A DNA stretch of 52,300 nt from positions 1 through 52,300 of the IMG/VR virus record IMGVR_UViG_3300014913_000017; one strand, written 5' to 3'. This DNA is from a virus. The notes below the pieces were generated by a model. It did no database searches and was not told where the DNA came from. It was given only the letters and a program-made list of their open reading frames with translations. A program made the position numbers and the translations under genes. Positions 1 through 52,300 of the stretch are shown in pieces (position 1 is the first letter of the stretch; the number at the start of each line of letters is the position of its first letter).

Positions 1-9
1 GTCAACACC

Positions 10-981
10 GTGGGCAAGCCGTTCAATGAAGCGGAGGCGGACGTGTTGAAGTATTGGGACGATCGCCTCCCCGCTGAAAAAACGGACTGGGCCACGTTCC
101 TGAATGACAACAAGGATCTGGATCCCGGGAGGCGTGTAGATTTTGAAAAGCTGGCCCGCAAGTTTGTGAAGGACACGGGGAAGGGGACGGCCAAGGGAGG
201 GTGGGGTACACCCGAAACCGCCCACCGCTTTGTCAAGGGCACCACGGCGGTGAAGAAAAACGCCATGCCCACGATCGATGGGAAGCGGGCCGGGACTAAG
301 GCCATGCACCCAGTACAACTGGCGAATGGAAAAACCAAATACCCATCAGACTACAGGGAGGCCAACAAGATCCAGCGGGAGGTCAACTCATGGGTGGACA
401 TGGACACGATCGCGGAGCGTGGTGTCCAACGCGCCCGGGGTGACAAGCTGTTGGCCGAATCCTGGCACCCCAAAAACCAGCGGTTGACGCTGTGGTGGTC
501 CAAGCGGCAAGGGATCGGTGGATTCTATTCCGGAAGCCATGCCCGGCACCTGAGTGACACCACCATGTCCGCCAAGTGGCGCACCAAGCGGAGGCAATTC
601 CAGGCCATGAAGTCCATCAACGATCGGGCCCTGAAAGGGGAGGCCGGGTTCGATGCGTTCAAGTATGACGTGGCCCACGAGTGCGGACACGTGCTCCAGG
701 AAATGAACCCCAACGCCAACCACCTGGGCATGGCGATCATGAAGCGGAGGATCAAGGACACCGGGGCCAGGAAAGTGTGGAACCCCAACGGGCAATACTG
801 GCATTATCCGGACACCAGATCCGTGACCAATTACACCTCCGCCACTTACAACGGCTGGCCACCAGGCATTGAATATCCCTCGGAAGGCGTGGCCCAGTTT
901 TGGAAAAACCCCATGCAACTATTCGAGGCGGACCCGGAGCATTTCTTCTATATCACTTCACTGATGCGTGGGGGGATGTGA
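10..981 (+). CDS. head-region protein with HExxH zincin motif (5' end possibly missing)
   Basis: The protein is at least 323 residues. The reading frame is open to base 1, and the GTG used here has no visible ribosome site, so the real start may lie upstream of the window. Residues 223-227 read HECGH inside a hydrophobic helix (DVAHECGHVLQEM), the zinc-binding and catalytic signature of zincin metallopeptidases. A Glu-containing stretch (EYPSEGVAQF) about 60 residues later could supply the third ligand. The N-terminal half is basic and unrecognised. It lies just upstream of the prohead protease and capsid genes, where MuF-like minor head proteins with fused enzymatic domains often occur, so a head-associated or injected metallopeptidase is possible. 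It overlaps the next gene by one base. The motif is seen; the role is inference. Confidence 0.6.
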   Translation: MGKPFNEAEADVLKYWDDRLPAEKTDWATFLNDNKDLDPGRRVDFEKLARKFVKDTGKGTAKGGWGTPETAHRFVKGTTAVKKNAMPTIDGKRAGTKAMHPVQLANGKTKYPSDYREANKIQREVNSWVDMDTIAERGVQRARGDKLLAESWHPKNQRLTLWWSKRQGIGGFYSGSHARHLSDTTMSAKWRTKRRQFQAMKSINDRALKGEAGFDAFKYDVAHECGHVLQEMNPNANHLGMAIMKRRIKDTGARKVWNPNGQYWHYPDTRSVTNYTSATYNGWPPGIEYPSEGVAQFWKNPMQLFEADPEHFFYITSLMRGGM

Positions 982-1331
982 TGGCGATTGTTTCCACTGG
1001 CTGGTTGACCTTGGACGGCAAGGATCGATTGAAGGTCACGCTTTCAGATCGTGGCAAGCTGTCATTCAGTGGGGACGGTCCATCCGACTGGGCCAACGTG
1101 GTGCTGGAGGAGTATGGGGATTTCATGGTGTACGCCAATGGCGGTTCCACCCACCTGTTGCCCGTGACCCCGGCCACGTTCCCTGATTTTCTCAACAAGG
1201 TGGCCACCCTCGCATGGCGCAACCTGGAGGTGGATTGGAAATGGCGGGTGGAGGAGGGGGACGTGCGGCCGGACATCGGATCCCCGTCCAACCTGGAGGG
1301 GGAAATCCCCGATCGGTCCGGATGGTACTGA
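981..1331 (+). CDS. small hypothetical protein, head region
   Basis: This 116-residue protein starts at an ATG sharing one base with the TGA of the upstream gene (TGATG coupling). An in-frame upstream ATG at 900 lies inside the previous gene and is ignored. The sequence is beta-rich (MAIVSTGWLTLDGKDRLKV) with alternating polar and hydrophobic residues and a tryptophan-rich C-terminal third (LAWRNLEVDWKWRVEEG). I recognise no family. Translational coupling to the zincin-like gene suggests the two products are needed together. A promoter-like site follows the stop, so the gene probably ends the upstream transcription unit. Confidence 0.6.
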   Translation: MAIVSTGWLTLDGKDRLKVTLSDRGKLSFSGDGPSDWANVVLEEYGDFMVYANGGSTHLLPVTPATFPDFLNKVATLAWRNLEVDWKWRVEEGDVRPDIGSPSNLEGEIPDRSGWY

Positions 1332-1341
1332 GGCCCGCACG

Positions 1342-1371
1342 TTGACACGCGGGGAGGGCGCGTGATAGTTT
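1342..1371 (+). promoter_or_regulatory. sigma70-like promoter, GATAGT class (site 1)
   Basis: TTGACA at 1342-1347, a 16-base GC-rich spacer, then GATAGTTT at 1364-1371. It lies in the gap after the 116-residue gene, 41 bases before the ATG at 1412. The same arrangement occurs at 10714, 15220 and 16227, and a longer-spaced version at 37872. Confidence 0.6.
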
Positions 1372-1411
1372 TCGAGCATTCATACACAGGTACATCCACG
1401 GAGGTGGCAAA

Positions 1412-2326
1412 ATGACCACGGAACAGGATCAGGGACAGGAACCCACGGCCCCGGAGGGAACGCCCACGGAACCCGCCACGGAGCCCACGGCCCCGGACGC
1501 CACGCCTCCGGAGGGTGATGCCACGGACGTGGACAAGGGCAAGCCCCCGTTCCCCCCGCCCAAGCCCAAGCCGGGTGAGGAGGAGGAGGACATGAGCAAG
1601 GCCGCCGGGAAGGTGGAGGCCGGGCTCAAGTCGATCGCCCAACGCGCCAACGCGGCGCTGGCCCAGATCAAGGACGGCAAGGTACCGCCCTCCGTCATGG
1701 CCATGGTCATGGGGATCGCGGCGGACGCCAAGGCGCTGGCCGGGAAGGCCGACACCACTAAGGCGGAACAGGAGTTCAACGCGGACCAGTTCAACGCCTG
1801 GGTTCAGGCGGAAACGGCCGCGATCATGGCGGAGCCGGACGATCTCATGAAGGCCCTCCGCACCCAGTCCCTGGGTGAGTCCGTCCAGGAATTCCGCAAG
1901 GCGGTGTCCAGCCTGGAGGACAAGGTGGCGGGCACCGTCAAGGTCAAGGTGTTCATGGATCCCATGAGGGGCGCGGCGGAACCCACGCCTCCCAAAACCG
2001 TGAAGTTCCCCGGGACGCCCGGCAAGCCCAAGGGCGTCATGAAGGGTGAGGACCAGGACGGTGGCGATCCGGCCCCGGACGCGGAACCCCCGGCCACGGA
2101 CGATCCCCCCGCGGAGCCCCCCGCGGAGCCCGTCACCAAGGGTGACCCGGAGCCCATGGACGACGGCATGGACGACGGGGACTGGCCCATGGACATGGGC
2201 ACCCCGCCCACCAAGGTGGGGAAGGCCGCGGACGCCGCACAGGTGGACGTGGTGAACCGGAGGCCCGGAATGATCGGGGACATGAACACGGCGGAAGACA
2301 CCCTCGACAGCACCCCGGACAAGTAA
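1412..2326 (+). CDS. acidic, proline-rich head assembly protein
   Basis: This 304-residue protein starts behind GGAGG. The first ~45 residues are low complexity (Thr, Pro, Glu: TEPATEPTAPDATPPEGD), followed by a Pro/Lys stretch. A helical middle (about residues 55-190) has many Ala, Lys and Gln, then comes a second acidic Pro-rich linker. Residues 257-262 read DWPMDM. The same peptide, also after VTKGD and aspartates, occurs near the C-terminus of the scaffold-like protein at 6177. Disordered acidic flanks around a helical core are typical of scaffolding or head-cargo proteins, and the neighbours are head-assembly genes. I recognise no family. A scaffold or internal head protein is inferred. 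Confidence 0.6.
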   Translation: MTTEQDQGQEPTAPEGTPTEPATEPTAPDATPPEGDATDVDKGKPPFPPPKPKPGEEEEDMSKAAGKVEAGLKSIAQRANAALAQIKDGKVPPSVMAMVMGIAADAKALAGKADTTKAEQEFNADQFNAWVQAETAAIMAEPDDLMKALRTQSLGESVQEFRKAVSSLEDKVAGTVKVKVFMDPMRGAAEPTPPKTVKFPGTPGKPKGVMKGEDQDGGDPAPDAEPPATDDPPAEPPAEPVTKGDPEPMDDGMDDGDWPMDMGTPPTKVGKAADAAQVDVVNRRPGMIGDMNTAEDTLDSTPDK

Positions 2327-2327
2327 C

Positions 2328-2335
2328 CCAGTTAA
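2328..2335 (+). repeat. CCAGTTAA intergenic motif (copy 1)
   Basis: CCAGTTAA directly follows the stop of the acidic protein and precedes a 7-bp inverted repeat (GGCCACC/GGTGGCC). The same octamer recurs at 7812, 9251, 22462 and 39928, each time in an intergenic or leader position. Confidence 0.45.
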
Positions 2336-2389
2336 GCGGCCACCGTTGCATGGTCACACCTGGCGGTGGCCCGCCAGGAGGCCAAGGCA

Positions 2390-5300
2390 ATGCCCGCTGA
2401 TCACGCACCCACCCACGGAATTTTCCTCCCATCCAAGCTGATCAAGATCCTGGCGGAAGGCCGGGGCCTGGTCCTGTTGTCCCCGGAGGATCGGATGTAC
2501 GATCCGGCCACCACGTACCTGGCGGTGGACACTGGATCGGTGGTGGGCACCATCACCCCAGGCGTGGGAACGTCCATGCCTGTGGCGGAAGCTGTGAAGC
2601 AATCCCACGGGTACAAGCCCGGGGGCATGGCCAAGCGTTGGCCGGACGCGGAATCACTCACGGTGTGGCCCGTCGAGTTTTCCCCGCTGGTGGACCGTGT
2701 GCCCCTGGCCGTCCTGGGGTCCATGGAATACGGGGAGGTGTTCAAGGTGAGCCTGGACGCCCCCGTGGTGACCATGGGCGCGGAGGCCGTCGAGGCGGTC
2801 CGGGAGGCCAAGCGTGGGGCCCGCGCCTGGGCCCAGGGCGTGGCCGGATTCCTGGCGGACGTGGAGGGCCACGTGGGCCCCGGGACAGGTGCCCTCCTGG
2901 GCGCAATGCCCCGCGCCAGCCAGGGCCTCCAGGATGCCCTGAAATCGATCGCAGTCCAGGGGGGTACAAGGGCCCCCGTTTCCGATTTCGCGGGCATGGT
3001 GGACAAGCTGGGCCCCATGGTGGACAAGCTGGCCCAAGCCCTCCCGGAAGGTGACCTCCGGGACGCCATGGAAGCCCGGGCCAGCTACCTGGACGCCCTG
3101 GCCGTGGCTGTCCGGTATGCCAAGGCCAGCCTCCCCGCGTTGAAGCTGCCGGATCCGCTGTGGGTGGTGAAGCGGTTGGGCGCGGACAAGGAGGCCGGGT
3201 TCCTGAGTGAACAGCCCCAGGCCAGCCGTGTGGACCGTGACCAGTACCTGGTCAATGATGTGCTGGCCAAGGAGGGCACCGTGTACGGGCGTCCATTCGC
3301 ATGGGCGATCGTTCGCACGGGTGAGCCCCTCCAGGTGGACCACGCGGACCTGGACCGCCTCCCCGTGGACAAGTCCACGCGGGCAGAGTGGCGGGACCGC
3401 ACGGGGAACAACGCCTGGCACATCCCGATCAAGCTGGTGCGGGAACTGGATCCCCCGGTGGAACTGCGGGACGCACCTCCCGGGGATCGGTTTGCTTCCG
3501 GGCTGGACCTGGTGGCGGAAGCTGTCACCAAGGTGGACCTCCCCGATCCCACGGACCTCCGCACGTTGAAGCCCGCCGCCCTCCAGGCTGTACATGATGA
3601 ACTGGTGGCGGAATGGGAGGCGCGGTACCAGGGATCCGATCAGGTGCAAGGCCGGGAGGATCTGGTCAACGCGATCCTGTTCACTCGCCAGGAATACGAT
3701 CGGCGCGGGATGGACGCCCCCCAGGTTCCCGGTGAACTGGACACGGAACTGGGCGCACTGATCGGGGTGAAGCAAGCCCAGGCGGTGGAGGACACCACGG
3801 GCACCAGGCCCCCGATCACGCTGGCCCAGGTGCTGGACGGAATGAAGAAATCGATCACCCTCCGCCGTGGGGTGGTCACGGTCACGGGCCCGGTGTGCGG
3901 ACAGGGTGCCACACGCAATGACGTGGACCTGGTGATCCAGGGCCCCATGGACGGCGGGCTCCGCAAGGCGTTGGAATCGAGGCTGGGCGGATCCTTCCCG
4001 GCAACGATCAGTCCCCGGCTGAGTTTCCAGCATGACCCGGAACTGATCGGACCGTTCACCGATCACGTGGAGGCATTTGACCTGGTGCTGGCCCCGCGTG
4101 ATCACCATGACGTGGTGGAACTGCGGGCGGTGGAAAAGGCGGGTGATCCCCTCCTGGATATGCCTGCGAAACGTGGACCACGGCAAGCGGTCCTCCAGTA
4201 CCACTGGCGTGGGAAAACCCTCCACGCGGACCTCCGCATGAAGGTGGGATCGGATTTCCTGGTGGGCTGGACCCTGATGCTACAGAAACCAGGGATCCCC
4301 CAACCGGACACGATCGCCCAGGCCAAGGAAATGGCGGGGACGTTCAACCCGGACGGCGGGAAGTACAACAAGGACATGGTGGCACCGGAGGCCGTCCAGG
4401 CCGTCCCGAAAAAGCGGCAACCCGTCGAGTGGTTGCACATGGAAGGTGAAGCGATCGAACCTGGGGAGGTGGGCGCAACCACCAACCTCCCGGGCTTCAT
4501 TGTCGAGATCCCCGGCGGTCCCGATTTCGCGGAACTGGGAATCCAGGGCCCCGCGTTCCATGAATACTTTTTGACGGGTGGATCGAAGCTGATCGGGAGG
4601 CTCATGTTCCGGCAGTTGCCCGGCCGTGATGGTGGGGATCCATTCTGGCGGGCGATCGTTTCCAAGGAACACCTCCCCTCCGTCCTGGATCGGCGGGCGG
4701 TGCGGACAAAGGCCATGCCCCCGGATGGGTACTCATGGATCCCCACGTCCCTGGAACGGGTGACGCCCAAGGAGTTCAGGTACTGGGAACACAAGGGGGA
4801 GGAGGCGCGGAAGATCCGGGACGCCCTGGTGGCTGATCGTTTCTTCACCAAGGACAACGTGAAGATCGTCAACGGGCAGTTTGCCCGCGTCGATTCCACG
4901 CGCAAGTACACGCTGTTTGTGCCGGACGGCATGGACGCGGGCGCGGTGGTGAAGCCCGCACCCAAGTGGGACTGGGTGCTGTCACACCAGGTGTGGAAAG
5001 GCCAACAGGGAACCACGCGGGAGGTGTGGCGTTTCGGCCTGGTGAGACACACCCAGCCGATCCAGTTTGAACTGACCACGGATCCCGTGGCCACGCCTTC
5101 CGTGCCCGCGGTCATGAAACGGTTGAAGGGGAGGGCCCTGTGGGATCTGAACGGTGAAGTGGAACGGGGCCGTGAGTACGGCGGGGACGTGTTCAACGAT
5201 ACCGCCTCCACGCCTTCCCTGATCACCCAGGTGGACAAGGGCACCGCCACGATCCTGGAGGAGGCACCAGGCCGGATCCTGTTGCGCCTCCGTGGTGACA

Positions 5301-6172
5301 GTGTGCGGGGCGTGTTCGCACTCGACGCGGAGGAGGAGGGATCCTCCCAGTGGATGTTGACCAGGACGGAAGGCCAACAGCCCCAGGTGGAAAAGGAGGA
5401 ACCCGTCGAGGAGGAGGCCAAGCCGGAACCGCGCCAGATCGCGGTCAAGGTGGTGGACGGCATGGACCTGGTGGTGGGCCCAGTCAAGGATCCAACCACG
5501 TGGAGGGACGTGATCAAGGTGGGGGAGGATCACTGGGTGACAGTTGGATCCGTTGGCGCGGACACCGGGGCCAAGCCTGGTGACGTGATCGTGATCGATG
5601 CGGACGCGGTGGGATATGAACGGGACGCGGTGGGCAAGCAACGCCTCCAGTGTGGTGGATCGATCGCCACCGCTGGCGCGTCCGTTCCCTTCACCACGGA
5701 ACAGGTGCTGGACCTCCTGGAGGGCGGTGAATTCAACAAGTACGTTGACACTGTGATCGGCAACCTGTTAAAAATCGTAAAGGCCGAACAGGACGCCACG
5801 GCCGATCGTTGCTTTGTTTTCGGGGAGGTTCTAGTCCCCAACATTGGAACCACGGAAGGCGAGGACAGCCAGGGTGACACGTACACGGTGCATGATGTCG
5901 AGGAGGCGTGTTATTCGTTCATGCGTCACGGCCACCGCCACGGCCTCATGCACTCGCAATTCATTGACGGCAAGGTCACCCTCCTGGAAAACTACCTGGC
6001 ACCCATGGACATGACGTTGAAAGATCAGGACGGAGACGAACGCACCATCCCCAGGGGAACCTGGCTGATGAAATGCGAGATCATCGATCCCGATCTGAAA
6101 CAGGCCGTGCGGTCCGGGGACCTGACAGGGTTCAGCGTGGGTGGATCTGGCGTCCGCACCCGGGTAAGGTAA
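2390..6172 (+). CDS. giant prohead protease: nucleotidyltransferase-like + LigD phosphoesterase-like modules + XkdF-type (S78_2) protease
   Basis: The start is ATG 2390 because AGGAGG lies 8 bases upstream; an in-frame GTG at 2366 has no ribosome site. The product is 1260 residues. The C-terminal ~125 residues match the XkdF-like prohead protease pattern: SQGDTYTVHDVEEACYSFM, H1188 in LMHS, YLAPMDM, GTWLMKCEI, and S1249 in GFSVGG. That domain is normally a separate protein of a few hundred residues. Residues ~495-565 resemble a nucleotidyltransferase (GPVCGQG, then D511-x-D513, then D564). Residues ~600-720 resemble the LigD 3'-phosphoesterase fold: H605, H612, D614 and R616 match its H...HxDxR signature. 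A second, degenerate copy spans ~860-1000. Residues 1-480 are unrecognised. The protease part fits capsid maturation. The other modules suggest DNA-end processing or are structural relics; this is inference. Confidence 0.8.
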   Translation: MPADHAPTHGIFLPSKLIKILAEGRGLVLLSPEDRMYDPATTYLAVDTGSVVGTITPGVGTSMPVAEAVKQSHGYKPGGMAKRWPDAESLTVWPVEFSPLVDRVPLAVLGSMEYGEVFKVSLDAPVVTMGAEAVEAVREAKRGARAWAQGVAGFLADVEGHVGPGTGALLGAMPRASQGLQDALKSIAVQGGTRAPVSDFAGMVDKLGPMVDKLAQALPEGDLRDAMEARASYLDALAVAVRYAKASLPALKLPDPLWVVKRLGADKEAGFLSEQPQASRVDRDQYLVNDVLAKEGTVYGRPFAWAIVRTGEPLQVDHADLDRLPVDKSTRAEWRDRTGNNAWHIPIKLVRELDPPVELRDAPPGDRFASGLDLVAEAVTKVDLPDPTDLRTLKPAALQAVHDELVAEWEARYQGSDQVQGREDLVNAILFTRQEYDRRGMDAPQVPGELDTELGALIGVKQAQAVEDTTGTRPPITLAQVLDGMKKSITLRRGVVTVTGPVCGQGATRNDVDLVIQGPMDGGLRKALESRLGGSFPATISPRLSFQHDPELIGPFTDHVEAFDLVLAPRDHHDVVELRAVEKAGDPLLDMPAKRGPRQAVLQYHWRGKTLHADLRMKVGSDFLVGWTLMLQKPGIPQPDTIAQAKEMAGTFNPDGGKYNKDMVAPEAVQAVPKKRQPVEWLHMEGEAIEPGEVGATTNLPGFIVEIPGGPDFAELGIQGPAFHEYFLTGGSKLIGRLMFRQLPGRDGGDPFWRAIVSKEHLPSVLDRRAVRTKAMPPDGYSWIPTSLERVTPKEFRYWEHKGEEARKIRDALVADRFFTKDNVKIVNGQFARVDSTRKYTLFVPDGMDAGAVVKPAPKWDWVLSHQVWKGQQGTTREVWRFGLVRHTQPIQFELTTDPVATPSVPAVMKRLKGRALWDLNGEVERGREYGGDVFNDTASTPSLITQVDKGTATILEEAPGRILLRLRGDSVRGVFALDAEEEGSSQWMLTRTEGQQPQVEKEEPVEEEAKPEPRQIAVKVVDGMDLVVGPVKDPTTWRDVIKVGEDHWVTVGSVGADTGAKPGDVIVIDADAVGYERDAVGKQRLQCGGSIATAGASVPFTTEQVLDLLEGGEFNKYVDTVIGNLLKIVKAEQDATADRCFVFGEVLVPNIGTTEGEDSQGDTYTVHDVEEACYSFMRHGHRHGLMHSQFIDGKVTLLENYLAPMDMTLKDQDGDERTIPRGTWLMKCEIIDPDLKQAVRSGDLTGFSVGGSGVRTRVR
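5745..5773 (+). promoter_or_regulatory. possible promoter inside the prohead protease gene
   Basis: TTGACA at 5745-5750, 17 bases, then TTAAAA at 5768-5773, in a locally AT-rich patch just before the protease domain begins. It could drive protease-scaffold-capsid expression separately. It may equally be chance at a domain junction with unusual codons (TTA, AAA, GTA). Confidence 0.25.
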
Positions 6173-6176
6173 GACC

Positions 6177-7769
6177 ATGAGCGCAACAGGCTTGAAGATC
6201 ACCAAGGGCAAGGACGGAACGTATCGCCTGACCTCCATGGACATCGGGGAGGTGAGCCTTGTTGATCGTGCCGCCAACAAACGGCGGTTCATTTTCGCCA
6301 AGCGGGAGGACACCATGAGCGGTGCAGAGTTGAAGGAAACCCAGGACGGATCCCTGGTGCTGGAAAAGGATCAGGGAACGGACACGGACACGGATCCCAC
6401 CGGGACGGATGACACGGGGGACGTGGCCAAGGGGATCGATCTGTCCGCGGCGAAAAAGGCGGAACTGGCCCCGCTGTCCCACAAGGTGGTGGAGGCCGCC
6501 TTGCACTTCCACAACCAGGTGGCGAGTGCCAAGGAGGTCAAGGAGGGTGCCGCGGTTCCCCAGTCACTGGTGGACGAGGGCAAGGCGTTGAAGGCGGCCC
6601 AGGGTGAACTGGACCGGGCCCTGTTCGGCACGGCGGAAGGTGAGGAGGCCACGGCCAGCGATACCGCGGGGGACGCGGACGTGGAGGACGGTGGTGCCGG
6701 ATCTGCCCCCCCGGCACAGCCGGACAAGGCCAAGGCCACCAAGGCGTTGACCACGGAGGAACGCAACAAGCTGCCGGACGCTGATTTCGCATTGCCCAAG
6801 GAACGGAAGTACCCGATCCCGGACATCAGCCATGCCCGCAACGCCCTGGCCCGTGTGGCCCAGTCCGGGACGGAAGCGGAACAGGCCCAGGTCCGCGCCG
6901 CGGTGGAACGCAAGTACCCGGAACTGAAAAAGGCGGACGGGGACACGGACGCCACGGCGGAAGGTGACACCCCGGACACGGACGCCACCCCGGACACGGA
7001 CGTGGACAAGGCCACCTCCACGCACCAGGCCCTCCTGGATGAAAAGGTGGCGGCCCTGGAAAAGATCCTGGGTGAAATCGTGGGCAAGGTGTCCACCATG
7101 GATCCGGAGGAACTGCGGGCCCGCATGAGCCAGGCGCGTGACATCATGTGGCACATGGAGGAGGCGGTGGACGTGGTGAGCGTGGGCAAGTGCGTGGACG
7201 CCCTGACGGACGCGGACCTGGAGGCCATGGCTTCCGGTGAACTGCCGGACACGCTGGCCAAGGTGGGGCGCAAGATGAGCGGCCGGAACCTGTCCAACTT
7301 CAACGGGGCCCTGGGCACCATCCGTGGCGAGTTGGAAAAGCTGTTCCAACTGTACCGGGCCCTCCTACCCCCGGAGCAACAAGGCAAGGCGGACGCCCTC
7401 CACAAGCGGCTGATCGAAGACATGGGCCTCCCGGAGGTCCCCGCGGACAACGCGGGCGGATCGTTCACGTGGCCGGAATCCCCGGCGGGAACGCTGCCTG
7501 ATGCTGCGGAGCCTGGCCCGGCCAAGGATGAACTGGCCCGGCTGGAAAAGCTGGCCAAGGTCAAGGAGGCGGAGGCCAAGGAACTGCGGGGCAAGCTGGC
7601 CAAGGCGGAAGCGGAAGCGGCCACGGTGCCTCCCCCGTCGAGTGGCCAGGCGGACGGCCCCCAGGCGGGCACCGTCACCAAGGGTGACAGCGGCGGTGAT
7701 GACGACTGGCCCATGGACATGAACATGAGCGAATACCGCCGGAAGGTTGCCTCCGGGGAAACAACCTGA
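6177..7769 (+). CDS. scaffold-like protein beginning with an XkdF C-terminal segment
   Basis: This acidic, helical 530-residue protein starts 4 bases after the protease stop. Residues ~20-42 (IGEVSLVDRAANKRRF) match the segment that usually ends XkdF-type proteases, so the usual protease tail is encoded here. A second ATG at 6315 has a strong GGAGG 5 bases upstream and would make a shorter form lacking that segment, as in nested protease/scaffold genes. Residues ~194-251 (NKLPDADFALPKERKYPI...HARNALARVAQ) match a short domain common in phage head genes. Long coiled-coil-like Glu/Lys/Ala stretches follow (about 285-420 and 445-480). Residues 510-515 read DWPMDM, shared with the protein at 1412. 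A scaffolding role is likely from position and composition. Confidence 0.7.
   Translation: MSATGLKITKGKDGTYRLTSMDIGEVSLVDRAANKRRFIFAKREDTMSGAELKETQDGSLVLEKDQGTDTDTDPTGTDDTGDVAKGIDLSAAKKAELAPLSHKVVEAALHFHNQVASAKEVKEGAAVPQSLVDEGKALKAAQGELDRALFGTAEGEEATASDTAGDADVEDGGAGSAPPAQPDKAKATKALTTEERNKLPDADFALPKERKYPIPDISHARNALARVAQSGTEAEQAQVRAAVERKYPELKKADGDTDATAEGDTPDTDATPDTDVDKATSTHQALLDEKVAALEKILGEIVGKVSTMDPEELRARMSQARDIMWHMEEAVDVVSVGKCVDALTDADLEAMASGELPDTLAKVGRKMSGRNLSNFNGALGTIRGELEKLFQLYRALLPPEQQGKADALHKRLIEDMGLPEVPADNAGGSFTWPESPAGTLPDAAEPGPAKDELARLEKLAKVKEAEAKELRGKLAKAEAEAATVPPPSSGQADGPQAGTVTKGDSGGDDDWPMDMNMSEYRRKVASGETT
6305..6317 (+). promoter_or_regulatory. strong internal ribosome binding site for a short scaffold form
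   Basis: GGAGG at 6305-6309, five bases, then in-frame ATG 6315. This site is better than the weak AAGG before ATG 6177. It would start a 484-residue scaffold form just after the XkdF-like tail segment. Confidence 0.5.
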
Positions 7770-7802
7770 TAAAAGGATCGAGAGCACCAACCGAAATGGC
7801 CA

Positions 7803-7840
7803 CCAGGGCCACCAGTTAAACCGCAGAAAACCTGCCCTGG
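7803..7840 (+). promoter_or_regulatory. inverted repeat in the major capsid gene leader
   Basis: CCAGGGC (7803-7809) pairs with GCCCTGG (7834-7840); the 24-base loop holds a CCAGTTAA motif (7812-7819). It lies in the 120-base gap between the scaffold-like gene and the capsid gene. A role in mRNA processing, regulator binding or transcription is possible. I see no TTGAC-type promoter in this gap. Confidence 0.35.
7812..7819 (+). repeat. CCAGTTAA intergenic motif (copy 2)
   Basis: This copy lies inside the loop of the inverted repeat upstream of the major capsid gene. Confidence 0.45.
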
Positions 7841-7892
7841 GTAGAACACGCAAGCATGGAATGTGTGACGTGAGTAACCAGGGAGGAACCCA

Positions 7893-8822
7893 ATGACAAA
7901 CGCGGAAGTGATCCGCAAGGCGGACATGGTGCTGAACGATCTCCTGACGGGAGGTGGTTTGCTGCAACCCGAACAGGCGCGGCGTTTCATGAGGCTGGCG
8001 ATCGATCGATCGGTCCTGCTGCCCATGACCTCCGTGATCCCCATGAAGCGGCCCAGCCTCCTGATCGACAAGATCAGGTTCGGGTCCAGGATCCTCCGTG
8101 CGGGCACGGAAGCCCAGGCCCTCCCCGTGGGTGAGAGGTCCAAGCCGGATCTGTCCCAGGTCCAACTGGACACCCACCTGATGCGGGCGGAGGTCCGGCT
8201 GTCCAGTGAGGTGTTGGAGGACAACATCGAACAGGCCAACTTCAAGGACACCCTGATCCAACTGATCGCGGAACGGGTGGCCCTGGACGTGGAGGATCTG
8301 CTGATCAACGGGGACACCGGATCGGCGGATCCCTTCTACGCCCAGTTCAACGGGCTCCTCCAGGCCATTTCCACGTACATCTATGACCACGGCGGCCTCC
8401 CGTACAGCAAGGTGGTCACCAAGTCCATGTTGAAGCTCATGCCCACGGAATTCCTCCAGGACCGTGCGGCCATGCGCGTGTTCTACTCACAGGACCAGGA
8501 CACGGACTACCGCGATCTGATCGCGGAGCGGGCCACCAACCTGGGTGATGACACGTTCAAGGGCAACCGCCCGATCGTCACCTACGGTGTCCCCCACGTG
8601 CCCGTGTCCAAGTTCCCGGAGACACTGGCCCCCGGCACCAGGTCCAACGCGGTGCTGGTGGATCCCAAGAACCTCCAGACCGGATGGTGGCGGCAGATCC
8701 AGATCGAAACCGCCAAGGACATCAGCGCGGGCGTCCTGATCATCGTGGTCACCCTCCGGATGGGATTCGTCCTGGCGGAGGAAACGGCGGCGGTCAAGGC
8801 GATCAACATCGACGTGGCCTAG
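7893..8822 (+). CDS. major capsid protein, HK97 fold
   Basis: This 309-residue protein starts behind GGAGG. It follows the prohead protease and scaffold-like genes and precedes a decoration-like gene, the standard capsid position. It begins with a helical N-arm (VIRKADMVLNDLLTGGGLLQPEQARRFM). HK97-fold features follow: an E-loop-like region around IRFGSRILRAGTEAQALP, the P-domain spine helix (EDNIEQANFKDTLIQLIAERVALDVEDLLINGD split by short turns), and C-terminal A-domain strands (VLVDPKNLQTGWWRQIQI). The length is typical of compact HK97-fold capsid proteins. Codon choice is strongly GC-biased, as expected of a highly expressed gene here. The fold is assigned from pattern and context, not by structural search. 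Confidence 0.85.
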   Translation: MTNAEVIRKADMVLNDLLTGGGLLQPEQARRFMRLAIDRSVLLPMTSVIPMKRPSLLIDKIRFGSRILRAGTEAQALPVGERSKPDLSQVQLDTHLMRAEVRLSSEVLEDNIEQANFKDTLIQLIAERVALDVEDLLINGDTGSADPFYAQFNGLLQAISTYIYDHGGLPYSKVVTKSMLKLMPTEFLQDRAAMRVFYSQDQDTDYRDLIAERATNLGDDTFKGNRPIVTYGVPHVPVSKFPETLAPGTRSNAVLVDPKNLQTGWWRQIQIETAKDISAGVLIIVVTLRMGFVLAEETAAVKAINIDVA

Positions 8823-8829
8823 TACCTGA

Positions 8830-8843
8830 TCCCCGCAAGGGGA
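8830..8843 (+). terminator. GCAA-loop hairpin after the major capsid gene
   Basis: TCCCC-CGCA-style hairpin: TCCCC (8830-8834) and GGGGA (8839-8843) enclose the loop GCAA, a GNRA tetraloop. It lies 8 bases after the capsid stop, with no T-run behind it. It could stabilise the capsid mRNA 3' end or attenuate transcription; it is not a classic intrinsic terminator. Confidence 0.4.
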
Positions 8844-8881
8844 ACAGGACGGGTTCCACTCTGAACTAGAGGAGGATCGAC

Positions 8882-9208
8882 ATGGCGATCAGTGCGGCAA
8901 ATGCGGGACGGATGGGGAAGCAACCCTCCGCTCCCACATTCGTGGATTTCGTGGACGTGACCTGTGACAACGTATACCCCGGCGGAGGGTGGGATCTGGA
9001 CCTCACGGACTATCTCCCCCACGGGGCAACCGTGATGGAGGTCCACGCACCTCCGCACGTGGCCACCGGGTACGTGCCCGTGTACGACAGGACCAACAGC
9101 AAGCTGGTGATCCTGGAGTCCGGCGGTGCCACCAACCCGCTGGTGGACCTCACCACGGCGGCGGCCATGGACGGGGAAGTGGTCCGGCTCACGGTCCTGT
9201 CCTACTAG
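8882..9208 (+). CDS. head decoration-like protein
   Basis: This 108-residue protein starts behind GAGGAGG. The pattern (FVDVTCDNVYPGGGWDLDL, then VMEVHAPP, GYVPVYDRTNSKLVIL, ending in EVVRLTVLSY) is the all-beta layout of small proteins that follow capsid genes in many phages, in which a strand-rich body covers the capsid surface or stabilises it. It sits 59 bases after the capsid gene, separated by the GCAA-loop hairpin. The family assignment is from pattern memory and position. A minor structural role other than capsid decoration is possible. Confidence 0.6.
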   Translation: MAISAANAGRMGKQPSAPTFVDFVDVTCDNVYPGGGWDLDLTDYLPHGATVMEVHAPPHVATGYVPVYDRTNSKLVILESGGATNPLVDLTTAAAMDGEVVRLTVLSY

Positions 9209-9230
9209 GACACCATCCGGCAATCCCGGC

Positions 9231-9268
9231 GGGGGCCTGTTGCCTCCGCCCCAGTTAAGGAGGCCCCC
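9231..9268 (+). promoter_or_regulatory. hairpin able to hide the ribosome site of the lysine-rich protein gene
   Basis: GGGGGCCT (9231-9238) is perfectly complementary to AGGCCCCC (9261-9268), which covers the end of the AAGGAGG ribosome site (9257-9263) of the ATG at 9271. An alternative pairing, CCTCC (9243-9247) with GGAGG (9259-9263), also hides it. Translation may depend on melting of the hairpin or on upstream ribosomes. Confidence 0.5.
9251..9258 (+). repeat. CCAGTTAA intergenic motif (copy 3)
   Basis: CCAGTTAA runs directly into the GGAGG ribosome site of the gene at 9271 and lies in the loop of the 9231-9268 hairpin. Confidence 0.45.
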
Positions 9269-9270
9269 TC

Positions 9271-9870
9271 ATGAGCAATCAAGAAACCAGGCACGTGCGG
9301 TTGAAGCCGCGCGATCCACGGGCAGGGTATGTCATGAAGGCATACGCTGTGAACGTCGGGCGGAAGCTGCCCGCACGTTTCGACGCGGGCAAGTGGTACG
9401 AGGTGCCCGCGGTCATGGCCAAGTACCTGGCCACCGTCCACGAGAAACCCGGCAACAAGCTGACCCCCCTGGCCTTCGACGTGTGCAAGGACAAGGTGGA
9501 GGCGCGGGAACTGATCCGCCGGGAGGAGGCGGCCAAGCGGGCGGGCAAGAAACCGGAGGACGCGGTGGACATGGCCGCGATCTTGACCACGGGTGATCTT
9601 GCCCCGGTGAAGCCCGCGGCGATCATGGACACGGACACGGACACGGACCCCGATCTGGATCTCACGGATCCGGACCTGGGGGACGTGGACACGGAGGAGG
9701 AGGAACCGGAACCACCGCCTCCGCCCGCCCGTACCCGCAAGCGGAAGCCCAAGCCCAAGCCCAAGGCCAAACCCACCAAGCGGAAGGCCAAGGCCAAGGG
9801 GAAGGCCAAGGCCAAGCCGAAATCCAAGGGCAAGAAAAAGTCCAAGGCCCAGTCCACGCGGAAGCGATAG
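9271..9870 (+). CDS. head-region protein with acidic linker and histone-like lysine-rich tail
   Basis: This 199-residue protein has three parts. The N-terminal ~85 residues are a compact domain (LKPRDPRAGYVMKAYAV, KWYEVPAVMAKYLA). An acidic linker follows (about residues 115-148, DTDTDTDPDLDLTDPD, EEEEPEP). The last ~50 residues are almost only Lys, Ala, Pro and Arg (KPKPKPKAKPTKRKAKAKG). The tail resembles histone H1 or bacterial H1-like C-termini and could bind packaged DNA or RNA. The N-terminal part resembles small proteins between capsid and connector genes. The ribosome site lies in a hairpin. The charge pattern is seen; DNA binding and a head location are inferred. Confidence 0.65.
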   Translation: MSNQETRHVRLKPRDPRAGYVMKAYAVNVGRKLPARFDAGKWYEVPAVMAKYLATVHEKPGNKLTPLAFDVCKDKVEARELIRREEAAKRAGKKPEDAVDMAAILTTGDLAPVKPAAIMDTDTDTDPDLDLTDPDLGDVDTEEEEPEPPPPPARTRKRKPKPKPKAKPTKRKAKAKGKAKAKPKSKGKKKSKAQSTRKR

Positions 9871-9879
9871 CGCAACACC

Positions 9880-10155
9880 GTGACCACGGACGATCCCCAG
9901 GCTGAATTCCACACCAGTGATCTATCCATTGCCGCGTGGTTGCGTGTGAATGGATTGGAATTGCTGGGGTGTGGATTGAAGGACGGGAGGCGTGGCCGTC
10001 ACTGGTACAAATTCGCGGACCCGGACGGGAAGGCCCAGGACATGGCCAACGGATTTGCCAATTCTCAAATGGCTGAATATGACGCCATGGTCCGCCGCCT
10101 GAAATCCCTGGTGTACGCCACCAAGCAAGTGCCTCCCCGCAGTCCGATCAGGTGA
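9880..10155 (+). CDS. DUF5659-like small protein
   Basis: This 91-residue protein starts at GTG, 9 bases after the previous stop. The pattern (FHTSDLSIAAWLRVNGLELLG, RGRHWYKFADPDG, then a C-terminal helix YDAMVRRLKSLVYA) follows the DUF5659 layout: a TSDL...AA(W/Y)L start, a strand with an aromatic-Phe pair, then a helix with basic residues. These proteins are common in phages and their function is unknown. It directly precedes the sigma-like gene, which could mean a regulatory role, but that is speculation. Confidence 0.55.
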   Translation: MTTDDPQAEFHTSDLSIAAWLRVNGLELLGCGLKDGRRGRHWYKFADPDGKAQDMANGFANSQMAEYDAMVRRLKSLVYATKQVPPRSPIR

Positions 10156-10191
10156 CGTGCAATGCACCCGTGCCCAGTGTAAGCTGGGATC

Positions 10192-10737
10192 ATGGGTGGT
10201 GGTTCATGGGGCGTTGGGGATGTTGAGGTGTTGGCCCAGCACCTGGGCAGAATCCCGGTGGATGATCTGGCGCACAGGCTGGGCCGTGAGCCCCCGGAAG
10301 TGAGGGCCAAGGCCCTGGCCCTGGTCCTGGAAAGCAAGCCCTCCACGTGCCCCCTGGGCCCTATCACGCCTGAATTAATCGAATCCCTCCGCCCCGTCAC
10401 ATGGGGTGAGTGTGAAAAAGGACCACGGCCGTGTCCGTGGGTTGGTTGTCGGTATCACCTGGTGTGGGAATCAATCCGCCGGACCATGAAGGTGACCCCC
10501 CGGAAGTTTCCCAGCTTGGACGATCGGGAGGTGGTCAACCACGTGGCCATGATGGAGGACACGTGTGCCCTGGATCTGGTCATGGCCAGGGGCCCGTACA
10601 CGTTGCATGAGATCGGGGAAATGTGGGGGATCACCCGTGAGCGTGTGCGCCAGGTGGAGGTCATGGCAAAGCGATCTTACAGGCGGGAGGCCCTCCGGTT
10701 GGGGCGTCCATGGTTGCTTGATCTGATTGGCCTGTGA
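10192..10737 (+). CDS. sigma-70 region 4-like transcription regulator
   Basis: In this 181-residue protein, residues 137-162 (TLHEIGEMWGITRERVRQVE) form a helix-turn-helix nearly identical in pattern to sigma-70 region 4.2 (the -35 recognition helix with TRERVRQ). There is no region 2, so it cannot melt a -10 element alone. A central motif, RPCPWVGCRYHL with C81 and C86 (C71 nearby), is one I associate with sigma-4-like proteins of phages and some high-GC bacteria. It may bind -35 elements or the polymerase beta-flap. It lies among virion genes, 36 bases after a DUF5659-like gene, and the GATAGT-class promoter at 10714 overlaps its 3' end. A role as late-gene regulator or anti-sigma-like factor is inferred. 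Confidence 0.75.
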   Translation: MGGGSWGVGDVEVLAQHLGRIPVDDLAHRLGREPPEVRAKALALVLESKPSTCPLGPITPELIESLRPVTWGECEKGPRPCPWVGCRYHLVWESIRRTMKVTPRKFPSLDDREVVNHVAMMEDTCALDLVMARGPYTLHEIGEMWGITRERVRQVEVMAKRSYRREALRLGRPWLLDLIGL

Positions 10738-10743
10738 TAGTTT
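10714..10743 (+). promoter_or_regulatory. sigma70-like promoter, GATAGT class (site 2)
   Basis: TTGCTT at 10714-10719, 16 bases, then GATAGTTT at 10736-10743. The -35 lies inside the last codons of the sigma-like gene. It would transcribe the beta-helix gene at 10773, leaving a short leader. Confidence 0.5.
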
Positions 10744-10772
10744 GATCCGCAACGCGCCACGGAGGTGATCCC

Positions 10773-12173
10773 ATGTCAAGCCCGTACCCCATCAATCACC
10801 CAGTGACCGGGGCATGGTCCAAGGTGTTGGACAAGATCGATCTGTTCCGGTACGGCCACCTGATCGCGGACGGCACGGACATGGAGGTGGCGTGGTCCGG
10901 TGCCCCAGCCCCGGCGGACATTGCATACCTGGACGCTGGAGGACGCCTCCTGTACGGCCTGGTGGGATACAAGGAACTGTGGGTGAGAGGCGCGGGCGGA
11001 ACGGGAACGGGGACGTTGGGCGGTGAGCTGATCACGGTCCCACCTGGAATGCAAGGCCCGTTGGGGATCTTCGATTCCCTGGTTTACCGTGGCCATGAGT
11101 TGATCGATTACATCGGATCGGCTGGCACCAACCTGATCCTGGTGGACGCGGGGGGCCTGGGGGATTTCACATCGATCCAGGCTGCTATCACTTCCGCCAC
11201 TGCCGGGGATACCGTGCTGGTGAACCCGGGCACGTACACGGAAAACGTGATCCAGAAACGTGGCGTTGCGATCCGTGGACGTGGGGCCATGTTCGGCCCG
11301 CGCATGGACACGGTGATCACGTCCGCCTCTGGTGATACCCTCCAGGTGCCACACCGTGATTGCTGTATCAATGGGATCAGCATCCAGTCCACCAGCCCGA
11401 ACCCGGCGGACGCGGCCCTCCGCATCATTGACGACGGGCTGGGGGTTGGCCTGGAAACGTTCATTATCAATTTTCACGCTGGATCCATGAGCGGGGCCCA
11501 GGCCCAGGCGGTCCACTGTGACGCCCTCCCTCCAAACGAAAATGCCATTTTCATCTATGCCGGGATCGACGCGGACGCCTCCGCACCGATCGCAGTCGAG
11601 ATCGACGCGGCATTTTTGGTGTGGTTCCTGGGTGGCATGGGTGGCAACGGTGCCCAGGTTGGCGTGAAGCTGAACCCGGGCGCTGGATTCATGGCGGGCG
11701 CGGAGGCTGGGATCAACGCGGACCTGGTGGCCGGGCGGGCCATTGAAATGGATGGTGGTTTTTTCCTGGGGCTCAACTGCACCATTGACGGGTTCAACGG
11801 GGTGCGAGGTCAGAACGGATCCACGATCGTGCTGTCCAACGCCAAGGCGTTTGGCGGTTTCGCGGGGACACCTCTTGATACTGACGTGACCTCCTTCACC
11901 CTGTTAGGTGCCTCCGCCCTGGAGGGGTTTGGTGCGCCAGCCTGGCAAGGGTTCAGCGTCCTGGGCCCCACGGCCAGAATGTTTGGAGGCGTGGAGGGTG
12001 CGGGCACCACGGCCGGACCGGATCAGCGTCCCACGGCCACAGGGTCCAACCCTCCGGTGGGGTTCCAATACTGGGCACTGGATCTGGCCCCAGGCGGTGG
12101 TCCCGGTGTTGGGAGCCTCCTGATGTGGAACGGGGTTGGATGGATCGACATGACAGGGGCCGTGATTCCGTAA
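10773..12173 (+). CDS. right-handed beta-helix virion protein (spike or head fiber)
   Basis: This 466-residue protein starts behind GGAGG with 7-base spacing. The N-terminal ~125 residues are a likely virion-attachment region. From about residue 130 the sequence LGDFTSIQAAITSATAGDTV, then LVNPGTYTENV and GVAIRGRG, is the classic opening of a pectate-lyase-like beta-helix. About 250 residues of short strands with GG, GA and N turns follow. The C-terminus ends in a small WNG-x-GW module (LLMWNGVGWIDM), also seen in the two small proteins downstream. Such proteins form trimeric appendages that bind or degrade surface polysaccharide. No catalytic site can be named. Its place between capsid and connector genes suggests a head or neck appendage. 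Confidence 0.7.
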   Translation: MSSPYPINHPVTGAWSKVLDKIDLFRYGHLIADGTDMEVAWSGAPAPADIAYLDAGGRLLYGLVGYKELWVRGAGGTGTGTLGGELITVPPGMQGPLGIFDSLVYRGHELIDYIGSAGTNLILVDAGGLGDFTSIQAAITSATAGDTVLVNPGTYTENVIQKRGVAIRGRGAMFGPRMDTVITSASGDTLQVPHRDCCINGISIQSTSPNPADAALRIIDDGLGVGLETFIINFHAGSMSGAQAQAVHCDALPPNENAIFIYAGIDADASAPIAVEIDAAFLVWFLGGMGGNGAQVGVKLNPGAGFMAGAEAGINADLVAGRAIEMDGGFFLGLNCTIDGFNGVRGQNGSTIVLSNAKAFGGFAGTPLDTDVTSFTLLGASALEGFGAPAWQGFSVLGPTARMFGGVEGAGTTAGPDQRPTATGSNPPVGFQYWALDLAPGGGPGVGSLLMWNGVGWIDMTGAVIP

Positions 12174-12186
12174 GGAGGAGGATCTC

Positions 12187-12384
12187 ATGTTCAACAACGT
12201 GCCAAACGTGAAGCGGTTGATCAGGGAACACCACCAGCCGACAAGCTACACCAGCAAGTCCAAGTTCCCGAAAACGCCCACCGCCACACTGGTGGTTCAT
12301 TGCCAGGCGGACGATCGCCTGTACGTGGGCAACGGCAAGAAATGGATCCCGTTGAACACGGGGCCGGATGCACCTGGCAAGTGA
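12187..12384 (+). CDS. small protein with LYVGNGKKW module
   Basis: This 65-residue protein starts behind AAGGAGG. A basic N-terminal half (NVKRLIREHHQPTSY) precedes RLYVGNGKKWIPLN. The same LYV-x-x-GK-x-W-x-P module ends the next protein, and a related WNG-x-GW ends the beta-helix protein before it. Short sequences of this type are common at the ends of phage fiber and virion proteins. It is probably a small surface or fiber-associated subunit. I recognise no named family. Confidence 0.5.
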   Translation: MFNNVPNVKRLIREHHQPTSYTSKSKFPKTPTATLVVHCQADDRLYVGNGKKWIPLNTGPDAPGK

Positions 12385-12429
12385 TCCCCACCAGGCCAGG
12401 ATTGAAGTAAAGCAAACAGGAGGCGATCG

Positions 12430-12648
12430 ATGTTGAACCAGGATCCCCGTCAAGGGATGATCGAGGCCGTGGAGGCTGAACTGCGGAAGCGGTTGAAGGC
12501 GGACAAGGTGGCGGACGTGGACATGATCAAGGATCTGCCGGACCCCAAGGCCAAGGGCGTGAAGCCTTGCAAGGAGGACGGCAAGCTGTACGTTTCGGAC
12601 GGCAAGCGGTGGAAGCCGATCCAGATCGATCCGGGGGTGCCCCAATGA
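12430..12648 (+). CDS. small protein with LYVSDGKRW module, paralogue of its neighbour
   Basis: This 72-residue protein starts behind AGGAGG. An N-terminal helix rich in Lys and Glu (IEAVEAELRKRLKADK) is followed by KLYVSDGKRWKPIQ, the same module as in the protein at 12187, with different N-terminal halves. Its stop overlaps the start of the next beta-helix gene (ATGA), so it is translationally coupled to it. It is probably a virion-associated accessory of that appendage; the function is unknown. Confidence 0.5.
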   Translation: MLNQDPRQGMIEAVEAELRKRLKADKVADVDMIKDLPDPKAKGVKPCKEDGKLYVSDGKRWKPIQIDPGVPQ

Positions 12649-14318
12649 GTGCGCCCTTTGTAGCTGATCGGATCCAGCTTGGCGATCGGATCGCCATGGC
12701 TTCCGGGATCCCCAAGCTGTACGTGGACGGGGACACCGGGAATGATTCAAACGACGGCACCTCCTGGGCGGAGGCCAAGCTCACCATGGAGGCCGCCTTC
12801 GACCTGGTACCAGGGACCGGGTGGTGTGATCTGTACGTGAAGGGATACGGGGCCAGCAAGCTGGAGCCCGCCCGCACATACTGGCCGTTCGGTGGATACC
12901 GTGGACACCTCCGGATCATCGGGTGTGATGACTGGGAGGTGGTGGCCACGGGACAGATCACTGGGTACAGCCTCATGAGCGGGAGACAATCCTGGGATGA
13001 ATACACGATCGCCTGGGATGGTGGATACGTTGCGGACGACGTGACGGACCGCAAGCTGTGGGTGGAATTCGAGGATGACACCGCGGCCACGTTCCTCCGC
13101 AAGATCATGGCCCTGAACACGGCCACCGGGAATTACGAAATACCCAACCAGTGGGGGTTCCCCGCGATCACCACGCCCCTCCCGATCCGCCTGGTGCGTC
13201 CGCGCACACAGATCCACCCCACCTCATACATGAGGGTGGGATCATCTAGTGCCCCGGAACTGGGATCGGTTGCCATGGCCTCCGTGGAATTCAAGCCCTC
13301 CGGGATGAATGGGGCCTGGGGTGTTGGGACTGCCGCGGTATACGTGGACGCCACCTCCCATGGCCGTGCGTTTGGCTTGCAACAGGACGGTGTGTTGGGT
13401 GGGATGAATATCACCGCCGTGGGCATGGGCACCGGGTACGAGTACCTGTATTTTCAAGCCTCCTCCCTGGTGGACACGCCCATGGAGGGGAAGCTGTCCA
13501 ACTATTACCTCCCGGGTTCCCACCTGGAAATGGACGGGACCGGGAGTGCCCTGTGTACCTTGACCGGGGGCCCGCTTGGAAATCGGGTTTTCTGGTCCAC
13601 GTATGACGGCGGACGTTTCGAGGTGTGGAACGGCACCCAGGTGATCCCCTTCCACTTCCGCGGTGGTGGTGACCTGGCCCACTGGAACGTGTACACGCGG
13701 TCCACCTCCTCACTGGCGTATTGCTTGGTGGACGGTGATCTGGTGGTGGGTGAGGATTCGTTCATGCTGGTGGGGAACACGATCGAGGCTGGCGGGATCG
13801 ATGTCCGCGGCGGTGAACTGCGATCGAGCGGTGGCGGGATCGACACTGTGATCTTGTCGAGGTCCGCACCCACGGATCAGGTGTGCGTGAAGGCGGAACG
13901 CGGATCCCGGATCAACTTCATTCGGTTTGAAGGTGGCTGGGATCTGGCGACACCAGGCATACCGCTGCCCGCGGTTGAACTGGCCGGGGACGTGGCGGAA
14001 CTGGACATTGACCTGGACAACATGGATCGCGGTGATGGCCCGGTCACGTTGGTGAAGGACGGGGCCCGCGCCCAACTGTTGGAGGTCAAGGGTGACAACA
14101 CCAACGCGGGAGGCGGTGGCACTTGTGTGGGCCTCCAGATCGAGGATCCCGCATTCGTGGAGGTGGACGTTTCGGAAGCCACGGCCACTGGCGCGGACGG
14201 GGACGTGAAGGTGGGATCGCTTGCTGCCCAGGTGTGGCCCGGTGCAGGGAACCGCGTCAATGATGTGAGCAACCCACCCGCCAACACGGACCACCTGGCG
14301 CAACTGAAAACGATCTAA
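12645..14318 (+). CDS. second right-handed beta-helix virion protein
   Basis: This 557-residue protein starts at the ATG that overlaps the previous TGA. A longer in-frame extension to 12567 lies wholly inside the previous gene and is rejected. After a short N-terminus, LYVDGDTGNDSNDGTSW and AKLTMEAAFDLV match the start of DUF1565-like parallel beta-helices (YVdp-GnDsnDGtsw). A long run of short strands with Gly and Asn turns follows to about residue 480, then a compact C-terminal part. It probably forms a trimeric spike. It is unlike the first beta-helix protein at the sequence level but shares its architecture. The substrate is unknown. Confidence 0.65.
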   Translation: MSAPFVADRIQLGDRIAMASGIPKLYVDGDTGNDSNDGTSWAEAKLTMEAAFDLVPGTGWCDLYVKGYGASKLEPARTYWPFGGYRGHLRIIGCDDWEVVATGQITGYSLMSGRQSWDEYTIAWDGGYVADDVTDRKLWVEFEDDTAATFLRKIMALNTATGNYEIPNQWGFPAITTPLPIRLVRPRTQIHPTSYMRVGSSSAPELGSVAMASVEFKPSGMNGAWGVGTAAVYVDATSHGRAFGLQQDGVLGGMNITAVGMGTGYEYLYFQASSLVDTPMEGKLSNYYLPGSHLEMDGTGSALCTLTGGPLGNRVFWSTYDGGRFEVWNGTQVIPFHFRGGGDLAHWNVYTRSTSSLAYCLVDGDLVVGEDSFMLVGNTIEAGGIDVRGGELRSSGGGIDTVILSRSAPTDQVCVKAERGSRINFIRFEGGWDLATPGIPLPAVELAGDVAELDIDLDNMDRGDGPVTLVKDGARAQLLEVKGDNTNAGGGGTCVGLQIEDPAFVEVDVSEATATGADGDVKVGSLAAQVWPGAGNRVNDVSNPPANTDHLAQLKTI

Positions 14319-14331
14319 ACGGAAGGCTGTC

Positions 14332-15216
14332 ATGGCTGGTGAATTCATCACTGACGGGATTGTGATCGGCGCGGGTATCGCCACCAAGGGTGGTGTGAAT
14401 CTGGAAACGGAAGGCCACGCGGCCAAGCATGAAAGCGGAGGCGCGGATCAGGTTGACGTTGGCGGACTGTCCGGCGCGTTGGCCGATCCCCAGGTGCCCA
14501 CCCTCCACGCTGGTGAACACCAGACTGGAGGCGGTGATGAAATCGACGTGTCCGGCCTGGTGGGAACGCTGGCCGATCCGCAACCGCCTGGTGGCGCGGC
14601 GGGTGGCGATCTTGGCGGGACATTCCCGGATCCCTCCGTGGAACAGTTGAAGGGAGGCCAGTCCGTCCTGACGGCGGAGGGGCATTATCAATATCTAACC
14701 CCGGTGTGGGATGACATCACCGTGTCCGGGATGGATGTCAATTCCTCCACACGGCCACCCCTCCAGGTGTACCGTGGTGGATTGCGGGCCCGTCACTGGA
14801 ACGTGAACGATGAGGGCCAGTCAAATTTTCATTTCCGCCACAGGTACAAGCCCGGATCGGATTCACACGTCCACATACACGGGAAGCTGAGAACGGGCAC
14901 CGTGGGTGTGGCGGCCTTGATCCAGTTTGAACTGGAATATGGATTGGGACAGCGTGGCCAGGTGGACGACGCCCCGGTGATCGTCACCAAGGAATTTGAC
15001 GTTGGGAACCTCGCACAGTTCACGGAGGTGATCCTGTTTTTCGATGCAATCGCAATGCCGGGGTTCAACGAATCTTGCAACATGATGTGGCGGATCAAGC
15101 GGATCGCGGCGAGTGGGAACGAATACGGGGATCTGTTGTGCATCCCGGAAATTGATTGCCATTACCAGATCGAAAAAGAGGGGACACGCACCCAGGTTCC
15201 AGGGTCCGGTCCATAA
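14332..15216 (+). CDS. fiber-like protein with two tandem H-GG-D repeats
   Basis: This 294-residue protein has near its N-terminus two tandem repeats of ~34 residues: HAAKHESGGADQVDVGGLSG with ALADPQ, then HAGEHQTGGGDEIDVSGLVG with TLADPQ. This H...H.xGG.D...(V/L)xGLxGxLADPQ repeat is familiar from phage fiber proteins. A Gly-rich linker follows (PPGGAAGGDLGGTFPDPSV). The C-terminal ~180 residues form a beta-sandwich-like domain (FHFRHRYKPGSDSHVHIHGKL) that may be the binding head. A promoter-like site lies after the stop. The receptor is unknown. Confidence 0.6.
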   Translation: MAGEFITDGIVIGAGIATKGGVNLETEGHAAKHESGGADQVDVGGLSGALADPQVPTLHAGEHQTGGGDEIDVSGLVGTLADPQPPGGAAGGDLGGTFPDPSVEQLKGGQSVLTAEGHYQYLTPVWDDITVSGMDVNSSTRPPLQVYRGGLRARHWNVNDEGQSNFHFRHRYKPGSDSHVHIHGKLRTGTVGVAALIQFELEYGLGQRGQVDDAPVIVTKEFDVGNLAQFTEVILFFDAIAMPGFNESCNMMWRIKRIAASGNEYGDLLCIPEIDCHYQIEKEGTRTQVPGSGP

Positions 15217-15219
15217 ACC

Positions 15220-15249
15220 TTGACTGATCACCCCCGGCCTGGATAGTAT
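15220..15249 (+). promoter_or_regulatory. sigma70-like promoter, GATAGT class (site 3)
   Basis: TTGACT at 15220-15225, 16 bases, GATAGTAT at 15242-15249. CCCCC and GGGGG runs flank the -10. It lies between the fiber-like gene and the gene at 15280. Confidence 0.6.
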
Positions 15250-15279
15250 GGGGGCGCACTCACAACAGGAGGCACTGAC

Positions 15280-15807
15280 ATGGCCGATCCTTTCAAGGTA
15301 GATGATCTAGAAGTCACCAACAACGTGGACTGCACGGACGTGGTGGCCACGGGTGACGTGGGCGGGGATTCCGGCACGTTCACCACTTCCGCCACCGTTG
15401 GCGGTGTGGGCGTGGCCCTCCGCGCCACGGAACTGGACCAGGCCACTGGGGCCCTGGGCGCACCGTTCACCTCCAGTGGAGGTGGTGCATGGGAGGCGGC
15501 CTTCACGGTTCCGATCACGCTGTCCCTGGACGGCGGGATCCTGGCCGTGGCCTCCTTCGACGCGGAAGCCGCCGCCGCTGCCGCGGTCATGGCGGAGTTC
15601 CGGCTCACGATCGACGGCAACGCGGGTGGCGAGATCGGCGCGGACCTCCTGGCCACCCAGGACGCGATCCCCGGATCGGCCAACCACATGGAGGCCGGGC
15701 TCACGGCCGGGGCGATCAACGCGGTCCTGGAGGTCAAGGATGATGGGGTCACAGCCGTGACCGTAAGCCGGGCCACGATCAGCGCGATCGGCCTGGTGCA
15801 GAAGTAA
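15280..15807 (+). CDS. beta-rich virion or fiber protein
   Basis: This 175-residue protein starts behind AGGAGG. The N-terminus (FKVDDLEVTNNVDCTDVVATGDVGG) has the repeated short-strand pattern used by phage fiber proteins to describe triple-beta stalks. An Ala-rich middle (FDAEAAAAAAVMAEFRL) and a beta-rich C-terminus follow. Its own promoter precedes it. I recognise no named family; a small head or neck fiber is inferred from neighbours. Confidence 0.55.
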   Translation: MADPFKVDDLEVTNNVDCTDVVATGDVGGDSGTFTTSATVGGVGVALRATELDQATGALGAPFTSSGGGAWEAAFTVPITLSLDGGILAVASFDAEAAAAAAVMAEFRLTIDGNAGGEIGADLLATQDAIPGSANHMEAGLTAGAINAVLEVKDDGVTAVTVSRATISAIGLVQK

Positions 15808-15828
15808 GCCACGGAAGGAGGCTAGAAC

Positions 15829-16185
15829 ATGGCAGGTGGAAAGCTGTATCCCGACGAGGCCCTCCCGGAGGGTTACTTCGCAGGTCAAAAGCACATCACG
15901 CGGGAGCCCGATGACTACCCCGATCTGTGGGAACTGCTCAACAGCGTCCGCGGTGGTGGTGGAACCCGCCAGGGTTCGGGCACCGTGGTGAGCCCGGGCA
16001 CCTCGATCGCGGTCACGTTCCCGACCGCCTTCCCGGCGGGCTCCACGGTCCGCGTGGTGGCCACGGCGGAGGGGCAGAACGTGAACGTGTACCCCACCGC
16101 GATCACCGTCACGGGTTGCACCCTGAACATTTCGGGGGCCCTGGGCGTGGACTGTGTGGTGGCGTACACCGCGTTTGCGGAATAG
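15829..16185 (+). CDS. small virion protein with H-type-lectin-like beta domain
   Basis: This 118-residue protein starts behind GGAGG. The N-terminal ~50 residues (LYPDEALPEGYFAGQKHITR, then DLWELLNSVRGGGG) look like an attachment region. The rest, ITVTF-like strands with TSIAVTFPTAFPAGSTVRVV and a final VDCVVAYTAFAE, follows the H-type lectin or gp-like beta-sandwich pattern (V.FP.aF.....V.v) found at fiber tips. The likely role is a short appendage or adhesin subunit. The lectin likeness is from pattern only. Confidence 0.5.
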   Translation: MAGGKLYPDEALPEGYFAGQKHITREPDDYPDLWELLNSVRGGGGTRQGSGTVVSPGTSIAVTFPTAFPAGSTVRVVATAEGQNVNVYPTAITVTGCTLNISGALGVDCVVAYTAFAE

Positions 16186-16226
16186 CCCGCCAGGCCCACA
16201 CCCCACCGTTCATTTCCCACCGTGAA

Positions 16227-16256
16227 TTGACGCCCGCCCTCCCGGCGGGATAGTAT
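16227..16256 (+). promoter_or_regulatory. sigma70-like promoter, GATAGT class (site 4), with palindromic spacer
   Basis: TTGACG at 16227-16232, 16 bases, GATAGTAT at 16249-16256. The spacer contains CCCGCC (16233-16238) and GGCGGG (16244-16249), a perfect 6-bp inverted repeat, which could be an operator or a hairpin ending the upstream transcript. It would transcribe the connector and tail genes. Confidence 0.6.
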
Positions 16257-16274
16257 GACCTCCGGAGGTTGATT

Positions 16275-17063
16275 ATGCCCTATTGCGTCCGCGATATGCT
16301 CCGGGACAACAGCGGGTTGGGTGAGGGACTGCCGGATCCACCGCCTGGTGGTGACGGTCCCACGGACGATCGCCTGGATGCCATGATCGCCTTGGCCTCC
16401 CAACTGATCGACAGGTGGACGGGATGGTGGTTTGAGCCACGGGATCAAACGTACTTGCTGGACGGCCCAGGGGATTCGAGATCGCTTTACTTCCCGGCCC
16501 CGATCGTGTCCATCACCTCCGTGGAAAAATTGGACAGTGCGGGCGTGGTCACCTACACGTATGACACCGGCGATTACGTGGTGTACAACCGACACCTCCA
16601 GGGGAACCTCCCGGACGATCGGCGCAACCCCCGGATCGAGTACCAACAGGAGGGCCCGCTGTCCCTGGATGCAATCGTGTACCAGGAACGTGTGATCGGC
16701 GGTGGTCCAACCTGGATGGCATGGCCACGTGGCCAGCAAAATATCAAGGTGGTGGGGAGGTTCGGGTACACGGACCCGGACCCCCTGGGCGTGGATCCGG
16801 AAGGCGTGACCCCGGAAGCGATCAAACGGCTGTGCCGCCTGATCACGTTGCGGATCGTGTGGCCCGCATACAGCCACGGGGATCTGAATGAAGACGGCGG
16901 ACGGATCACGGATGAAAAGACCAGGGACCAGTCCTGGAAAAAGGCGTGGCCGTGGACTGAAAAGCTGGCCGGGTCCACGGGTATCGGAATGTGGACGGGT
17001 GACCCTGAGATCGATCAGTTGCTCATGACCTATCAGCGGCCCATGGGGATCGCGTCGATCTGA
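16275..17063 (+). CDS. head-tail connector (gp6/gp15-like) protein
   Basis: The start is ATG 16275, with CGGAGG 6 bases upstream; an in-frame TTG at 16269 abuts the ribosome site. The product is 262 residues. An N-terminal helix pair (DRLDAMIALASQLIDRWTG, then WWFEPRDQTYLLDG) matches head-tail connector adaptors, in which a helical bundle binds the portal. A beta segment follows (SLYFPAPIVSITSVEKLD, VVTYTYDTGDYVV), then helices (AIKRLCRLITLRIVW). The position, first of a coupled set ending in the sheath gene, fits an adaptor. It overlaps the next gene by one base. Confidence 0.7.
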   Translation: MPYCVRDMLRDNSGLGEGLPDPPPGGDGPTDDRLDAMIALASQLIDRWTGWWFEPRDQTYLLDGPGDSRSLYFPAPIVSITSVEKLDSAGVVTYTYDTGDYVVYNRHLQGNLPDDRRNPRIEYQQEGPLSLDAIVYQERVIGGGPTWMAWPRGQQNIKVVGRFGYTDPDPLGVDPEGVTPEAIKRLCRLITLRIVWPAYSHGDLNEDGGRITDEKTRDQSWKKAWPWTEKLAGSTGIGMWTGDPEIDQLLMTYQRPMGIASI

Positions 17064-17569
17064 TGTGGGTACCACTTCACAACCCGGTACTGGTGATCGT
17101 GGATGCGGTGGACGCTGCGGCCACACGGGCATTCGATCCGCCTGGTGAAGATCCCGGCGGATTCGATGATCTACTAAAGCAGCCCAGCGCATACCGGGAT
17201 CCCGTGAGCGGTGAACGGCGGGACGCGGTGCAGACTGTTGAACGTCAGTTCCTTGCCCAGATTGAAATGGACCTGGAGGCGATCAAGCGCATGACGGCCT
17301 CCGGGGACATCCCGGATTTTGACATGGTGCTGGTGGCCCACGTGCGCGACCTCACCAGGCGTGGGTACGTGAACGCGGACGGTTCATGCACGATCCAGAT
17401 CGGTGATCGTGTCCGTGAGTTTCAGCACCCCAGGCGGGCGGAGGTCATGGACCGATTCGACGGCAACCACACCGTGTGGATCGATGAGGTCCGATCCGCG
17501 TCCTGGGGGTTCAGTGGGAGGCGTGACCTGTTCCTGTTTTTCTGCACTAAGAAAACGGAACCGATCTGA
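17063..17569 (+). CDS. head closure or neck protein
   Basis: This 168-residue protein is coupled to genes on both sides by one-base overlaps. After an N-terminal hydrophobic strand (VLVIVDAVDAAATRAFD), a helical middle (VERQFLAQIEMDLEAIKRM) is followed by a beta C-terminus (RRDLFLFFCTKK). I recognise no named family. Its position between the connector adaptor and the virion morphogenesis protein is where head stopper or closure proteins are encoded, so this role is inferred from order. Confidence 0.5.
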   Translation: MWVPLHNPVLVIVDAVDAAATRAFDPPGEDPGGFDDLLKQPSAYRDPVSGERRDAVQTVERQFLAQIEMDLEAIKRMTASGDIPDFDMVLVAHVRDLTRRGYVNADGSCTIQIGDRVREFQHPRRAEVMDRFDGNHTVWIDEVRSASWGFSGRRDLFLFFCTKKTEPI

Positions 17570-18225
17570 TGGCTGGCAAGTCCGGCATGGGCCTGGACCC
17601 GTTGGTCATGCGGGCGGTTCTAGCTGCCCTCGATCCAGTGTCGAAGACCAAAGCCTTGCGGAAGGCGATCCGCCGGGAGGCCCAGTCCCTCCGTTCCATC
17701 ATGGTGCAGTCATTCCGCGTTCAGAAAGGTGGCGGGAAAAAGCGGTGGGCCAGGTTGTCTAAGGCCACGATCGCGTTGCGCCGATCAGAGGAAATGAAAC
17801 AAAAGGGCGGGCGCGTGAAGGGCACCAAGGCCCTGGTGGCCACGGGCCAGGAACGCAAGGCGATCCAGGTTATCCAGGTTATCCCGGGACGTGGTGACAC
17901 CTGGGAGGAACTGTTCATAGGGATCCCGCGTGGCACCAGGCGCAAGGCCGGGGGGTCCATGATCAACATTGCGCTGATCCATGAATTCGGCGCGGTGATC
18001 AAGCCCAGCCAGAAACAGATCGCGTGGTTTTGGGGTGCGATCAGCAAGAGCAACACGCCCCAGGCCCGGGCCATGATCGCGGAACAGAAACAGCGCGGGA
18101 AAAAGCGGGGCACCTCACTGTGGATCATCCCACCGCGTCCCATGATCGGACCGTCCACGGAGGTGTGGGGGGACGGCCTCGACGCACGGATCGATAAACA
18201 CCTCCAGACCATGGTGGGAGGATGA
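17569..18225 (+). CDS. phage virion morphogenesis / tail completion protein (HK97 gp10 or Mu gpG type)
   Basis: This 218-residue protein has an N-terminal helix (KALRKAIRREAQSLRSIMVQ), then KRWARLSKATIALRR (the W..LS..T...R motif of this family) and LVATGQERKAIQV. A central IALIHEFGAVI (xxHEFG, a hallmark of gp10/gpG-type proteins) follows, and LWIIPPRPMIGPS (the PPRPFxG-like motif) ends it. This family completes the tail or joins tail to head. The region around residues 155-190 contains a longer basic insert than usual (AEQKQRGKKRG). One base separates it from the next gene. Confidence 0.8.
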   Translation: MAGKSGMGLDPLVMRAVLAALDPVSKTKALRKAIRREAQSLRSIMVQSFRVQKGGGKKRWARLSKATIALRRSEEMKQKGGRVKGTKALVATGQERKAIQVIQVIPGRGDTWEELFIGIPRGTRRKAGGSMINIALIHEFGAVIKPSQKQIAWFWGAISKSNTPQARAMIAEQKQRGKKRGTSLWIIPPRPMIGPSTEVWGDGLDARIDKHLQTMVGG

Positions 18226-18226
18226 C

Positions 18227-19195
18227 ATGGCGATACCAACGATCACCAGCGTGACGCCTTCAACCTTGGTGAGCACCACCAGGGCACAGGTGATCATCAC
18301 GGGTACCAACTTCAACCTGTGGCCCGGGATCCCATTCGCCAACGCTGGCGTGGCTGTCATGTTTGTTTTTGACGGGGAGGAATTCCTGGCCGATCACATC
18401 GGGGTGATCAGTGACACGGAAATCCGTTGCACCGCGTTTCACTACATGGGCGATCACAAGGCAAGTCCGTACACCGGGGACGTTCGAGTGTACAACCTCC
18501 AGGCGGACGGATCGCCCGTGCCTGGTGAGGTGGCCACCCTGGTGGATGCGGTCACGTACAAGCCCGACGATCACCTCCCCGGGGACGGTGCCCAGTGGGG
18601 GTTCACGGTCCGCGTGTTGCGTGAGTACCTCCGCCTGTTGAAGATCACCCTCCGGGACATCCCGATCGGGATCGCCACCCACACGGACTACCACCCGGAA
18701 GGTGTGATCGTTCACTTCGACATTGACCTCCCCGCACTGGGGATCGCGGACATCGGGGCGGACATCCAGCCCCACACGCCCTATGACCCGGACCGGGATC
18801 GGACGGAAGGGGAGGAGGAGGAATACCTCCCCACCCAGTACCTGTGGCTCCGCATGAGCCTCCTCCCGCTGTCAGAAAATGCGGACGAAACCCTGTCACT
18901 TACTGAAACGGTCATGAGGTTTGGCCAGCGTGTGCGACAGGTCCACGTCCGCAAGGGTCCGGGGTCAACGGACAGGCTCACCCTCCGCCACTACCTTGAC
19001 CCCGCTCCAGAGTTTGTGTTTAATGCGGGAGTGGGAACGTCCCAGGCGGCGTTCACTGTGAGGCTGGGCCCAGTGCCAATAGAAACGCCAGAAATCACCG
19101 ATCGACTGTTCCCGCTGGAGGAGGCCCTGGTACACGCCTGGGCCAATGTCGATCTGACGGGCCCCGAACGTGAAACGACGATCCTTGAACCGTGA
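18227..19195 (+). CDS. IPT/TIG domain fused to a tail-terminator-like protein
   Basis: This 322-residue protein opens with PTITSVTPSTLVSTTRAQVI and ITGTNFN, the standard start of an IPT/TIG immunoglobulin-like domain (residues ~1-110). From ~125 on, WGFTVRVLREYLRLLKITLRDI, a beta stretch with IVHFDIDLPALGI, and YLWLRMSLLPLSENADETLS followed by LTETVMRFGQRVRQV resemble tail-terminator proteins that cap the tube. It lies between the virion morphogenesis gene and the sheath gene, where terminators are encoded. IPT domains are usually found in tail tube, fiber or decoration proteins. Assignment of the C-terminal part is inference. Confidence 0.6.
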   Translation: MAIPTITSVTPSTLVSTTRAQVIITGTNFNLWPGIPFANAGVAVMFVFDGEEFLADHIGVISDTEIRCTAFHYMGDHKASPYTGDVRVYNLQADGSPVPGEVATLVDAVTYKPDDHLPGDGAQWGFTVRVLREYLRLLKITLRDIPIGIATHTDYHPEGVIVHFDIDLPALGIADIGADIQPHTPYDPDRDRTEGEEEEYLPTQYLWLRMSLLPLSENADETLSLTETVMRFGQRVRQVHVRKGPGSTDRLTLRHYLDPAPEFVFNAGVGTSQAAFTVRLGPVPIETPEITDRLFPLEEALVHAWANVDLTGPERETTILEP

Positions 19196-19207
19196 GCGGA
19201 GGCACTG

Positions 19208-19651
19208 ATGTACACACAAGTTAAGATCCGCAACCTCACCACGGGCCCTCTGGCAATCATGAACACATGGGGGCCCCAGGTGGAACGGCGCGTGGCGCGG
19301 ACGCAATGGAAAAAGGGACAGGACGGCCTGGTGAAAAAGCACGTGCTGGACGTGCGCCAGGTTCCAACGGCCTTCAACCTGCCCGCTGGTGAGGAGGTCA
19401 CCCTCCCCCGGGCCGCGGCCAACTCGGATCAGATCGTGGGCCTCCACCGCAACAACATGATCAGCGTGTCCCCTGTGAAGCCCAAGGACGCCCCCCAGGC
19501 CCCCGCGGAAGTGGAAACGGCCAAGGACACCTCCCAGGCCCCGGAAGGCCAGGAGGAGGCGGGTGATGGCCCACAGGACAGCACGGAAAAAGACCACCGC
19601 CAGGGCAACGGCCGTGGCAAGGGAAAAGGCAAGGGCAGGTCCGGGAAGTAG
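19208..19651 (+). CDS. small tail-region protein with GKGKG-rich basic tail
   Basis: This 147-residue protein starts behind GGAGG with spacing 8. The first ~85 residues are beta-rich (YTQVKIRNLTTGPLAIMNT, WGPQVERRV, NLPAGEEVTLPRAAA). The C-terminal ~60 residues are low complexity: an acidic Gln/Glu/Ala part, then GNGRGKGKGKGRSGK. The final GKGKG tail resembles that of the Sak4-like ATPase at 49434. It directly precedes the sheath gene. The function is unknown; the tail could bind nucleic acid or an acidic partner. Confidence 0.55.
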   Translation: MYTQVKIRNLTTGPLAIMNTWGPQVERRVARTQWKKGQDGLVKKHVLDVRQVPTAFNLPAGEEVTLPRAAANSDQIVGLHRNNMISVSPVKPKDAPQAPAEVETAKDTSQAPEGQEEAGDGPQDSTEKDHRQGNGRGKGKGKGRSGK

Positions 19652-19678
19652 GACGGACACCAACACCGGGAGGACGGC

Positions 19679-21883
19679 ATGAGTGCAACGCAAGGCGCGT
19701 CACGGACGATCATCGAAAGGCTCCCACCAAGCCTGAAAAGCCTGGTGGGCGTGGCGACCTCCACGATCCACCTCACTGGTGTGGCCTTCAAGGGCCCGGT
19801 GGGCCAGGTCACGGGCCCTTACGGCGCGTGGTCCGGGTTCAAAAAGGTGTACGGTGGACTGATCACCACGTCATACCTCCCCGTGACGGTGTGGGGGATC
19901 ATGCGGGCCCCGCGTGGGCTCAAACGGGTGTATATCACCCGGGTGACGCACTTCACCGATCCGGATGACAGGACCACCACCACGGCGGTGGCTGGCACCC
20001 TGAACCTGGCGGGCAACACCACCAACCCCACCCAGGGCGCGGTCACGTCCGGCAATGCCGGAACGTTCAACCTGGAAAGCGGGCAAACCCTGGACATCCA
20101 CTGTGACGAGGACGTGGGTGGACCGGACACGGCCACGTTCACCGGGACGGTGGCCCTCCTTCCGGGTGCCCCGTGGGTGGGCCCCATGCTCCCGGCGGAT
20201 CAACTGACGTTTTTCACGGACGCGGATCCGGATCCACAGGTGGTGGTGTTCGCGGGTGGTGAAACCCTCCAGCAAACCGCGGACCTGATCAACGGTACCG
20301 TGTCCGGGATCACGGCCACGGTGGTGGGCCCGGTGATCGACCTGACCTCCAACACGGAGGGCACGGACGGCCGGGTACAGATCAGCGCGGAGGCTCCCCC
20401 CGGTGTGGCCGCCAAGATCGGTCATGTGGTTGGCCCGGCCGCCGTGGGTGGTGGCAACGTGGCCAATATCGATGCGGTGACATTCGCGGAGGCAAAGTCG
20501 ATCATCGAAGCGGCCGTCGTCAACCCGGTCTCGGGTGTGCTGGTCACGGAGGAACTGACGGGCGAGATCACGATCACCTCCCAGCGCGTGGGTGGTGGCG
20601 TGGGTTCCAGCGTCCAGATCGAAGTGGGCTCCACGGCGGTGGGCTTCAACTTCGACAACCTCCTCCACCAGGGCACCGCGGCCAGCGTTGCCACGGTGGT
20701 GGTGATCGATGCCAAGTACCCGGGTGATCACACGCTCACGATCGATGTGGAGGATCCCACGGATGGGGATGCCACCCACTACAAGATCAAAGTGTACCAG
20801 GCCGGGGAACTGGTGGAGACGTGGGACGACCTCCCGGCGGACAGCGGGGCGGACACGATCGTGAATGACGCGGACGTGGGCTCCACGTGGATCACGCTCA
20901 CGGACCAGGGCGTGGGGTTCCGCCCCACCAACGTGACGGCCCAGGCCGTGGCGGGTGGTTCCACCGGACTGGTGGGCCTGGTGGATGCGGATTTCATCGG
21001 GGACGCGGGGATCAGGTCCACGCGCCTGTGGCCGGACTACATCGCCCTCCGTGCCGTGCCGGGCTGGGCCACCGCGGTGGTGCAACCGGACCTGGTGAAC
21101 TGGTGCGAGGAAACCAACAGCTTTGCCGTCCTGGGCGGGGCGTTCGGTTTCACGGTGGATGGTGTCCGCACATACGTGAAGACCACGGCGGGGCTCAAGG
21201 GCCTTTCGGAATACGGCGCGTTCTACTGGCCGAACGTGAAGATCGCCAACCCGGATACGGACGTGTACGGGGATGACACGGAAATCCTGGTGAACGCGGA
21301 GGGCGCGGTCCTGGCCTCGATCATCGTTCAGGATTCCAAGCCCGGCGGCGTCCATGAGGCCGCGGGCGGACTGGAAAACGGGAGGCTGTGGGGCGTCACG
21401 GACGTGGAAACGGAGGCGGTGTACGATGAGGTGGAACGGGACAAGCTGTACCCGGACCGGATCAACATCATTCACCATGACGCCACCGGGGAGCCGTTCT
21501 ACATCGACGGGTCACGGACCCTGGCCAGCGGTGGACCGTTCCCCTCCATCGGGGAATCCCGCGGTGTGATCTACATCACGGAAACGGTCCGGCAATTCGT
21601 GGACCCCAAGCGCCACCAAAACATCACCCTCCGCCTCCTGGCGGAAGTGCGGAACGCGATCGAACTGTTCCTCCGCAAGGAGGCCAAGCTGGGCGCGTTT
21701 TTCACGGCGGACCCGGCCCAAGCCTTTTACGTGGACACCAGCGAAAACGTGAACCCGCCAAGCGAGCGGGCCAAGCACGTGCTCCACGTGGTGCTGGGGC
21801 TCAACAAGGCGGAACCCGCGGAGTGGATCGTCCTGGAGGTCACCAAGGACACCCGCGCACTGTTTGAGGAACTGGGCCTGTAG
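19679..21883 (+). CDS. contractile tail sheath protein
   Basis: This 734-residue protein is the defining myovirus gene of the window. The N-terminal part (HLTGVAFKGPVGQVTGPYGA, FKKVYGG) is typical of sheath domain I. A large inserted beta region (residues ~90-430, Thr- and Gly-rich, e.g. TGEITITSQRVGGGV) projects from the sheath. The conserved C-terminal core contains YGAFYWPNVKI, DRINIIHHDATGEPFYIDG, the RGVIYITETVRQFVDPKRH helix, RLLAEVRNAIELFLRKEA and a closing strand EWIVLEVTKD. Sheath subunits stack around the tube and contract to inject DNA. It is followed by the tail tube gene after 22 bases. The length is toward the upper end for this family because of the inserted domains. Confidence 0.92.
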   Translation: MSATQGASRTIIERLPPSLKSLVGVATSTIHLTGVAFKGPVGQVTGPYGAWSGFKKVYGGLITTSYLPVTVWGIMRAPRGLKRVYITRVTHFTDPDDRTTTTAVAGTLNLAGNTTNPTQGAVTSGNAGTFNLESGQTLDIHCDEDVGGPDTATFTGTVALLPGAPWVGPMLPADQLTFFTDADPDPQVVVFAGGETLQQTADLINGTVSGITATVVGPVIDLTSNTEGTDGRVQISAEAPPGVAAKIGHVVGPAAVGGGNVANIDAVTFAEAKSIIEAAVVNPVSGVLVTEELTGEITITSQRVGGGVGSSVQIEVGSTAVGFNFDNLLHQGTAASVATVVVIDAKYPGDHTLTIDVEDPTDGDATHYKIKVYQAGELVETWDDLPADSGADTIVNDADVGSTWITLTDQGVGFRPTNVTAQAVAGGSTGLVGLVDADFIGDAGIRSTRLWPDYIALRAVPGWATAVVQPDLVNWCEETNSFAVLGGAFGFTVDGVRTYVKTTAGLKGLSEYGAFYWPNVKIANPDTDVYGDDTEILVNAEGAVLASIIVQDSKPGGVHEAAGGLENGRLWGVTDVETEAVYDEVERDKLYPDRINIIHHDATGEPFYIDGSRTLASGGPFPSIGESRGVIYITETVRQFVDPKRHQNITLRLLAEVRNAIELFLRKEAKLGAFFTADPAQAFYVDTSENVNPPSERAKHVLHVVLGLNKAEPAEWIVLEVTKDTRALFEELGL

Positions 21884-21905
21884 ATAGAGCCCAAGGAGGA
21901 TCATC

Positions 21906-22370
21906 ATGGACGTGAGAGGACGCCCGGCCAACTTCTATGACAAGGCGCGGTTCCTGGTCGAAATCGACCTGATGCAATACGCGGGCTTTCAGTCCGTGTC
22001 CGATGTGTCAAGCGCGTTCGCGGCCAAGCTGTACCACGACGGGGCCTCCCCCACGCCTTTCAAAAAGGCGGGCAAGGAGGATTACCCCAACGTCACGCTG
22101 GAACAGGGCGCGAGTGAAGATCGGGACATGGAGGACTGGTGGAACCTGGTCAAGTCCAGTGTCCGCGGGTACGGCGTGATCCCGGACCTGTACAAGCGCA
22201 ACGTGACGATCGTTCAGATCGATGAAACCGGGGACCGCAAGCGGGAGATCGTCCTGTTCGGCGCGTACCCGGTCAACATGGTGATGGGTTCATGGGATGC
22301 CACGGACCAGGAGGGATTTGTGATCAAGTCCCTGGAACTGGCATACGATGAACTGGAGGTCATCAGCTAG
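21906..22370 (+). CDS. tail tube protein
   Basis: This 154-residue protein starts behind AAGGAGG. It matches the T4 gp19-like tube pattern: an N-terminal FLVEIDLMQYAGFQSVSDVS (strand, then the F.eVsg motif), KLYHDGASPTPFKKAG, YPNVTLEQGASEDRDMEDWW (TLxxG...xxxW) and a final strand pair (DATDQEGFVIKSLELAYDEL). The length is typical of this family. Tube subunits form hexameric rings inside the sheath, with length set by the tape measure protein. Strong hairpin potential follows the stop, fitting higher expression of sheath and tube than of downstream genes. Confidence 0.88.
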   Translation: MDVRGRPANFYDKARFLVEIDLMQYAGFQSVSDVSSAFAAKLYHDGASPTPFKKAGKEDYPNVTLEQGASEDRDMEDWWNLVKSSVRGYGVIPDLYKRNVTIVQIDETGDRKREIVLFGAYPVNMVMGSWDATDQEGFVIKSLELAYDELEVIS

Positions 22371-22387
22371 TCCCTCCCCTTTCCGCC

Positions 22388-22405
22388 CCGCCTCGATCGT
22401 GGCGG
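22388..22405 (+). terminator. hairpin after the tail tube gene, possible attenuator
   Basis: CCGCC (22388-22392) and GGCGG (22401-22405) enclose TCGATCGT. No T-run follows, so it is at best an attenuator or mRNA 3'-end stabiliser. The gap to the next gene (117 bases) also holds ACTGGC/GCCAGT inverted repeat arms and a CCAGTTAA motif. Confidence 0.35.
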
Positions 22406-22461
22406 TGCCTGGGCCCCCTATAAGCGGGATTGCCACTGGCACCACACACAACAACACCAGG

Positions 22462-22469
22462 CCAGTTAA
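22462..22469 (+). repeat. CCAGTTAA intergenic motif (copy 4)
   Basis: CCAGTTAA lies 18 bases before the ATG at 22488, just upstream of AAGGAGG. Its CCAGT also forms the right arm of a 6-bp inverted repeat (ACTGGC 22435-22440, GCCAGT 22461-22466). Confidence 0.45.
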
Positions 22470-22487
22470 TTTCCAAGGAGGAAAACC

Positions 22488-23201
22488 ATGGCGATCACCG
22501 TGACGTGTCCAAGTGGATTGAAGGGCGAAATCAGAAAGCCCAAGGTCCGCGATATTTCCGAACTGCGGAAGGGTGGAAACTCGATCCGCGCATACACCAA
22601 GCTGTTGCGATCGTGCTGGGAACGCACCCTGGAAAAAGGGGTGTACAACTGGGAAGGCGATCCCAACAACGTGCCATGGTCGGAAGTGTTGAGCGGGGAT
22701 CGGTTCTACATCCTCCTCCAGATCCGCGTGGCCCTGTTCGGTCCCGTGTACAAGTTCAACGTGACGTGTGGGACGTGCGGATCCAGGTTTGCCTGGGAGG
22801 TGAACGTGGAGGAGGACATCGAAGTCAAGCCCCTGTCCGATGCGGCCAAGGAAATCCTGGCCGGACAGGATAAACTGTTTTCCTGCACCCTGATCGACGG
22901 CCGGGAGGTGCAGTTCAGGGCGGGCACCGGACGCATGGAAGCGGCGATCGACGGTCAAGAGGATCCGATCATCAAGTTTGTTCTACCGCGGATCCACAGC
23001 CTGGACGGACAGGCCCAGCCCAAGCAAATCAAGGAGGCCCTCCTGGACATGGATCAGGATGTGTTTGATCACCTCCAGGCGGAACTGGCCGCGAGTGAAT
23101 GCGGGCCGGACATTGCGATCCTGGCGCGGTGCAACTGTAACGCCACGTCGAGGATTGACCTCCCTTTCGACCGAACGTTTTTTTACCCTCGATCAGGGTA
23201 G
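22488..23201 (+). CDS. tail assembly chaperone / T4 gp26-like protein with zinc ribbon
   Basis: This 237-residue protein starts behind AAGGAGG. It matches the T4 baseplate gp26-like family: LKGEIRKPKVRDISELRKGG, FYILLQIRVALFGPVYKFNV, a Cys pair TCGTCG followed by FAWEV, and a late CNCNA-x5-LPFD ending in RTFF. The Cys pairs probably bind zinc. It lies between tube and tape measure, the place of tail assembly chaperones, which usually come as a frameshifted pair. The reading frame contains a run of seven T at 23178-23184, close to its stop. The -1 frame is open from there through the end of the next small ORF. Confidence 0.75.
   Translation: MAITVTCPSGLKGEIRKPKVRDISELRKGGNSIRAYTKLLRSCWERTLEKGVYNWEGDPNNVPWSEVLSGDRFYILLQIRVALFGPVYKFNVTCGTCGSRFAWEVNVEEDIEVKPLSDAAKEILAGQDKLFSCTLIDGREVQFRAGTGRMEAAIDGQEDPIIKFVLPRIHSLDGQAQPKQIKEALLDMDQDVFDHLQAELAASECGPDIAILARCNCNATSRIDLPFDRTFFYPRSG
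23178..23184 (+). promoter_or_regulatory. T7 run: probable programmed -1 frameshift site
   Basis: Seven consecutive T at codons ACG TTT TTT TAC. A ribosome slipping one base back continues as FFLPSIRVALEEMLPLP and stays open to 23413, while the zero frame stops at 23199. The position between the tube and tape measure genes is where many tailed phages make a chaperone pair by frameshifting. Confidence 0.6.
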
Positions 23202-23212
23202 CCCTGGAGGAA

Positions 23213-23413
23213 ATGTTGCCGCTGCCCACATCTGAAATGCTGGAGCAACAGATCGCGGAGGTCTGCTACCAGTACCCCCAGGTGGGTGGTGTCAATATAG
23301 ATGTGCGGACGTGCCAGGATCTTGGGCTGGATGAACTGTACCGATACGCCAAACACCAGGCGCGGATCCGGCGGGAACTGGTGGACGCAATGAAACGGAA
23401 GGCGCGGGGATAA
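23213..23413 (+). CDS. second-frame part of the tail assembly chaperone pair
   Basis: Sixty-six residues from ATG 23213 (PLPTSEMLEQQIAEVCYQY, then DLGLDELYRYAKHQARIRRE): a helical protein like the short second chaperone (T-like) halves. GGAGG lies only 2 bases before this ATG, too close for good initiation; TTG 23216 has better spacing. More likely the segment is made as a -1 frameshift extension of the previous gene at the T7 run. A fused product of about 307 residues would result. It ends 1 base before the tape measure gene. Confidence 0.6.
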   Translation: MLPLPTSEMLEQQIAEVCYQYPQVGGVNIDVRTCQDLGLDELYRYAKHQARIRRELVDAMKRKARG

Positions 23414-23414
23414 C

Positions 23415-25757
23415 ATGGCGGCAGGATTCGGCACCACCGTGAAGTTTTCGGCAACCGCTGAGAACAATGTCAGTGGCCCCATGGACAAGGCCAGCGGATC
23501 CTTGAAGGGTGCTGGCCAGGCGGCTGCGGGTGCTGGCACGTCCCTGTCATCCCTGGGATCGTTGGGCCAGGTGTTGCCCGGTATCATGGGCCCCGCTGCC
23601 GCGTCCATGGGTGCGCTGTCCGCCGCGCTGGGACCGATTGCGATCGGTATCGGACTGATCGTTGGTGCGATCGGTGGCTTCAACATGATCGTGGATGAGG
23701 CCAACCGGGTGATGTCGATTTCAATTGACACGTTCGGCCTGTTTGAAAAGAAACTGGCGGAGGTCCAGACGATCCTGGGCGTCACCAGGAAAGCCATGGA
23801 AGGGGTGACGGACGCTGCCCTGGGCTTTGGTGCCACCTATGGCAAGAGCGCGGCGGAGGAACTGGAGGCGTTTTACGCGACGGCCTCCGCCGGGTTCGCG
23901 GACGCTGCCCAGGCGTCCATGGTCATGGACACGGCCAACAAGCTGGCGGTGGCTGGCGTCACGGACATGAACAGTTCCGTGGACCTCCTCACCACCGTAC
24001 TGAACGGGTTTGGAATTGCTGCGGAGGGTGCGGGCGGTGTCAGTGATGCACTGTTCACCGCGGTGCGGGCTGGAAAAACCACGGTGGGTGAACTGGCCGC
24101 GGCATTCGGCAACGTGGTTCCCTCCGCTTCCGCTGCGGGGGCCACGCTGGAGGACACCCTGTCCGCCATGGCGGCCTTGACCTTGGCCGGGCAGTCCACC
24201 GCGGAGGCGTCCACGGCCCTGGCCCGTGCCTTCGACGTGTTGATCAAACAGCCTCCCCAGGTGCTGGCGGAATTCAAAAAGTTTGGAATCGAGGCGGAGG
24301 ATCTGAACGTCAAGGAACGTGGCCTCCTTCCGGTGATCGAATCCATCAGCCAGGGATTCAAGGGCAATGAGGATGCACTAGCCCAGGCGATCCCCCAGAT
24401 CCGCGCCTTCAAGGCGATCATGCCCCTGGCCGGAAAGCAAATGGAGGCGTTTGTCGGGACACTCGACGCCATGGACGACAAGCTGGGCGCAACCGATCAA
24501 GCCTTCAACACGATCGCCAATACGCTGTCATTCCAGCGGGACCGCTGGAACAGCATGATGGAAGGAATAAAAACGAGGCTGGGCCAGGTGTTTGCCCCCG
24601 CGATTAAAACCGCCCTGGACATCCTGAATGACCTCCTGGGGGTGATCGAGAAACTACCAGCGCCGATCAAAAATACGATCTTTGCAATGGCCGGGATCGG
24701 GTTCGCTTTGCCATCCGTGCTGGGTAAGCTGGGGTCACTGATCTGGACACTCACCAAGCTGGCGGCCGTGGCGTTGGTGGTGGGCAACCTGGTGATCGTT
24801 TTCCAGGGTGCCCTGGCCGGAATGATCCCAGCCCTGGGTGGAATCATTGGACGGGTGATCAAGTTCGCTGTGGCCTGGCGGAAAAACCTGGACAACATCC
24901 AGGACCGTGTAAAGCGGTGGGCCACCAACATCAAACTGATCCTCCGTGGCCTGGGTGAAGCAATCGCAAACGAGGGGATGATCAGCGGACCGCTGGCCAA
25001 GGAACTGGAGGAGGCTGGCGTGGTGTCCTGGGTGGCCAAGCTGTTTGTGGCCTTCGATCGATTGAAGCTGTTTATGGAATCATTCTGGGAGGGGTTCAGC
25101 ACGGCGGTGATCGCTGGCGCGGAATCAATCGGGGAAGCGTTCCCGGAGATCCAGGCGCTGATCGATTTGATCAAGGCGGGCGGGGAGGACGCGGAAGGTT
25201 TCGCCAAGGCCCTGGACCCGGAGGGGATCAAGAAATTCGCAACGGAAACGGGCAAGGCCCTTGGCGAGATCGTCCGGTTCCTGGCGGACGGTGGCCGGGC
25301 GTGGAAGGAAAACCAGGAAACGATCGAGGCTGTGGTTGAAGCCTTGAAGCTCATGGGGGAAGTGATCAAGGCCCTCCTCCCTGTTGCCCAGGCACTGTGG
25401 AAGGTGATCGGACCGATCCTCCAGTTCGGCGCGGATATGCTGGGGCCCCTCCTCGGCGGTGGACCTCCGCCCCAGGTGAAGCCCGCGGGCACGGAGGGCG
25501 GTGTACCCATCGAAGAGGAACCCGCGTCCGCTGGTGAGATCACGGGGTCCATACTGAACGCCGCGATCCCCTCCCTCCTTCAAACCGGGGTGACCGCCGT
25601 TTCACCAGGTGCTGGCCTTGCGTTGCAAGGGCTGGGGGTTGGGAAGCAAGCGATCGAGATCCACACCACCCTGGAGGTGGACAAGGAAAAGCTGGCCTCC
25701 AAGGTGCAACAGGTTGAAGTGGAAACTGGGGAGGAACAGTTTGAGGCTGCGGGGTGA
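23415..25757 (+). CDS. tail tape measure protein
   Basis: This 780-residue protein is of TP901-like type. A Gly/Ala-rich N-terminus contains a hydrophobic segment (residues ~55-92, ALGPIAIGIGLIVGAIGG). The conserved region follows: ILGVTRKAMEGVTDAALGFG, LEAFYATASAGF, DTANKLAVAGVTDMNSSVDL, TVGELAAAFGNVVPSASAAG. Further hydrophobic stretches lie around residues 415-480. The C-terminus has Pro-rich linkers and a final charged helix. Tape measure length sets tail length; ~780 residues at about 1.5 angstrom per residue implies a tail of roughly 115 nm. That is an estimate from the family rule. Confidence 0.9.
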   Translation: MAAGFGTTVKFSATAENNVSGPMDKASGSLKGAGQAAAGAGTSLSSLGSLGQVLPGIMGPAAASMGALSAALGPIAIGIGLIVGAIGGFNMIVDEANRVMSISIDTFGLFEKKLAEVQTILGVTRKAMEGVTDAALGFGATYGKSAAEELEAFYATASAGFADAAQASMVMDTANKLAVAGVTDMNSSVDLLTTVLNGFGIAAEGAGGVSDALFTAVRAGKTTVGELAAAFGNVVPSASAAGATLEDTLSAMAALTLAGQSTAEASTALARAFDVLIKQPPQVLAEFKKFGIEAEDLNVKERGLLPVIESISQGFKGNEDALAQAIPQIRAFKAIMPLAGKQMEAFVGTLDAMDDKLGATDQAFNTIANTLSFQRDRWNSMMEGIKTRLGQVFAPAIKTALDILNDLLGVIEKLPAPIKNTIFAMAGIGFALPSVLGKLGSLIWTLTKLAAVALVVGNLVIVFQGALAGMIPALGGIIGRVIKFAVAWRKNLDNIQDRVKRWATNIKLILRGLGEAIANEGMISGPLAKELEEAGVVSWVAKLFVAFDRLKLFMESFWEGFSTAVIAGAESIGEAFPEIQALIDLIKAGGEDAEGFAKALDPEGIKKFATETGKALGEIVRFLADGGRAWKENQETIEAVVEALKLMGEVIKALLPVAQALWKVIGPILQFGADMLGPLLGGGPPPQVKPAGTEGGVPIEEEPASAGEITGSILNAAIPSLLQTGVTAVSPGAGLALQGLGVGKQAIEIHTTLEVDKEKLASKVQQVEVETGEEQFEAAG

Positions 25758-25760
25758 TAC

Positions 25761-26294
25761 ATGGGCGTTGATCTAGCGGTATCCACTGGTGAGGTGATCA
25801 GGTCAGAGTTGGCCCACGCCATGCTGATCAACCAGTCCACTGGTGAGATCCAGGAATTCATGATCAACCCGCGGGAACTGCGGGCCACGCTGGCGGTGAA
25901 GTGGCGATCACCCGCGCCGATCATGGTGGCCCCCGCCGGGCCGCTGAACTATGCCAGCACGTCCCCCAAGGAATACACGATCCGCGCCTGGGTGGACGCG
26001 GAACTGTTCCCCGATCGTGACATCATGGACTGGCTGTCCTTTCTTGAATCCATGTGCTACCCGGTGCGGAGCGGATCGGTGATCTCGGATCCCCCCACCG
26101 TCCTGTTTGTGTGGCCTGGGATCCTTGCCATGTCATGCAAGATCGCCCGCATTCAGGAACGCTTTGAAGACTTCCGCACGGACCTCCACCCCAAGTCATT
26201 TTCCACTGACGTGGTGTTGCGTGAGTACGGGGACACCATCAGGTTCAGCGGGGAGGAACGGGACCGCATGGTGATCACGGAGGGGATCGGATGA
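25761..26294 (+). CDS. tail hub-associated protein, CIS tube N-terminal-like (Afp7-like)
   Basis: This 177-residue protein has an N-terminal SELAHAMLINQSTGEIQEFM, then INPRELRATLAVKW, matching the start of contractile injection system tube/hub adaptor proteins (F.fNP.El....). A middle beta region (YASTSPKEYTIRAWVDAELF) and LTFxGvl-like LFVWPGILAMSCKIARIQER follow. In other systems this domain is fused to LysM; here the LysM-like part is the separate next gene, which overlaps by 4 bases. The likely role is linking tube to hub and spike. The assignment is from motif and order. Confidence 0.6.
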   Translation: MGVDLAVSTGEVIRSELAHAMLINQSTGEIQEFMINPRELRATLAVKWRSPAPIMVAPAGPLNYASTSPKEYTIRAWVDAELFPDRDIMDWLSFLESMCYPVRSGSVISDPPTVLFVWPGILAMSCKIARIQERFEDFRTDLHPKSFSTDVVLREYGDTIRFSGEERDRMVITEGIG

Positions 26295-26620
26295 AACGCC
26301 CGGAGGATTATTCCCGGTGGAACGGGTTGACCTGGATCCGTGAAGTGATCACCAGCACGGTGGATCACCTGTGGAGGCCGTGGCGTTCCAACCTGTATGT
26401 GATGGAGGAGGACATCGATCCGATCGTGACGGTGCGCTGTGGTGCCACTGACACCCTGTGGTCCCTGGCGGCCCAGCATTACGCGGCAGTGGATCGCCCT
26501 GAACAGTTGTGGTGGCTGATCGCGGAGGTCAATGACCTGGTGGATCCCACCGTGAGCCTGAACGGGAAAACGATCGTGGTGCCCCCGCTGTCCATCCTGG
26601 AGGATCAGGCTGTGGCATGA
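26291..26620 (+). CDS. LysM-like / gp53-like baseplate protein
   Basis: This 109-residue protein is coupled to its upstream neighbour. Residues ~48-102 (TVRCGATDTLWSLAAQHYAA, then LWWLIAEVNDLVDPTVSLN and KTIVVPPLSIL) follow the LysM pattern with an aromatic middle (xxLWxxIxxxNxL) and a final VPP. This is the arrangement in gp53-like baseplate wedge and tail X/LysM proteins. It binds hub or baseplate rather than peptidoglycan in most phages. The start sits on ATGA with the previous stop. Confidence 0.65.
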   Translation: MKRPEDYSRWNGLTWIREVITSTVDHLWRPWRSNLYVMEEDIDPIVTVRCGATDTLWSLAAQHYAAVDRPEQLWWLIAEVNDLVDPTVSLNGKTIVVPPLSILEDQAVA

Positions 26621-27966
26621 GGCCGATCGTCAATATAGATTTCAAGGACGCGGACCTGAACGCCCGGTTTATCCCGCGCCTGGAGGGGTTCAAGTTCCTG
26701 GACCGGGACAACCGGGCGGACAAGGTGGAACTGGAATTTGATAATGACGATCAGGCCCTCACTGAATTTTACCCGCCGGGCCTGGTGGTGACGTTTTCCT
26801 GGGGGTACGCGGGACGCATGGCGCAACCTCGCACCATGAAGATCCGCAAGATGAAAGGCGCGGGCACGGGCACGTTGAAGGCGGAGGGCTTTTCCAAGGA
26901 ATTCGATCTGGACCGGGTGCAGCAAACGCGGGCGTTTGAAAATGTCACGTATGTGGATGTGGCGATCACCATCGCACAGGAACACGGATATCCGCTGGAA
27001 CTGATCAACGTGCCGGACCAGGAGGAGGTGATCCTCCCGGTGTACGAATTGATCAACCAGACCGCGGAGACTGATGCGGCGTTCCTGCGGAGGCTGGCCA
27101 ATGATCTTCCACAGTTTGTTTTCTGGATGTCTGAATCCCAATTCTATTTCAATGAACCCGGGTACAAGAAAAAGCCCAGGCGCGTGATCGAGTACAGGGA
27201 GGGTTCCCTCCTCGGAAACGTCACTGGACTGGACAGCGATCTGAACCTGATCCGCAACCCGGTGAAGGTGACGAAAAAGGCCCACGATCCCAAGGCCAAA
27301 AAGACAAAGGAGGCCACGGCTGGATCGCAAGAGGAGGGCCCGGTGCTGGGGCCCTTTGAACCTGGCCTGTACGAAAAGGGCCAGGAGGTGGGAACGCTGT
27401 ACGATCCGAAAACTGGCACCACCACCACCACGTACCAAAAGGGGAATGAGATCGTGTACTACCAGGGCGGCCTCCCCGTGCTGGTGGACGTGGTTGGAAA
27501 CCAGGACCAGGAGGAGGTGGCCCCCACTTCCGAAACCGATCAGGCTGGTGTCCAGCAAGAGGCCAACCAGCAGATCAAGAAAAAGAAATCCAAGCGGATC
27601 AAGTACACCCTGAAAATGGAACCCGGGGATCCATACCTCCAGGCCAAGGAGGTGGTGGAACTGCGGGGGGCTTCCATCCTGTCCGGCCCAGCGTATGCCA
27701 AGGAGGTGACGCACACGATCAAGGCCGGGTCATACATCCAGGAGGCCAAAATGTGGAAGGGGTACCTGGGCAAGAAACCGAAAAAGTCCACGGCCGCCCA
27801 GGAAAGCCAGGAGGCTGGTGGTGAGGTCAACCCCGGGGGGGAGGCCCAGGGGGAAACGTCCCTGTTCATCGATCCCGTTGACGGGTACACCCACGTGGGA
27901 TTCATCCAGCCTGGTGAGGCTGGGATCCTTCCCGAAACCACGGGCAACCAGTATGGTGGATCCTGA
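26617..27966 (+). CDS. tail hub protein, gpD-like (late control D family)
   Basis: This 449-residue protein starts with IVNIDFKDADLNARFIPRLE and KFLDRDNRADKVELEFDNDD. YPPGLVVTFSWGYAG and KAEGFSKEFDLDRVQQTRAF follow, then DVAITIAQEHGYPLELINV and AETDAAFLRRLANDL. This is the order of domains in gpD/gp27/VgrG-type hubs. A long inserted linker rich in Gln, Glu, Lys and Thr (residues ~215-325, repeats of KKTKE and EEV) separates the two hub halves. It forms a trimer between tube and spike. It overlaps the spike gene by one base. Confidence 0.75.
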   Translation: MRPIVNIDFKDADLNARFIPRLEGFKFLDRDNRADKVELEFDNDDQALTEFYPPGLVVTFSWGYAGRMAQPRTMKIRKMKGAGTGTLKAEGFSKEFDLDRVQQTRAFENVTYVDVAITIAQEHGYPLELINVPDQEEVILPVYELINQTAETDAAFLRRLANDLPQFVFWMSESQFYFNEPGYKKKPRRVIEYREGSLLGNVTGLDSDLNLIRNPVKVTKKAHDPKAKKTKEATAGSQEEGPVLGPFEPGLYEKGQEVGTLYDPKTGTTTTTYQKGNEIVYYQGGLPVLVDVVGNQDQEEVAPTSETDQAGVQQEANQQIKKKKSKRIKYTLKMEPGDPYLQAKEVVELRGASILSGPAYAKEVTHTIKAGSYIQEAKMWKGYLGKKPKKSTAAQESQEAGGEVNPGGEAQGETSLFIDPVDGYTHVGFIQPGEAGILPETTGNQYGGS

Positions 27967-28502
27967 TGCCCAGTCTGATGGACATGGACCCCCGCCTCCG
28001 GTTCCTGGGAATCTGGCCCGGCACGGTGGTTGAAAACGACGACCCGGAAAATTTACACCGGATCCGGTTCAGTGTGCCCGGGCTGGTAGAAAAAAGCCCC
28101 TGGGCGTTCCCCGCTGGCCTGGTGGCGGACACGGAGGAGGGGCTGTGGTCCGTCCCCAACGTGGGCATGAACGTGTGGTGTACCTGGGCGGCCGGGGATC
28201 CCAAGCGTCCCATTTATTTGCCGGGCCCCTGGGGGACCGGAGACGCCCCACAGGACGATAAAAACCTCCGGGGGGTACGTTGGGATGACTACCAGTTGAT
28301 CGTGGACCAGGACGCCCACACGGCCGTCCTGGAGGACCGCGTCCTGGGGATCCAGGTGAAGCTGGAACGGTCGGGTGGAAAGCTCACCCTCCACGGTCCG
28401 GCGGAGGTGGTCATCAGTTCCATTGGCACCGTGCGGATCACGGGGTCCGGCTGTGAAATCCTGGGCCGTCCGGTGGTGCCAGGCGCGGGGCCGATCAGGT
28501 GA
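27966..28502 (+). CDS. baseplate spike protein, gp5/gpV OB-fold
   Basis: This 178-residue protein has an N-terminal OB domain typical of baseplate assembly protein V and T4 gp5: YPGTVVENDDPENLHRIRFSV-like GTVVENDDPENLHRIRFSVP, WAFPAGLVADTEEGLWSVPN and VWCTWAAGDPKRPIYLPGPWG. The C-terminal half is beta (QVKLERSGGKLTLHG, VVISSIGTVRITGSG), a short triple-beta-helix needle. Trimers on the hub puncture the cell envelope. The stop overlaps the next start by 3 bases. Confidence 0.8.
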   Translation: MPSLMDMDPRLRFLGIWPGTVVENDDPENLHRIRFSVPGLVEKSPWAFPAGLVADTEEGLWSVPNVGMNVWCTWAAGDPKRPIYLPGPWGTGDAPQDDKNLRGVRWDDYQLIVDQDAHTAVLEDRVLGIQVKLERSGGKLTLHGPAEVVISSIGTVRITGSGCEILGRPVVPGAGPIR

Positions 28503-29203
28503 GCAACGGAACGCCATTGCCGTGCGTCCAGTACGGGGATCCTCCTCCCAGCCATTCGATCACGTTCCCGGGTGGGATCGTTCTACAAAGCCCGCCGATC
28601 TTCCGGCCCCACGATCGCCTGGTGGAACTGGAGGGGCTGTTCGCCGCGCTGTCCCCGGCCATGGCTGGAATGGGCCCTGTGTTCACCATCATTGAAGTGG
28701 TGGGCGCGATCGTGGACATGGTGAAAGCCATTGCCACCTTGAACCCTGTTGAGATCGCCAACGCTGCGGTGGCCTTTGCCCAGGCTGTGGACAAGCTGTT
28801 GGGGATTATTCCCCAGGTGTCCCTCCCGCTTTTCATTTTCGGCCTCCTCAACTTGGTGGTGGATCTGCTCGCCACGCTGATCGATTTCCTCCAGGGTATC
28901 CAACAGCAACAGGCCCAGATCGACGCCATGAAGGAGTACGCCCAGGAGCACGGGATCGAACGGATGTACCAGGACGCCCTGTGCCTGGAGGAAAACATCC
29001 AGGTTCAATTGGAATACTTCAACAACGGCATGGGTGCCCTGGCCGCGTTCATAGTGATCATTGAAGCCCTGGGATCAATCGCTGGTCTGGACATATCGAT
29101 CGACGCGGACACGGGGGGCGGGGATACATCGGACACCCTTGACCGCCTGGCCTCCATTGTGGATACCATCACCTTGATACTGGAGGCGATCCCAATCTCA
29201 TGA
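28499..29203 (+). CDS. hydrophobic baseplate-region protein of unknown role
   Basis: This 234-residue protein starts at GTG inside the end of the spike gene. Residues ~55-145 are strongly hydrophobic helices (VFTIIEVVGAIVDMVKAIAT, SLPLFIFGLLNLVVDLLATLI) with few charges. A short Gln-rich helix (LQGIQQQQAQIDAMKEYAQ) and another hydrophobic segment (ALAAFIVIIEALGSIAGL) follow, then Asp-rich and helical C-terminal parts. I recognise no family. Its position between spike and gp25-like genes would suit a membrane-active protein released at injection or a hub plug. This is speculation. Confidence 0.55.
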   Translation: MSNGTPLPCVQYGDPPPSHSITFPGGIVLQSPPIFRPHDRLVELEGLFAALSPAMAGMGPVFTIIEVVGAIVDMVKAIATLNPVEIANAAVAFAQAVDKLLGIIPQVSLPLFIFGLLNLVVDLLATLIDFLQGIQQQQAQIDAMKEYAQEHGIERMYQDALCLEENIQVQLEYFNNGMGALAAFIVIIEALGSIAGLDISIDADTGGGDTSDTLDRLASIVDTITLILEAIPIS

Positions 29204-29592
29204 GCGTGAACGGCACCAAGGTTCCCATGGAACGCACGGCCAACGGCTGGCGCACCCTGGAGGGGGACACGTTCCTGGAAAACGTGATCCAGTTTTTCAT
29301 GCTGGTGAGGTCCAGCGAAAACGGGACCACGGGGGAATGTCCCTGGGATAAGAAGTACGGGACGCCATGGGACATGATGCGGCACCGCAATATCAAGGCG
29401 GGCATGGTGGAGCGGTACGTGTCCACCACGCTGTCCAGGTTCAAGGCGTATGCCGGGGACCACTTGCGGTTCACGGTGGTGGAAAGGTTCGCGCCCGCGG
29501 CCACCAACACCGTGTGGCTCCGCTGGTGGTGGCGGAATTTGCAGACTGGCAAAGTGACGGAGGAGGCAACCAGTGTCGAGTTTGCCGAATGA
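29200..29592 (+). CDS. gp25-like baseplate wedge protein
   Basis: This 130-residue protein is coupled by ATGA. The central part (GDTFLENVIQFFMLVRSSEN, then CPWDKKYGTPWDMMRHRNI) fits the gp25/gpW pattern of a helix (xxxIxxfLxTxxGxxxxxxxYG) with the -GERPMRPDYGTPL segment replaced by a related sequence. A final strand VYLRWWWRNL-like stretch follows. T4 gp25 joins the wedge to the sheath. The fit is weaker than for other baseplate genes, and position supports it. Confidence 0.5.
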   Translation: MSVNGTKVPMERTANGWRTLEGDTFLENVIQFFMLVRSSENGTTGECPWDKKYGTPWDMMRHRNIKAGMVERYVSTTLSRFKAYAGDHLRFTVVERFAPAATNTVWLRWWWRNLQTGKVTEEATSVEFAE

Positions 29593-31114
29593 TTTTGATA
29601 TCCTGAGATCCTTCGATTATGTCGATCGGGATCTGGACACGATATACCTCCGCCTCCTGGACCTGGTGACCTCCAACTGGCCCACCTGGGGACGCATCAA
29701 AGCAAGCTGGGACAATTACCTGTTGGGGCTCATGGCTCACAACAGTGACGTGGTTCACTTCTACCGGGACAACCGCCTCCGGGAATCATTCCTGGCCACC
29801 GCCAAGCTCCGTGAGTCCGTGATCAACCTGGGTGCGTGGGTGGACTATGAATTGTTCGGGCCACAGCCAGCCACGGTGGATCTGGAATTCTCGATCCCGC
29901 TGATCGCTGCGGCGGACGTGACGATCCCGGCGGGGACGGTATCGAAAACCACGGGGCGGTTGCGCCTGGATTTCCAGTTGCAAGCGGACGTGGTGATCGC
30001 GGCCGGGTTGCTCACGGCCACGGGCACCGCGGAAAACTCGACGGCCCGCACGGAAACGCGGGTGAGTGATGGGACGGCGGATCAGCGGTTCCTCCTCACA
30101 TACAAAAATTACATTGACGGATCCATGGGGATCACCGCTGCAAATGGGGCGTACACGGAGGTGGACACGTTCCTGTCAAGTGGCCCCACGGATCGACACT
30201 ACACACTGACCACGGACACACAGGGCCGTCCGATCGTCCAGTTCGGGGACGGCTCACTGGGTGAGGTTCCACAGGGCACGATCACCAGCGGGTATGACAC
30301 GGGCGGAGGGATCATTGGCCAGGTGGAAGCTGGCACCGTGACCTCCCTCCAGGGATCGTTCACGGACGGCCTGGGCAACCCGGTGGACGTGAGCGTTACC
30401 AACCCGGCGGAGGCGATCGGCGGTAGTGACATGGAATCGATCGCCCATGCGAAAAAGGCGATCCCCGCCAGCCTGGGCAACGTCCGCACCACAGTGAGTT
30501 GGGAGGATTTCAAAAACAACGCGGAACTGGTGCCGGGTGTGGCACGTGCCGTGATCATGACCGCGGATCAGGACGCATCGATCCCGGAAAACACGGGGCG
30601 GTTGTACATCGCCGCGGAGGGCACCCAGTACGCCAGCGGGTACACGCCCCCGGCGGAGCCCACATCGGGCCTGGTGGCGGACGTGCAAACCATGATCGAG
30701 ATCACCAGGCCCCACACGATCACGTTCACACCCACGTACTTGCCCGTGGTGTTCCTGGACATTGACCACCTGGCCACGGTGTATTTCGAGGAGGGCTTTG
30801 ATCCCACGGCCGTGGTGGCCACCATGGAAACCAACCTGGAAAACTGGTACGCGTCCCTGGATGACACGGGGGCACAACAGGACAATGCCCGATTCGGATT
30901 CGAGTACACGGACGCGGACGGATCCGCCACCGGGGAATTGCCCTGGTCCGATGTGTTCAACGTGCTGCGGGACACGGAAGGGGTGCGGAAGATCGATCCG
31001 TCCGGTGGGCTGTACCTGAACGGCCTTTCCGCTGGTGTGCAACTGGGAACGGTCCAGTACCCGCGCCTCCGATCCCTGACGGTGATCAATGGTGACACGG
31101 GGGCCACAGTCTAG
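29573..31114 (+). CDS. baseplate J-like protein (T4 gp6 type)
   Basis: This 513-residue protein starts at GTG overlapping the previous gene by 20 bases. The pattern is the J-like one: helical N-terminus (DYVDRDLDTIYLRLLDLV, NYLLGLMAHNSDVVHFYRDN, AKLRESVINLGAW), a beta middle (VDLEFSIPLIAAADVTIPAG) with IVQFGDGSLGEVPQG, and the conserved block GGSDMESIAHAKKAIPASL followed by VRTTVSWEDFKNNAELVPGV. The C-terminus is beta (HTITFTPTYLPVVFLDIDH). Six or twelve copies form the baseplate wedge ring. It overlaps the next GTG by one base. Confidence 0.85.
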   Translation: MSSLPNDFDILRSFDYVDRDLDTIYLRLLDLVTSNWPTWGRIKASWDNYLLGLMAHNSDVVHFYRDNRLRESFLATAKLRESVINLGAWVDYELFGPQPATVDLEFSIPLIAAADVTIPAGTVSKTTGRLRLDFQLQADVVIAAGLLTATGTAENSTARTETRVSDGTADQRFLLTYKNYIDGSMGITAANGAYTEVDTFLSSGPTDRHYTLTTDTQGRPIVQFGDGSLGEVPQGTITSGYDTGGGIIGQVEAGTVTSLQGSFTDGLGNPVDVSVTNPAEAIGGSDMESIAHAKKAIPASLGNVRTTVSWEDFKNNAELVPGVARAVIMTADQDASIPENTGRLYIAAEGTQYASGYTPPAEPTSGLVADVQTMIEITRPHTITFTPTYLPVVFLDIDHLATVYFEEGFDPTAVVATMETNLENWYASLDDTGAQQDNARFGFEYTDADGSATGELPWSDVFNVLRDTEGVRKIDPSGGLYLNGLSAGVQLGTVQYPRLRSLTVINGDTGATV

Positions 31115-32565
31115 TGGCGATCCTGAATCCCAGTTTTGAGATCGCGGAACCGAACGCCAACCCCGGGGAGGCGGAGGACTGGACGCACGGGCAGAGTGGC
31201 GCGATCGGGAAGCGGTGGGCCGGGTACCAGGCGCACGATACCGATCCCGTTTTCTATGCCGTCGAGCAATACCACGGAGGGTGGGGCAATGACGGCGCGT
31301 TTATCTGGGGATTCATAGCGGGGTCCACGGTGGCCCAGTCCCCGGAAACTTTCGAGGATTGGATCACGTCTGGTGTGGATATGCCCTGGGAAACGGAACT
31401 GGATCCCGCGGACAGGTTCAACGCTTTCTATGATATCTGGGCGGGCGCGTTCCCCGGGTTTGCACAGGCGGAGGCTTTTGAATCCCTGTGGGACAACGAT
31501 CGATCCTGGATCACCGGGGTGCCCACATACGATTTCCACCTCCGCCAGTTCCAGGACGGGGGGGCCCCCACCTACACTGATCCGGGAACGGGGTTGCCAT
31601 CCTATGTGATCGGATCCGGTGATCGGATCCGGGTGGTGCTCACCAGGTGGCTGGGAATGTTCCCCTCCACCTTTGCCCCCAACATGGTGTTGACCCCAGG
31701 CACGTACAACGTGGCGGACATGGTGACGCACCTCCAGGCCGTGACGGATGCGGCCTTGACCGCTGCGGGTGGGGCATTTGCGCCTGGGGATATTCTGTGG
31801 ACGGAGGCACCTGGTGGCGGTGTCCGCGTGAGTGTGGACAAATCCCTGTATTGGATGAACACTACGGAGCCCACGTCCGGTGTGACCGCGTGGGGATCGT
31901 TGCTGTTCACGATCGATCCGCGTGGCACTCAATTTCACCCGGGGGATTTCACGGACGTGGCCACGCTGGCCCTGTACACCCCGGGCCTGGCGTATGAACT
32001 GTTCGATCTCTACTGGGACAACGATTTTGACGAGGTGCTGTTCGATCTGCGGGACTGGATTGACGGGCATGACGCGGTGTACCCACTCACGATCACGGGC
32101 GGTGTCAATGATGTGTTCTGGATCTACTGGGACAACCTGGCGGGCCAGTCCACCATGTTGCAATGTACGATCAATCCGAACACGTACCCCAACGCCGCTG
32201 CCCTGGCCGCTGATATGCAAATCCAGATCACCGCGGCCTTGATCGCCGCGCCAGTGGTGCCACCCATGGGCGGTGGTGAGATCAGCGCGATAGCAAACCC
32301 CACCGGACAGATCCGACTGATCAACCACGGGTCCGCGGCCCCGCCTGGTTATCAAATGTGGCTGGCCACCCCGATCGGTGTCAGTGATGCGTGGCCGGAT
32401 CTCGGATACGATCTGCAATTCTGGCTGGCACCTGGTGTGTGGGATTTCAAAACGCGGAGGCTTCCCGATTTCCTGGCGTTGACTGCGGCCATGTATGATG
32501 TGGTGCCAGGGCCCCCGGAGCCTTACGAGAATTTCGAAGACAATTGGACCAGCGTGTTGCCATGA
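31114..32565 (+). CDS. large aromatic-rich tail or baseplate protein
   Basis: This 483-residue protein starts at GTG. The N-terminus (NPSFEIAEPNANPGEAEDWT) resembles the start of carbohydrate-binding jelly-roll domains (NGSFE...W). The rest is unusually rich in Trp, Tyr and Asp (WDNDRSW, LYWDNDFDEVLFDLRDW, VFWIYWDNL) and looks all-beta. I recognise no family. Its position between J-like and I-like genes suits a baseplate or proximal fiber protein, perhaps binding glycan through aromatic residues. A minus-strand HNH gene begins 2 bases after its stop. Confidence 0.5.
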   Translation: MAILNPSFEIAEPNANPGEAEDWTHGQSGAIGKRWAGYQAHDTDPVFYAVEQYHGGWGNDGAFIWGFIAGSTVAQSPETFEDWITSGVDMPWETELDPADRFNAFYDIWAGAFPGFAQAEAFESLWDNDRSWITGVPTYDFHLRQFQDGGAPTYTDPGTGLPSYVIGSGDRIRVVLTRWLGMFPSTFAPNMVLTPGTYNVADMVTHLQAVTDAALTAAGGAFAPGDILWTEAPGGGVRVSVDKSLYWMNTTEPTSGVTAWGSLLFTIDPRGTQFHPGDFTDVATLALYTPGLAYELFDLYWDNDFDEVLFDLRDWIDGHDAVYPLTITGGVNDVFWIYWDNLAGQSTMLQCTINPNTYPNAAALAADMQIQITAALIAAPVVPPMGGGEISAIANPTGQIRLINHGSAAPPGYQMWLATPIGVSDAWPDLGYDLQFWLAPGVWDFKTRRLPDFLALTAAMYDVVPGPPEPYENFEDNWTSVLP

Positions 32566-32567
32566 TG

Positions 32568-33128
32568 TCACTTCACCCAGGCGTACCGCTTCCCCGTCCT
32601 GATGTTGCTGATCAGTGTTGCGGACACGCCATACTTGCGGGCCAGGGCGCATTGTGTGATTCCGGTATCCAGCGCGGCGCGAATGTTTCGCACCTTGGTG
32701 GGGCTGAGTTTTTTACAAAAGCCCCGGTGGTTCCGCTTGGGGGCACGGGGATTCCACAGTCCGTGGCGGATCGCGTGGTCAGTGTTTTCCTGGTACGTGA
32801 CCACCTCCAGGTTGGAGGGGTGGTTGTTGGTTTTGATTCCATTCACGTGGTTGATCGTCATGCCGTCCGGGAATTCGAGGCCGTGAGCCACCATCCACAC
32901 GGCACGGTGAACCATGCACCTGTACCGGATCCCGTCGAGGGTGAAACCAAAACGGTGATACCCTTTCACAAGCTCAAAACGACAGGGACGCCAGGGGACG
33001 GCCTCCGGGCCTCCCTTGCCTCCCCTGTATCTGCGATAGTAGATAGAACACGTGCCCGCATTGAAGCGGAGGAGCCCGCGGTCAATGGCCGTGTGGATCG
33101 TTTTCAGGGTTGCCCGGGCATATCTCAT
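32568..33128 (-). CDS. HNH homing endonuclease
   Basis: It lies on the opposite strand from all neighbours. The ATG at 33128 gives 186 residues; a TTG at 33164 would add 12. Neither has a good ribosome site. HNH_3-type core: VHRAVWMVAHGLEFPDG (H74), TINHVNGIKTNNHPSNLE (N93 H94) and VVTYQENTDHA. A C-terminal helix-turn-helix (LSPTKVRNIRAALDTG, then CALARKYGVSATLISNIRTG, ~140-182) would bind target DNA. The order GYHRFGF... strand, HNH, HTH is usual for phage homing endonucleases. It fills a tail-gene gap exactly, leaving both neighbours intact, so it is a free-standing mobile gene. Confidence 0.85.
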   Translation of the reverse strand: MRYARATLKTIHTAIDRGLLRFNAGTCSIYYRRYRGGKGGPEAVPWRPCRFELVKGYHRFGFTLDGIRYRCMVHRAVWMVAHGLEFPDGMTINHVNGIKTNNHPSNLEVVTYQENTDHAIRHGLWNPRAPKRNHRGFCKKLSPTKVRNIRAALDTGITQCALARKYGVSATLISNIRTGKRYAWVK

Positions 33129-33169
33129 GGCCGGAAAAGTACCATAACAGAAACCGGAGGACAATAGCT

Positions 33170-33913
33170 ATGGCCGAGATCGATTGGACTGAGGCTGACG
33201 ACGGGTTGGCGGTTGCCTCCCTCCTGGGTGGCGTGACTGCGGGTGAGGCACCTCCACCTGGTGGTGGAACGTTTGTGTATGGGTTCCGTTCCGCGTCCGC
33301 TGTGACGGGAGCCAGGGCCCTGGCCACCAACCAGGCGGATTATTATCCAATCACCACCCCGGCCTCCGCTGGTGGTGGTTCGATCAGCGGTGCGATCAAG
33401 CGTGGGTTGTCCACGGTCACCACCGGGTTTGCCCCGCTGTTTTTCATCGGGGCCCAGGCGAGTGGCCCCCCGCCTCCGTCCGTCCTGGATAACGCTTACA
33501 TTCTGGGACTGGAGGACAATGAGCCCCACCGGGTGGTGTTGCGGAAGGGAAGGATCACGGATGGTGTGCCCGCGGCCACCGCGGAAAACTCACTGATGCG
33601 ATCCATGACCACGGAATCCATTGATACCTGGTGGCACATCATGTTGGACATGATCGTGAACCTGTCCGGGGACGTGGTGCTCCGCGTGTTCCGAAACGAC
33701 CTCACCACAAACCTGGTCACCAACCCGGTGTGGGAGGATCTGGAAATGGAAGGGGCCAACGATGGGATCAACGGATTCATTGACGACGCCCTGGCGGCGA
33801 ACAGTGGATCCCTCCCCTACGTTTCCGGGTATCTGGGTTTCGCGGGACAGGTGAGTGAGCAAGCCCGCCGGATGTACTTCGATCAAATCGTGACCGCCAG
33901 GCAACTGCCCTAG
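33170..33913 (+). CDS. tail or fiber protein with LamG-like beta-sandwich
   Basis: The start is ATG 33170, with GGAGG 9 bases upstream; an in-frame extension to 33110 runs into the HNH gene and is rejected. The 247 residues start with an acidic tail (MAEIDWTEADDGLAV), then a Gly-rich stretch. A beta-sandwich-like body follows: YYPITTPASAGGGSISGAIK, APLFFIGAQ, DNAYILGLEDNEPHRVVLRKG, WWHIMLDMIVNLSGDVVLRV. The repeated strand-Gly layout is that of concanavalin-like domains in fibers. The function is inferred as surface binding or structural. Confidence 0.5.
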   Translation: MAEIDWTEADDGLAVASLLGGVTAGEAPPPGGGTFVYGFRSASAVTGARALATNQADYYPITTPASAGGGSISGAIKRGLSTVTTGFAPLFFIGAQASGPPPPSVLDNAYILGLEDNEPHRVVLRKGRITDGVPAATAENSLMRSMTTESIDTWWHIMLDMIVNLSGDVVLRVFRNDLTTNLVTNPVWEDLEMEGANDGINGFIDDALAANSGSLPYVSGYLGFAGQVSEQARRMYFDQIVTARQLP

Positions 33914-33925
33914 TAGGAGGACCGG

Positions 33926-34306
33926 GTGCCCGAATTCACGGATCTGGATCGGTGGGTTGGTATCAGCCAGGGAAGGCTGGATCGATCGTATGCGGAGGCG
34001 GGTTCCTACCTGTACGCGATCACGGATGAAAACCAGCACCCCGTGGACGTGACGATCCCGGGCGCGTACACGGAAGTGATCCAGAATGTGGACGTTACAG
34101 CGATTAGTGGGATCCTGTTCCGGTTGCGGTACGTGGCCAGCCCGGATTCCAACTGGCGAGTGGAGGCCAACATTGCCGGGTTCGGGGCGTTCACGTTGGA
34201 CGTGCCCATGGGTGATCCTGATCAGGATTGGAGGCCGATCGTGATCCCGTGTGGCAAGCTGGTGGGGGTGGTTGCTGTGGCGATCACCGCTCAGGCGATA
34301 CCATGA
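33926..34306 (+). CDS. beta-rich baseplate or tail protein
   Basis: This 126-residue protein starts at GTG behind AGGAGG. The sequence (PEFTDLDRWVGISQGRLDRS, then VDVTIPGAYTEVIQNVDVTA and FRLRYVASPDSNWRVEANIA) looks like an all-beta domain of the sort used in neck or baseplate connectors. I recognise no family. The stop overlaps the ATG of the I-like gene (ATGA), suggesting coupled production. Confidence 0.5.
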   Translation: MPEFTDLDRWVGISQGRLDRSYAEAGSYLYAITDENQHPVDVTIPGAYTEVIQNVDVTAISGILFRLRYVASPDSNWRVEANIAGFGAFTLDVPMGDPDQDWRPIVIPCGKLVGVVAVAITAQAIP

Positions 34307-35721
34307 CGATCCGCATACCGCCAGCGATCTGGATCGATCACTTCGACCCGTTTAGCGGGGCACAGATCGTGGTGGCCAACCAGGTGCCCGCGATCAATGA
34401 CGTTCACGTGTCACCCCTGGCACGGATCGATCTGGACGTGCTGGACCTGGGCCCGAATCCCAACCAGCCCAACCTGGTGCAAGTGTGGATCCGCGGGATC
34501 CTGGCGTATGACGGGGTGGGGTTCCAGCCACCGTGGCACCTGGGATCCACTCTCAACAAGATCGCATCACCCGGCTCCGCGGTGAATGATATCTGGCGTT
34601 TCAGTTTCTACCACGGCGGGGGCTTCCCATTCACCTCCGGTGAAGTGGTGCCCGTGCGAGTGGAGGCGGATTCCACCGGGGCATACAACACCGCGGTGGA
34701 TTACACGTTCACGGCGGCGGACACGGTGGCCCCGCTGGTTGACAGCGTGGAAGCCACGGGCCCCAGGTACGTGGTGGTAACGTTCAATGAAGGCGTGGAT
34801 CCGGACACGGTGATCCCGGCCAACTTCACCCTGTCCAGCACGGACCCCCCGTACTACCTGGCCGCGATCGAGTCCGTGGAGGAACTGTTCCCGTATCAGT
34901 ACCGCTTGAAGTTTGATCAGGAATTGAGCAACGGGCGGGAATACGATCTGGCGATCGAGAATGTCCAGGATCTTGCGGTGCCACCCAACACGATCGCGCC
35001 CGTGGTGGTGCCGTTCACCTCCGCAGTCTACCCAGCCCCGGACGATCGGCGGTGGGATCTGTGGTCCATGGTTCCGGCACGTGTGCGGTGGGCGGATCGA
35101 AAGCTCACGGGCGGAAGCCCGGGACACACCCAGCGGTTTATCCAGGTGCTCCAGGAGGTGGTGGACCTGTGGCTGTTGGACGTGGACACCGATCAGTACA
35201 TCATGGATATTGACCGGGCCCCGGAGGGTGCCATTGACCTCCTCCTCCGTTTTTTCCGCAACCCGTTTCCCTTTGTCCTGACGGACAATCAAAAGCGGAA
35301 GCTGGCCCGGATGCTGTTCACGATCAATGCCAGCAAACACGCCCAGGGAATCATTGACGTGGTGTTTTTCTTCATGGGGATCGTGATCACGATCACCCCG
35401 CTGGGGTACGGTGGCGGAGGGTGGCGACTGGCCACCGCTGGCCTCCCCGCGTGGAGGCTTCCCACGTATGGCAAGCTGGGGGTCACCACGCGCCTCCTGG
35501 GCACCGGGCCTGGTGAGGCGTGGCCCTATACTTTCATTGTGGACGTACCCGTGGCACTATCAGACGATCAACGCCAGCAACTGGTGAAGATCATCGAAGT
35601 GATGAAAGCGGCGCATGAACATTACATCATACATGAACCCACACCACCGCCTCCCGCCACCTGGTTGCTGGGCGTGAGTGGGTACACGGAACTGGGAATC
35701 ACCACCAGGTTGGGAACGTAG
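34303..35721 (+). CDS. baseplate protein I-like with Ig-like insert
   Basis: The start is ATG 34303 (ATGA overlap); an earlier in-frame GTG lies within the previous gene. The product is 472 residues. Residues ~150-260 (PLVDSVEATGPRYVVVTFNE, FTLSSTDPPYYLAAIESVEE, YDLAIENVQDLAV) are a bacterial Ig-like domain. From ~290, helices then LRFFRNPFPFVLTDNQKRKL, ARMLFTINASKHAQGIIDVV and FFFMGIVITITPL match the tail protein I layout (KGT/KHA-type helix followed by a hydrophobic strand). Such proteins lie at the wedge periphery and hold fibers. This fits the fiber gene that follows. Confidence 0.65.
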   Translation: MTIRIPPAIWIDHFDPFSGAQIVVANQVPAINDVHVSPLARIDLDVLDLGPNPNQPNLVQVWIRGILAYDGVGFQPPWHLGSTLNKIASPGSAVNDIWRFSFYHGGGFPFTSGEVVPVRVEADSTGAYNTAVDYTFTAADTVAPLVDSVEATGPRYVVVTFNEGVDPDTVIPANFTLSSTDPPYYLAAIESVEELFPYQYRLKFDQELSNGREYDLAIENVQDLAVPPNTIAPVVVPFTSAVYPAPDDRRWDLWSMVPARVRWADRKLTGGSPGHTQRFIQVLQEVVDLWLLDVDTDQYIMDIDRAPEGAIDLLLRFFRNPFPFVLTDNQKRKLARMLFTINASKHAQGIIDVVFFFMGIVITITPLGYGGGGWRLATAGLPAWRLPTYGKLGVTTRLLGTGPGEAWPYTFIVDVPVALSDDQRQQLVKIIEVMKAAHEHYIIHEPTPPPPATWLLGVSGYTELGITTRLGT

Positions 35722-35733
35722 GAGGCAACGGCC

Positions 35734-37485
35734 ATGGCCGATCGGCATGATTATTATTTCGGGGAAGTGGTCACGGAATCGGAACTGGACGAGGGTTTTG
35801 ATTTCCAGGAACAGGCGGACTGGGATCAAAACACGGACATGGGCTTGACCGGGATCGCGTTCCCCCAGTACCAGCCAGTGGCCCCGTGGCCCAACAGTGA
35901 AAACCTGGGGGACGTGAACCCCTCATGGACGCCCAGGGAAGACGGCCCTCCATCCACGGACATGATCGTGGATACCGGGTATGGGTACGACAAGGACGGC
36001 AAGCGGTTGGCCGTCGATCCTTCCACGTCCGTGGTGGTGGACTGTTCCCAGGATTACCTGGGCGTGTCCAACGCGGTGGCCGTGGGCAATGAGCGGTGGA
36101 TCGGCCTGTTCCTGAAATTCAACCGCGCCCTGTCCGATCCTCGCACGGATGACAACGGCCTTACGGTGTGGTTCCTCCAGGAGGAAAGTTACACGATCGA
36201 GGTTCACCAGGGCCCGGAGGAACTGGCCCCGGCCGTCACCAGGCCCGCGCTGTTGTCGGATGGGATCCTCCTGTGCGACGTGATCTACACCAACGGCACC
36301 CCGGCCGCTGGGATCATGGATGCGGATCGGGATTTCTCGCGCACGGAGTACCTGGTCAACCTGGATATGTCCGCGTTCATGGGCGCGATCCCCAGCCCCA
36401 TGAACGGGCGGATCATCGGGCGCAACCTGGCGGAGGCTTTCTGGAATGCGTTTTTCCTGGTGGGGATTTTCGCCAATAACACGTACATCCCCCTGGCCGG
36501 GTCCAACCAGATCACGGGTGAGTTGACCCCGGCGGTTTCTTGCACGGACGATCTGGGGAAGGTCGGCCAGCAATGGAAAAAGCTGTACGCCCAGGCCACA
36601 CAGGTGGCACCCAGCACCGTGAGCGGTGCCAGTTCATTCAGGCCGGATCAGGACTGGGATCCCATTTTCGGCCACAGCTATGCCGGGCACGTCAACCAGT
36701 CGATCGACGCCTTGATCGGCGCGGCCGCCACCTCATGGGTGGACCTGGAGGGAAGGCACGGCCGGGCGTACCTGGATGAATGGGAGGATTTCCTCACACA
36801 CGATATATCCCTCCTGAAATTCGGGGCGGTGCCCCCGGCACCTGGTGGGATCAACAACACCGATCGGTACACGGTCAACAACCTGGGGGCCACCCCTGGA
36901 ACGTGGGCATTCAACGCGGCCCCATTCGTTGACGGTGGGTTTGTGAAGTTGACCGCCGCCGCCCCGGGTGATGCGGTGAGCGTGAACGGATCGATCTTCC
37001 CGGCGCGGGCTGGCGTGTCGCAACAGCCGTGGAGGATCGAGCACGGTTTCTGGATCGAGAATTTCGATTCTGTGGGATCGCTGATCAGGTTCGGGGCCAT
37101 GGACAGCGGCGGCGGGATCTACGAGGTGATCTACGATCCCGGCGGTGTGATTCTCGCCGCACCATCGCCCAACATTTGGATCCGGTACGCGGACGCCCTG
37201 GGCGGTGGCCCATTCGAGTTTGATACCGGGTTCATGGTGCTGTTCGGGCTGAATATCTGGGGTGTGGAGATCGGCCGTGACAGCAACACCGGGGACATGA
37301 TCATGTCCTTCTATGGCGGGCGTGGTGTTTTGTGGCAACTGAACCTGACGACCCTGGGCGTGTACGGCAACCTGGCCACCTTCATGGTGGACGTGTTCGC
37401 ATACGTGGGCGCGGGCGGTGGCGCGGTCAATCCGTGTATTGTGAACTGGGACTGGCACCACACCCAGGCACACAGGCAATTCTAG
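35734..37485 (+). CDS. tail fiber protein
   Basis: This 583-residue protein starts behind GTAGGAGG. The N-terminus (DYYFGEVVTESELDEGFDFQ, then EQADWDQNTDMGLTGIAFPQ) looks like an attachment segment, as in fiber proteins following the baseplate. The middle is helical and beta with LPSPMNGRIIGRNLAEAF. The C-terminal third (LGATPGTWAFNAAPFVDGGF, EHGFWIENFDSVGSLIRFG, YGNLATFMVDVFAYVGAGGG) is beta-sandwich-like, a likely receptor-binding tip. It is the largest protein at the end of the baseplate block. Confidence 0.6.
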   Translation: MADRHDYYFGEVVTESELDEGFDFQEQADWDQNTDMGLTGIAFPQYQPVAPWPNSENLGDVNPSWTPREDGPPSTDMIVDTGYGYDKDGKRLAVDPSTSVVVDCSQDYLGVSNAVAVGNERWIGLFLKFNRALSDPRTDDNGLTVWFLQEESYTIEVHQGPEELAPAVTRPALLSDGILLCDVIYTNGTPAAGIMDADRDFSRTEYLVNLDMSAFMGAIPSPMNGRIIGRNLAEAFWNAFFLVGIFANNTYIPLAGSNQITGELTPAVSCTDDLGKVGQQWKKLYAQATQVAPSTVSGASSFRPDQDWDPIFGHSYAGHVNQSIDALIGAAATSWVDLEGRHGRAYLDEWEDFLTHDISLLKFGAVPPAPGGINNTDRYTVNNLGATPGTWAFNAAPFVDGGFVKLTAAAPGDAVSVNGSIFPARAGVSQQPWRIEHGFWIENFDSVGSLIRFGAMDSGGGIYEVIYDPGGVILAAPSPNIWIRYADALGGGPFEFDTGFMVLFGLNIWGVEIGRDSNTGDMIMSFYGGRGVLWQLNLTTLGVYGNLATFMVDVFAYVGAGGGAVNPCIVNWDWHHTQAHRQF

Positions 37486-37507
37486 GAAAATTCAAGGAGG
37501 CAATCCC

Positions 37508-37861
37508 ATGTTATTCACTGAACAGCGGCTGGAAAAGTTCCTCCGGGACAACCCGGATCACTTGCTCACGATCACGGCCACCACGGTGGACGGGGAGGTC
37601 CAGGTCACGGCAACGGTGGCCGGGGAGGGTGACGGCAAGGTGGTGGAGGTGGCCAAGATCGCGGAGGCCGTGAAGCTGGAGGAGGTGCCGTGCAAGCTGG
37701 CGGAGGATTTCCGCGCCAAGTTGCTGGTGGCGTCCAAGGTGGAGGACAGGTCCAAGCTCCCCACCTCACAGCGCACCGCCATGGGCACCGGGATCCCCGG
37801 GATCGCGGAGGCCAGGATTGATGGGAACGCGATCCGGGAAGCGTTGCCCAAGCTGGGCTGA
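37508..37861 (+). CDS. small hypothetical protein after the tail fiber
   Basis: This 117-residue protein starts behind AAGGAGG. It has an N-terminal helix (FTEQRLEKFLRDNPDHLL), beta strands (LTITATTVDGEVQVTATVAG) and a charged helical C-terminus with LPTSQRTAMGTGIPGIAEAR. I recognise no family. It could be a fiber assembly factor because of its position, but nothing in the sequence proves it. A promoter-like site follows its stop. Confidence 0.5.
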   Translation: MLFTEQRLEKFLRDNPDHLLTITATTVDGEVQVTATVAGEGDGKVVEVAKIAEAVKLEEVPCKLAEDFRAKLLVASKVEDRSKLPTSQRTAMGTGIPGIAEARIDGNAIREALPKLG

Positions 37862-37871
37862 TCCGCGTTCC

Positions 37872-37903
37872 TTGACCCGTCCCGGCACCGTGGGGGATAC
37901 TGT
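37872..37903 (+). promoter_or_regulatory. sigma70-like promoter, GATACT variant (site 5)
   Basis: TTGACC at 37872-37877, 18 bases, GATACTGT at 37896-37903, ahead of the membrane-protein cluster starting at 37927. It resembles the GATAGT sites but has a 2-base longer spacer and a C in the -10. Confidence 0.45.
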
Positions 37904-37926
37904 GATCATGTGCGGAGGTTGTCCCC

Positions 37927-38199
37927 GTGGAGTTTCAGTGGTTGGAATTTGGGATCGGCGCTGGGTTGTTTCTGATCGCTGTGGTCACCACCTTGGTAGG
38001 TGTGGGCTGGCGCATTCGAGGCATGGAGGCCAGGTTGCGTGAGGAGTCCAGGGAAAACGCGGAACAGGAGGCGTTCCGGGCCATGAAAAAGCACCTCGAC
38101 GCGGAACACACCAAGGACAGTGAAGGGCGGACGCTGCGGGAACGGATTGGGCTGGTGGAGGCAACGTGCAAACAACGGCACCCACAAATTGGAGGCTGA
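37927..38199 (+). CDS. small membrane protein with coiled coil (holin or spanin candidate)
   Basis: This 90-residue protein starts at GTG, with CGGAGG 8 bases upstream. One transmembrane segment lies at about residues 8-29 (FGIGAGLFLIAVVTTLVGVG), followed by a charged helix (MEARLREESRENAEQEAFRA). The layout, TM at the N-terminus and an amphipathic helix behind it, resembles i-spanins or DUF-type phage lysis-region proteins. The next two genes also encode membrane proteins. Lysis function is inferred; no endolysin is visible in the window. Confidence 0.55.
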   Translation: MEFQWLEFGIGAGLFLIAVVTTLVGVGWRIRGMEARLREESRENAEQEAFRAMKKHLDAEHTKDSEGRTLRERIGLVEATCKQRHPQIGG

Positions 38200-38201
38200 A
38201 C

Positions 38202-38387
38202 GTGGACACGCAACACAGACCGAACACGGACACAATGACACGCACCAAAGAAATGATCCGGAGGGTGGGGAACAGTAAGGCGGCCAAGGAGGTGCGGAGG
38301 GCTGTGCCACCGTGGGGCGTCATTGTGATCGCGGCGGTGATCATGGGCCTGGCGGTGGCGTGTCTGGCTTCTGCTTTCAACGGCTGA
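38202..38387 (+). CDS. small membrane protein with C-terminal transmembrane helix
   Basis: This 61-residue protein starts at GTG 38202, with GGAGG 6 bases upstream; an in-frame GTG at 38166 lies inside the upstream gene. A polar, basic N-terminal half (TRTKEMIRRVGNSKAAKEVR) precedes one hydrophobic segment (WGVIVIAAVIMGLAVACLAS), a tail-anchored layout. It is probably part of the lysis or envelope cluster, perhaps with its neighbours. No family is recognised. Confidence 0.5.
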   Translation: MDTQHRPNTDTMTRTKEMIRRVGNSKAAKEVRRAVPPWGVIVIAAVIMGLAVACLASAFNG

Positions 38388-38413
38388 TCGAAATTCACAC
38401 AAGGAGGTATAAC

Positions 38414-38956
38414 ATGACAGGATGGAATGAGATTTTAGGACATCAGCGGTCATGGGCCGTGGTCATTGGCCTGGTGTTCCAGGTGCTGGTGATGATCGGT
38501 TGCCTCACCATGGACAACCCGAACGTGGCGTACATCCTGCACCACGCCCCGGTGATCCTCGCGGCGCTGTGGGGCGCGTTGGTGTTGGGCAAGTCGTATG
38601 AGGATCGGATCACGGGTGGCACCACTTCCGCGTTGCACGTGTGGAGGTCACCCGGCAAGGAGGGCGGGTGGTCCTATGCCCTCACCAGGTTGCTGTCCGA
38701 TGAATCATTCATCACCACCCTCTTGGGATCCGTGCTGGCGATTGTTGCACTCGTCGCACCACTGTGGCCTGGGCTAGAATCCATGCGTGAATTGTTCACC
38801 AATCTGGCCTATACCGTGGCCGCATTGTGCGGGCTGTTGACCGGAGGACTAAAATACACCGCGGCACATTCTGATGGCCGTTTGTCCGCACTTCCACCAG
38901 CCCCACCGGATACCGATCCAGTCCCGGCCCCGGAACCCGACGAGGACACGGAATAG
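38414..38956 (+). CDS. four-TM membrane protein, holin-like
   Basis: The start is ATG 38414 behind AAGGAGG; an upstream in-frame extension overlaps the previous gene and is rejected. The 180 residues contain four probable transmembrane segments at about 13-33 (SWAVVIGLVFQVLVMIGCLT), 39-59 (YILHHAPVILAALWGALVLG), 100-122 (FITTLLGSVLAIVALVAPLW) and 130-147. A Pro/Asp/Glu-rich C-terminal tail follows. The small size, multiple TMs and neighbouring membrane genes suggest a holin-type protein; this is inference. It is the last gene before the terminator at 39020. Confidence 0.55.
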   Translation: MTGWNEILGHQRSWAVVIGLVFQVLVMIGCLTMDNPNVAYILHHAPVILAALWGALVLGKSYEDRITGGTTSALHVWRSPGKEGGWSYALTRLLSDESFITTLLGSVLAIVALVAPLWPGLESMRELFTNLAYTVAALCGLLTGGLKYTAAHSDGRLSALPPAPPDTDPVPAPEPDEDTE

Positions 38957-38963
38957 CCTACCT

Positions 38964-38977
38964 GGGCCAAATGGCCC
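38964..38977 (+). terminator. GGGCC/GGCCC hairpin after the membrane gene cluster
   Basis: GGGCC (38964-38968), loop AAAT, GGCCC (38973-38977), eight bases after the stop. There is no T-run, so it is a weak terminator or mRNA end stabiliser. A similar hairpin occurs at 43222-43237 after the next gene cluster. Confidence 0.3.
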
Positions 38978-39004
38978 CGATTCACGACTGATTTTCACCA
39001 ACAA

Positions 39005-39069
39005 TTAACACCTAACATTCGGGCGCTTGTGGAATTGCCCGCCATTTTTTGTTGTGTATTGGGTGTTAA
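39005..39069 (+). promoter_or_regulatory. TTAACACC inverted repeat spanning the promoter (possible operator)
   Basis: TTAACACCTAA (39005-39015) is a near-perfect inverted copy (10 of 11) of TTGGGTGTTAA (39059-39069), which overlaps the -35/-10 spacer of the promoter at 39052. This is a plausible binding site pair for a repressor. Confidence 0.4.
39020..39050 (+). terminator. intrinsic terminator at the end of the virion/membrane block
   Basis: CGGGC (39020-39024) and GCCCG (39037-39041) pair over a 12-base loop, followed by CCA and TTTTTT (39045-39050). It is the only clear hairpin plus T-run in the window and lies just before the promoter at 39052. Confidence 0.55.
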
Positions 39070-39080
39070 CTGTGTATACA
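39052..39080 (+). promoter_or_regulatory. promoter of the first accessory cluster
   Basis: TTGTGT at 39052-39057, 17 bases, TATACA at 39075-39080, a reasonable sigma70-type promoter. It shares TTAACTGTGTA (39066-39076) with the second cluster's upstream region (43317-43327), and TTAACTG is the reverse complement of the CAGTTAA motif. It is the apparent start of transcription for the genes from 39175 on. Confidence 0.6.
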
Positions 39081-39153
39081 TAGGGGTATGAATAATGGAA
39101 ACAGTAACGACGGGCGCACGGGATACGCGGGAAGCGTTCCCAGCGTCCATGCG

Positions 39154-39174
39154 AATGCCACCAAGGAGGGCACG
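39154..39174 (+). repeat. shared leader and ribosome site (copy 1)
   Basis: This 21-base leader just before the ATG at 39175 matches 18 of 21 bases of the leader at 43375-43395, including AAGGAGGGCAC. Both follow the same promoter element. Duplication of a leader, possibly with upstream sequence, is likely. Confidence 0.5.
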
Positions 39175-39423
39175 ATGACAACCTATGCATTCCCCACAAT
39201 CATTGGCGGATTAATCAAGGGGACGATCACAAGCAAGCGTGGCGGGATCGTGGTCCAGGTGATTAGTTTCACCAACCAGTACGATCAGACCGCGTACCTG
39301 TGCCGGGTGGTGAGGGATTACCGCGGCCTGCGTTATGGCGGCCGCGAATTCACAGCGGGCCCCGGTGCGGATCTTGCCTCCACCGTCGAGGTTGCCCACA
39401 AGATTATCAACGGAACCTGGTAG
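39175..39423 (+). CDS. small accessory protein, first gene of cluster 1
   Basis: The ATG at 39175 is preceded by AAGGAGG with 5-base spacing. A longer ATG at 39088 would start in the promoter leader and is not preferred. The 82 residues start with a hydrophobic strand-turn part (TTYAFPTIIGGLIKGTITSK), then RGGIVVQVISFTNQYDQTAY and a final helix (LASTVEVAHKIINGTW). I recognise no family. Small proteins right after a phage promoter often take over host functions, but this cannot be shown here. Confidence 0.55.
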   Translation: MTTYAFPTIIGGLIKGTITSKRGGIVVQVISFTNQYDQTAYLCRVVRDYRGLRYGGREFTAGPGADLASTVEVAHKIINGTW

Positions 39424-39433
39424 GAGGGACATC

Positions 39434-39606
39434 ATGAGCAAGAGCAACGCACAGATCAAAGCGGCAGAGCGTTTCGACAACGCTACCGCGATCCTCCACA
39501 AGCGTACCGGATCCTGGACAACGCTTGCCGCGAATGGATCCGCGAAAACCATCCCGACATTGCATCCGGATTCGACGGCCTCCCATTCACGGAGGTGGCG
39601 GTATGA
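39434..39606 (+). CDS. small gene with an apparent -1 frame change
   Basis: ATG 39434 has GGAGGG upstream and begins MSKSNAQIKAAERFDN. In this frame the reading continues to 39784, through the next gene, with atypical Ser/Arg/Pro-rich composition. In the -1 frame, however, a protein-like sequence is open from 39424 (YRDPPQAYRILDNACREWIR, then ENHPDIASGFDGLPFTEVAV) and stops at 39604, where the TGA overlaps the next gene's ATG (39603). So the gene most likely spans 39434-39606 with a one-base frame change between about 39455 and 39510. It could be a mutation, an assembly error or programmed slippage. About 57 residues would result. The function is unknown. Confidence 0.5.
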
Positions 39607-39824
39607 TCTGGCGGCGCAATCCCGTGACGCGGAATTGGCTGGGTCTTCCGGAAGATCAGAACGTCCACAGCTATCTGGCGATCCCGGAGGGACGTTCCCG
39701 CCACCCCATGGTGTGGGACCTGTACAAATATATGAATGCTGGTGGTGGTGTCGATCGCCTGGGCACGTTCCCCACCCTCCGTGAGTGCAAGGCCAAGGCG
39801 GAGGAACTGGAGGCACAGGTATGA
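39603..39824 (+). CDS. small accessory protein (cluster 1)
   Basis: This 73-residue protein starts behind GGAGG at the ATG overlapping the previous stop; an upstream in-frame extension is not used. Sequence: MIWRRNPVTRNWLGLPEDQN, RHPMVWDLYKYMNAGGGVD, then a C-terminal helix (LRECKAKAEELEAQV). A compact Trp-rich N-terminal half and an amphipathic C-terminal helix are visible. No family is recognised. The stop overlaps an ATG at 39821. Confidence 0.5.
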   Translation: MIWRRNPVTRNWLGLPEDQNVHSYLAIPEGRSRHPMVWDLYKYMNAGGGVDRLGTFPTLRECKAKAEELEAQV

Positions 39825-39927
39825 ACACCAGCCCTGGAATGGTTGACCGTGGCGGGATCGTGTTCCGCCCCAGGGCCCGGGCTCACATGAGCCCCGCAAC
39901 AACCACAGCCCGGTTGAATGGCCGGGC

Positions 39928-39935
39928 CCAGTTAA
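39928..39935 (+). repeat. CCAGTTAA intergenic motif (copy 5)
   Basis: CCAGTTAA lies 14 bases before the ATG at 39950. The preceding GGGCCCGG...CCGGGCCC arms form a perfect 8-bp inverted repeat ending in the motif. Confidence 0.45.
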
Positions 39936-39949
39936 GGGAAGGCAATACA

Positions 39950-40141
39950 ATGATCAAGATCAAATGCACGTGTGGTGTGATCCACACATTCCTGATCAAG
40001 TACAAGGGCCAGGACGTGGCCACCGCGTGTGACTGCGGACGCACGATCGCGGTGGACACCAGCCCCACCAGGCGCACCCCCAAGGCGGTGGTGTTCAACA
40101 AGGCGGACACGGGCCTGATCCCGGTCCGGGAGGTGGCGTGA
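39950..40141 (+). CDS. small cysteine-containing protein (cluster 1)
   Basis: This 63-residue protein begins MIKIKCTCGVIHTFLIKYKG, with a second Cys pair (ATACDCGRTIAV). CTCG and CDCG form a probable small zinc ribbon. I chose ATG 39950, behind AAGGGAAGG and the CCAGTTAA motif, rather than the in-frame ATG 39821 that would add 43 Arg- and Thr-rich residues. An alternative start at 39821 cannot be excluded. The stop overlaps the next start (TGATG). Confidence 0.5.
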   Translation: MIKIKCTCGVIHTFLIKYKGQDVATACDCGRTIAVDTSPTRRTPKAVVFNKADTGLIPVREVA

Positions 40142-40506
40142 TGGAGGCCAAGGAAAGGCGGATCAAGCTGAGTGCCACGGCCAAGCGGGAAGTGCCGGAC
40201 CTGATGCGCAATGAGGCCACCAGGCTGGCGGACTGGGAGGCGGACAAGGTGTTGGCCGTGTGCCGGAAGATCGAGCGGTGCGAGTCCCCGCGGATCGGGC
40301 TCACGTTCGATGAACTGTACACGCTGGACCTGGTGATCCACTGGTGCGCCAAGGTGGACCCGGCGGGCAAGGAGGACCGGGCGATCAGCACCCTGGCACG
40401 GGACGCACACACGGCCCTCCGGGCGTGTTGCAAGGAGGGGACATGGGAGCCCCTCCCCCAGTACGCGGGCACCTGTGACCCCATCCAGGCCCAGGGAGGT
40501 GAATGA
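40141..40506 (+). CDS. small helical accessory protein (cluster 1)
   Basis: ATG 40141 is preferred over GTG 40138 because GGAGG lies 7 bases upstream of it. The 121 residues are helical and charged (EAKERRIKLSATAKREVPDL, ADWEADKVLAVCRKIERCES, DLVIHWCAKVDPAGKE). Five Cys are scattered without a clear metal-binding pattern. I recognise no family. It is coupled to both neighbours. Confidence 0.5.
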   Translation: MEAKERRIKLSATAKREVPDLMRNEATRLADWEADKVLAVCRKIERCESPRIGLTFDELYTLDLVIHWCAKVDPAGKEDRAISTLARDAHTALRACCKEGTWEPLPQYAGTCDPIQAQGGE

Positions 40507-41822
40507 TGGGGCGGGACATCCTGGATCCGGTGTGGCCCTGGGAGGAGGTCCGGCGGACCATGATCGGGATGGTGATCACGGCCCAGGTGGAATTCAAGGA
40601 GGACGGGACGCTGGCGATCCAGGGCCCGGGCTGGAGGGCCCTCCTGGACGCCAGGGACGCCCCCCAGTCCGCGGACCCCTTGACGGGGCCCAGGGCCAAG
40701 GCCCAGGACGGGAAGGCCCCCAGCGGGCCTCCTGTGAAGCCTGGGGACTGGTACCGCCGCCACCCCGCGTGGCCGATCGTCCACCTGTGTGCGGACACGG
40801 ACCCGGAGGGGGGCGCGGTGGGGCATTCCTGTTGCGGGAAACCGATCCACCGGGACGCCCAGGTGGACACCGGGACCGATTCCAAGCGGTGCCCCTCCTG
40901 TGAATCCCACGCGGACCGGGTGGGCCAGCCCGGGTTCCACAAGGAGGGCCCGCGCCTTCCCACGCGCCAGGACGCCCAGGACGCCACACAGGGCCCGGAA
41001 GGTTCCGGGGGTGTTGGTACACGTCCGGAGGCCGTCGAGGCCCCCAGCGCGGACGTGGTGCCCCAGGACGTGTGCCTGGTGCAGACCCGGGCCCGGCGGG
41101 GCCTCCGGGTCACCCATGCCATGAGGGTGGGGCGGAGGCACACGCTGTGTGGGCACCACCTCCAACCCGTCCCCCCCAAGGCCCCGGCGGGGTCCGCCCT
41201 GAACTGCCCGGGGTGCATGGAGGCCCTGGGTGTGGCCACGGTTCCCACGGACGTGCCCAGGGATATCCAGATCACGGAGGTGTCCCTGGTGAATCCGTCC
41301 CGTGGTGGCCACGGTCCCATGGTCGAAAGGGACGGCACGGAGCCCGTGGTGATCGAGGAGGAGGACCGGGGCCCCGGGTACGCGATCCCGGCGGAGCCTG
41401 TCCTGGGATCCGTGGTGTACGGTGAAACCGGAAACAGGGTGACACGGAATCACATCACGGTGGACGGTGTGCGGACGCTGTGCGGCTGGGAGGGCGGTGT
41501 GTATCATGTGCGGTCCAAGTGGTCCCCCCACAGCCTGTGTGTGCGGTGCTGTAATGCCATGGGATCCCGTGGCGTGAAGTTGCACGGGGACGGGAAGCTG
41601 TGGACGGTGGAGGCACTCGCCAAGTGGATGATCGAGGAGGGCACGGACCAGGTGGCGGTGGAACGCCACGGGCCCTATTCCCACGGGATCGAGGAGGCCA
41701 CCACCAGCGGGGTGGGGGACTGGTCACTGGGCGGACTGATCCACCTCCGGTGGTACACGGATCGAGAGGTCCAGGACGTGATCGACGCTGCCCGCAAGCT
41801 GGCCCAAGGAGGTGCAAAGTGA
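40506..41822 (+). CDS. triple zinc-motif protein (TLCG...CxxC repeats)
   Basis: The ATG at 40506 (GGAGG 6 bases before) is preferred to ATG 40503. The 438 residues contain three degenerate copies of a His/Cys zinc module: ~90-135 (IVHLCADTDPEGG, HSCCGKP, KRCPSCESHADRVG), ~200-242 (VTHAMRVGRRHTLCGHH, LNCPGCMEALG) and ~313-357 (NHITVDGVRTLCGWEGGVYH, SLCVRCCNAMG). The pattern H...(T)LCG...CxxC is common as a single module in actinobacterial and phage proteins of unknown function. Here three occur with Pro/Asp-rich linkers. It may bind nucleic acid or protein. It precedes the TOPRIM gene with a 4-base overlap. Confidence 0.65.
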   Translation: MGRDILDPVWPWEEVRRTMIGMVITAQVEFKEDGTLAIQGPGWRALLDARDAPQSADPLTGPRAKAQDGKAPSGPPVKPGDWYRRHPAWPIVHLCADTDPEGGAVGHSCCGKPIHRDAQVDTGTDSKRCPSCESHADRVGQPGFHKEGPRLPTRQDAQDATQGPEGSGGVGTRPEAVEAPSADVVPQDVCLVQTRARRGLRVTHAMRVGRRHTLCGHHLQPVPPKAPAGSALNCPGCMEALGVATVPTDVPRDIQITEVSLVNPSRGGHGPMVERDGTEPVVIEEEDRGPGYAIPAEPVLGSVVYGETGNRVTRNHITVDGVRTLCGWEGGVYHVRSKWSPHSLCVRCCNAMGSRGVKLHGDGKLWTVEALAKWMIEEGTDQVAVERHGPYSHGIEEATTSGVGDWSLGGLIHLRWYTDREVQDVIDAARKLAQGGAK

Positions 41823-42685
41823 AACAGGCATACATCACCAAGGGCATCGCCCCGGCCTCCCTCGAATTGCTCGATCACGCCAACGCGATCCTGGCGGAGT
41901 ACGGTGTCCGGATGACTGTGCGCCAAACGTATTACCAGCTTGTTGCCCGTGACCTGATCCCCAATTCGGTCAAGTCGTACCGCCGGGTGGTGCGTGTCCT
42001 CCGTGACGGTCGGTTGACCGGCCTCCTCGACTGGGACCACATCGAAGATCGCCTCCGCCTCCCGCACATCCCCACCACGTGGGACAGCATCGGGCAGATC
42101 GTGGACGCGGCCCGGGATCAGTTCCGCAAGGACAGGTGGGCCGGGCAACTGTTCAACGTGGAGGTGTGGCTGGAAAAGGATGCCCTGGCGGGGATCGTGG
42201 GTGACGCCACCAGGCGGTGGCAAGTGCCCCTCCAGGTCAACCGCGGGTATTCCTCGATCACGGCCATGCGTGAGGCGGCCCTCCGCCTTCGGCGCAAGCA
42301 AGGCAACACCTCCAAGGACCACGTGGTGATCGGGTACCTGGGTGATCATGATCCCAGCGGGGAGGACATGGTGCGGGACATCCGGGATCGCCTGGCCACG
42401 TTCGGAGCGGACGTGACCGTGATCAAGCTGGCGATCCTGGGGTCCGATATCGAGCGGTACGATCTGCCGCCACAGCCGGTGAAGGCCACGGACAGCCGGG
42501 CGGACGCATTCCGCCAGGCGCACGGGGAGGATTGTGTGGAACTGGACGCCCTCCGCCCCGATGAACTGGACCGCCGGGTGGATACATTCATTCGGGAACA
42601 CCTGGACATGGAACTGTGGGACGAGGTGATCGAGGAGGAGGATCGCCAGCGTGAAGCGGTACACGTGGATCTGGAGGATGTGTGA
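41819..42685 (+). CDS. Spo11/Topo VI-A-like TOPRIM protein
   Basis: GTG 41819 is preceded by AAGGAGG and overlaps the previous stop; an upstream extension lies in the previous gene. The 288 residues have N-terminal TVRQTYYQLVARDLIPNSVK-like helices with the RQxYYxLV motif of this family. The TOPRIM part follows: VEVWLEKDALAGIV (E119) and GYLGDHDPSGEDMVRDI (D176, D178, G181), then LPPQPVKATDSRADAFRQ and ELDALRPDELDRR. TOPRIM acidic residues bind magnesium in topoisomerases, primases and Spo11. No topoisomerase catalytic tyrosine can be assigned with confidence, though YY in the N-terminal motif is a candidate. The family is known in phages and genomic islands, with no defined function. Confidence 0.8.
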   Translation: MKQAYITKGIAPASLELLDHANAILAEYGVRMTVRQTYYQLVARDLIPNSVKSYRRVVRVLRDGRLTGLLDWDHIEDRLRLPHIPTTWDSIGQIVDAARDQFRKDRWAGQLFNVEVWLEKDALAGIVGDATRRWQVPLQVNRGYSSITAMREAALRLRRKQGNTSKDHVVIGYLGDHDPSGEDMVRDIRDRLATFGADVTVIKLAILGSDIERYDLPPQPVKATDSRADAFRQAHGEDCVELDALRPDELDRRVDTFIREHLDMELWDEVIEEEDRQREAVHVDLEDV

Positions 42686-42945
42686 TGCGGATCGACCTTC
42701 GCAACTATCACCCGATCAGTCCGTTCCAGCATTTCATGGAGGCGGCCATGAGGCTGTCCGCCACGCACGGGGACGGATTCCGTAACAGCGATCCGGTATG
42801 CCATGCCGTCAACCTGGCCTGGGATTTCTGGCGCACTGGTGATCGGTCACTCATGCGGGCCGCGTGGTCCACGCTGCGGCGCGTGGAGGTGGCGTGGCGA
42901 TCCGGGACGATCCGCGGCGCGGTATGGGATCATGTTCACCACTGA
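42685..42945 (+). CDS. small accessory protein (cluster 1)
   Basis: This 86-residue protein starts at ATG 42685 on TGATG with the TOPRIM gene; GGAGG lies 7 bases upstream. It contains several aromatics and an Arg-rich C-terminal half (RTGDRSLMRAAWSTLRRVEV). No family is recognised. The C-terminus overlaps the next gene by 14 bases in another frame. Confidence 0.5.
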   Translation: MRIDLRNYHPISPFQHFMEAAMRLSATHGDGFRNSDPVCHAVNLAWDFWRTGDRSLMRAAWSTLRRVEVAWRSGTIRGAVWDHVHH

Positions 42946-43213
42946 CGTTGACTGGCTGGTGAACGCCACACCGGAGGAGGTGCAAGTCCTCCAAGTGGCG
43001 ATCCTGATCACCCTTGGATGTACCCCGCGGGCATGGAAGGCAACCCGCAATCCTGTGGAGGTGTACGAATCCGGACGCCTCGCAAACGATGAAAAACGGT
43101 TGGTGGAAATTCTAATCAGCCACGCCACCAGGTGCAATTTAGATCCACGTGATCTCCCGGAGCCAATCCTGCCCAGCACCCTCCGCCGGATCGTCCTTGC
43201 GCGGCGCAAGTGA
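42932..43213 (+). CDS. small accessory protein, last gene of cluster 1
   Basis: This 93-residue protein starts at ATG 42932, within the end of the previous gene; upstream in-frame codons have an Arg/Pro-rich composition and are rejected. The sequence starts MFTTDVDWLVNATPEEVQVL and ends in ILPSTLRRIVLARRK. Helical, unrecognised. A GGCCC/GGGCC hairpin follows the stop. Confidence 0.5.
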   Translation: MFTTDVDWLVNATPEEVQVLQVAILITLGCTPRAWKATRNPVEVYESGRLANDEKRLVEILISHATRCNLDPRDLPEPILPSTLRRIVLARRK

Positions 43214-43221
43214 GCCACGCG

Positions 43222-43237
43222 GGCCCAAAATCGGGCC
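43222..43237 (+). terminator. GGCCC/GGGCC hairpin after cluster 1
   Basis: GGCCC (43222-43226), loop AAAATC, GGGCC (43233-43237), nine bases after the stop. No T-run follows directly (a CTTTTAT lies 24 bases later), so termination is uncertain. It parallels the hairpin at 38964. Confidence 0.3.
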
Positions 43238-43303
43238 GTCCTGTCCAGAAAAATGCACAACTTTTATCACCTAGAAAAACGCGCACTTACAGGCTGGCAC
43301 GCA

Positions 43304-43331
43304 TTTGGCTGTTGTATTAACTGTGTAAGGT
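43304..43331 (+). promoter_or_regulatory. promoter region of the second accessory cluster
   Basis: TTTGGC at 43304-43309, 16 bases, TAAGGT at 43326-43331, less canonical than the site at 39052. The element TTAACTGTGTA (43317-43327) is shared with that promoter. An alternative pair is TTGTAT (43312) with TAAGTC (43336). The leader to 43395 contains no gene. Confidence 0.45.
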
Positions 43332-43374
43332 GTGCTAAGTCTTGGCCATGATGATGAATCACACAGCAAACGCC

Positions 43375-43395
43375 AACGCCAACAAGGAGGGCACC
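43375..43395 (+). repeat. shared leader and ribosome site (copy 2)
   Basis: This 21-base leader before the ATG at 43396 matches 18 of 21 bases of 39154-39174, including AAGGAGGGCAC at the same distance from the start codon. Confidence 0.5.
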
Positions 43396-43770
43396 ATGGC
43401 ACGCAAGAGCAACAACCGGATCGTGGCCGCTGAAATTTGCCTGTATGGAACCACCAGGCACGGGGCCGGGTACATCGCCGCGGTTCACCACAAGGACGGT
43501 TCCCAGTCCATGCACGGGGATGGATCGATCCGGGAGGGACGCACCTTCACGGACGCCCTGATCCTCGCCCGCATGGATCTGGTGGATGCGGGATGCAAGC
43601 CCAACACCAGGCTGGCCGTTCACATGGATCGCCCGAACGGCACGCCCATGGTGGCACGCCTCACGGTGGGCACGGTGCGGTACGCTGGTGACCTCCGCTG
43701 GACGGTGGCGGAGCCCGCGGTGGTGATCACGGCCGATCAAGTCGAGGCCATGGCGGAGGTGACCCCATGA
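43396..43770 (+). CDS. small accessory protein, first gene of cluster 2
   Basis: ATG 43396 has AAGGAGG 5 bases upstream; an in-frame ATG at 43351 would begin in the leader and is not preferred. The 124 residues have an alpha/beta layout (NRIVAAEICLYGTTRHGAGY, IAAVHHKDGSQSMHGDGS, TFTDALILARMDLVDAGCKP). A His/Asp/Gly-rich turn resembles small RNase H-like folds, but no catalytic set can be assigned, so that is only a hint. The stop overlaps the next ATG. Confidence 0.5.
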   Translation: MARKSNNRIVAAEICLYGTTRHGAGYIAAVHHKDGSQSMHGDGSIREGRTFTDALILARMDLVDAGCKPNTRLAVHMDRPNGTPMVARLTVGTVRYAGDLRWTVAEPAVVITADQVEAMAEVTP

Positions 43771-44024
43771 GCGCGGCAACCGACACCACCACCTTGAACC
43801 CCGCGGACCTCTTCACCGTCCTGTGCGCCCTCGATTCCCACAGGGAGATCATGATGGAACGCGGGACGGATGCACTGGCCCACGGGGACATGGCAACGGC
43901 CAGGCGGTACGCGGAGCGGTGCAAGGAGGCCAACGATCTGGAGGGCCGCCTCACGTCCGGCCTCCACGTCCGTGTCCTCCACGGCCTCCAGGATCGCGTC
44001 AACCGCGCCATGGAGGGGAAGTGA
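43767..44024 (+). CDS. small helical accessory protein (cluster 2)
   Basis: This 85-residue protein starts on an ATGA overlap. It is helical throughout (LNPADLFTVLCALDSHREIM, HGDMATARRYAERCKEANDL, HVRVLHGLQDRVNRAMEG). No family is recognised. TGATG coupling joins it to the next gene. Confidence 0.5.
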   Translation: MSAATDTTTLNPADLFTVLCALDSHREIMMERGTDALAHGDMATARRYAERCKEANDLEGRLTSGLHVRVLHGLQDRVNRAMEGK

Positions 44025-44905
44025 TGACCACCACAACAGCAACCACCATGATCGCCTTCGTGCTGGCGATCATCACTGGACACGTTGACCCGGCCACGCC
44101 TCGCACCTCCACGGTGCGCCTGGTGTACCGCCGGGACGATCGCAAGGCGGAGGCGGATCGTCGTCGCGCCGCCCGCATGGCGTACAAGGAGGCCAAGGAC
44201 AAGCTGGCCTCCGTGCGCCGCCAGGCATCCAAGGCCAGCGGGGAGGACCGTGAGGCCCTCCAGCGGAAGGCCGATCGCATGGAGCCCAAGGTGGCGGACC
44301 TCCGCGCCAGGTGGAAGGAACTGGTGGCGCGGGACAAGGCCAGCCGGGTGCCCGCCAAGGATCGCAAGCGCGGGCCGTGTGCCGGTGCGGTTCCCACCCC
44401 GGAGGGATTCGAGATCGTCCTCCGCCCGCGGGATTTCTATCACCAGACCATTGACCCGAACTGGACCCCCCCGCCGTCACAGCGCACGGCCGTGGGCAAG
44501 TACGTGTTTCCCACGTTCCATGAGGAGGCCCCAGCCCGCGTGGAGGCTTTCATCCGGATCCGCGTTCCCGGCAACGGGGTGAGCGATCAGGAACTGGCCA
44601 CCATGGTGGGAGACTACTTCGATCAGGAGGATTCCAGGGTGTACTGGGGCCGGGTGCGCGTGCTGTTGATCGAGCGGGACACCAGGCCGTACAAGCGGGA
44701 TCAGGCCACGGTGAAGATCAGCACGGACCACAGGAGGATCCGTGGGATGATCCATCCGTCCGATCAGGTGTACAGGGGGCCGTACAAGGGAGGAAATGGC
44801 GGGGGCGGGGCCCCAGCGGCCAACCAGGGCTCCCGCGCCGCCGCACGAGCAACAACCGATCTGAATGTATCCCAGGACGTGGATCACGTCAACGGAGGTG
44901 AGTGA
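44024..44905 (+). CDS. hypothetical protein with basic coiled coil (cluster 2)
   Basis: This 293-residue protein starts at ATG 44024 on TGATG; upstream in-frame codons are out of place. Residues ~45-115 form a charged coiled coil (DDRKAEADRRRAARMAYKEA, KDKLASVRRQASKASGEDRE). A mixed domain follows (FEIVLRPRDFYHQTIDPNW, VEAFIRIRVPGNGVSDQELA, GRVRVLLIERDTRPYKRDQA). The C-terminal ~45 residues are Gly/Ala-rich. The final region could be a small nuclease-like fold, but no motif is certain. It precedes the SNF2 helicase with a one-base overlap, so a joint role in DNA metabolism is possible. Confidence 0.5.
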   Translation: MTTTTATTMIAFVLAIITGHVDPATPRTSTVRLVYRRDDRKAEADRRRAARMAYKEAKDKLASVRRQASKASGEDREALQRKADRMEPKVADLRARWKELVARDKASRVPAKDRKRGPCAGAVPTPEGFEIVLRPRDFYHQTIDPNWTPPPSQRTAVGKYVFPTFHEEAPARVEAFIRIRVPGNGVSDQELATMVGDYFDQEDSRVYWGRVRVLLIERDTRPYKRDQATVKISTDHRRIRGMIHPSDQVYRGPYKGGNGGGGAPAANQGSRAAARATTDLNVSQDVDHVNGGE

Positions 44906-47484
44906 TGACGATCAAGGCCAAGCGATCGGGCAAGTGCCCCACGTGCAAGAAGGCGATCAGCGCGGGCGATCCAATCACCAAGTGCAACGGCCGGTGGGTG
45001 TGCGAGGAATGCGCCTCCAAGGCGGAGCCCACGGGCCCCAGGCCAACGGATCTGGAGGTTGCCCTCGCCAAGCAAACGCTGGATCAGGTGGTGGCCAACA
45101 TGATCATGCGCGGTGCCCCCGATCATTACGATGATCAGGGATTCAACAAGCCGGACCACGGGCCCGGAAAGCGGTGGAACGATCGCACGCACCGTGGCCG
45201 GAACTGGCCCTCCTCATGGGTCAAGATGGGTGACCGCCTCCACAAGTACCGCCGCCAGATCACGGAAATGGACCTGTGGGACAAGCTCACGGAGGCCCGG
45301 GAGGTGCTGGGACGTTTCGCGGAGTGGGATGACAGGGACCGCCACGGCCACCAGGATGCCCCACAGGGCGCGGGGGCCTCGACGGGCACCAGCACACGGG
45401 CCGGGACCGGAACGGACGCTGTGGCCCCTCCTGGGCCCCTGGTACCCCCGGGCCTGTTGCCCACGCTGGAGGACGCCTGGGGTGATCACTGGATCGCGGT
45501 CCGTTTCCCGTATGACGCGGACCTGGTGGCCAAGGTCAAGGCCCTCCCCAAGCGGAGGTGGGACAAGGCCAAGCGGGCGTGGCTGGTGCCCCTGGGCCTG
45601 GGTGGCCGGGCGGGTGAGATCCTCCGGGCCAAGTCCGATCCCCTCCTCGACGCAATCGCGGATTCAATTTTCGATCTGCCGGGCGTGGCCCATGCCGTGA
45701 AGGAAACGGAGGCGGCCCTGGGGCTGTCCCGTGCGGTCAACGGGGACGCTGCGGGCAAGGAGGGCGCGGCCGTGGTCAAGGACGTGGAGGCGTCACTCGC
45801 ACCGCACCTCCCCGCCGGGCTGGAACTGTACCCGTTCCAGGCGGTGGGTGTGGGGTTCATGGCCACCAACAAGGGCCGGGCGATCGTGGCTGATGAAATG
45901 GGCACGGGGAAAACGATCCAGGCACTGGCGTTCCTGATCCATGAGGTGGCCCAAGGTCGCAACCCGTTTCCGTGCGTGGTGGTGTGCCCGGCCGTGGTCA
46001 AGCTGAACTGGGAACGGGAGGCCAACAAGTGGCTGTCAAAGCTGGACGGGATCCAGGTCCACGTGTGCAACGGCAACAAGCCCGCACCGGAGGGCACTGA
46101 CCTGGCGATCATCAATTTCGATCTGATGTCCAGGCGAGTGAAGATCGAGGAAACCAAGGAGGGACGGCGCAAGGTGATCACGGTCAAGGAGGTGGTGGGA
46201 CTGCCCGCGAAACCAGCCACGGTGATCGTGGATGAAAGCCACAAGATCAAAAACCCCAAGGCCAAGCGCACCAAGGCCACCACCCAGTACAGCAACCTGG
46301 CGGACAATCGCCTGTTCCTGTCCGGCACCCCGATGTTGAACAGGCCGATCGAATTGTTCCCCACGCTGTCCTGTGTTCGCCCGGAGGAGTGGCGTTCATT
46401 CTGGGCCTTTGCCAAGCGGTACGCGGGCGCATACCGCGGGCGGTTTGGTTGGGACATGAGCGGGGCTTCCAACCTGGAGGAACTGCGGAACCGCCTCCAC
46501 CCCATCATGTTGAGGCGGAAAAAGGAGGACGTCCTGACGGAACTGCCTCCCAAGCGGAGGGCCAGGCTCACGTTGGAACTGTCCAACCGTGGCGAGTACA
46601 ACCGGGCGGAACGTGACCTGATCAACTGGCTGAAAGAAACCACCAAGGCCATGACGCTGGCGGAGGCGGAGGAGGCCGGGCTCACGGGTGAGGCCGCGGA
46701 CAAGGAGGCAAGCCGGAAGGCCAACGCCAAGGCCAGCGCCGCCAAGCGGGCGGAGCACCTGGTCCGCATGAACGCCCTCCGCAAGCTGGCGGGCGTGGGC
46801 AAGGTCAAGGCCGCGGTGAAGTGGATCGGGGATCTGTGGGAAGCGGACGGGGAACGCAAGCTGATCGTGTGGGCTCACCACAAGGACGTGGTGGCGGAAG
46901 TGATCAGCCAGGTACATGAACAGTTCCCGGAGGTGGGGATCGTGAGCCTCACAGGTGACACCACCCAGGCCAGGCGGCAGGAGGTGATCGATTCGTTCCA
47001 GGAGGATCCGGAGGTCAAGCTGTACGTGGGAACCACCACCGCGGGCGGGATCGGGATCACGCTCACGGCGGCCAGTGATTGCCTGTTCCTGGAACGTGAG
47101 TGGGTGCCGGGTGATGAGGAACAGGCGGAAGATCGCGCCCACCGGATCGGCCAGGCCGGGCCGTCCGTCACGTGTTGGTACGCGGACGCGGAGGGCACCA
47201 TCGATCACGATTTCGCGGAACTGGTGGAAGGCAAGCGGGTGATCGCGGGCCAGGTGATCGACGGCAACAAGCCCGTGGTGGCCAAGTCCCGGCTGGGTGA
47301 GATCACCAGGCTGTTGGCGGAACGCCACGGAATGGATCCGCTGGAGGTGGGTGCGGTCCTGGCGGGCCGTTCCAAGGGTGCGGACCTGGTGGCGGAGGCC
47401 AAGCGGGAGGAGGAGGGAATCGAGGAGGAGGAATACGTGGCCAACTGTGACGCGGATCAACAGCGCCGCCTGGGTGCGGAATGA
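44905..47484 (+). CDS. SNF2-type DNA helicase with N-terminal zinc ribbon and HARP-like segment
   Basis: ATG 44905 is preferred to GTG 44902 because GGAGG is 6 bases upstream. The 859 residues start with a zinc ribbon (C11, C14, C33, C36). Residues ~195-230 (WIAVRFPYDADLVAKVKALP, KRRWDKAKRAWLVPL) match a HARP-like segment of SMARCAL1-type proteins. Helicase core motifs are clear: GYPFQxVGVxFM-like LYPFQAVGVGFMA, Walker A in DEMGTGKT, VDESHKI, LSGTPMLN, and the C-terminal QAEDRAHRIGQ. The SNF2 family anneals or remodels DNA. A phage role in fork repair, recombination or removal of bound proteins is likely. The C-terminal ~90 residues are acidic and Arg-rich. Confidence 0.85.
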   Translation: MTIKAKRSGKCPTCKKAISAGDPITKCNGRWVCEECASKAEPTGPRPTDLEVALAKQTLDQVVANMIMRGAPDHYDDQGFNKPDHGPGKRWNDRTHRGRNWPSSWVKMGDRLHKYRRQITEMDLWDKLTEAREVLGRFAEWDDRDRHGHQDAPQGAGASTGTSTRAGTGTDAVAPPGPLVPPGLLPTLEDAWGDHWIAVRFPYDADLVAKVKALPKRRWDKAKRAWLVPLGLGGRAGEILRAKSDPLLDAIADSIFDLPGVAHAVKETEAALGLSRAVNGDAAGKEGAAVVKDVEASLAPHLPAGLELYPFQAVGVGFMATNKGRAIVADEMGTGKTIQALAFLIHEVAQGRNPFPCVVVCPAVVKLNWEREANKWLSKLDGIQVHVCNGNKPAPEGTDLAIINFDLMSRRVKIEETKEGRRKVITVKEVVGLPAKPATVIVDESHKIKNPKAKRTKATTQYSNLADNRLFLSGTPMLNRPIELFPTLSCVRPEEWRSFWAFAKRYAGAYRGRFGWDMSGASNLEELRNRLHPIMLRRKKEDVLTELPPKRRARLTLELSNRGEYNRAERDLINWLKETTKAMTLAEAEEAGLTGEAADKEASRKANAKASAAKRAEHLVRMNALRKLAGVGKVKAAVKWIGDLWEADGERKLIVWAHHKDVVAEVISQVHEQFPEVGIVSLTGDTTQARRQEVIDSFQEDPEVKLYVGTTTAGGIGITLTAASDCLFLEREWVPGDEEQAEDRAHRIGQAGPSVTCWYADAEGTIDHDFAELVEGKRVIAGQVIDGNKPVVAKSRLGEITRLLAERHGMDPLEVGAVLAGRSKGADLVAEAKREEEGIEEEEYVANCDADQQRRLGAE

Positions 47485-47813
47485 TGGACCGGAAGCTGGA
47501 CAAGGCCGGGGCCCATTGCAAGGTGGGGGTGTGGTACCTGGTGATCAGCGTGTACCGCTGGGACCGTGAGCCCGGGGAGGAACCCGTGGAGGTGATCGTC
47601 CGCCGGGCCCGCAACCTACAGGACGCCAGGCCGGGCCGTGGGCGCGTTGCCCAGGTGATGCGGGCCCAGGGGTACACCTGTGAGTTTGCGGACCCTGGGG
47701 GCCACGCTGGGTGGCCGTACAGGGTCAAGGCGTTCATGGCCAAGCGTCCGGTGCCCGGATCCCCCCTGGGACGGGTGGGCACCCTGTGGTCATACGCTGC
47801 GGGGAGGGCTTGA
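47481..47813 (+). CDS. small accessory protein, last gene of cluster 2
   Basis: This 110-residue protein overlaps the helicase stop (ATGA); a second ATG at 47484 is equally possible. The sequence is Arg- and aromatic-rich (CKVGVWYLVISVYRWDREPG, VEVIVRRARNLQDARPGRGR, TCEFADPGGHAGWPYRVKAF). An alpha/beta small domain is likely. No family is recognised. A long imperfect hairpin follows the stop. Confidence 0.5.
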   Translation: MMDRKLDKAGAHCKVGVWYLVISVYRWDREPGEEPVEVIVRRARNLQDARPGRGRVAQVMRAQGYTCEFADPGGHAGWPYRVKAFMAKRPVPGSPLGRVGTLWSYAAGRA

Positions 47814-47820
47814 TTGGTAC

Positions 47821-47858
47821 CGCGTGGGGCTTGGGCCTTGCACACCCCAGGCCCCGCG
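47821..47858 (+). terminator. long imperfect hairpin between clusters
   Basis: CGCG, GGG and CTTGGG arms (47821-47835) pair with the reverse arms CCC...CGCG (47844-47858) with two bulges around a ~9-base loop. There is no T-run. It may terminate cluster 2 transcription or act on mRNA. A possible -10 (GATAAC, 47877) follows, but no clear -35 is seen. Confidence 0.35.
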
Positions 47859-47919
47859 TGTTAATGCTGTACGCTGTGATAACCAGGGCCCACGCTGTGG
47901 TCCAGGAGGTGAATGTCGC

Positions 47920-48171
47920 ATGGTGCGTGTAAACGTGGAGGAAAAGTTGGGCCTGGATCCGATCGAGTCGAGGCGGGTTCAGGGCCGGGAGGTTTGTGAC
48001 GTGAAGGAGGCGGCACGTGTGCTGTCCGTGTCCCGCGTCACGATCCACCAGTACCTGGGCAACGGCAAGCTGGAGTTCCTTGTCATGCCCGGATCCGGAT
48101 TCAGAAAACCGCTGGTGCGTTCCGTGCGGGCGCTGTTGCGGGAAGTAGCAAAGCACAACACGAGCAACTAG
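47920..48171 (+). CDS. helix-turn-helix DNA-binding protein (excisionase-like)
   Basis: ATG 47920 has AGGAGG 10 bases upstream, a somewhat long spacing. The 83 residues contain an HTH_17/MerR-like segment at ~27-76 (VCDVKEAARVLSVSRVTIHQ, YLGNGKLEFLVMPGSGFRKP) as in excisionases and small phage regulators, then a helix (SVRALLREVAKHN). It leads the recombination operon and could be its regulator. Excision activity is unlikely without an integrase nearby, but one may lie outside the window. Confidence 0.7.
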   Translation: MVRVNVEEKLGLDPIESRRVQGREVCDVKEAARVLSVSRVTIHQYLGNGKLEFLVMPGSGFRKPLVRSVRALLREVAKHNTSN

Positions 48172-48191
48172 GAAACAGGAGGGCAACAACC

Positions 48192-49418
48192 ATGGCCGAA
48201 AAGAGGGGACGCCTCCCCATCGAACGTGTACTAACCAATTCCATGCGGAACCTGTGGACCACGTGCCACCGGAGGTTTTATTACCGCCGGGTGGAAGGGC
48301 TGGAACGAATCATCCAGGCCCGCGCCTTGTCCGTGGGCAAGCTGTGGCACTATGGACTGGCCGCGCATTACCTGGGGATCCAGGCCGCCCAGAATGTGGG
48401 CCCCAACCAGGATCCCGGGGATCTCGGATACCCGGAGCCCCATGACGCGGTGGACCAGTTCCTGGCCGCGTACCTGGTGGAACTGGAGGAACTGCCGGAC
48501 CAGGACATGGCCCAGGGTGCCATGGAGGACGCCCGGAAAAACGGGGCCCTGGTCCATGACCTCCTGGAGGCGTACCTGGACCACTGGGACGGGTGGGACC
48601 AGTGGGAAATCCTGGCCGTGGAAACACCGCTGGAAATGCGGCTGTTGACGCCCAAGGGCACCAGGTCACACTGGCGGTTTGCCGGGATCCCTGACGTGGT
48701 GGTGAGGGACAGATCGGACGGACGGATCAAGATCGTGGATCACAAGTCCACCAGCACCATGTCCCGCGAACAGTTCCAGGCGGAACTGGAACTGGATCCC
48801 CAGTCCCGCGGGTACTGTTTGCTGTGGTCCACCCTGAACAATGGGGAGGAGGCTGATTTCGTTTTCGACGTTCAGCGCACCAAGATCCCCAAGCTGCCCG
48901 CCACCACCGTGTGCCCCAAGTGCAACGGCAAGATCAAAAAGGATCCCGCCTTCAACAACCCGGAGTGCCCGGTGTGCAATGGCACCAACGTGAAGGGGAT
49001 CACCGCTCGCAAGAATCTGGACACCACCCCCCAGGCATACCGGGAGGTGTTGGCCAAGTACCCGCACCTGGACCCGGAGGATCCTCAGTACGTGGAGGCA
49101 CTCATGCGACTGGAGGCCCGGGCCGATTGCTGGGCGTATCGTTTCGAGCTTTCCTACACGGCGGAGGAACTGGCGGACTACCACCGGGAGGCGTATGAGG
49201 TCACGCGGGAAATGTCGGAGGCCGGGTACTGGACCCGGAACCTTTCCGCGTGTTTCGCACCTGGGCGCGTGTGCGCGTTCCGCTACCTGTGCCTGTCGGA
49301 AGGCAACAGCGCGAAACAGTCGGAAGCCCGGGCCATGTTCCGCAAGGTGGACGGCACGGTGTCCCCGGATCTCCGGACCGTCGAGGACGCGATCAACTCT
49401 GACATGATCCCCTTTTAG
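48192..49418 (+). CDS. RecB/Cas4-like PD-(D/E)XK nuclease with Fe-S cysteines
   Basis: This 408-residue protein starts behind AGGAGG. It matches the PDDEXK_1 (RecB-like) layout: residue C25 in LWTTCHRRFYY, a helical middle, FAGIPDVVVRDRSDGRIKIV with DHKST (the D...DxK catalytic pair, ~167-183), a Gln motif (SRGYCLLW), and three C-terminal cysteines (C354, C361, C367 in ACFAPGRVCAFRYLC). With C25 these form the 4Fe-4S set of AddB/Cas4-type nucleases. A second, unusual zinc-finger-like insert lies at ~240-266 (CPKC...CPVC). It acts on DNA ends. It begins a recombination set with the Sak4-like and SSB-like genes. Confidence 0.85.
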   Translation: MAEKRGRLPIERVLTNSMRNLWTTCHRRFYYRRVEGLERIIQARALSVGKLWHYGLAAHYLGIQAAQNVGPNQDPGDLGYPEPHDAVDQFLAAYLVELEELPDQDMAQGAMEDARKNGALVHDLLEAYLDHWDGWDQWEILAVETPLEMRLLTPKGTRSHWRFAGIPDVVVRDRSDGRIKIVDHKSTSTMSREQFQAELELDPQSRGYCLLWSTLNNGEEADFVFDVQRTKIPKLPATTVCPKCNGKIKKDPAFNNPECPVCNGTNVKGITARKNLDTTPQAYREVLAKYPHLDPEDPQYVEALMRLEARADCWAYRFELSYTAEELADYHREAYEVTREMSEAGYWTRNLSACFAPGRVCAFRYLCLSEGNSAKQSEARAMFRKVDGTVSPDLRTVEDAINSDMIPF

Positions 49419-49433
49419 CAGGAGGCAACAACC

Positions 49434-50453
49434 ATGGGATTCACACCAGACATTCAACAGGCCAGCGCGGCCAAACTCGAAACCGTCAACGTACTGATCA
49501 CCGGGTTTTCCGGGGGAGGAAAAACCACCCTGGGGGCCACCATGTCCAACCCGCTGATCATCGCACTGGAGGAACAGGGGGTGGTGTCGATCAAGACGAT
49601 CGCACCGGAGGCCAACGTGATCGTGGTCAACGGCCTGGATGACAAGGGCAACCCGATCATTGATCCCCGCACCCAGGTTCCGGTCACGCCCTGGGATCAC
49701 CTGTTCATGGTGTGGGGCTGGGTGAAAACGCAGATCACCGCGGGAACGTTTCCGTACAACGGGATCGTGTTGGATTCCCTCCAGGATTCCATGGACGCCC
49801 TGATCAAGAAACTGTTGGGCCCGCGCAAGGGTGGACCGGAAGACGCCCCCCCTGCCCTCACCATGCAAGAGTGGGGCACGGTGGGCAACCGGGCGCTGGA
49901 CATGATCCGGTTCCTGAAAGCCCTCCCCGTGGACGTGGCCGTGATCACCAAGGCGGAGGAGGTGATGGACGGGGAGGAATTGAAGGTGAGGCCGGGCGCA
50001 CCTGGACGCATGACACCGGACGCCCTCCCGTATCTGTTCAACCTGGTGCTGTATTGCTACAAGGCGATCAACCAGGACGGCGGCCGCCCGGAGTACCTGG
50101 TCCTGACGGACGGCCACAGCAAGTTCAGCACCAAGGGTCACCCGGCCCTCCGTCCCATCGAATCCCAAAACCTGGCGGACATGATCGATCGCATGAAGGG
50201 TGGCGCGGGTGCCGGACTGATCGCGCCCGCGGAGGCCCTGGGTGATGGTGCGGTCACGCTTCCCGATCAGCCCGCCCGCGTGGAACGTCCAGGGGCCAAG
50301 GACGCCAGGGAGGCCAAGGAGGAAAAGCGTGGACGTGGACGTGGGGGCGGTGGGAAAAAGGGAACAGGGAAGCCCCCAGCCCCTCCTGTGACTGGCAAGG
50401 GGAAGGGCAAGGGGAACGGCAACGGCAAGGGCAAAGGCAAGGGAGGCAAGTAG
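49434..50453 (+). CDS. Sak4-like recombinase (AAA_24 ATPase) with GKGKG tail
   Basis: This 339-residue protein starts behind AGGAGGCAACAACC, nearly the same leader as the nuclease. Walker A is GFSGGGKTT (24-32) and Walker B is GIVLDS (~110-115). It matches the RecA-like fold of Sak4-type single-strand annealing proteins (phage nucleotide-binding AAA_24). Downstream motifs ALTMQEWGTVGNRALDMIRF and LPVDVAVITKAEEV fit. The C-terminal ~60 residues are Arg/Gly/Lys-rich, ending in GKGKGKGNGNGKGKG, a tail not usual in this family. It probably anneals homologous DNA together with the nuclease and the SSB. Confidence 0.8.
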   Translation: MGFTPDIQQASAAKLETVNVLITGFSGGGKTTLGATMSNPLIIALEEQGVVSIKTIAPEANVIVVNGLDDKGNPIIDPRTQVPVTPWDHLFMVWGWVKTQITAGTFPYNGIVLDSLQDSMDALIKKLLGPRKGGPEDAPPALTMQEWGTVGNRALDMIRFLKALPVDVAVITKAEEVMDGEELKVRPGAPGRMTPDALPYLFNLVLYCYKAINQDGGRPEYLVLTDGHSKFSTKGHPALRPIESQNLADMIDRMKGGAGAGLIAPAEALGDGAVTLPDQPARVERPGAKDAREAKEEKRGRGRGGGGKKGTGKPPAPPVTGKGKGKGNGNGKGKGKGGK

Positions 50454-50454
50454 C

Positions 50455-51180
50455 ATGATCGATCACAGTGATGACAACGGGGGCGGGGATTACTATCCAG
50501 AGGAGGATCCGTTCGATCCCTCCGATCCAAAGTACCAGCCCCGTGGTGGTTCACGTGGTGGCGGTGGTGGTGGCTCACGGTATGATGTGCCTCCGCCCGC
50601 GTCCCGGTACCCCGTGGTGATCGACCGCTGGGAAATGTCGGAAGAGCCCGGCGGTTCCGGATACCATTTCATCAACATGGCCATGTCCATCCAAATGGAA
50701 GGCAACTGGCACAGATTTTTCATTTGGGAGATCCTGTCCTATTCGCCCAAGTCGGAGGCCAGGTGGGCGGCCCTGTTCAACGCCCTGGGGTGGACGCCAG
50801 CCCACGGCCCGTTCAACCGCACCGATCCCAACGTGCTGGCCCAGTGGTTTGATTCCGGGATCATTTTCTGGGTGCAGACAAAGATCGAAACCTATCGTGG
50901 AAAGCGGAAGGCCAAGATCGCGTACTACATCCCGCGGGAAGAACAGCCACCCATGGGCGCGGACGGACATCCCCAGGGCCAGCCCCAGGACAACCGCCCG
51001 GCCGGGAGGCCCATGAGCCAGGACGGCCACACCCAGGGGGACGGCCAGGAGGATTACCCACCGCCACAGCAAGATCCCAGCGGGATCCAGGATCCGTTCA
51101 GTTCCGATTTCGAGGGCGGCGGGGGATCGGGATCTGGAACAGGTGGTGAGCCTGACGACGACGATTCCATGCCATTCTGA
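50455..51180 (+). CDS. SSB-like single-stranded DNA binding protein
   Basis: In this 241-residue protein, residues ~60-165 (GYHFINMAMSIQMEGNWHRF, FIWEILSYSPKSEARWAALF, WVQTKIETYRGKRKAKIAYY) look like an OB-type beta domain. The N-terminus and C-terminus are low-complexity Gly/Asp/Pro/Gln regions. The last residues DDDDSMPF mimic the acidic SSB C-terminal tip (DDDIPF), which recruits repair and replication proteins. Order with the Sak4-like gene supports ssDNA binding. No sequence family is certain. Confidence 0.65.
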   Translation: MIDHSDDNGGGDYYPEEDPFDPSDPKYQPRGGSRGGGGGGSRYDVPPPASRYPVVIDRWEMSEEPGGSGYHFINMAMSIQMEGNWHRFFIWEILSYSPKSEARWAALFNALGWTPAHGPFNRTDPNVLAQWFDSGIIFWVQTKIETYRGKRKAKIAYYIPREEQPPMGADGHPQGQPQDNRPAGRPMSQDGHTQGDGQEDYPPPQQDPSGIQDPFSSDFEGGGGSGSGTGGEPDDDDSMPF

Positions 51181-51195
51181 TCGGTGGGTGACGGC

Positions 51196-51618
51196 ATGAA
51201 TGCAACCAAGGTGTGCAAGTGGTGTGGGAAGTGCAAGTCCCTGGGTGATTTCTACAAACACCCCGGAATGAAGGACGGCCACCTGAACAAATGCAAGGCG
51301 TGTGTGATCGAGTATGCCAGGGCGGATCGCCAGGCACGGCTGGAGGTTCACCGCGCCAGGGATCGTGAGCGATACAGGACACCGCACAGGCGGGCCCAGT
51401 TGGTGGCCTGTGTGAAAAAACACCGGAGGTGCAACCCGGACAAGGCCAGGGCGCGTTCCGCTGTGAGCCGTGCGATCAGGGAGGGCAAGCTGGAGCGGAA
51501 GCCTTGCGAGGTGTGCGGATACACCAAGGTGGAGGGCCACCATGATGATTATGCCAGGCCCTTGGAGGTGCGGTGGCTATGCCGCCCACACCACCGCCAA
51601 GTCCACAGGGAGGCGTGA
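51196..51618 (+). CDS. HNH-type zinc-finger protein
   Basis: ATG 51196 is preferred over GTG 51184. The 140 residues have two zinc-binding parts: an N-terminal CKWCGKCKSLGDFYKHPGMK with HLNKCKACVIEYAR, and a C-terminal PCEVCGYTKVEGHHDDYARP followed by WLCRPHHRQVHRE. The second part is the HNH-like zinc fold of phage proteins that often lack strong nuclease activity, with HH and PHH residues. It may be a nuclease or a DNA-binding factor. It precedes the initiator gene, which begins 3 bases after its stop. Confidence 0.65.
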   Translation: MNATKVCKWCGKCKSLGDFYKHPGMKDGHLNKCKACVIEYARADRQARLEVHRARDRERYRTPHRRAQLVACVKKHRRCNPDKARARSAVSRAIREGKLERKPCEVCGYTKVEGHHDDYARPLEVRWLCRPHHRQVHREA

Positions 51619-51621
51619 ACC

Positions 51622-52300
51622 GTGGCTAGATACAGGAGGGTGTCCGTCCGTGTGTGGGGGGATCAGTTTTTCCAGGGGCTGAGTGATGGGGCCAAGCTGG
51701 TGTGGTTCTATTTGCTCACGTCCCCGCAAACGTCCCCGTGTGGGATCTTCACGTTCAGTCCGGACAGGGGGGCGCGTGACCTAAAACTAACAGCGGAACA
51801 AATGCGGGAACGGTTCCGGGAACTAATGATCCACGCCCCGGAAACCACGCTGAAATGGGACCGCGATCACCTGGTGGTTTGGCTTCCGAAATTCCTGGAA
51901 CACAACACGCCAAACAACCCCAACGCGATCGTGTCCTGGGTGCCGTACATCGAAGGGCTCCCGGAGGAATGCCCATTGATTCCAGAGTGGTATCAGACAA
52001 CGGAACAGATACTGAAACCGTTGCGGGGTTCAATCGTTAATCAGTTCCGCCGTTTGTTCCGGCAACGAATGGCGGAACCCAAACCCCCAAGATCAAGAGC
52101 AATAACAAGATCAAGATCCGGAGGGGATCAGGGAGGAGGATCAGGAGGGGATCCGGATCTGCCCAGTCACCCGCCAGCGGGTGCCGGGGCCCAGCCACCT
52201 CCCGCCGGGATTGCCCAGGAAAAGATCGCCAAGGGGAAGCTGGCTGGCAAGGTGCGGTTCACTGGGCGTGGGGATCTACGGTACGACTGGGTGGACCACA
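51622..52300 (+). CDS. replication initiator-like protein (3' end missing)
   Basis: It starts at GTG 51622 with GGAGG 8 bases upstream and stays open to the window end (226 codons). The N-terminus MARYRRVSVRVWGDQFFQGL, then SDGAKLVWFYLLTSPQTSPC and GIFTFSPDRGARDL, resembles phage replication initiators and replisome organisers (WxDxxFxxLSxxAKLxxxYLLTSP). A basic helical stretch (LRGSIVNQFRRLFRQRMAEP) and a Ser/Gly/Arg-rich linker (ITRSRSGGDQGGGSGGDPDL) follow. Several codons are AT-rich (CTA, AAA, ACA) compared with neighbours. The C-terminal part, perhaps a helicase-loading domain, lies outside the window. Confidence 0.6.
   Translation, partial: MARYRRVSVRVWGDQFFQGLSDGAKLVWFYLLTSPQTSPCGIFTFSPDRGARDLKLTAEQMRERFRELMIHAPETTLKWDRDHLVVWLPKFLEHNTPNNPNAIVSWVPYIEGLPEECPLIPEWYQTTEQILKPLRGSIVNQFRRLFRQRMAEPKPPRSRAITRSRSGGDQGGGSGGDPDLPSHPPAGAGAQPPPAGIAQEKIAKGKLAGKVRFTGRGDLRYDWVDH

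Follow-up and report, generated by a model that had tools for sequence, protein, structure and literature searches.

An XkdF-type prohead protease joined to LigD-like phosphoesterase and nucleotidyltransferase-like domains in one viral protein

In the stretch of DNA analyzed here, hereafter the window (52,300 nucleotides, IMG/VR virus record IMGVR_UViG_3300014913_000017), a single gene (2390 to 6172, plus strand) encodes a 1260-residue protein that ends in an XkdF-type head-maturation protease and is otherwise related, in large part, to DNA-end enzymes. As read from the sequence, the domain order from the N- to the C-terminus is an N-terminal region, a nucleotidyltransferase (NTase), two LigD-type 3'-phosphoesterase (PE) domains, a remnant of a ligase OB fold, and the XkdF protease. 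Diverse uncultured viruses join a capsid-maturation protease to a DNA-end-repair set within a single chain in this way. On balance, we lean toward a polyvalent head protein, in which the maturation protease carries DNA-end enzymes into the head as N-terminal cargo.

The frame is uninterrupted from position 2366 to 6172, with a GTG at 2366 giving 1268 residues and an ATG at 2390 giving 1260. Two relatives (L002 and L003) have an identical architecture in 1280 residues and share 74% identity with the window protein across its full length, and a third (L004) is homologous except at its own cut 5' end. A frameshift, a chimera, or an assembly accident was ruled out, since the intact homologues come from other samples. 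The original prediction of one 1260-residue protein with a C-terminal protease is thus borne out by the single frame, the homologues, and the XkdF match described below. The N-terminal region of about 473 residues (2390 to 3808, plus strand), delimited by sequence and Pfam scan, matched no family in that scan. By eye, its residues about 40-110 and 300-375 resemble the N-terminus of the L002 portal protein.

The XkdF/Peptidase_S78_2 domain (residues 1137-1260; 5798 to 6169, plus strand) was recognized by PF14550 in the last ~120 residues (E=6e-18; 65.5 bits, above the curated cut-off of 24). A structure search of BFVD matched this part to phage XkdF proteins and identified no further viral PE protein. 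H1188 and S1249 lie within conserved protease motifs and are assumed to be catalytic. No second XkdF domain occurs in the window's record, and 12 fusion-bearing records likewise have one each. Known XkdF genes labeled "DNA methyltransferase" were rejected as precedent fusions: the inspected ones are 154-351 residues long (Kassivere, 154; RHph_TM16, 210; Lactococcus 50901, 350), at least two of these proteins are too short for both domains, and the label looks propagated.

The surrounding head cluster runs in the order portal, MuF, fusion, scaffold, and major capsid protein (MCP). At its start the window holds a gene, truncated by the contig start (10 to 981, plus strand), for the C-terminal portion of a MuF-like minor head protein; its product shares 69% identity with residues 497-822 of the 822-residue MuF-like protein of L002 (PF04233, E=1.7e-4). 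Immediately 3' of the fusion, a gene in scaffold position (6177 to 7769, plus strand; DUF6582) encodes a product that at its start matches phrog_3017 in the latter's initial, non-protease part, and is followed by the MCP gene (7893 to 8822, plus strand; Phage_capsid, phrog_1623). Prohead proteases are internal to the prohead as a family, and because they are built into it, the fusion would put the attached enzymes inside the capsid. This internal location and the place beside portal, MuF, and MCP also fit an alternative that we regard as unlikely, in which the end enzymes work during head assembly or packaging, mend nicks, gaps, or terminase-cut ends while tethered to the protease, and are then degraded. 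PE, ligase, and NTase would indeed make up a sealing set, but the D12 methyltransferases and the uracil-DNA glycosylase of relatives (see below) better suit protection or repair after entry.

Residues 585-771 (PE1; 4142 to 4702, plus strand) and 862-994 (PE2; 4973 to 5371, plus strand) are two tandem LigD PE domains. PE1 was identified by profiles, structure search, and LigD_N in relatives; with the AlphaFold model, seven of seven PDB matches at E<=1e-3 were LigD PE structures (probability 1.00). The PE2 profile (A5) matched archaeal LigD PE structures in the PDB (3p4h, 6.2e-6; 3p43, 9e-6), and the two repeats matched each other in a comparison of their profiles (A4 and A5, hhalign; E=3.4e-9). 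A direct phmmer search of the window protein against the PDB returned nothing, matches arising only via family profiles and structure. Similarly, Pfam LigD_N (curated cut-off 31.1 bits) had no match in the window protein, the best relative (L025) reaching 29.6 bits, and the domains are therefore assigned to a distinct branch of the superfamily rather than to canonical LigD PE. The metal-binding motif HWRGKTLHADLR (residues 605-616, H605-x6-H612-x-D614-x-R616; 4202 to 4237, plus strand) places H605, H612, and D614 at the Mn ligands His42, His48, and Asp50 of LigD, and R616 at Arg52. Positions equivalent to H48 and D50 are retained in 27 of 27 sequences, and those equivalent to H42 and R52 in 26. 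Both this conservation and the structure search support the LigD PE-like region first proposed from these four residues. A third region picked out in the original prediction (residues 860-1010) proved to be the second PE repeat, with the ligase OB remnant beyond it at residues ~1026-1096. The metal ligands of PE2 are gone in the window and retained in L017. His84 and Tyr88, essential for phosphate binding in the P. aeruginosa LigD PE (PMC8656161), correspond to Q677 and W681 in the window and are replaced in nearly all family members. Because of this replacement, the activity of PE1 is uncertain despite its conserved metal ligands, and the known 3'-end healing may be lost or altered.

Residues 474-584 (3809 to 4141, plus strand) were assigned to a minimal Pol-beta-type NTase, based on profiles A6 and A8, an AlphaFold model (pLDDT 85), and Foldseek, with weaker support for the fold (E about 0.1) than for PE. 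All 18 sequences share the G, D, D, and D columns (G500, D511, D513, and D564 in the window); within the G-[SG] motif, relatives carry Ser or Gly at the position taken by Pro501 in the window. The invariant G, DxD, and D support the superfamily proposed in the original prediction, if less strongly than for PE, and its motif residues in NTase and PE1 all lie where it had put them. Top Foldseek matches were MNT nucleotidyltransferases (weak, E=0.07), all PDB matches of the profile were viral Pol X (weak, E=0.13), and Pfam Polbeta gave 0.077 in L055, a compact 443-residue NTase-PE-XkdF protein. The likeness to MNT antitoxins, which transfer AMP to proteins, raises an even less likely scenario of an effector for host take-over or counter-defence, whose NTase would alter a host protein or signaling nucleotide in an MNT- or AMPylation-like manner, with the PE acting on RNA ends or signaling nucleotides and the ligase mending damage from defence nucleases. 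The changed phosphate pocket of the PE subfamily would suit such a role, as would the Pol-beta NTases of polyvalent proteins, which are thought to modify proteins (PMC5512222). However, the NTase is constantly coupled to PE and, in many cases, to a DNA ligase, and its profile leans to DNA polymerase X.

Alignment A3 identified residues 1026-1096 (5465 to 5677, plus strand) as an OB-fold remnant of the C-terminal part of an ATP-dependent DNA ligase; in relatives, the Pfam ligase domain lies directly upstream of the equivalent region. The adenylation domain, with its motif I lysine, is missing in the window and present in L010, L011, L014, and L015, for example; a PF01068 search across the window's record, which is a fragment, found no ligase elsewhere. 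Ligase and XkdF occur in one chain in nine proteins (L010, L011, L014, L015, L035, L037, L041, L048, and L051). Ligase motifs are present in XkdF-fused relatives, and in all five records tested no ATP-dependent ligase other than the fused one occurs. Relatives from uncultured viruses share a common NTase-PE core; in most it is joined by an ATP-dependent DNA ligase, and D12 DNA methyltransferases are also frequent, sharing one chain with XkdF in L011, L012, L015, L037, L039, and L041; L056 carries a uracil-DNA glycosylase domain. The outcomes that would have spoken against the enzyme-like prediction, unrelated folds in both regions or homologues in which they are plainly structural, were not seen: the searches returned LigD PE matches and homologues that add ligase and methyltransferase domains. 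No AEP-type polymerase domain appeared when the fusion proteins were scanned with Pfam, and Ku was found in none of 11 records searched. L016 and L023 have C-terminal tails that match each other (1.5e-13) and, as a candidate for another prohead protease, match the annotated ANMV-1 protease weakly (0.002 in a five-sequence set).

Deletion of the ligase, Pro501, the lost metal ligands of PE2, and the replaced His84 and Tyr88 would all be expected if the N-terminal regions of the window phage were now mainly structural, an enzyme-derived internal scaffold or core that is no longer catalytic. This appears improbable, the most so of the readings considered: the metal triad and DxD...D are invariant among very diverged members, and dN/dS is low in the NTase (0.27) and PE1 (0.20), against 0.18 in the XkdF protease, indicating purifying selection. 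Evolution is faster in PE2 and the OB remnant (0.40-0.43).

Under the preferred reading of enzymes loaded by the protease, we infer that maturation proteolysis could free the cargo inside the capsid. The enzymes would then accompany the DNA and work on its ends or nicks, inside the head or, more probably, soon after injection. Candidate tasks are 3'-end cleaning, nucleotide addition, sealing, and methylation; with the ligase deleted in the window phage, sealing would fall to the host ligase. Entry into the host together with the DNA is no less probable than a role at genome ends during packaging. Counting against the cargo model are possible destruction of the cargo by its own protease, the replacement of His84 and Tyr88, Pro501 in the NTase, the marginal NTase fold, the lack of Ku, and the higher dN/dS of PE2 and the OB remnant. 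More tentatively, the relatives may represent an undescribed, widespread virus group with a capsid-borne, Ku-free end-joining kit that is loaded via the protease and both heals and seals the genome on entry. That kit could consist of a Pol-beta-type NTase, a divergent 3'-phosphoesterase, an ATP ligase, and often a methyltransferase, as a functional analogue of LigD built around another polymerase-type fold. Should the cargo be packaged, the protease would serve as a ticket into the prohead, a general targeting device, and would hint at how some phages protect and circularize incoming genomes. In that case the family would also offer compact new enzymes, namely an NTase-PE-ligase chain and a PE whose active site has been rebuilt, and the content of the head becomes directly testable by virion proteomics.

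Compared with the LigD PE (PF13298; PDB 3n9b, 3p43, 3p4h, and 5dmp), the fusion shares the fold, the H-H-D metal ligands, and the Arg52 equivalent, and in most relatives it is likewise paired with an ATP-dependent ligase. It differs in His84 to Gln/Glu and Tyr88 to Trp, in an H-x6-H spacing one residue longer, and in an extra conserved His-Glu-Tyr (H724-E-Y); unlike LigD, it combines a tandem PE repeat with a capsid protease and lacks AEP polymerase and Ku. In mycobacteriophages Omega and Corndog, which also exploit LigD-type end joining, a phage Ku recruits the host LigD for infection, as PMC7719229 relates from Pitcher et al. 2006, whereas the fusion phage has LigD-like parts of its own, and the search for Ku found none. 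It is an established proposal that multidomain proteins are packaged, as are enzymes joined to head proteins, phage P1 DdrB being proteolysed before packaging (PMC5512222). Like these polyvalent proteins (Iyer et al. 2017, PMC5512222), the fusion is long and multidomain, contains nucleic-acid enzymes, belongs to the late head genes, and is likely packaged, but its carrier is the XkdF head-maturation protease rather than MuF or portal; that study does not describe a LigD-type NTase-PE-ligase set, nor does it mention LigD or XkdF. NTase, PE1, and PE2 are homologous in ANMV-1 AJP62006.1 (KP703175), whose label, "ATP-dependent DNA ligase", conceals a wider family. Identity over the PE-PE region of the window is 29% (E=9e-33); viral contigs searched with the ANMV-1 protein alone gave no relative, whereas alignments of closer sequences succeeded. 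In contrast to the fusion, ANMV-1 has the ligase between NTase and PE and encodes the prohead protease in a gene of its own. By eye, the end of the gene adjoining AJP62006.1 looks MuF-like. Finally, Stenotrophomonas phage DLP5, one of the nearest known relatives by MCP, shares the XkdF protease domain and the gene order portal, X, protease, scaffold position, and MCP, with a stand-alone XkdF protease of 200 residues as against 1260 with putative enzyme cargo here.

The frame at 2366-6172 is uninterrupted over its full length in this 52,300-base IMG/VR virus record (62.6% G+C). Numbered from the ATG at 2390, as in the original prediction, the 1260-residue product (2390..6172, + strand) carries a sole Pfam family, the XkdF head-maturation protease (PF14550; 6e-18), over about 120 C-terminal residues, and PHROGs concurs with this assignment. 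The proposed fusion of this protease with nucleotidyltransferase-like (NTase) and LigD 3'-phosphoesterase-like (PE) modules was confirmed; all named residues were found in place, and the reading is supported in substance.

Profiles made from relatives were run against all PDB chains for the two PE regions. The second (residues 862-994) matched LigD PE domains at 6.2e-6 and 9e-6, and the first (residues 585-771) had two matches only, both to LigD PE (0.046 and 1.8); the two domains are mutually homologous (hhalign E=3.4e-9). An AlphaFold model of residues 474-1260 displayed pLDDT values mostly of 85-93 in the PE region, and Foldseek searches of 350,542 PDB chains returned seven matches at E<=1e-3, all of them LigD PE structures (probability 1.00; TM-score on target up to 0.79). 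No family member reached the Pfam LigD_N cut-off of 31.1 bits, the best being L025 with 29.6 bits. P. aeruginosa LigD binds its metal through His42, His48 and Asp50, and Arg52, His84 and Tyr88 contact the phosphate (PMC8656161). The corresponding H, H, D, R set is retained in 26-27 of 27 sequences, with Gln or Glu in most at the position of His84 and Trp in 26 at that of Tyr88. Judged from these residues, the fusion PE forms a distinct branch whose phosphate pocket has been rebuilt; a newly conserved His-Glu-Tyr (window H724-E-Y) is a candidate for the replacing residues. L025, from an Archaeoglobales MAG, has three PE-like repeats within one protein (7036-10074), and its PE domain is split by an insert that resembles an intein and bears LAGLIDADG motifs (PF14528, 1.9e-8).

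The NTase domain (residues 474-584) shows invariant Gly500, Asp511, Asp513 and Asp564 in an alignment of 18 sequences; position 501 is Pro in the window and Ser or Gly in relatives. Its profile matched only viral DNA polymerase X in the PDB (E=0.13), the best Foldseek matches of its model (pLDDT 85) were MNT nucleotidyltransferases (E=0.07), and Pfam Polbeta scored 0.077 in the relative L055. These three weak lines concur in suggesting membership of the Pol-beta superfamily.

Among 50,697 phage records, the body of the fusion protein has a single known relative, AJP62006.1 of the archaeal virus ANMV-1, annotated as an ATP-dependent DNA ligase. Scanning viral contigs and genomes with profiles yielded a family of about 27 distinct members, 293-2099 aa long. 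One of them, the 443-aa NTase-PE-XkdF protein of L055, represents the minimal form of the fusion in the original prediction. XkdF and an ATP-dependent ligase share a single chain in L010, L011, L014, L015, L035, L037, L041, L048 and L051, with the lysine of motif I as well as motifs IV and V found in most, and XkdF is joined to a D12 adenine methyltransferase in L011, L012, L015, L037, L039 and L041. ANMV-1 and L017 have their ligase placed between NTase and PE, with no fused XkdF. The window and L002 lack the ligase adenylation domain and keep just the OB-fold tail, but their nearest relative, L010 (support 99/97), has this domain; the PE1 tree implies nine changes of ligase presence, of which well-supported branches require at least five. 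The durable core is thus NTase, PE and protease, to which the ligase is an intermittent addition. Between the window and L002, PE1 and NTase (dN/dS 0.20 and 0.27) are constrained almost as tightly as the protease (0.18); PE2 and the OB remnant stand at 0.43 and 0.40.

Other architectures were encountered. L052 (738-5744), L053 and L054 encode proteins of ~1670 aa that lack XkdF and contain, besides NTase and ligase, a pair of DNA methyltransferase-like domains and a pair of PE domains; L024 (1167-3896), from a Planctomycetota MAG, encodes a shorter relative. A 1590-aa frame in L056 (7896-12665) combines PE and uracil-DNA glycosylase (1e-13) domains with regions that look ART-like and P-loop kinase-like by eye. 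The ~140 C-terminal residues of L016 and L023 are mutually related (1.5e-13), unlike XkdF, and display GELTSFSID and GFSVEI motifs; they may represent another prohead-protease family on the same cargo. Short XkdF proteases of 154-350 aa in PP496416 (L026), MN988459 (L029) and KX456208 (L027) are labelled 'DNA methyltransferase', which looks propagated from phrog_1530, a family profile ending in XkdF; phrog_14859, named 'RNA ligase', likewise has an XkdF-like end. A structural match in BFVD, A0A6J5PIT0 (700 aa, an uncultured-phage 'zeta toxin domain' protein), probably concerns an XkdF part, which would make this protein another possible effector-XkdF fusion.

The fusion gene sits among head genes. 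A MuF-like minor head gene (10-981), cut by the contig start, has 69% identity to the C-terminal 326 residues of an 822-aa L002 protein whose gene follows the portal gene, and downstream the scaffold position is occupied by a gene at 6177-7769, with the major capsid gene at 7893-8822. The order is portal, MuF, fusion, scaffold position and major capsid gene in L055, and portal, MuF, fusion and scaffold-like gene in L011. In phage DLP5, among the closest known major capsid protein relatives, the same slot holds a 200-aa stand-alone XkdF, in contrast to the fused protease of the window. Since none of the 12 records tested has an XkdF besides the fused one, the latter is probably the working maturation protease rather than a spare copy. 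Elsewhere, a baseplate J protein (29573-31114), a SNF2-type helicase (44902-47484; 2.6e-35) and a PD-(D/E)XK nuclease (48192-49418) point to a contractile-tailed phage with replication and repair genes at its right end. A small domain, ASCH/PUA-like by eye, appears to recur at the N-termini of the window protein (2390-3808) and of a relative's portal protein (loci in L002, 3241-3900, L051 and L057).

As a family, prohead proteases are assembled within the prohead. Enzymes fused to one would thereby be placed inside, and a maturation cut would free them; a set comprising 3'-end healing, nucleotide transfer, sealing and methylation would suit a role in repairing and protecting the phage's own DNA. 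Methyltransferase domains and the uracil-DNA glycosylase domain of L056 best suit DNA entering a cell, so action just after injection seems likelier than action at the packaging stage. Beyond the domain architecture, we infer every step of this scheme.

The likeness of the family to LigD is one of composition; with no Ku found in 11 records, no AEP polymerase and a non-canonical PE, the fusion is not a LigD system. No description of a maturation protease with LigD, or of XkdF fused to a ligase, was found in the open-access papers searched, and the paper on polyvalent proteins makes no mention of LigD, XkdF or the NTase-PE-ligase set (PMC5512222). Those multidomain proteins, which are encoded in late clusters, are presumably packaged and have enzymes joined to MuF or portal (PMC5512222), are the nearest known kind to the window fusion.
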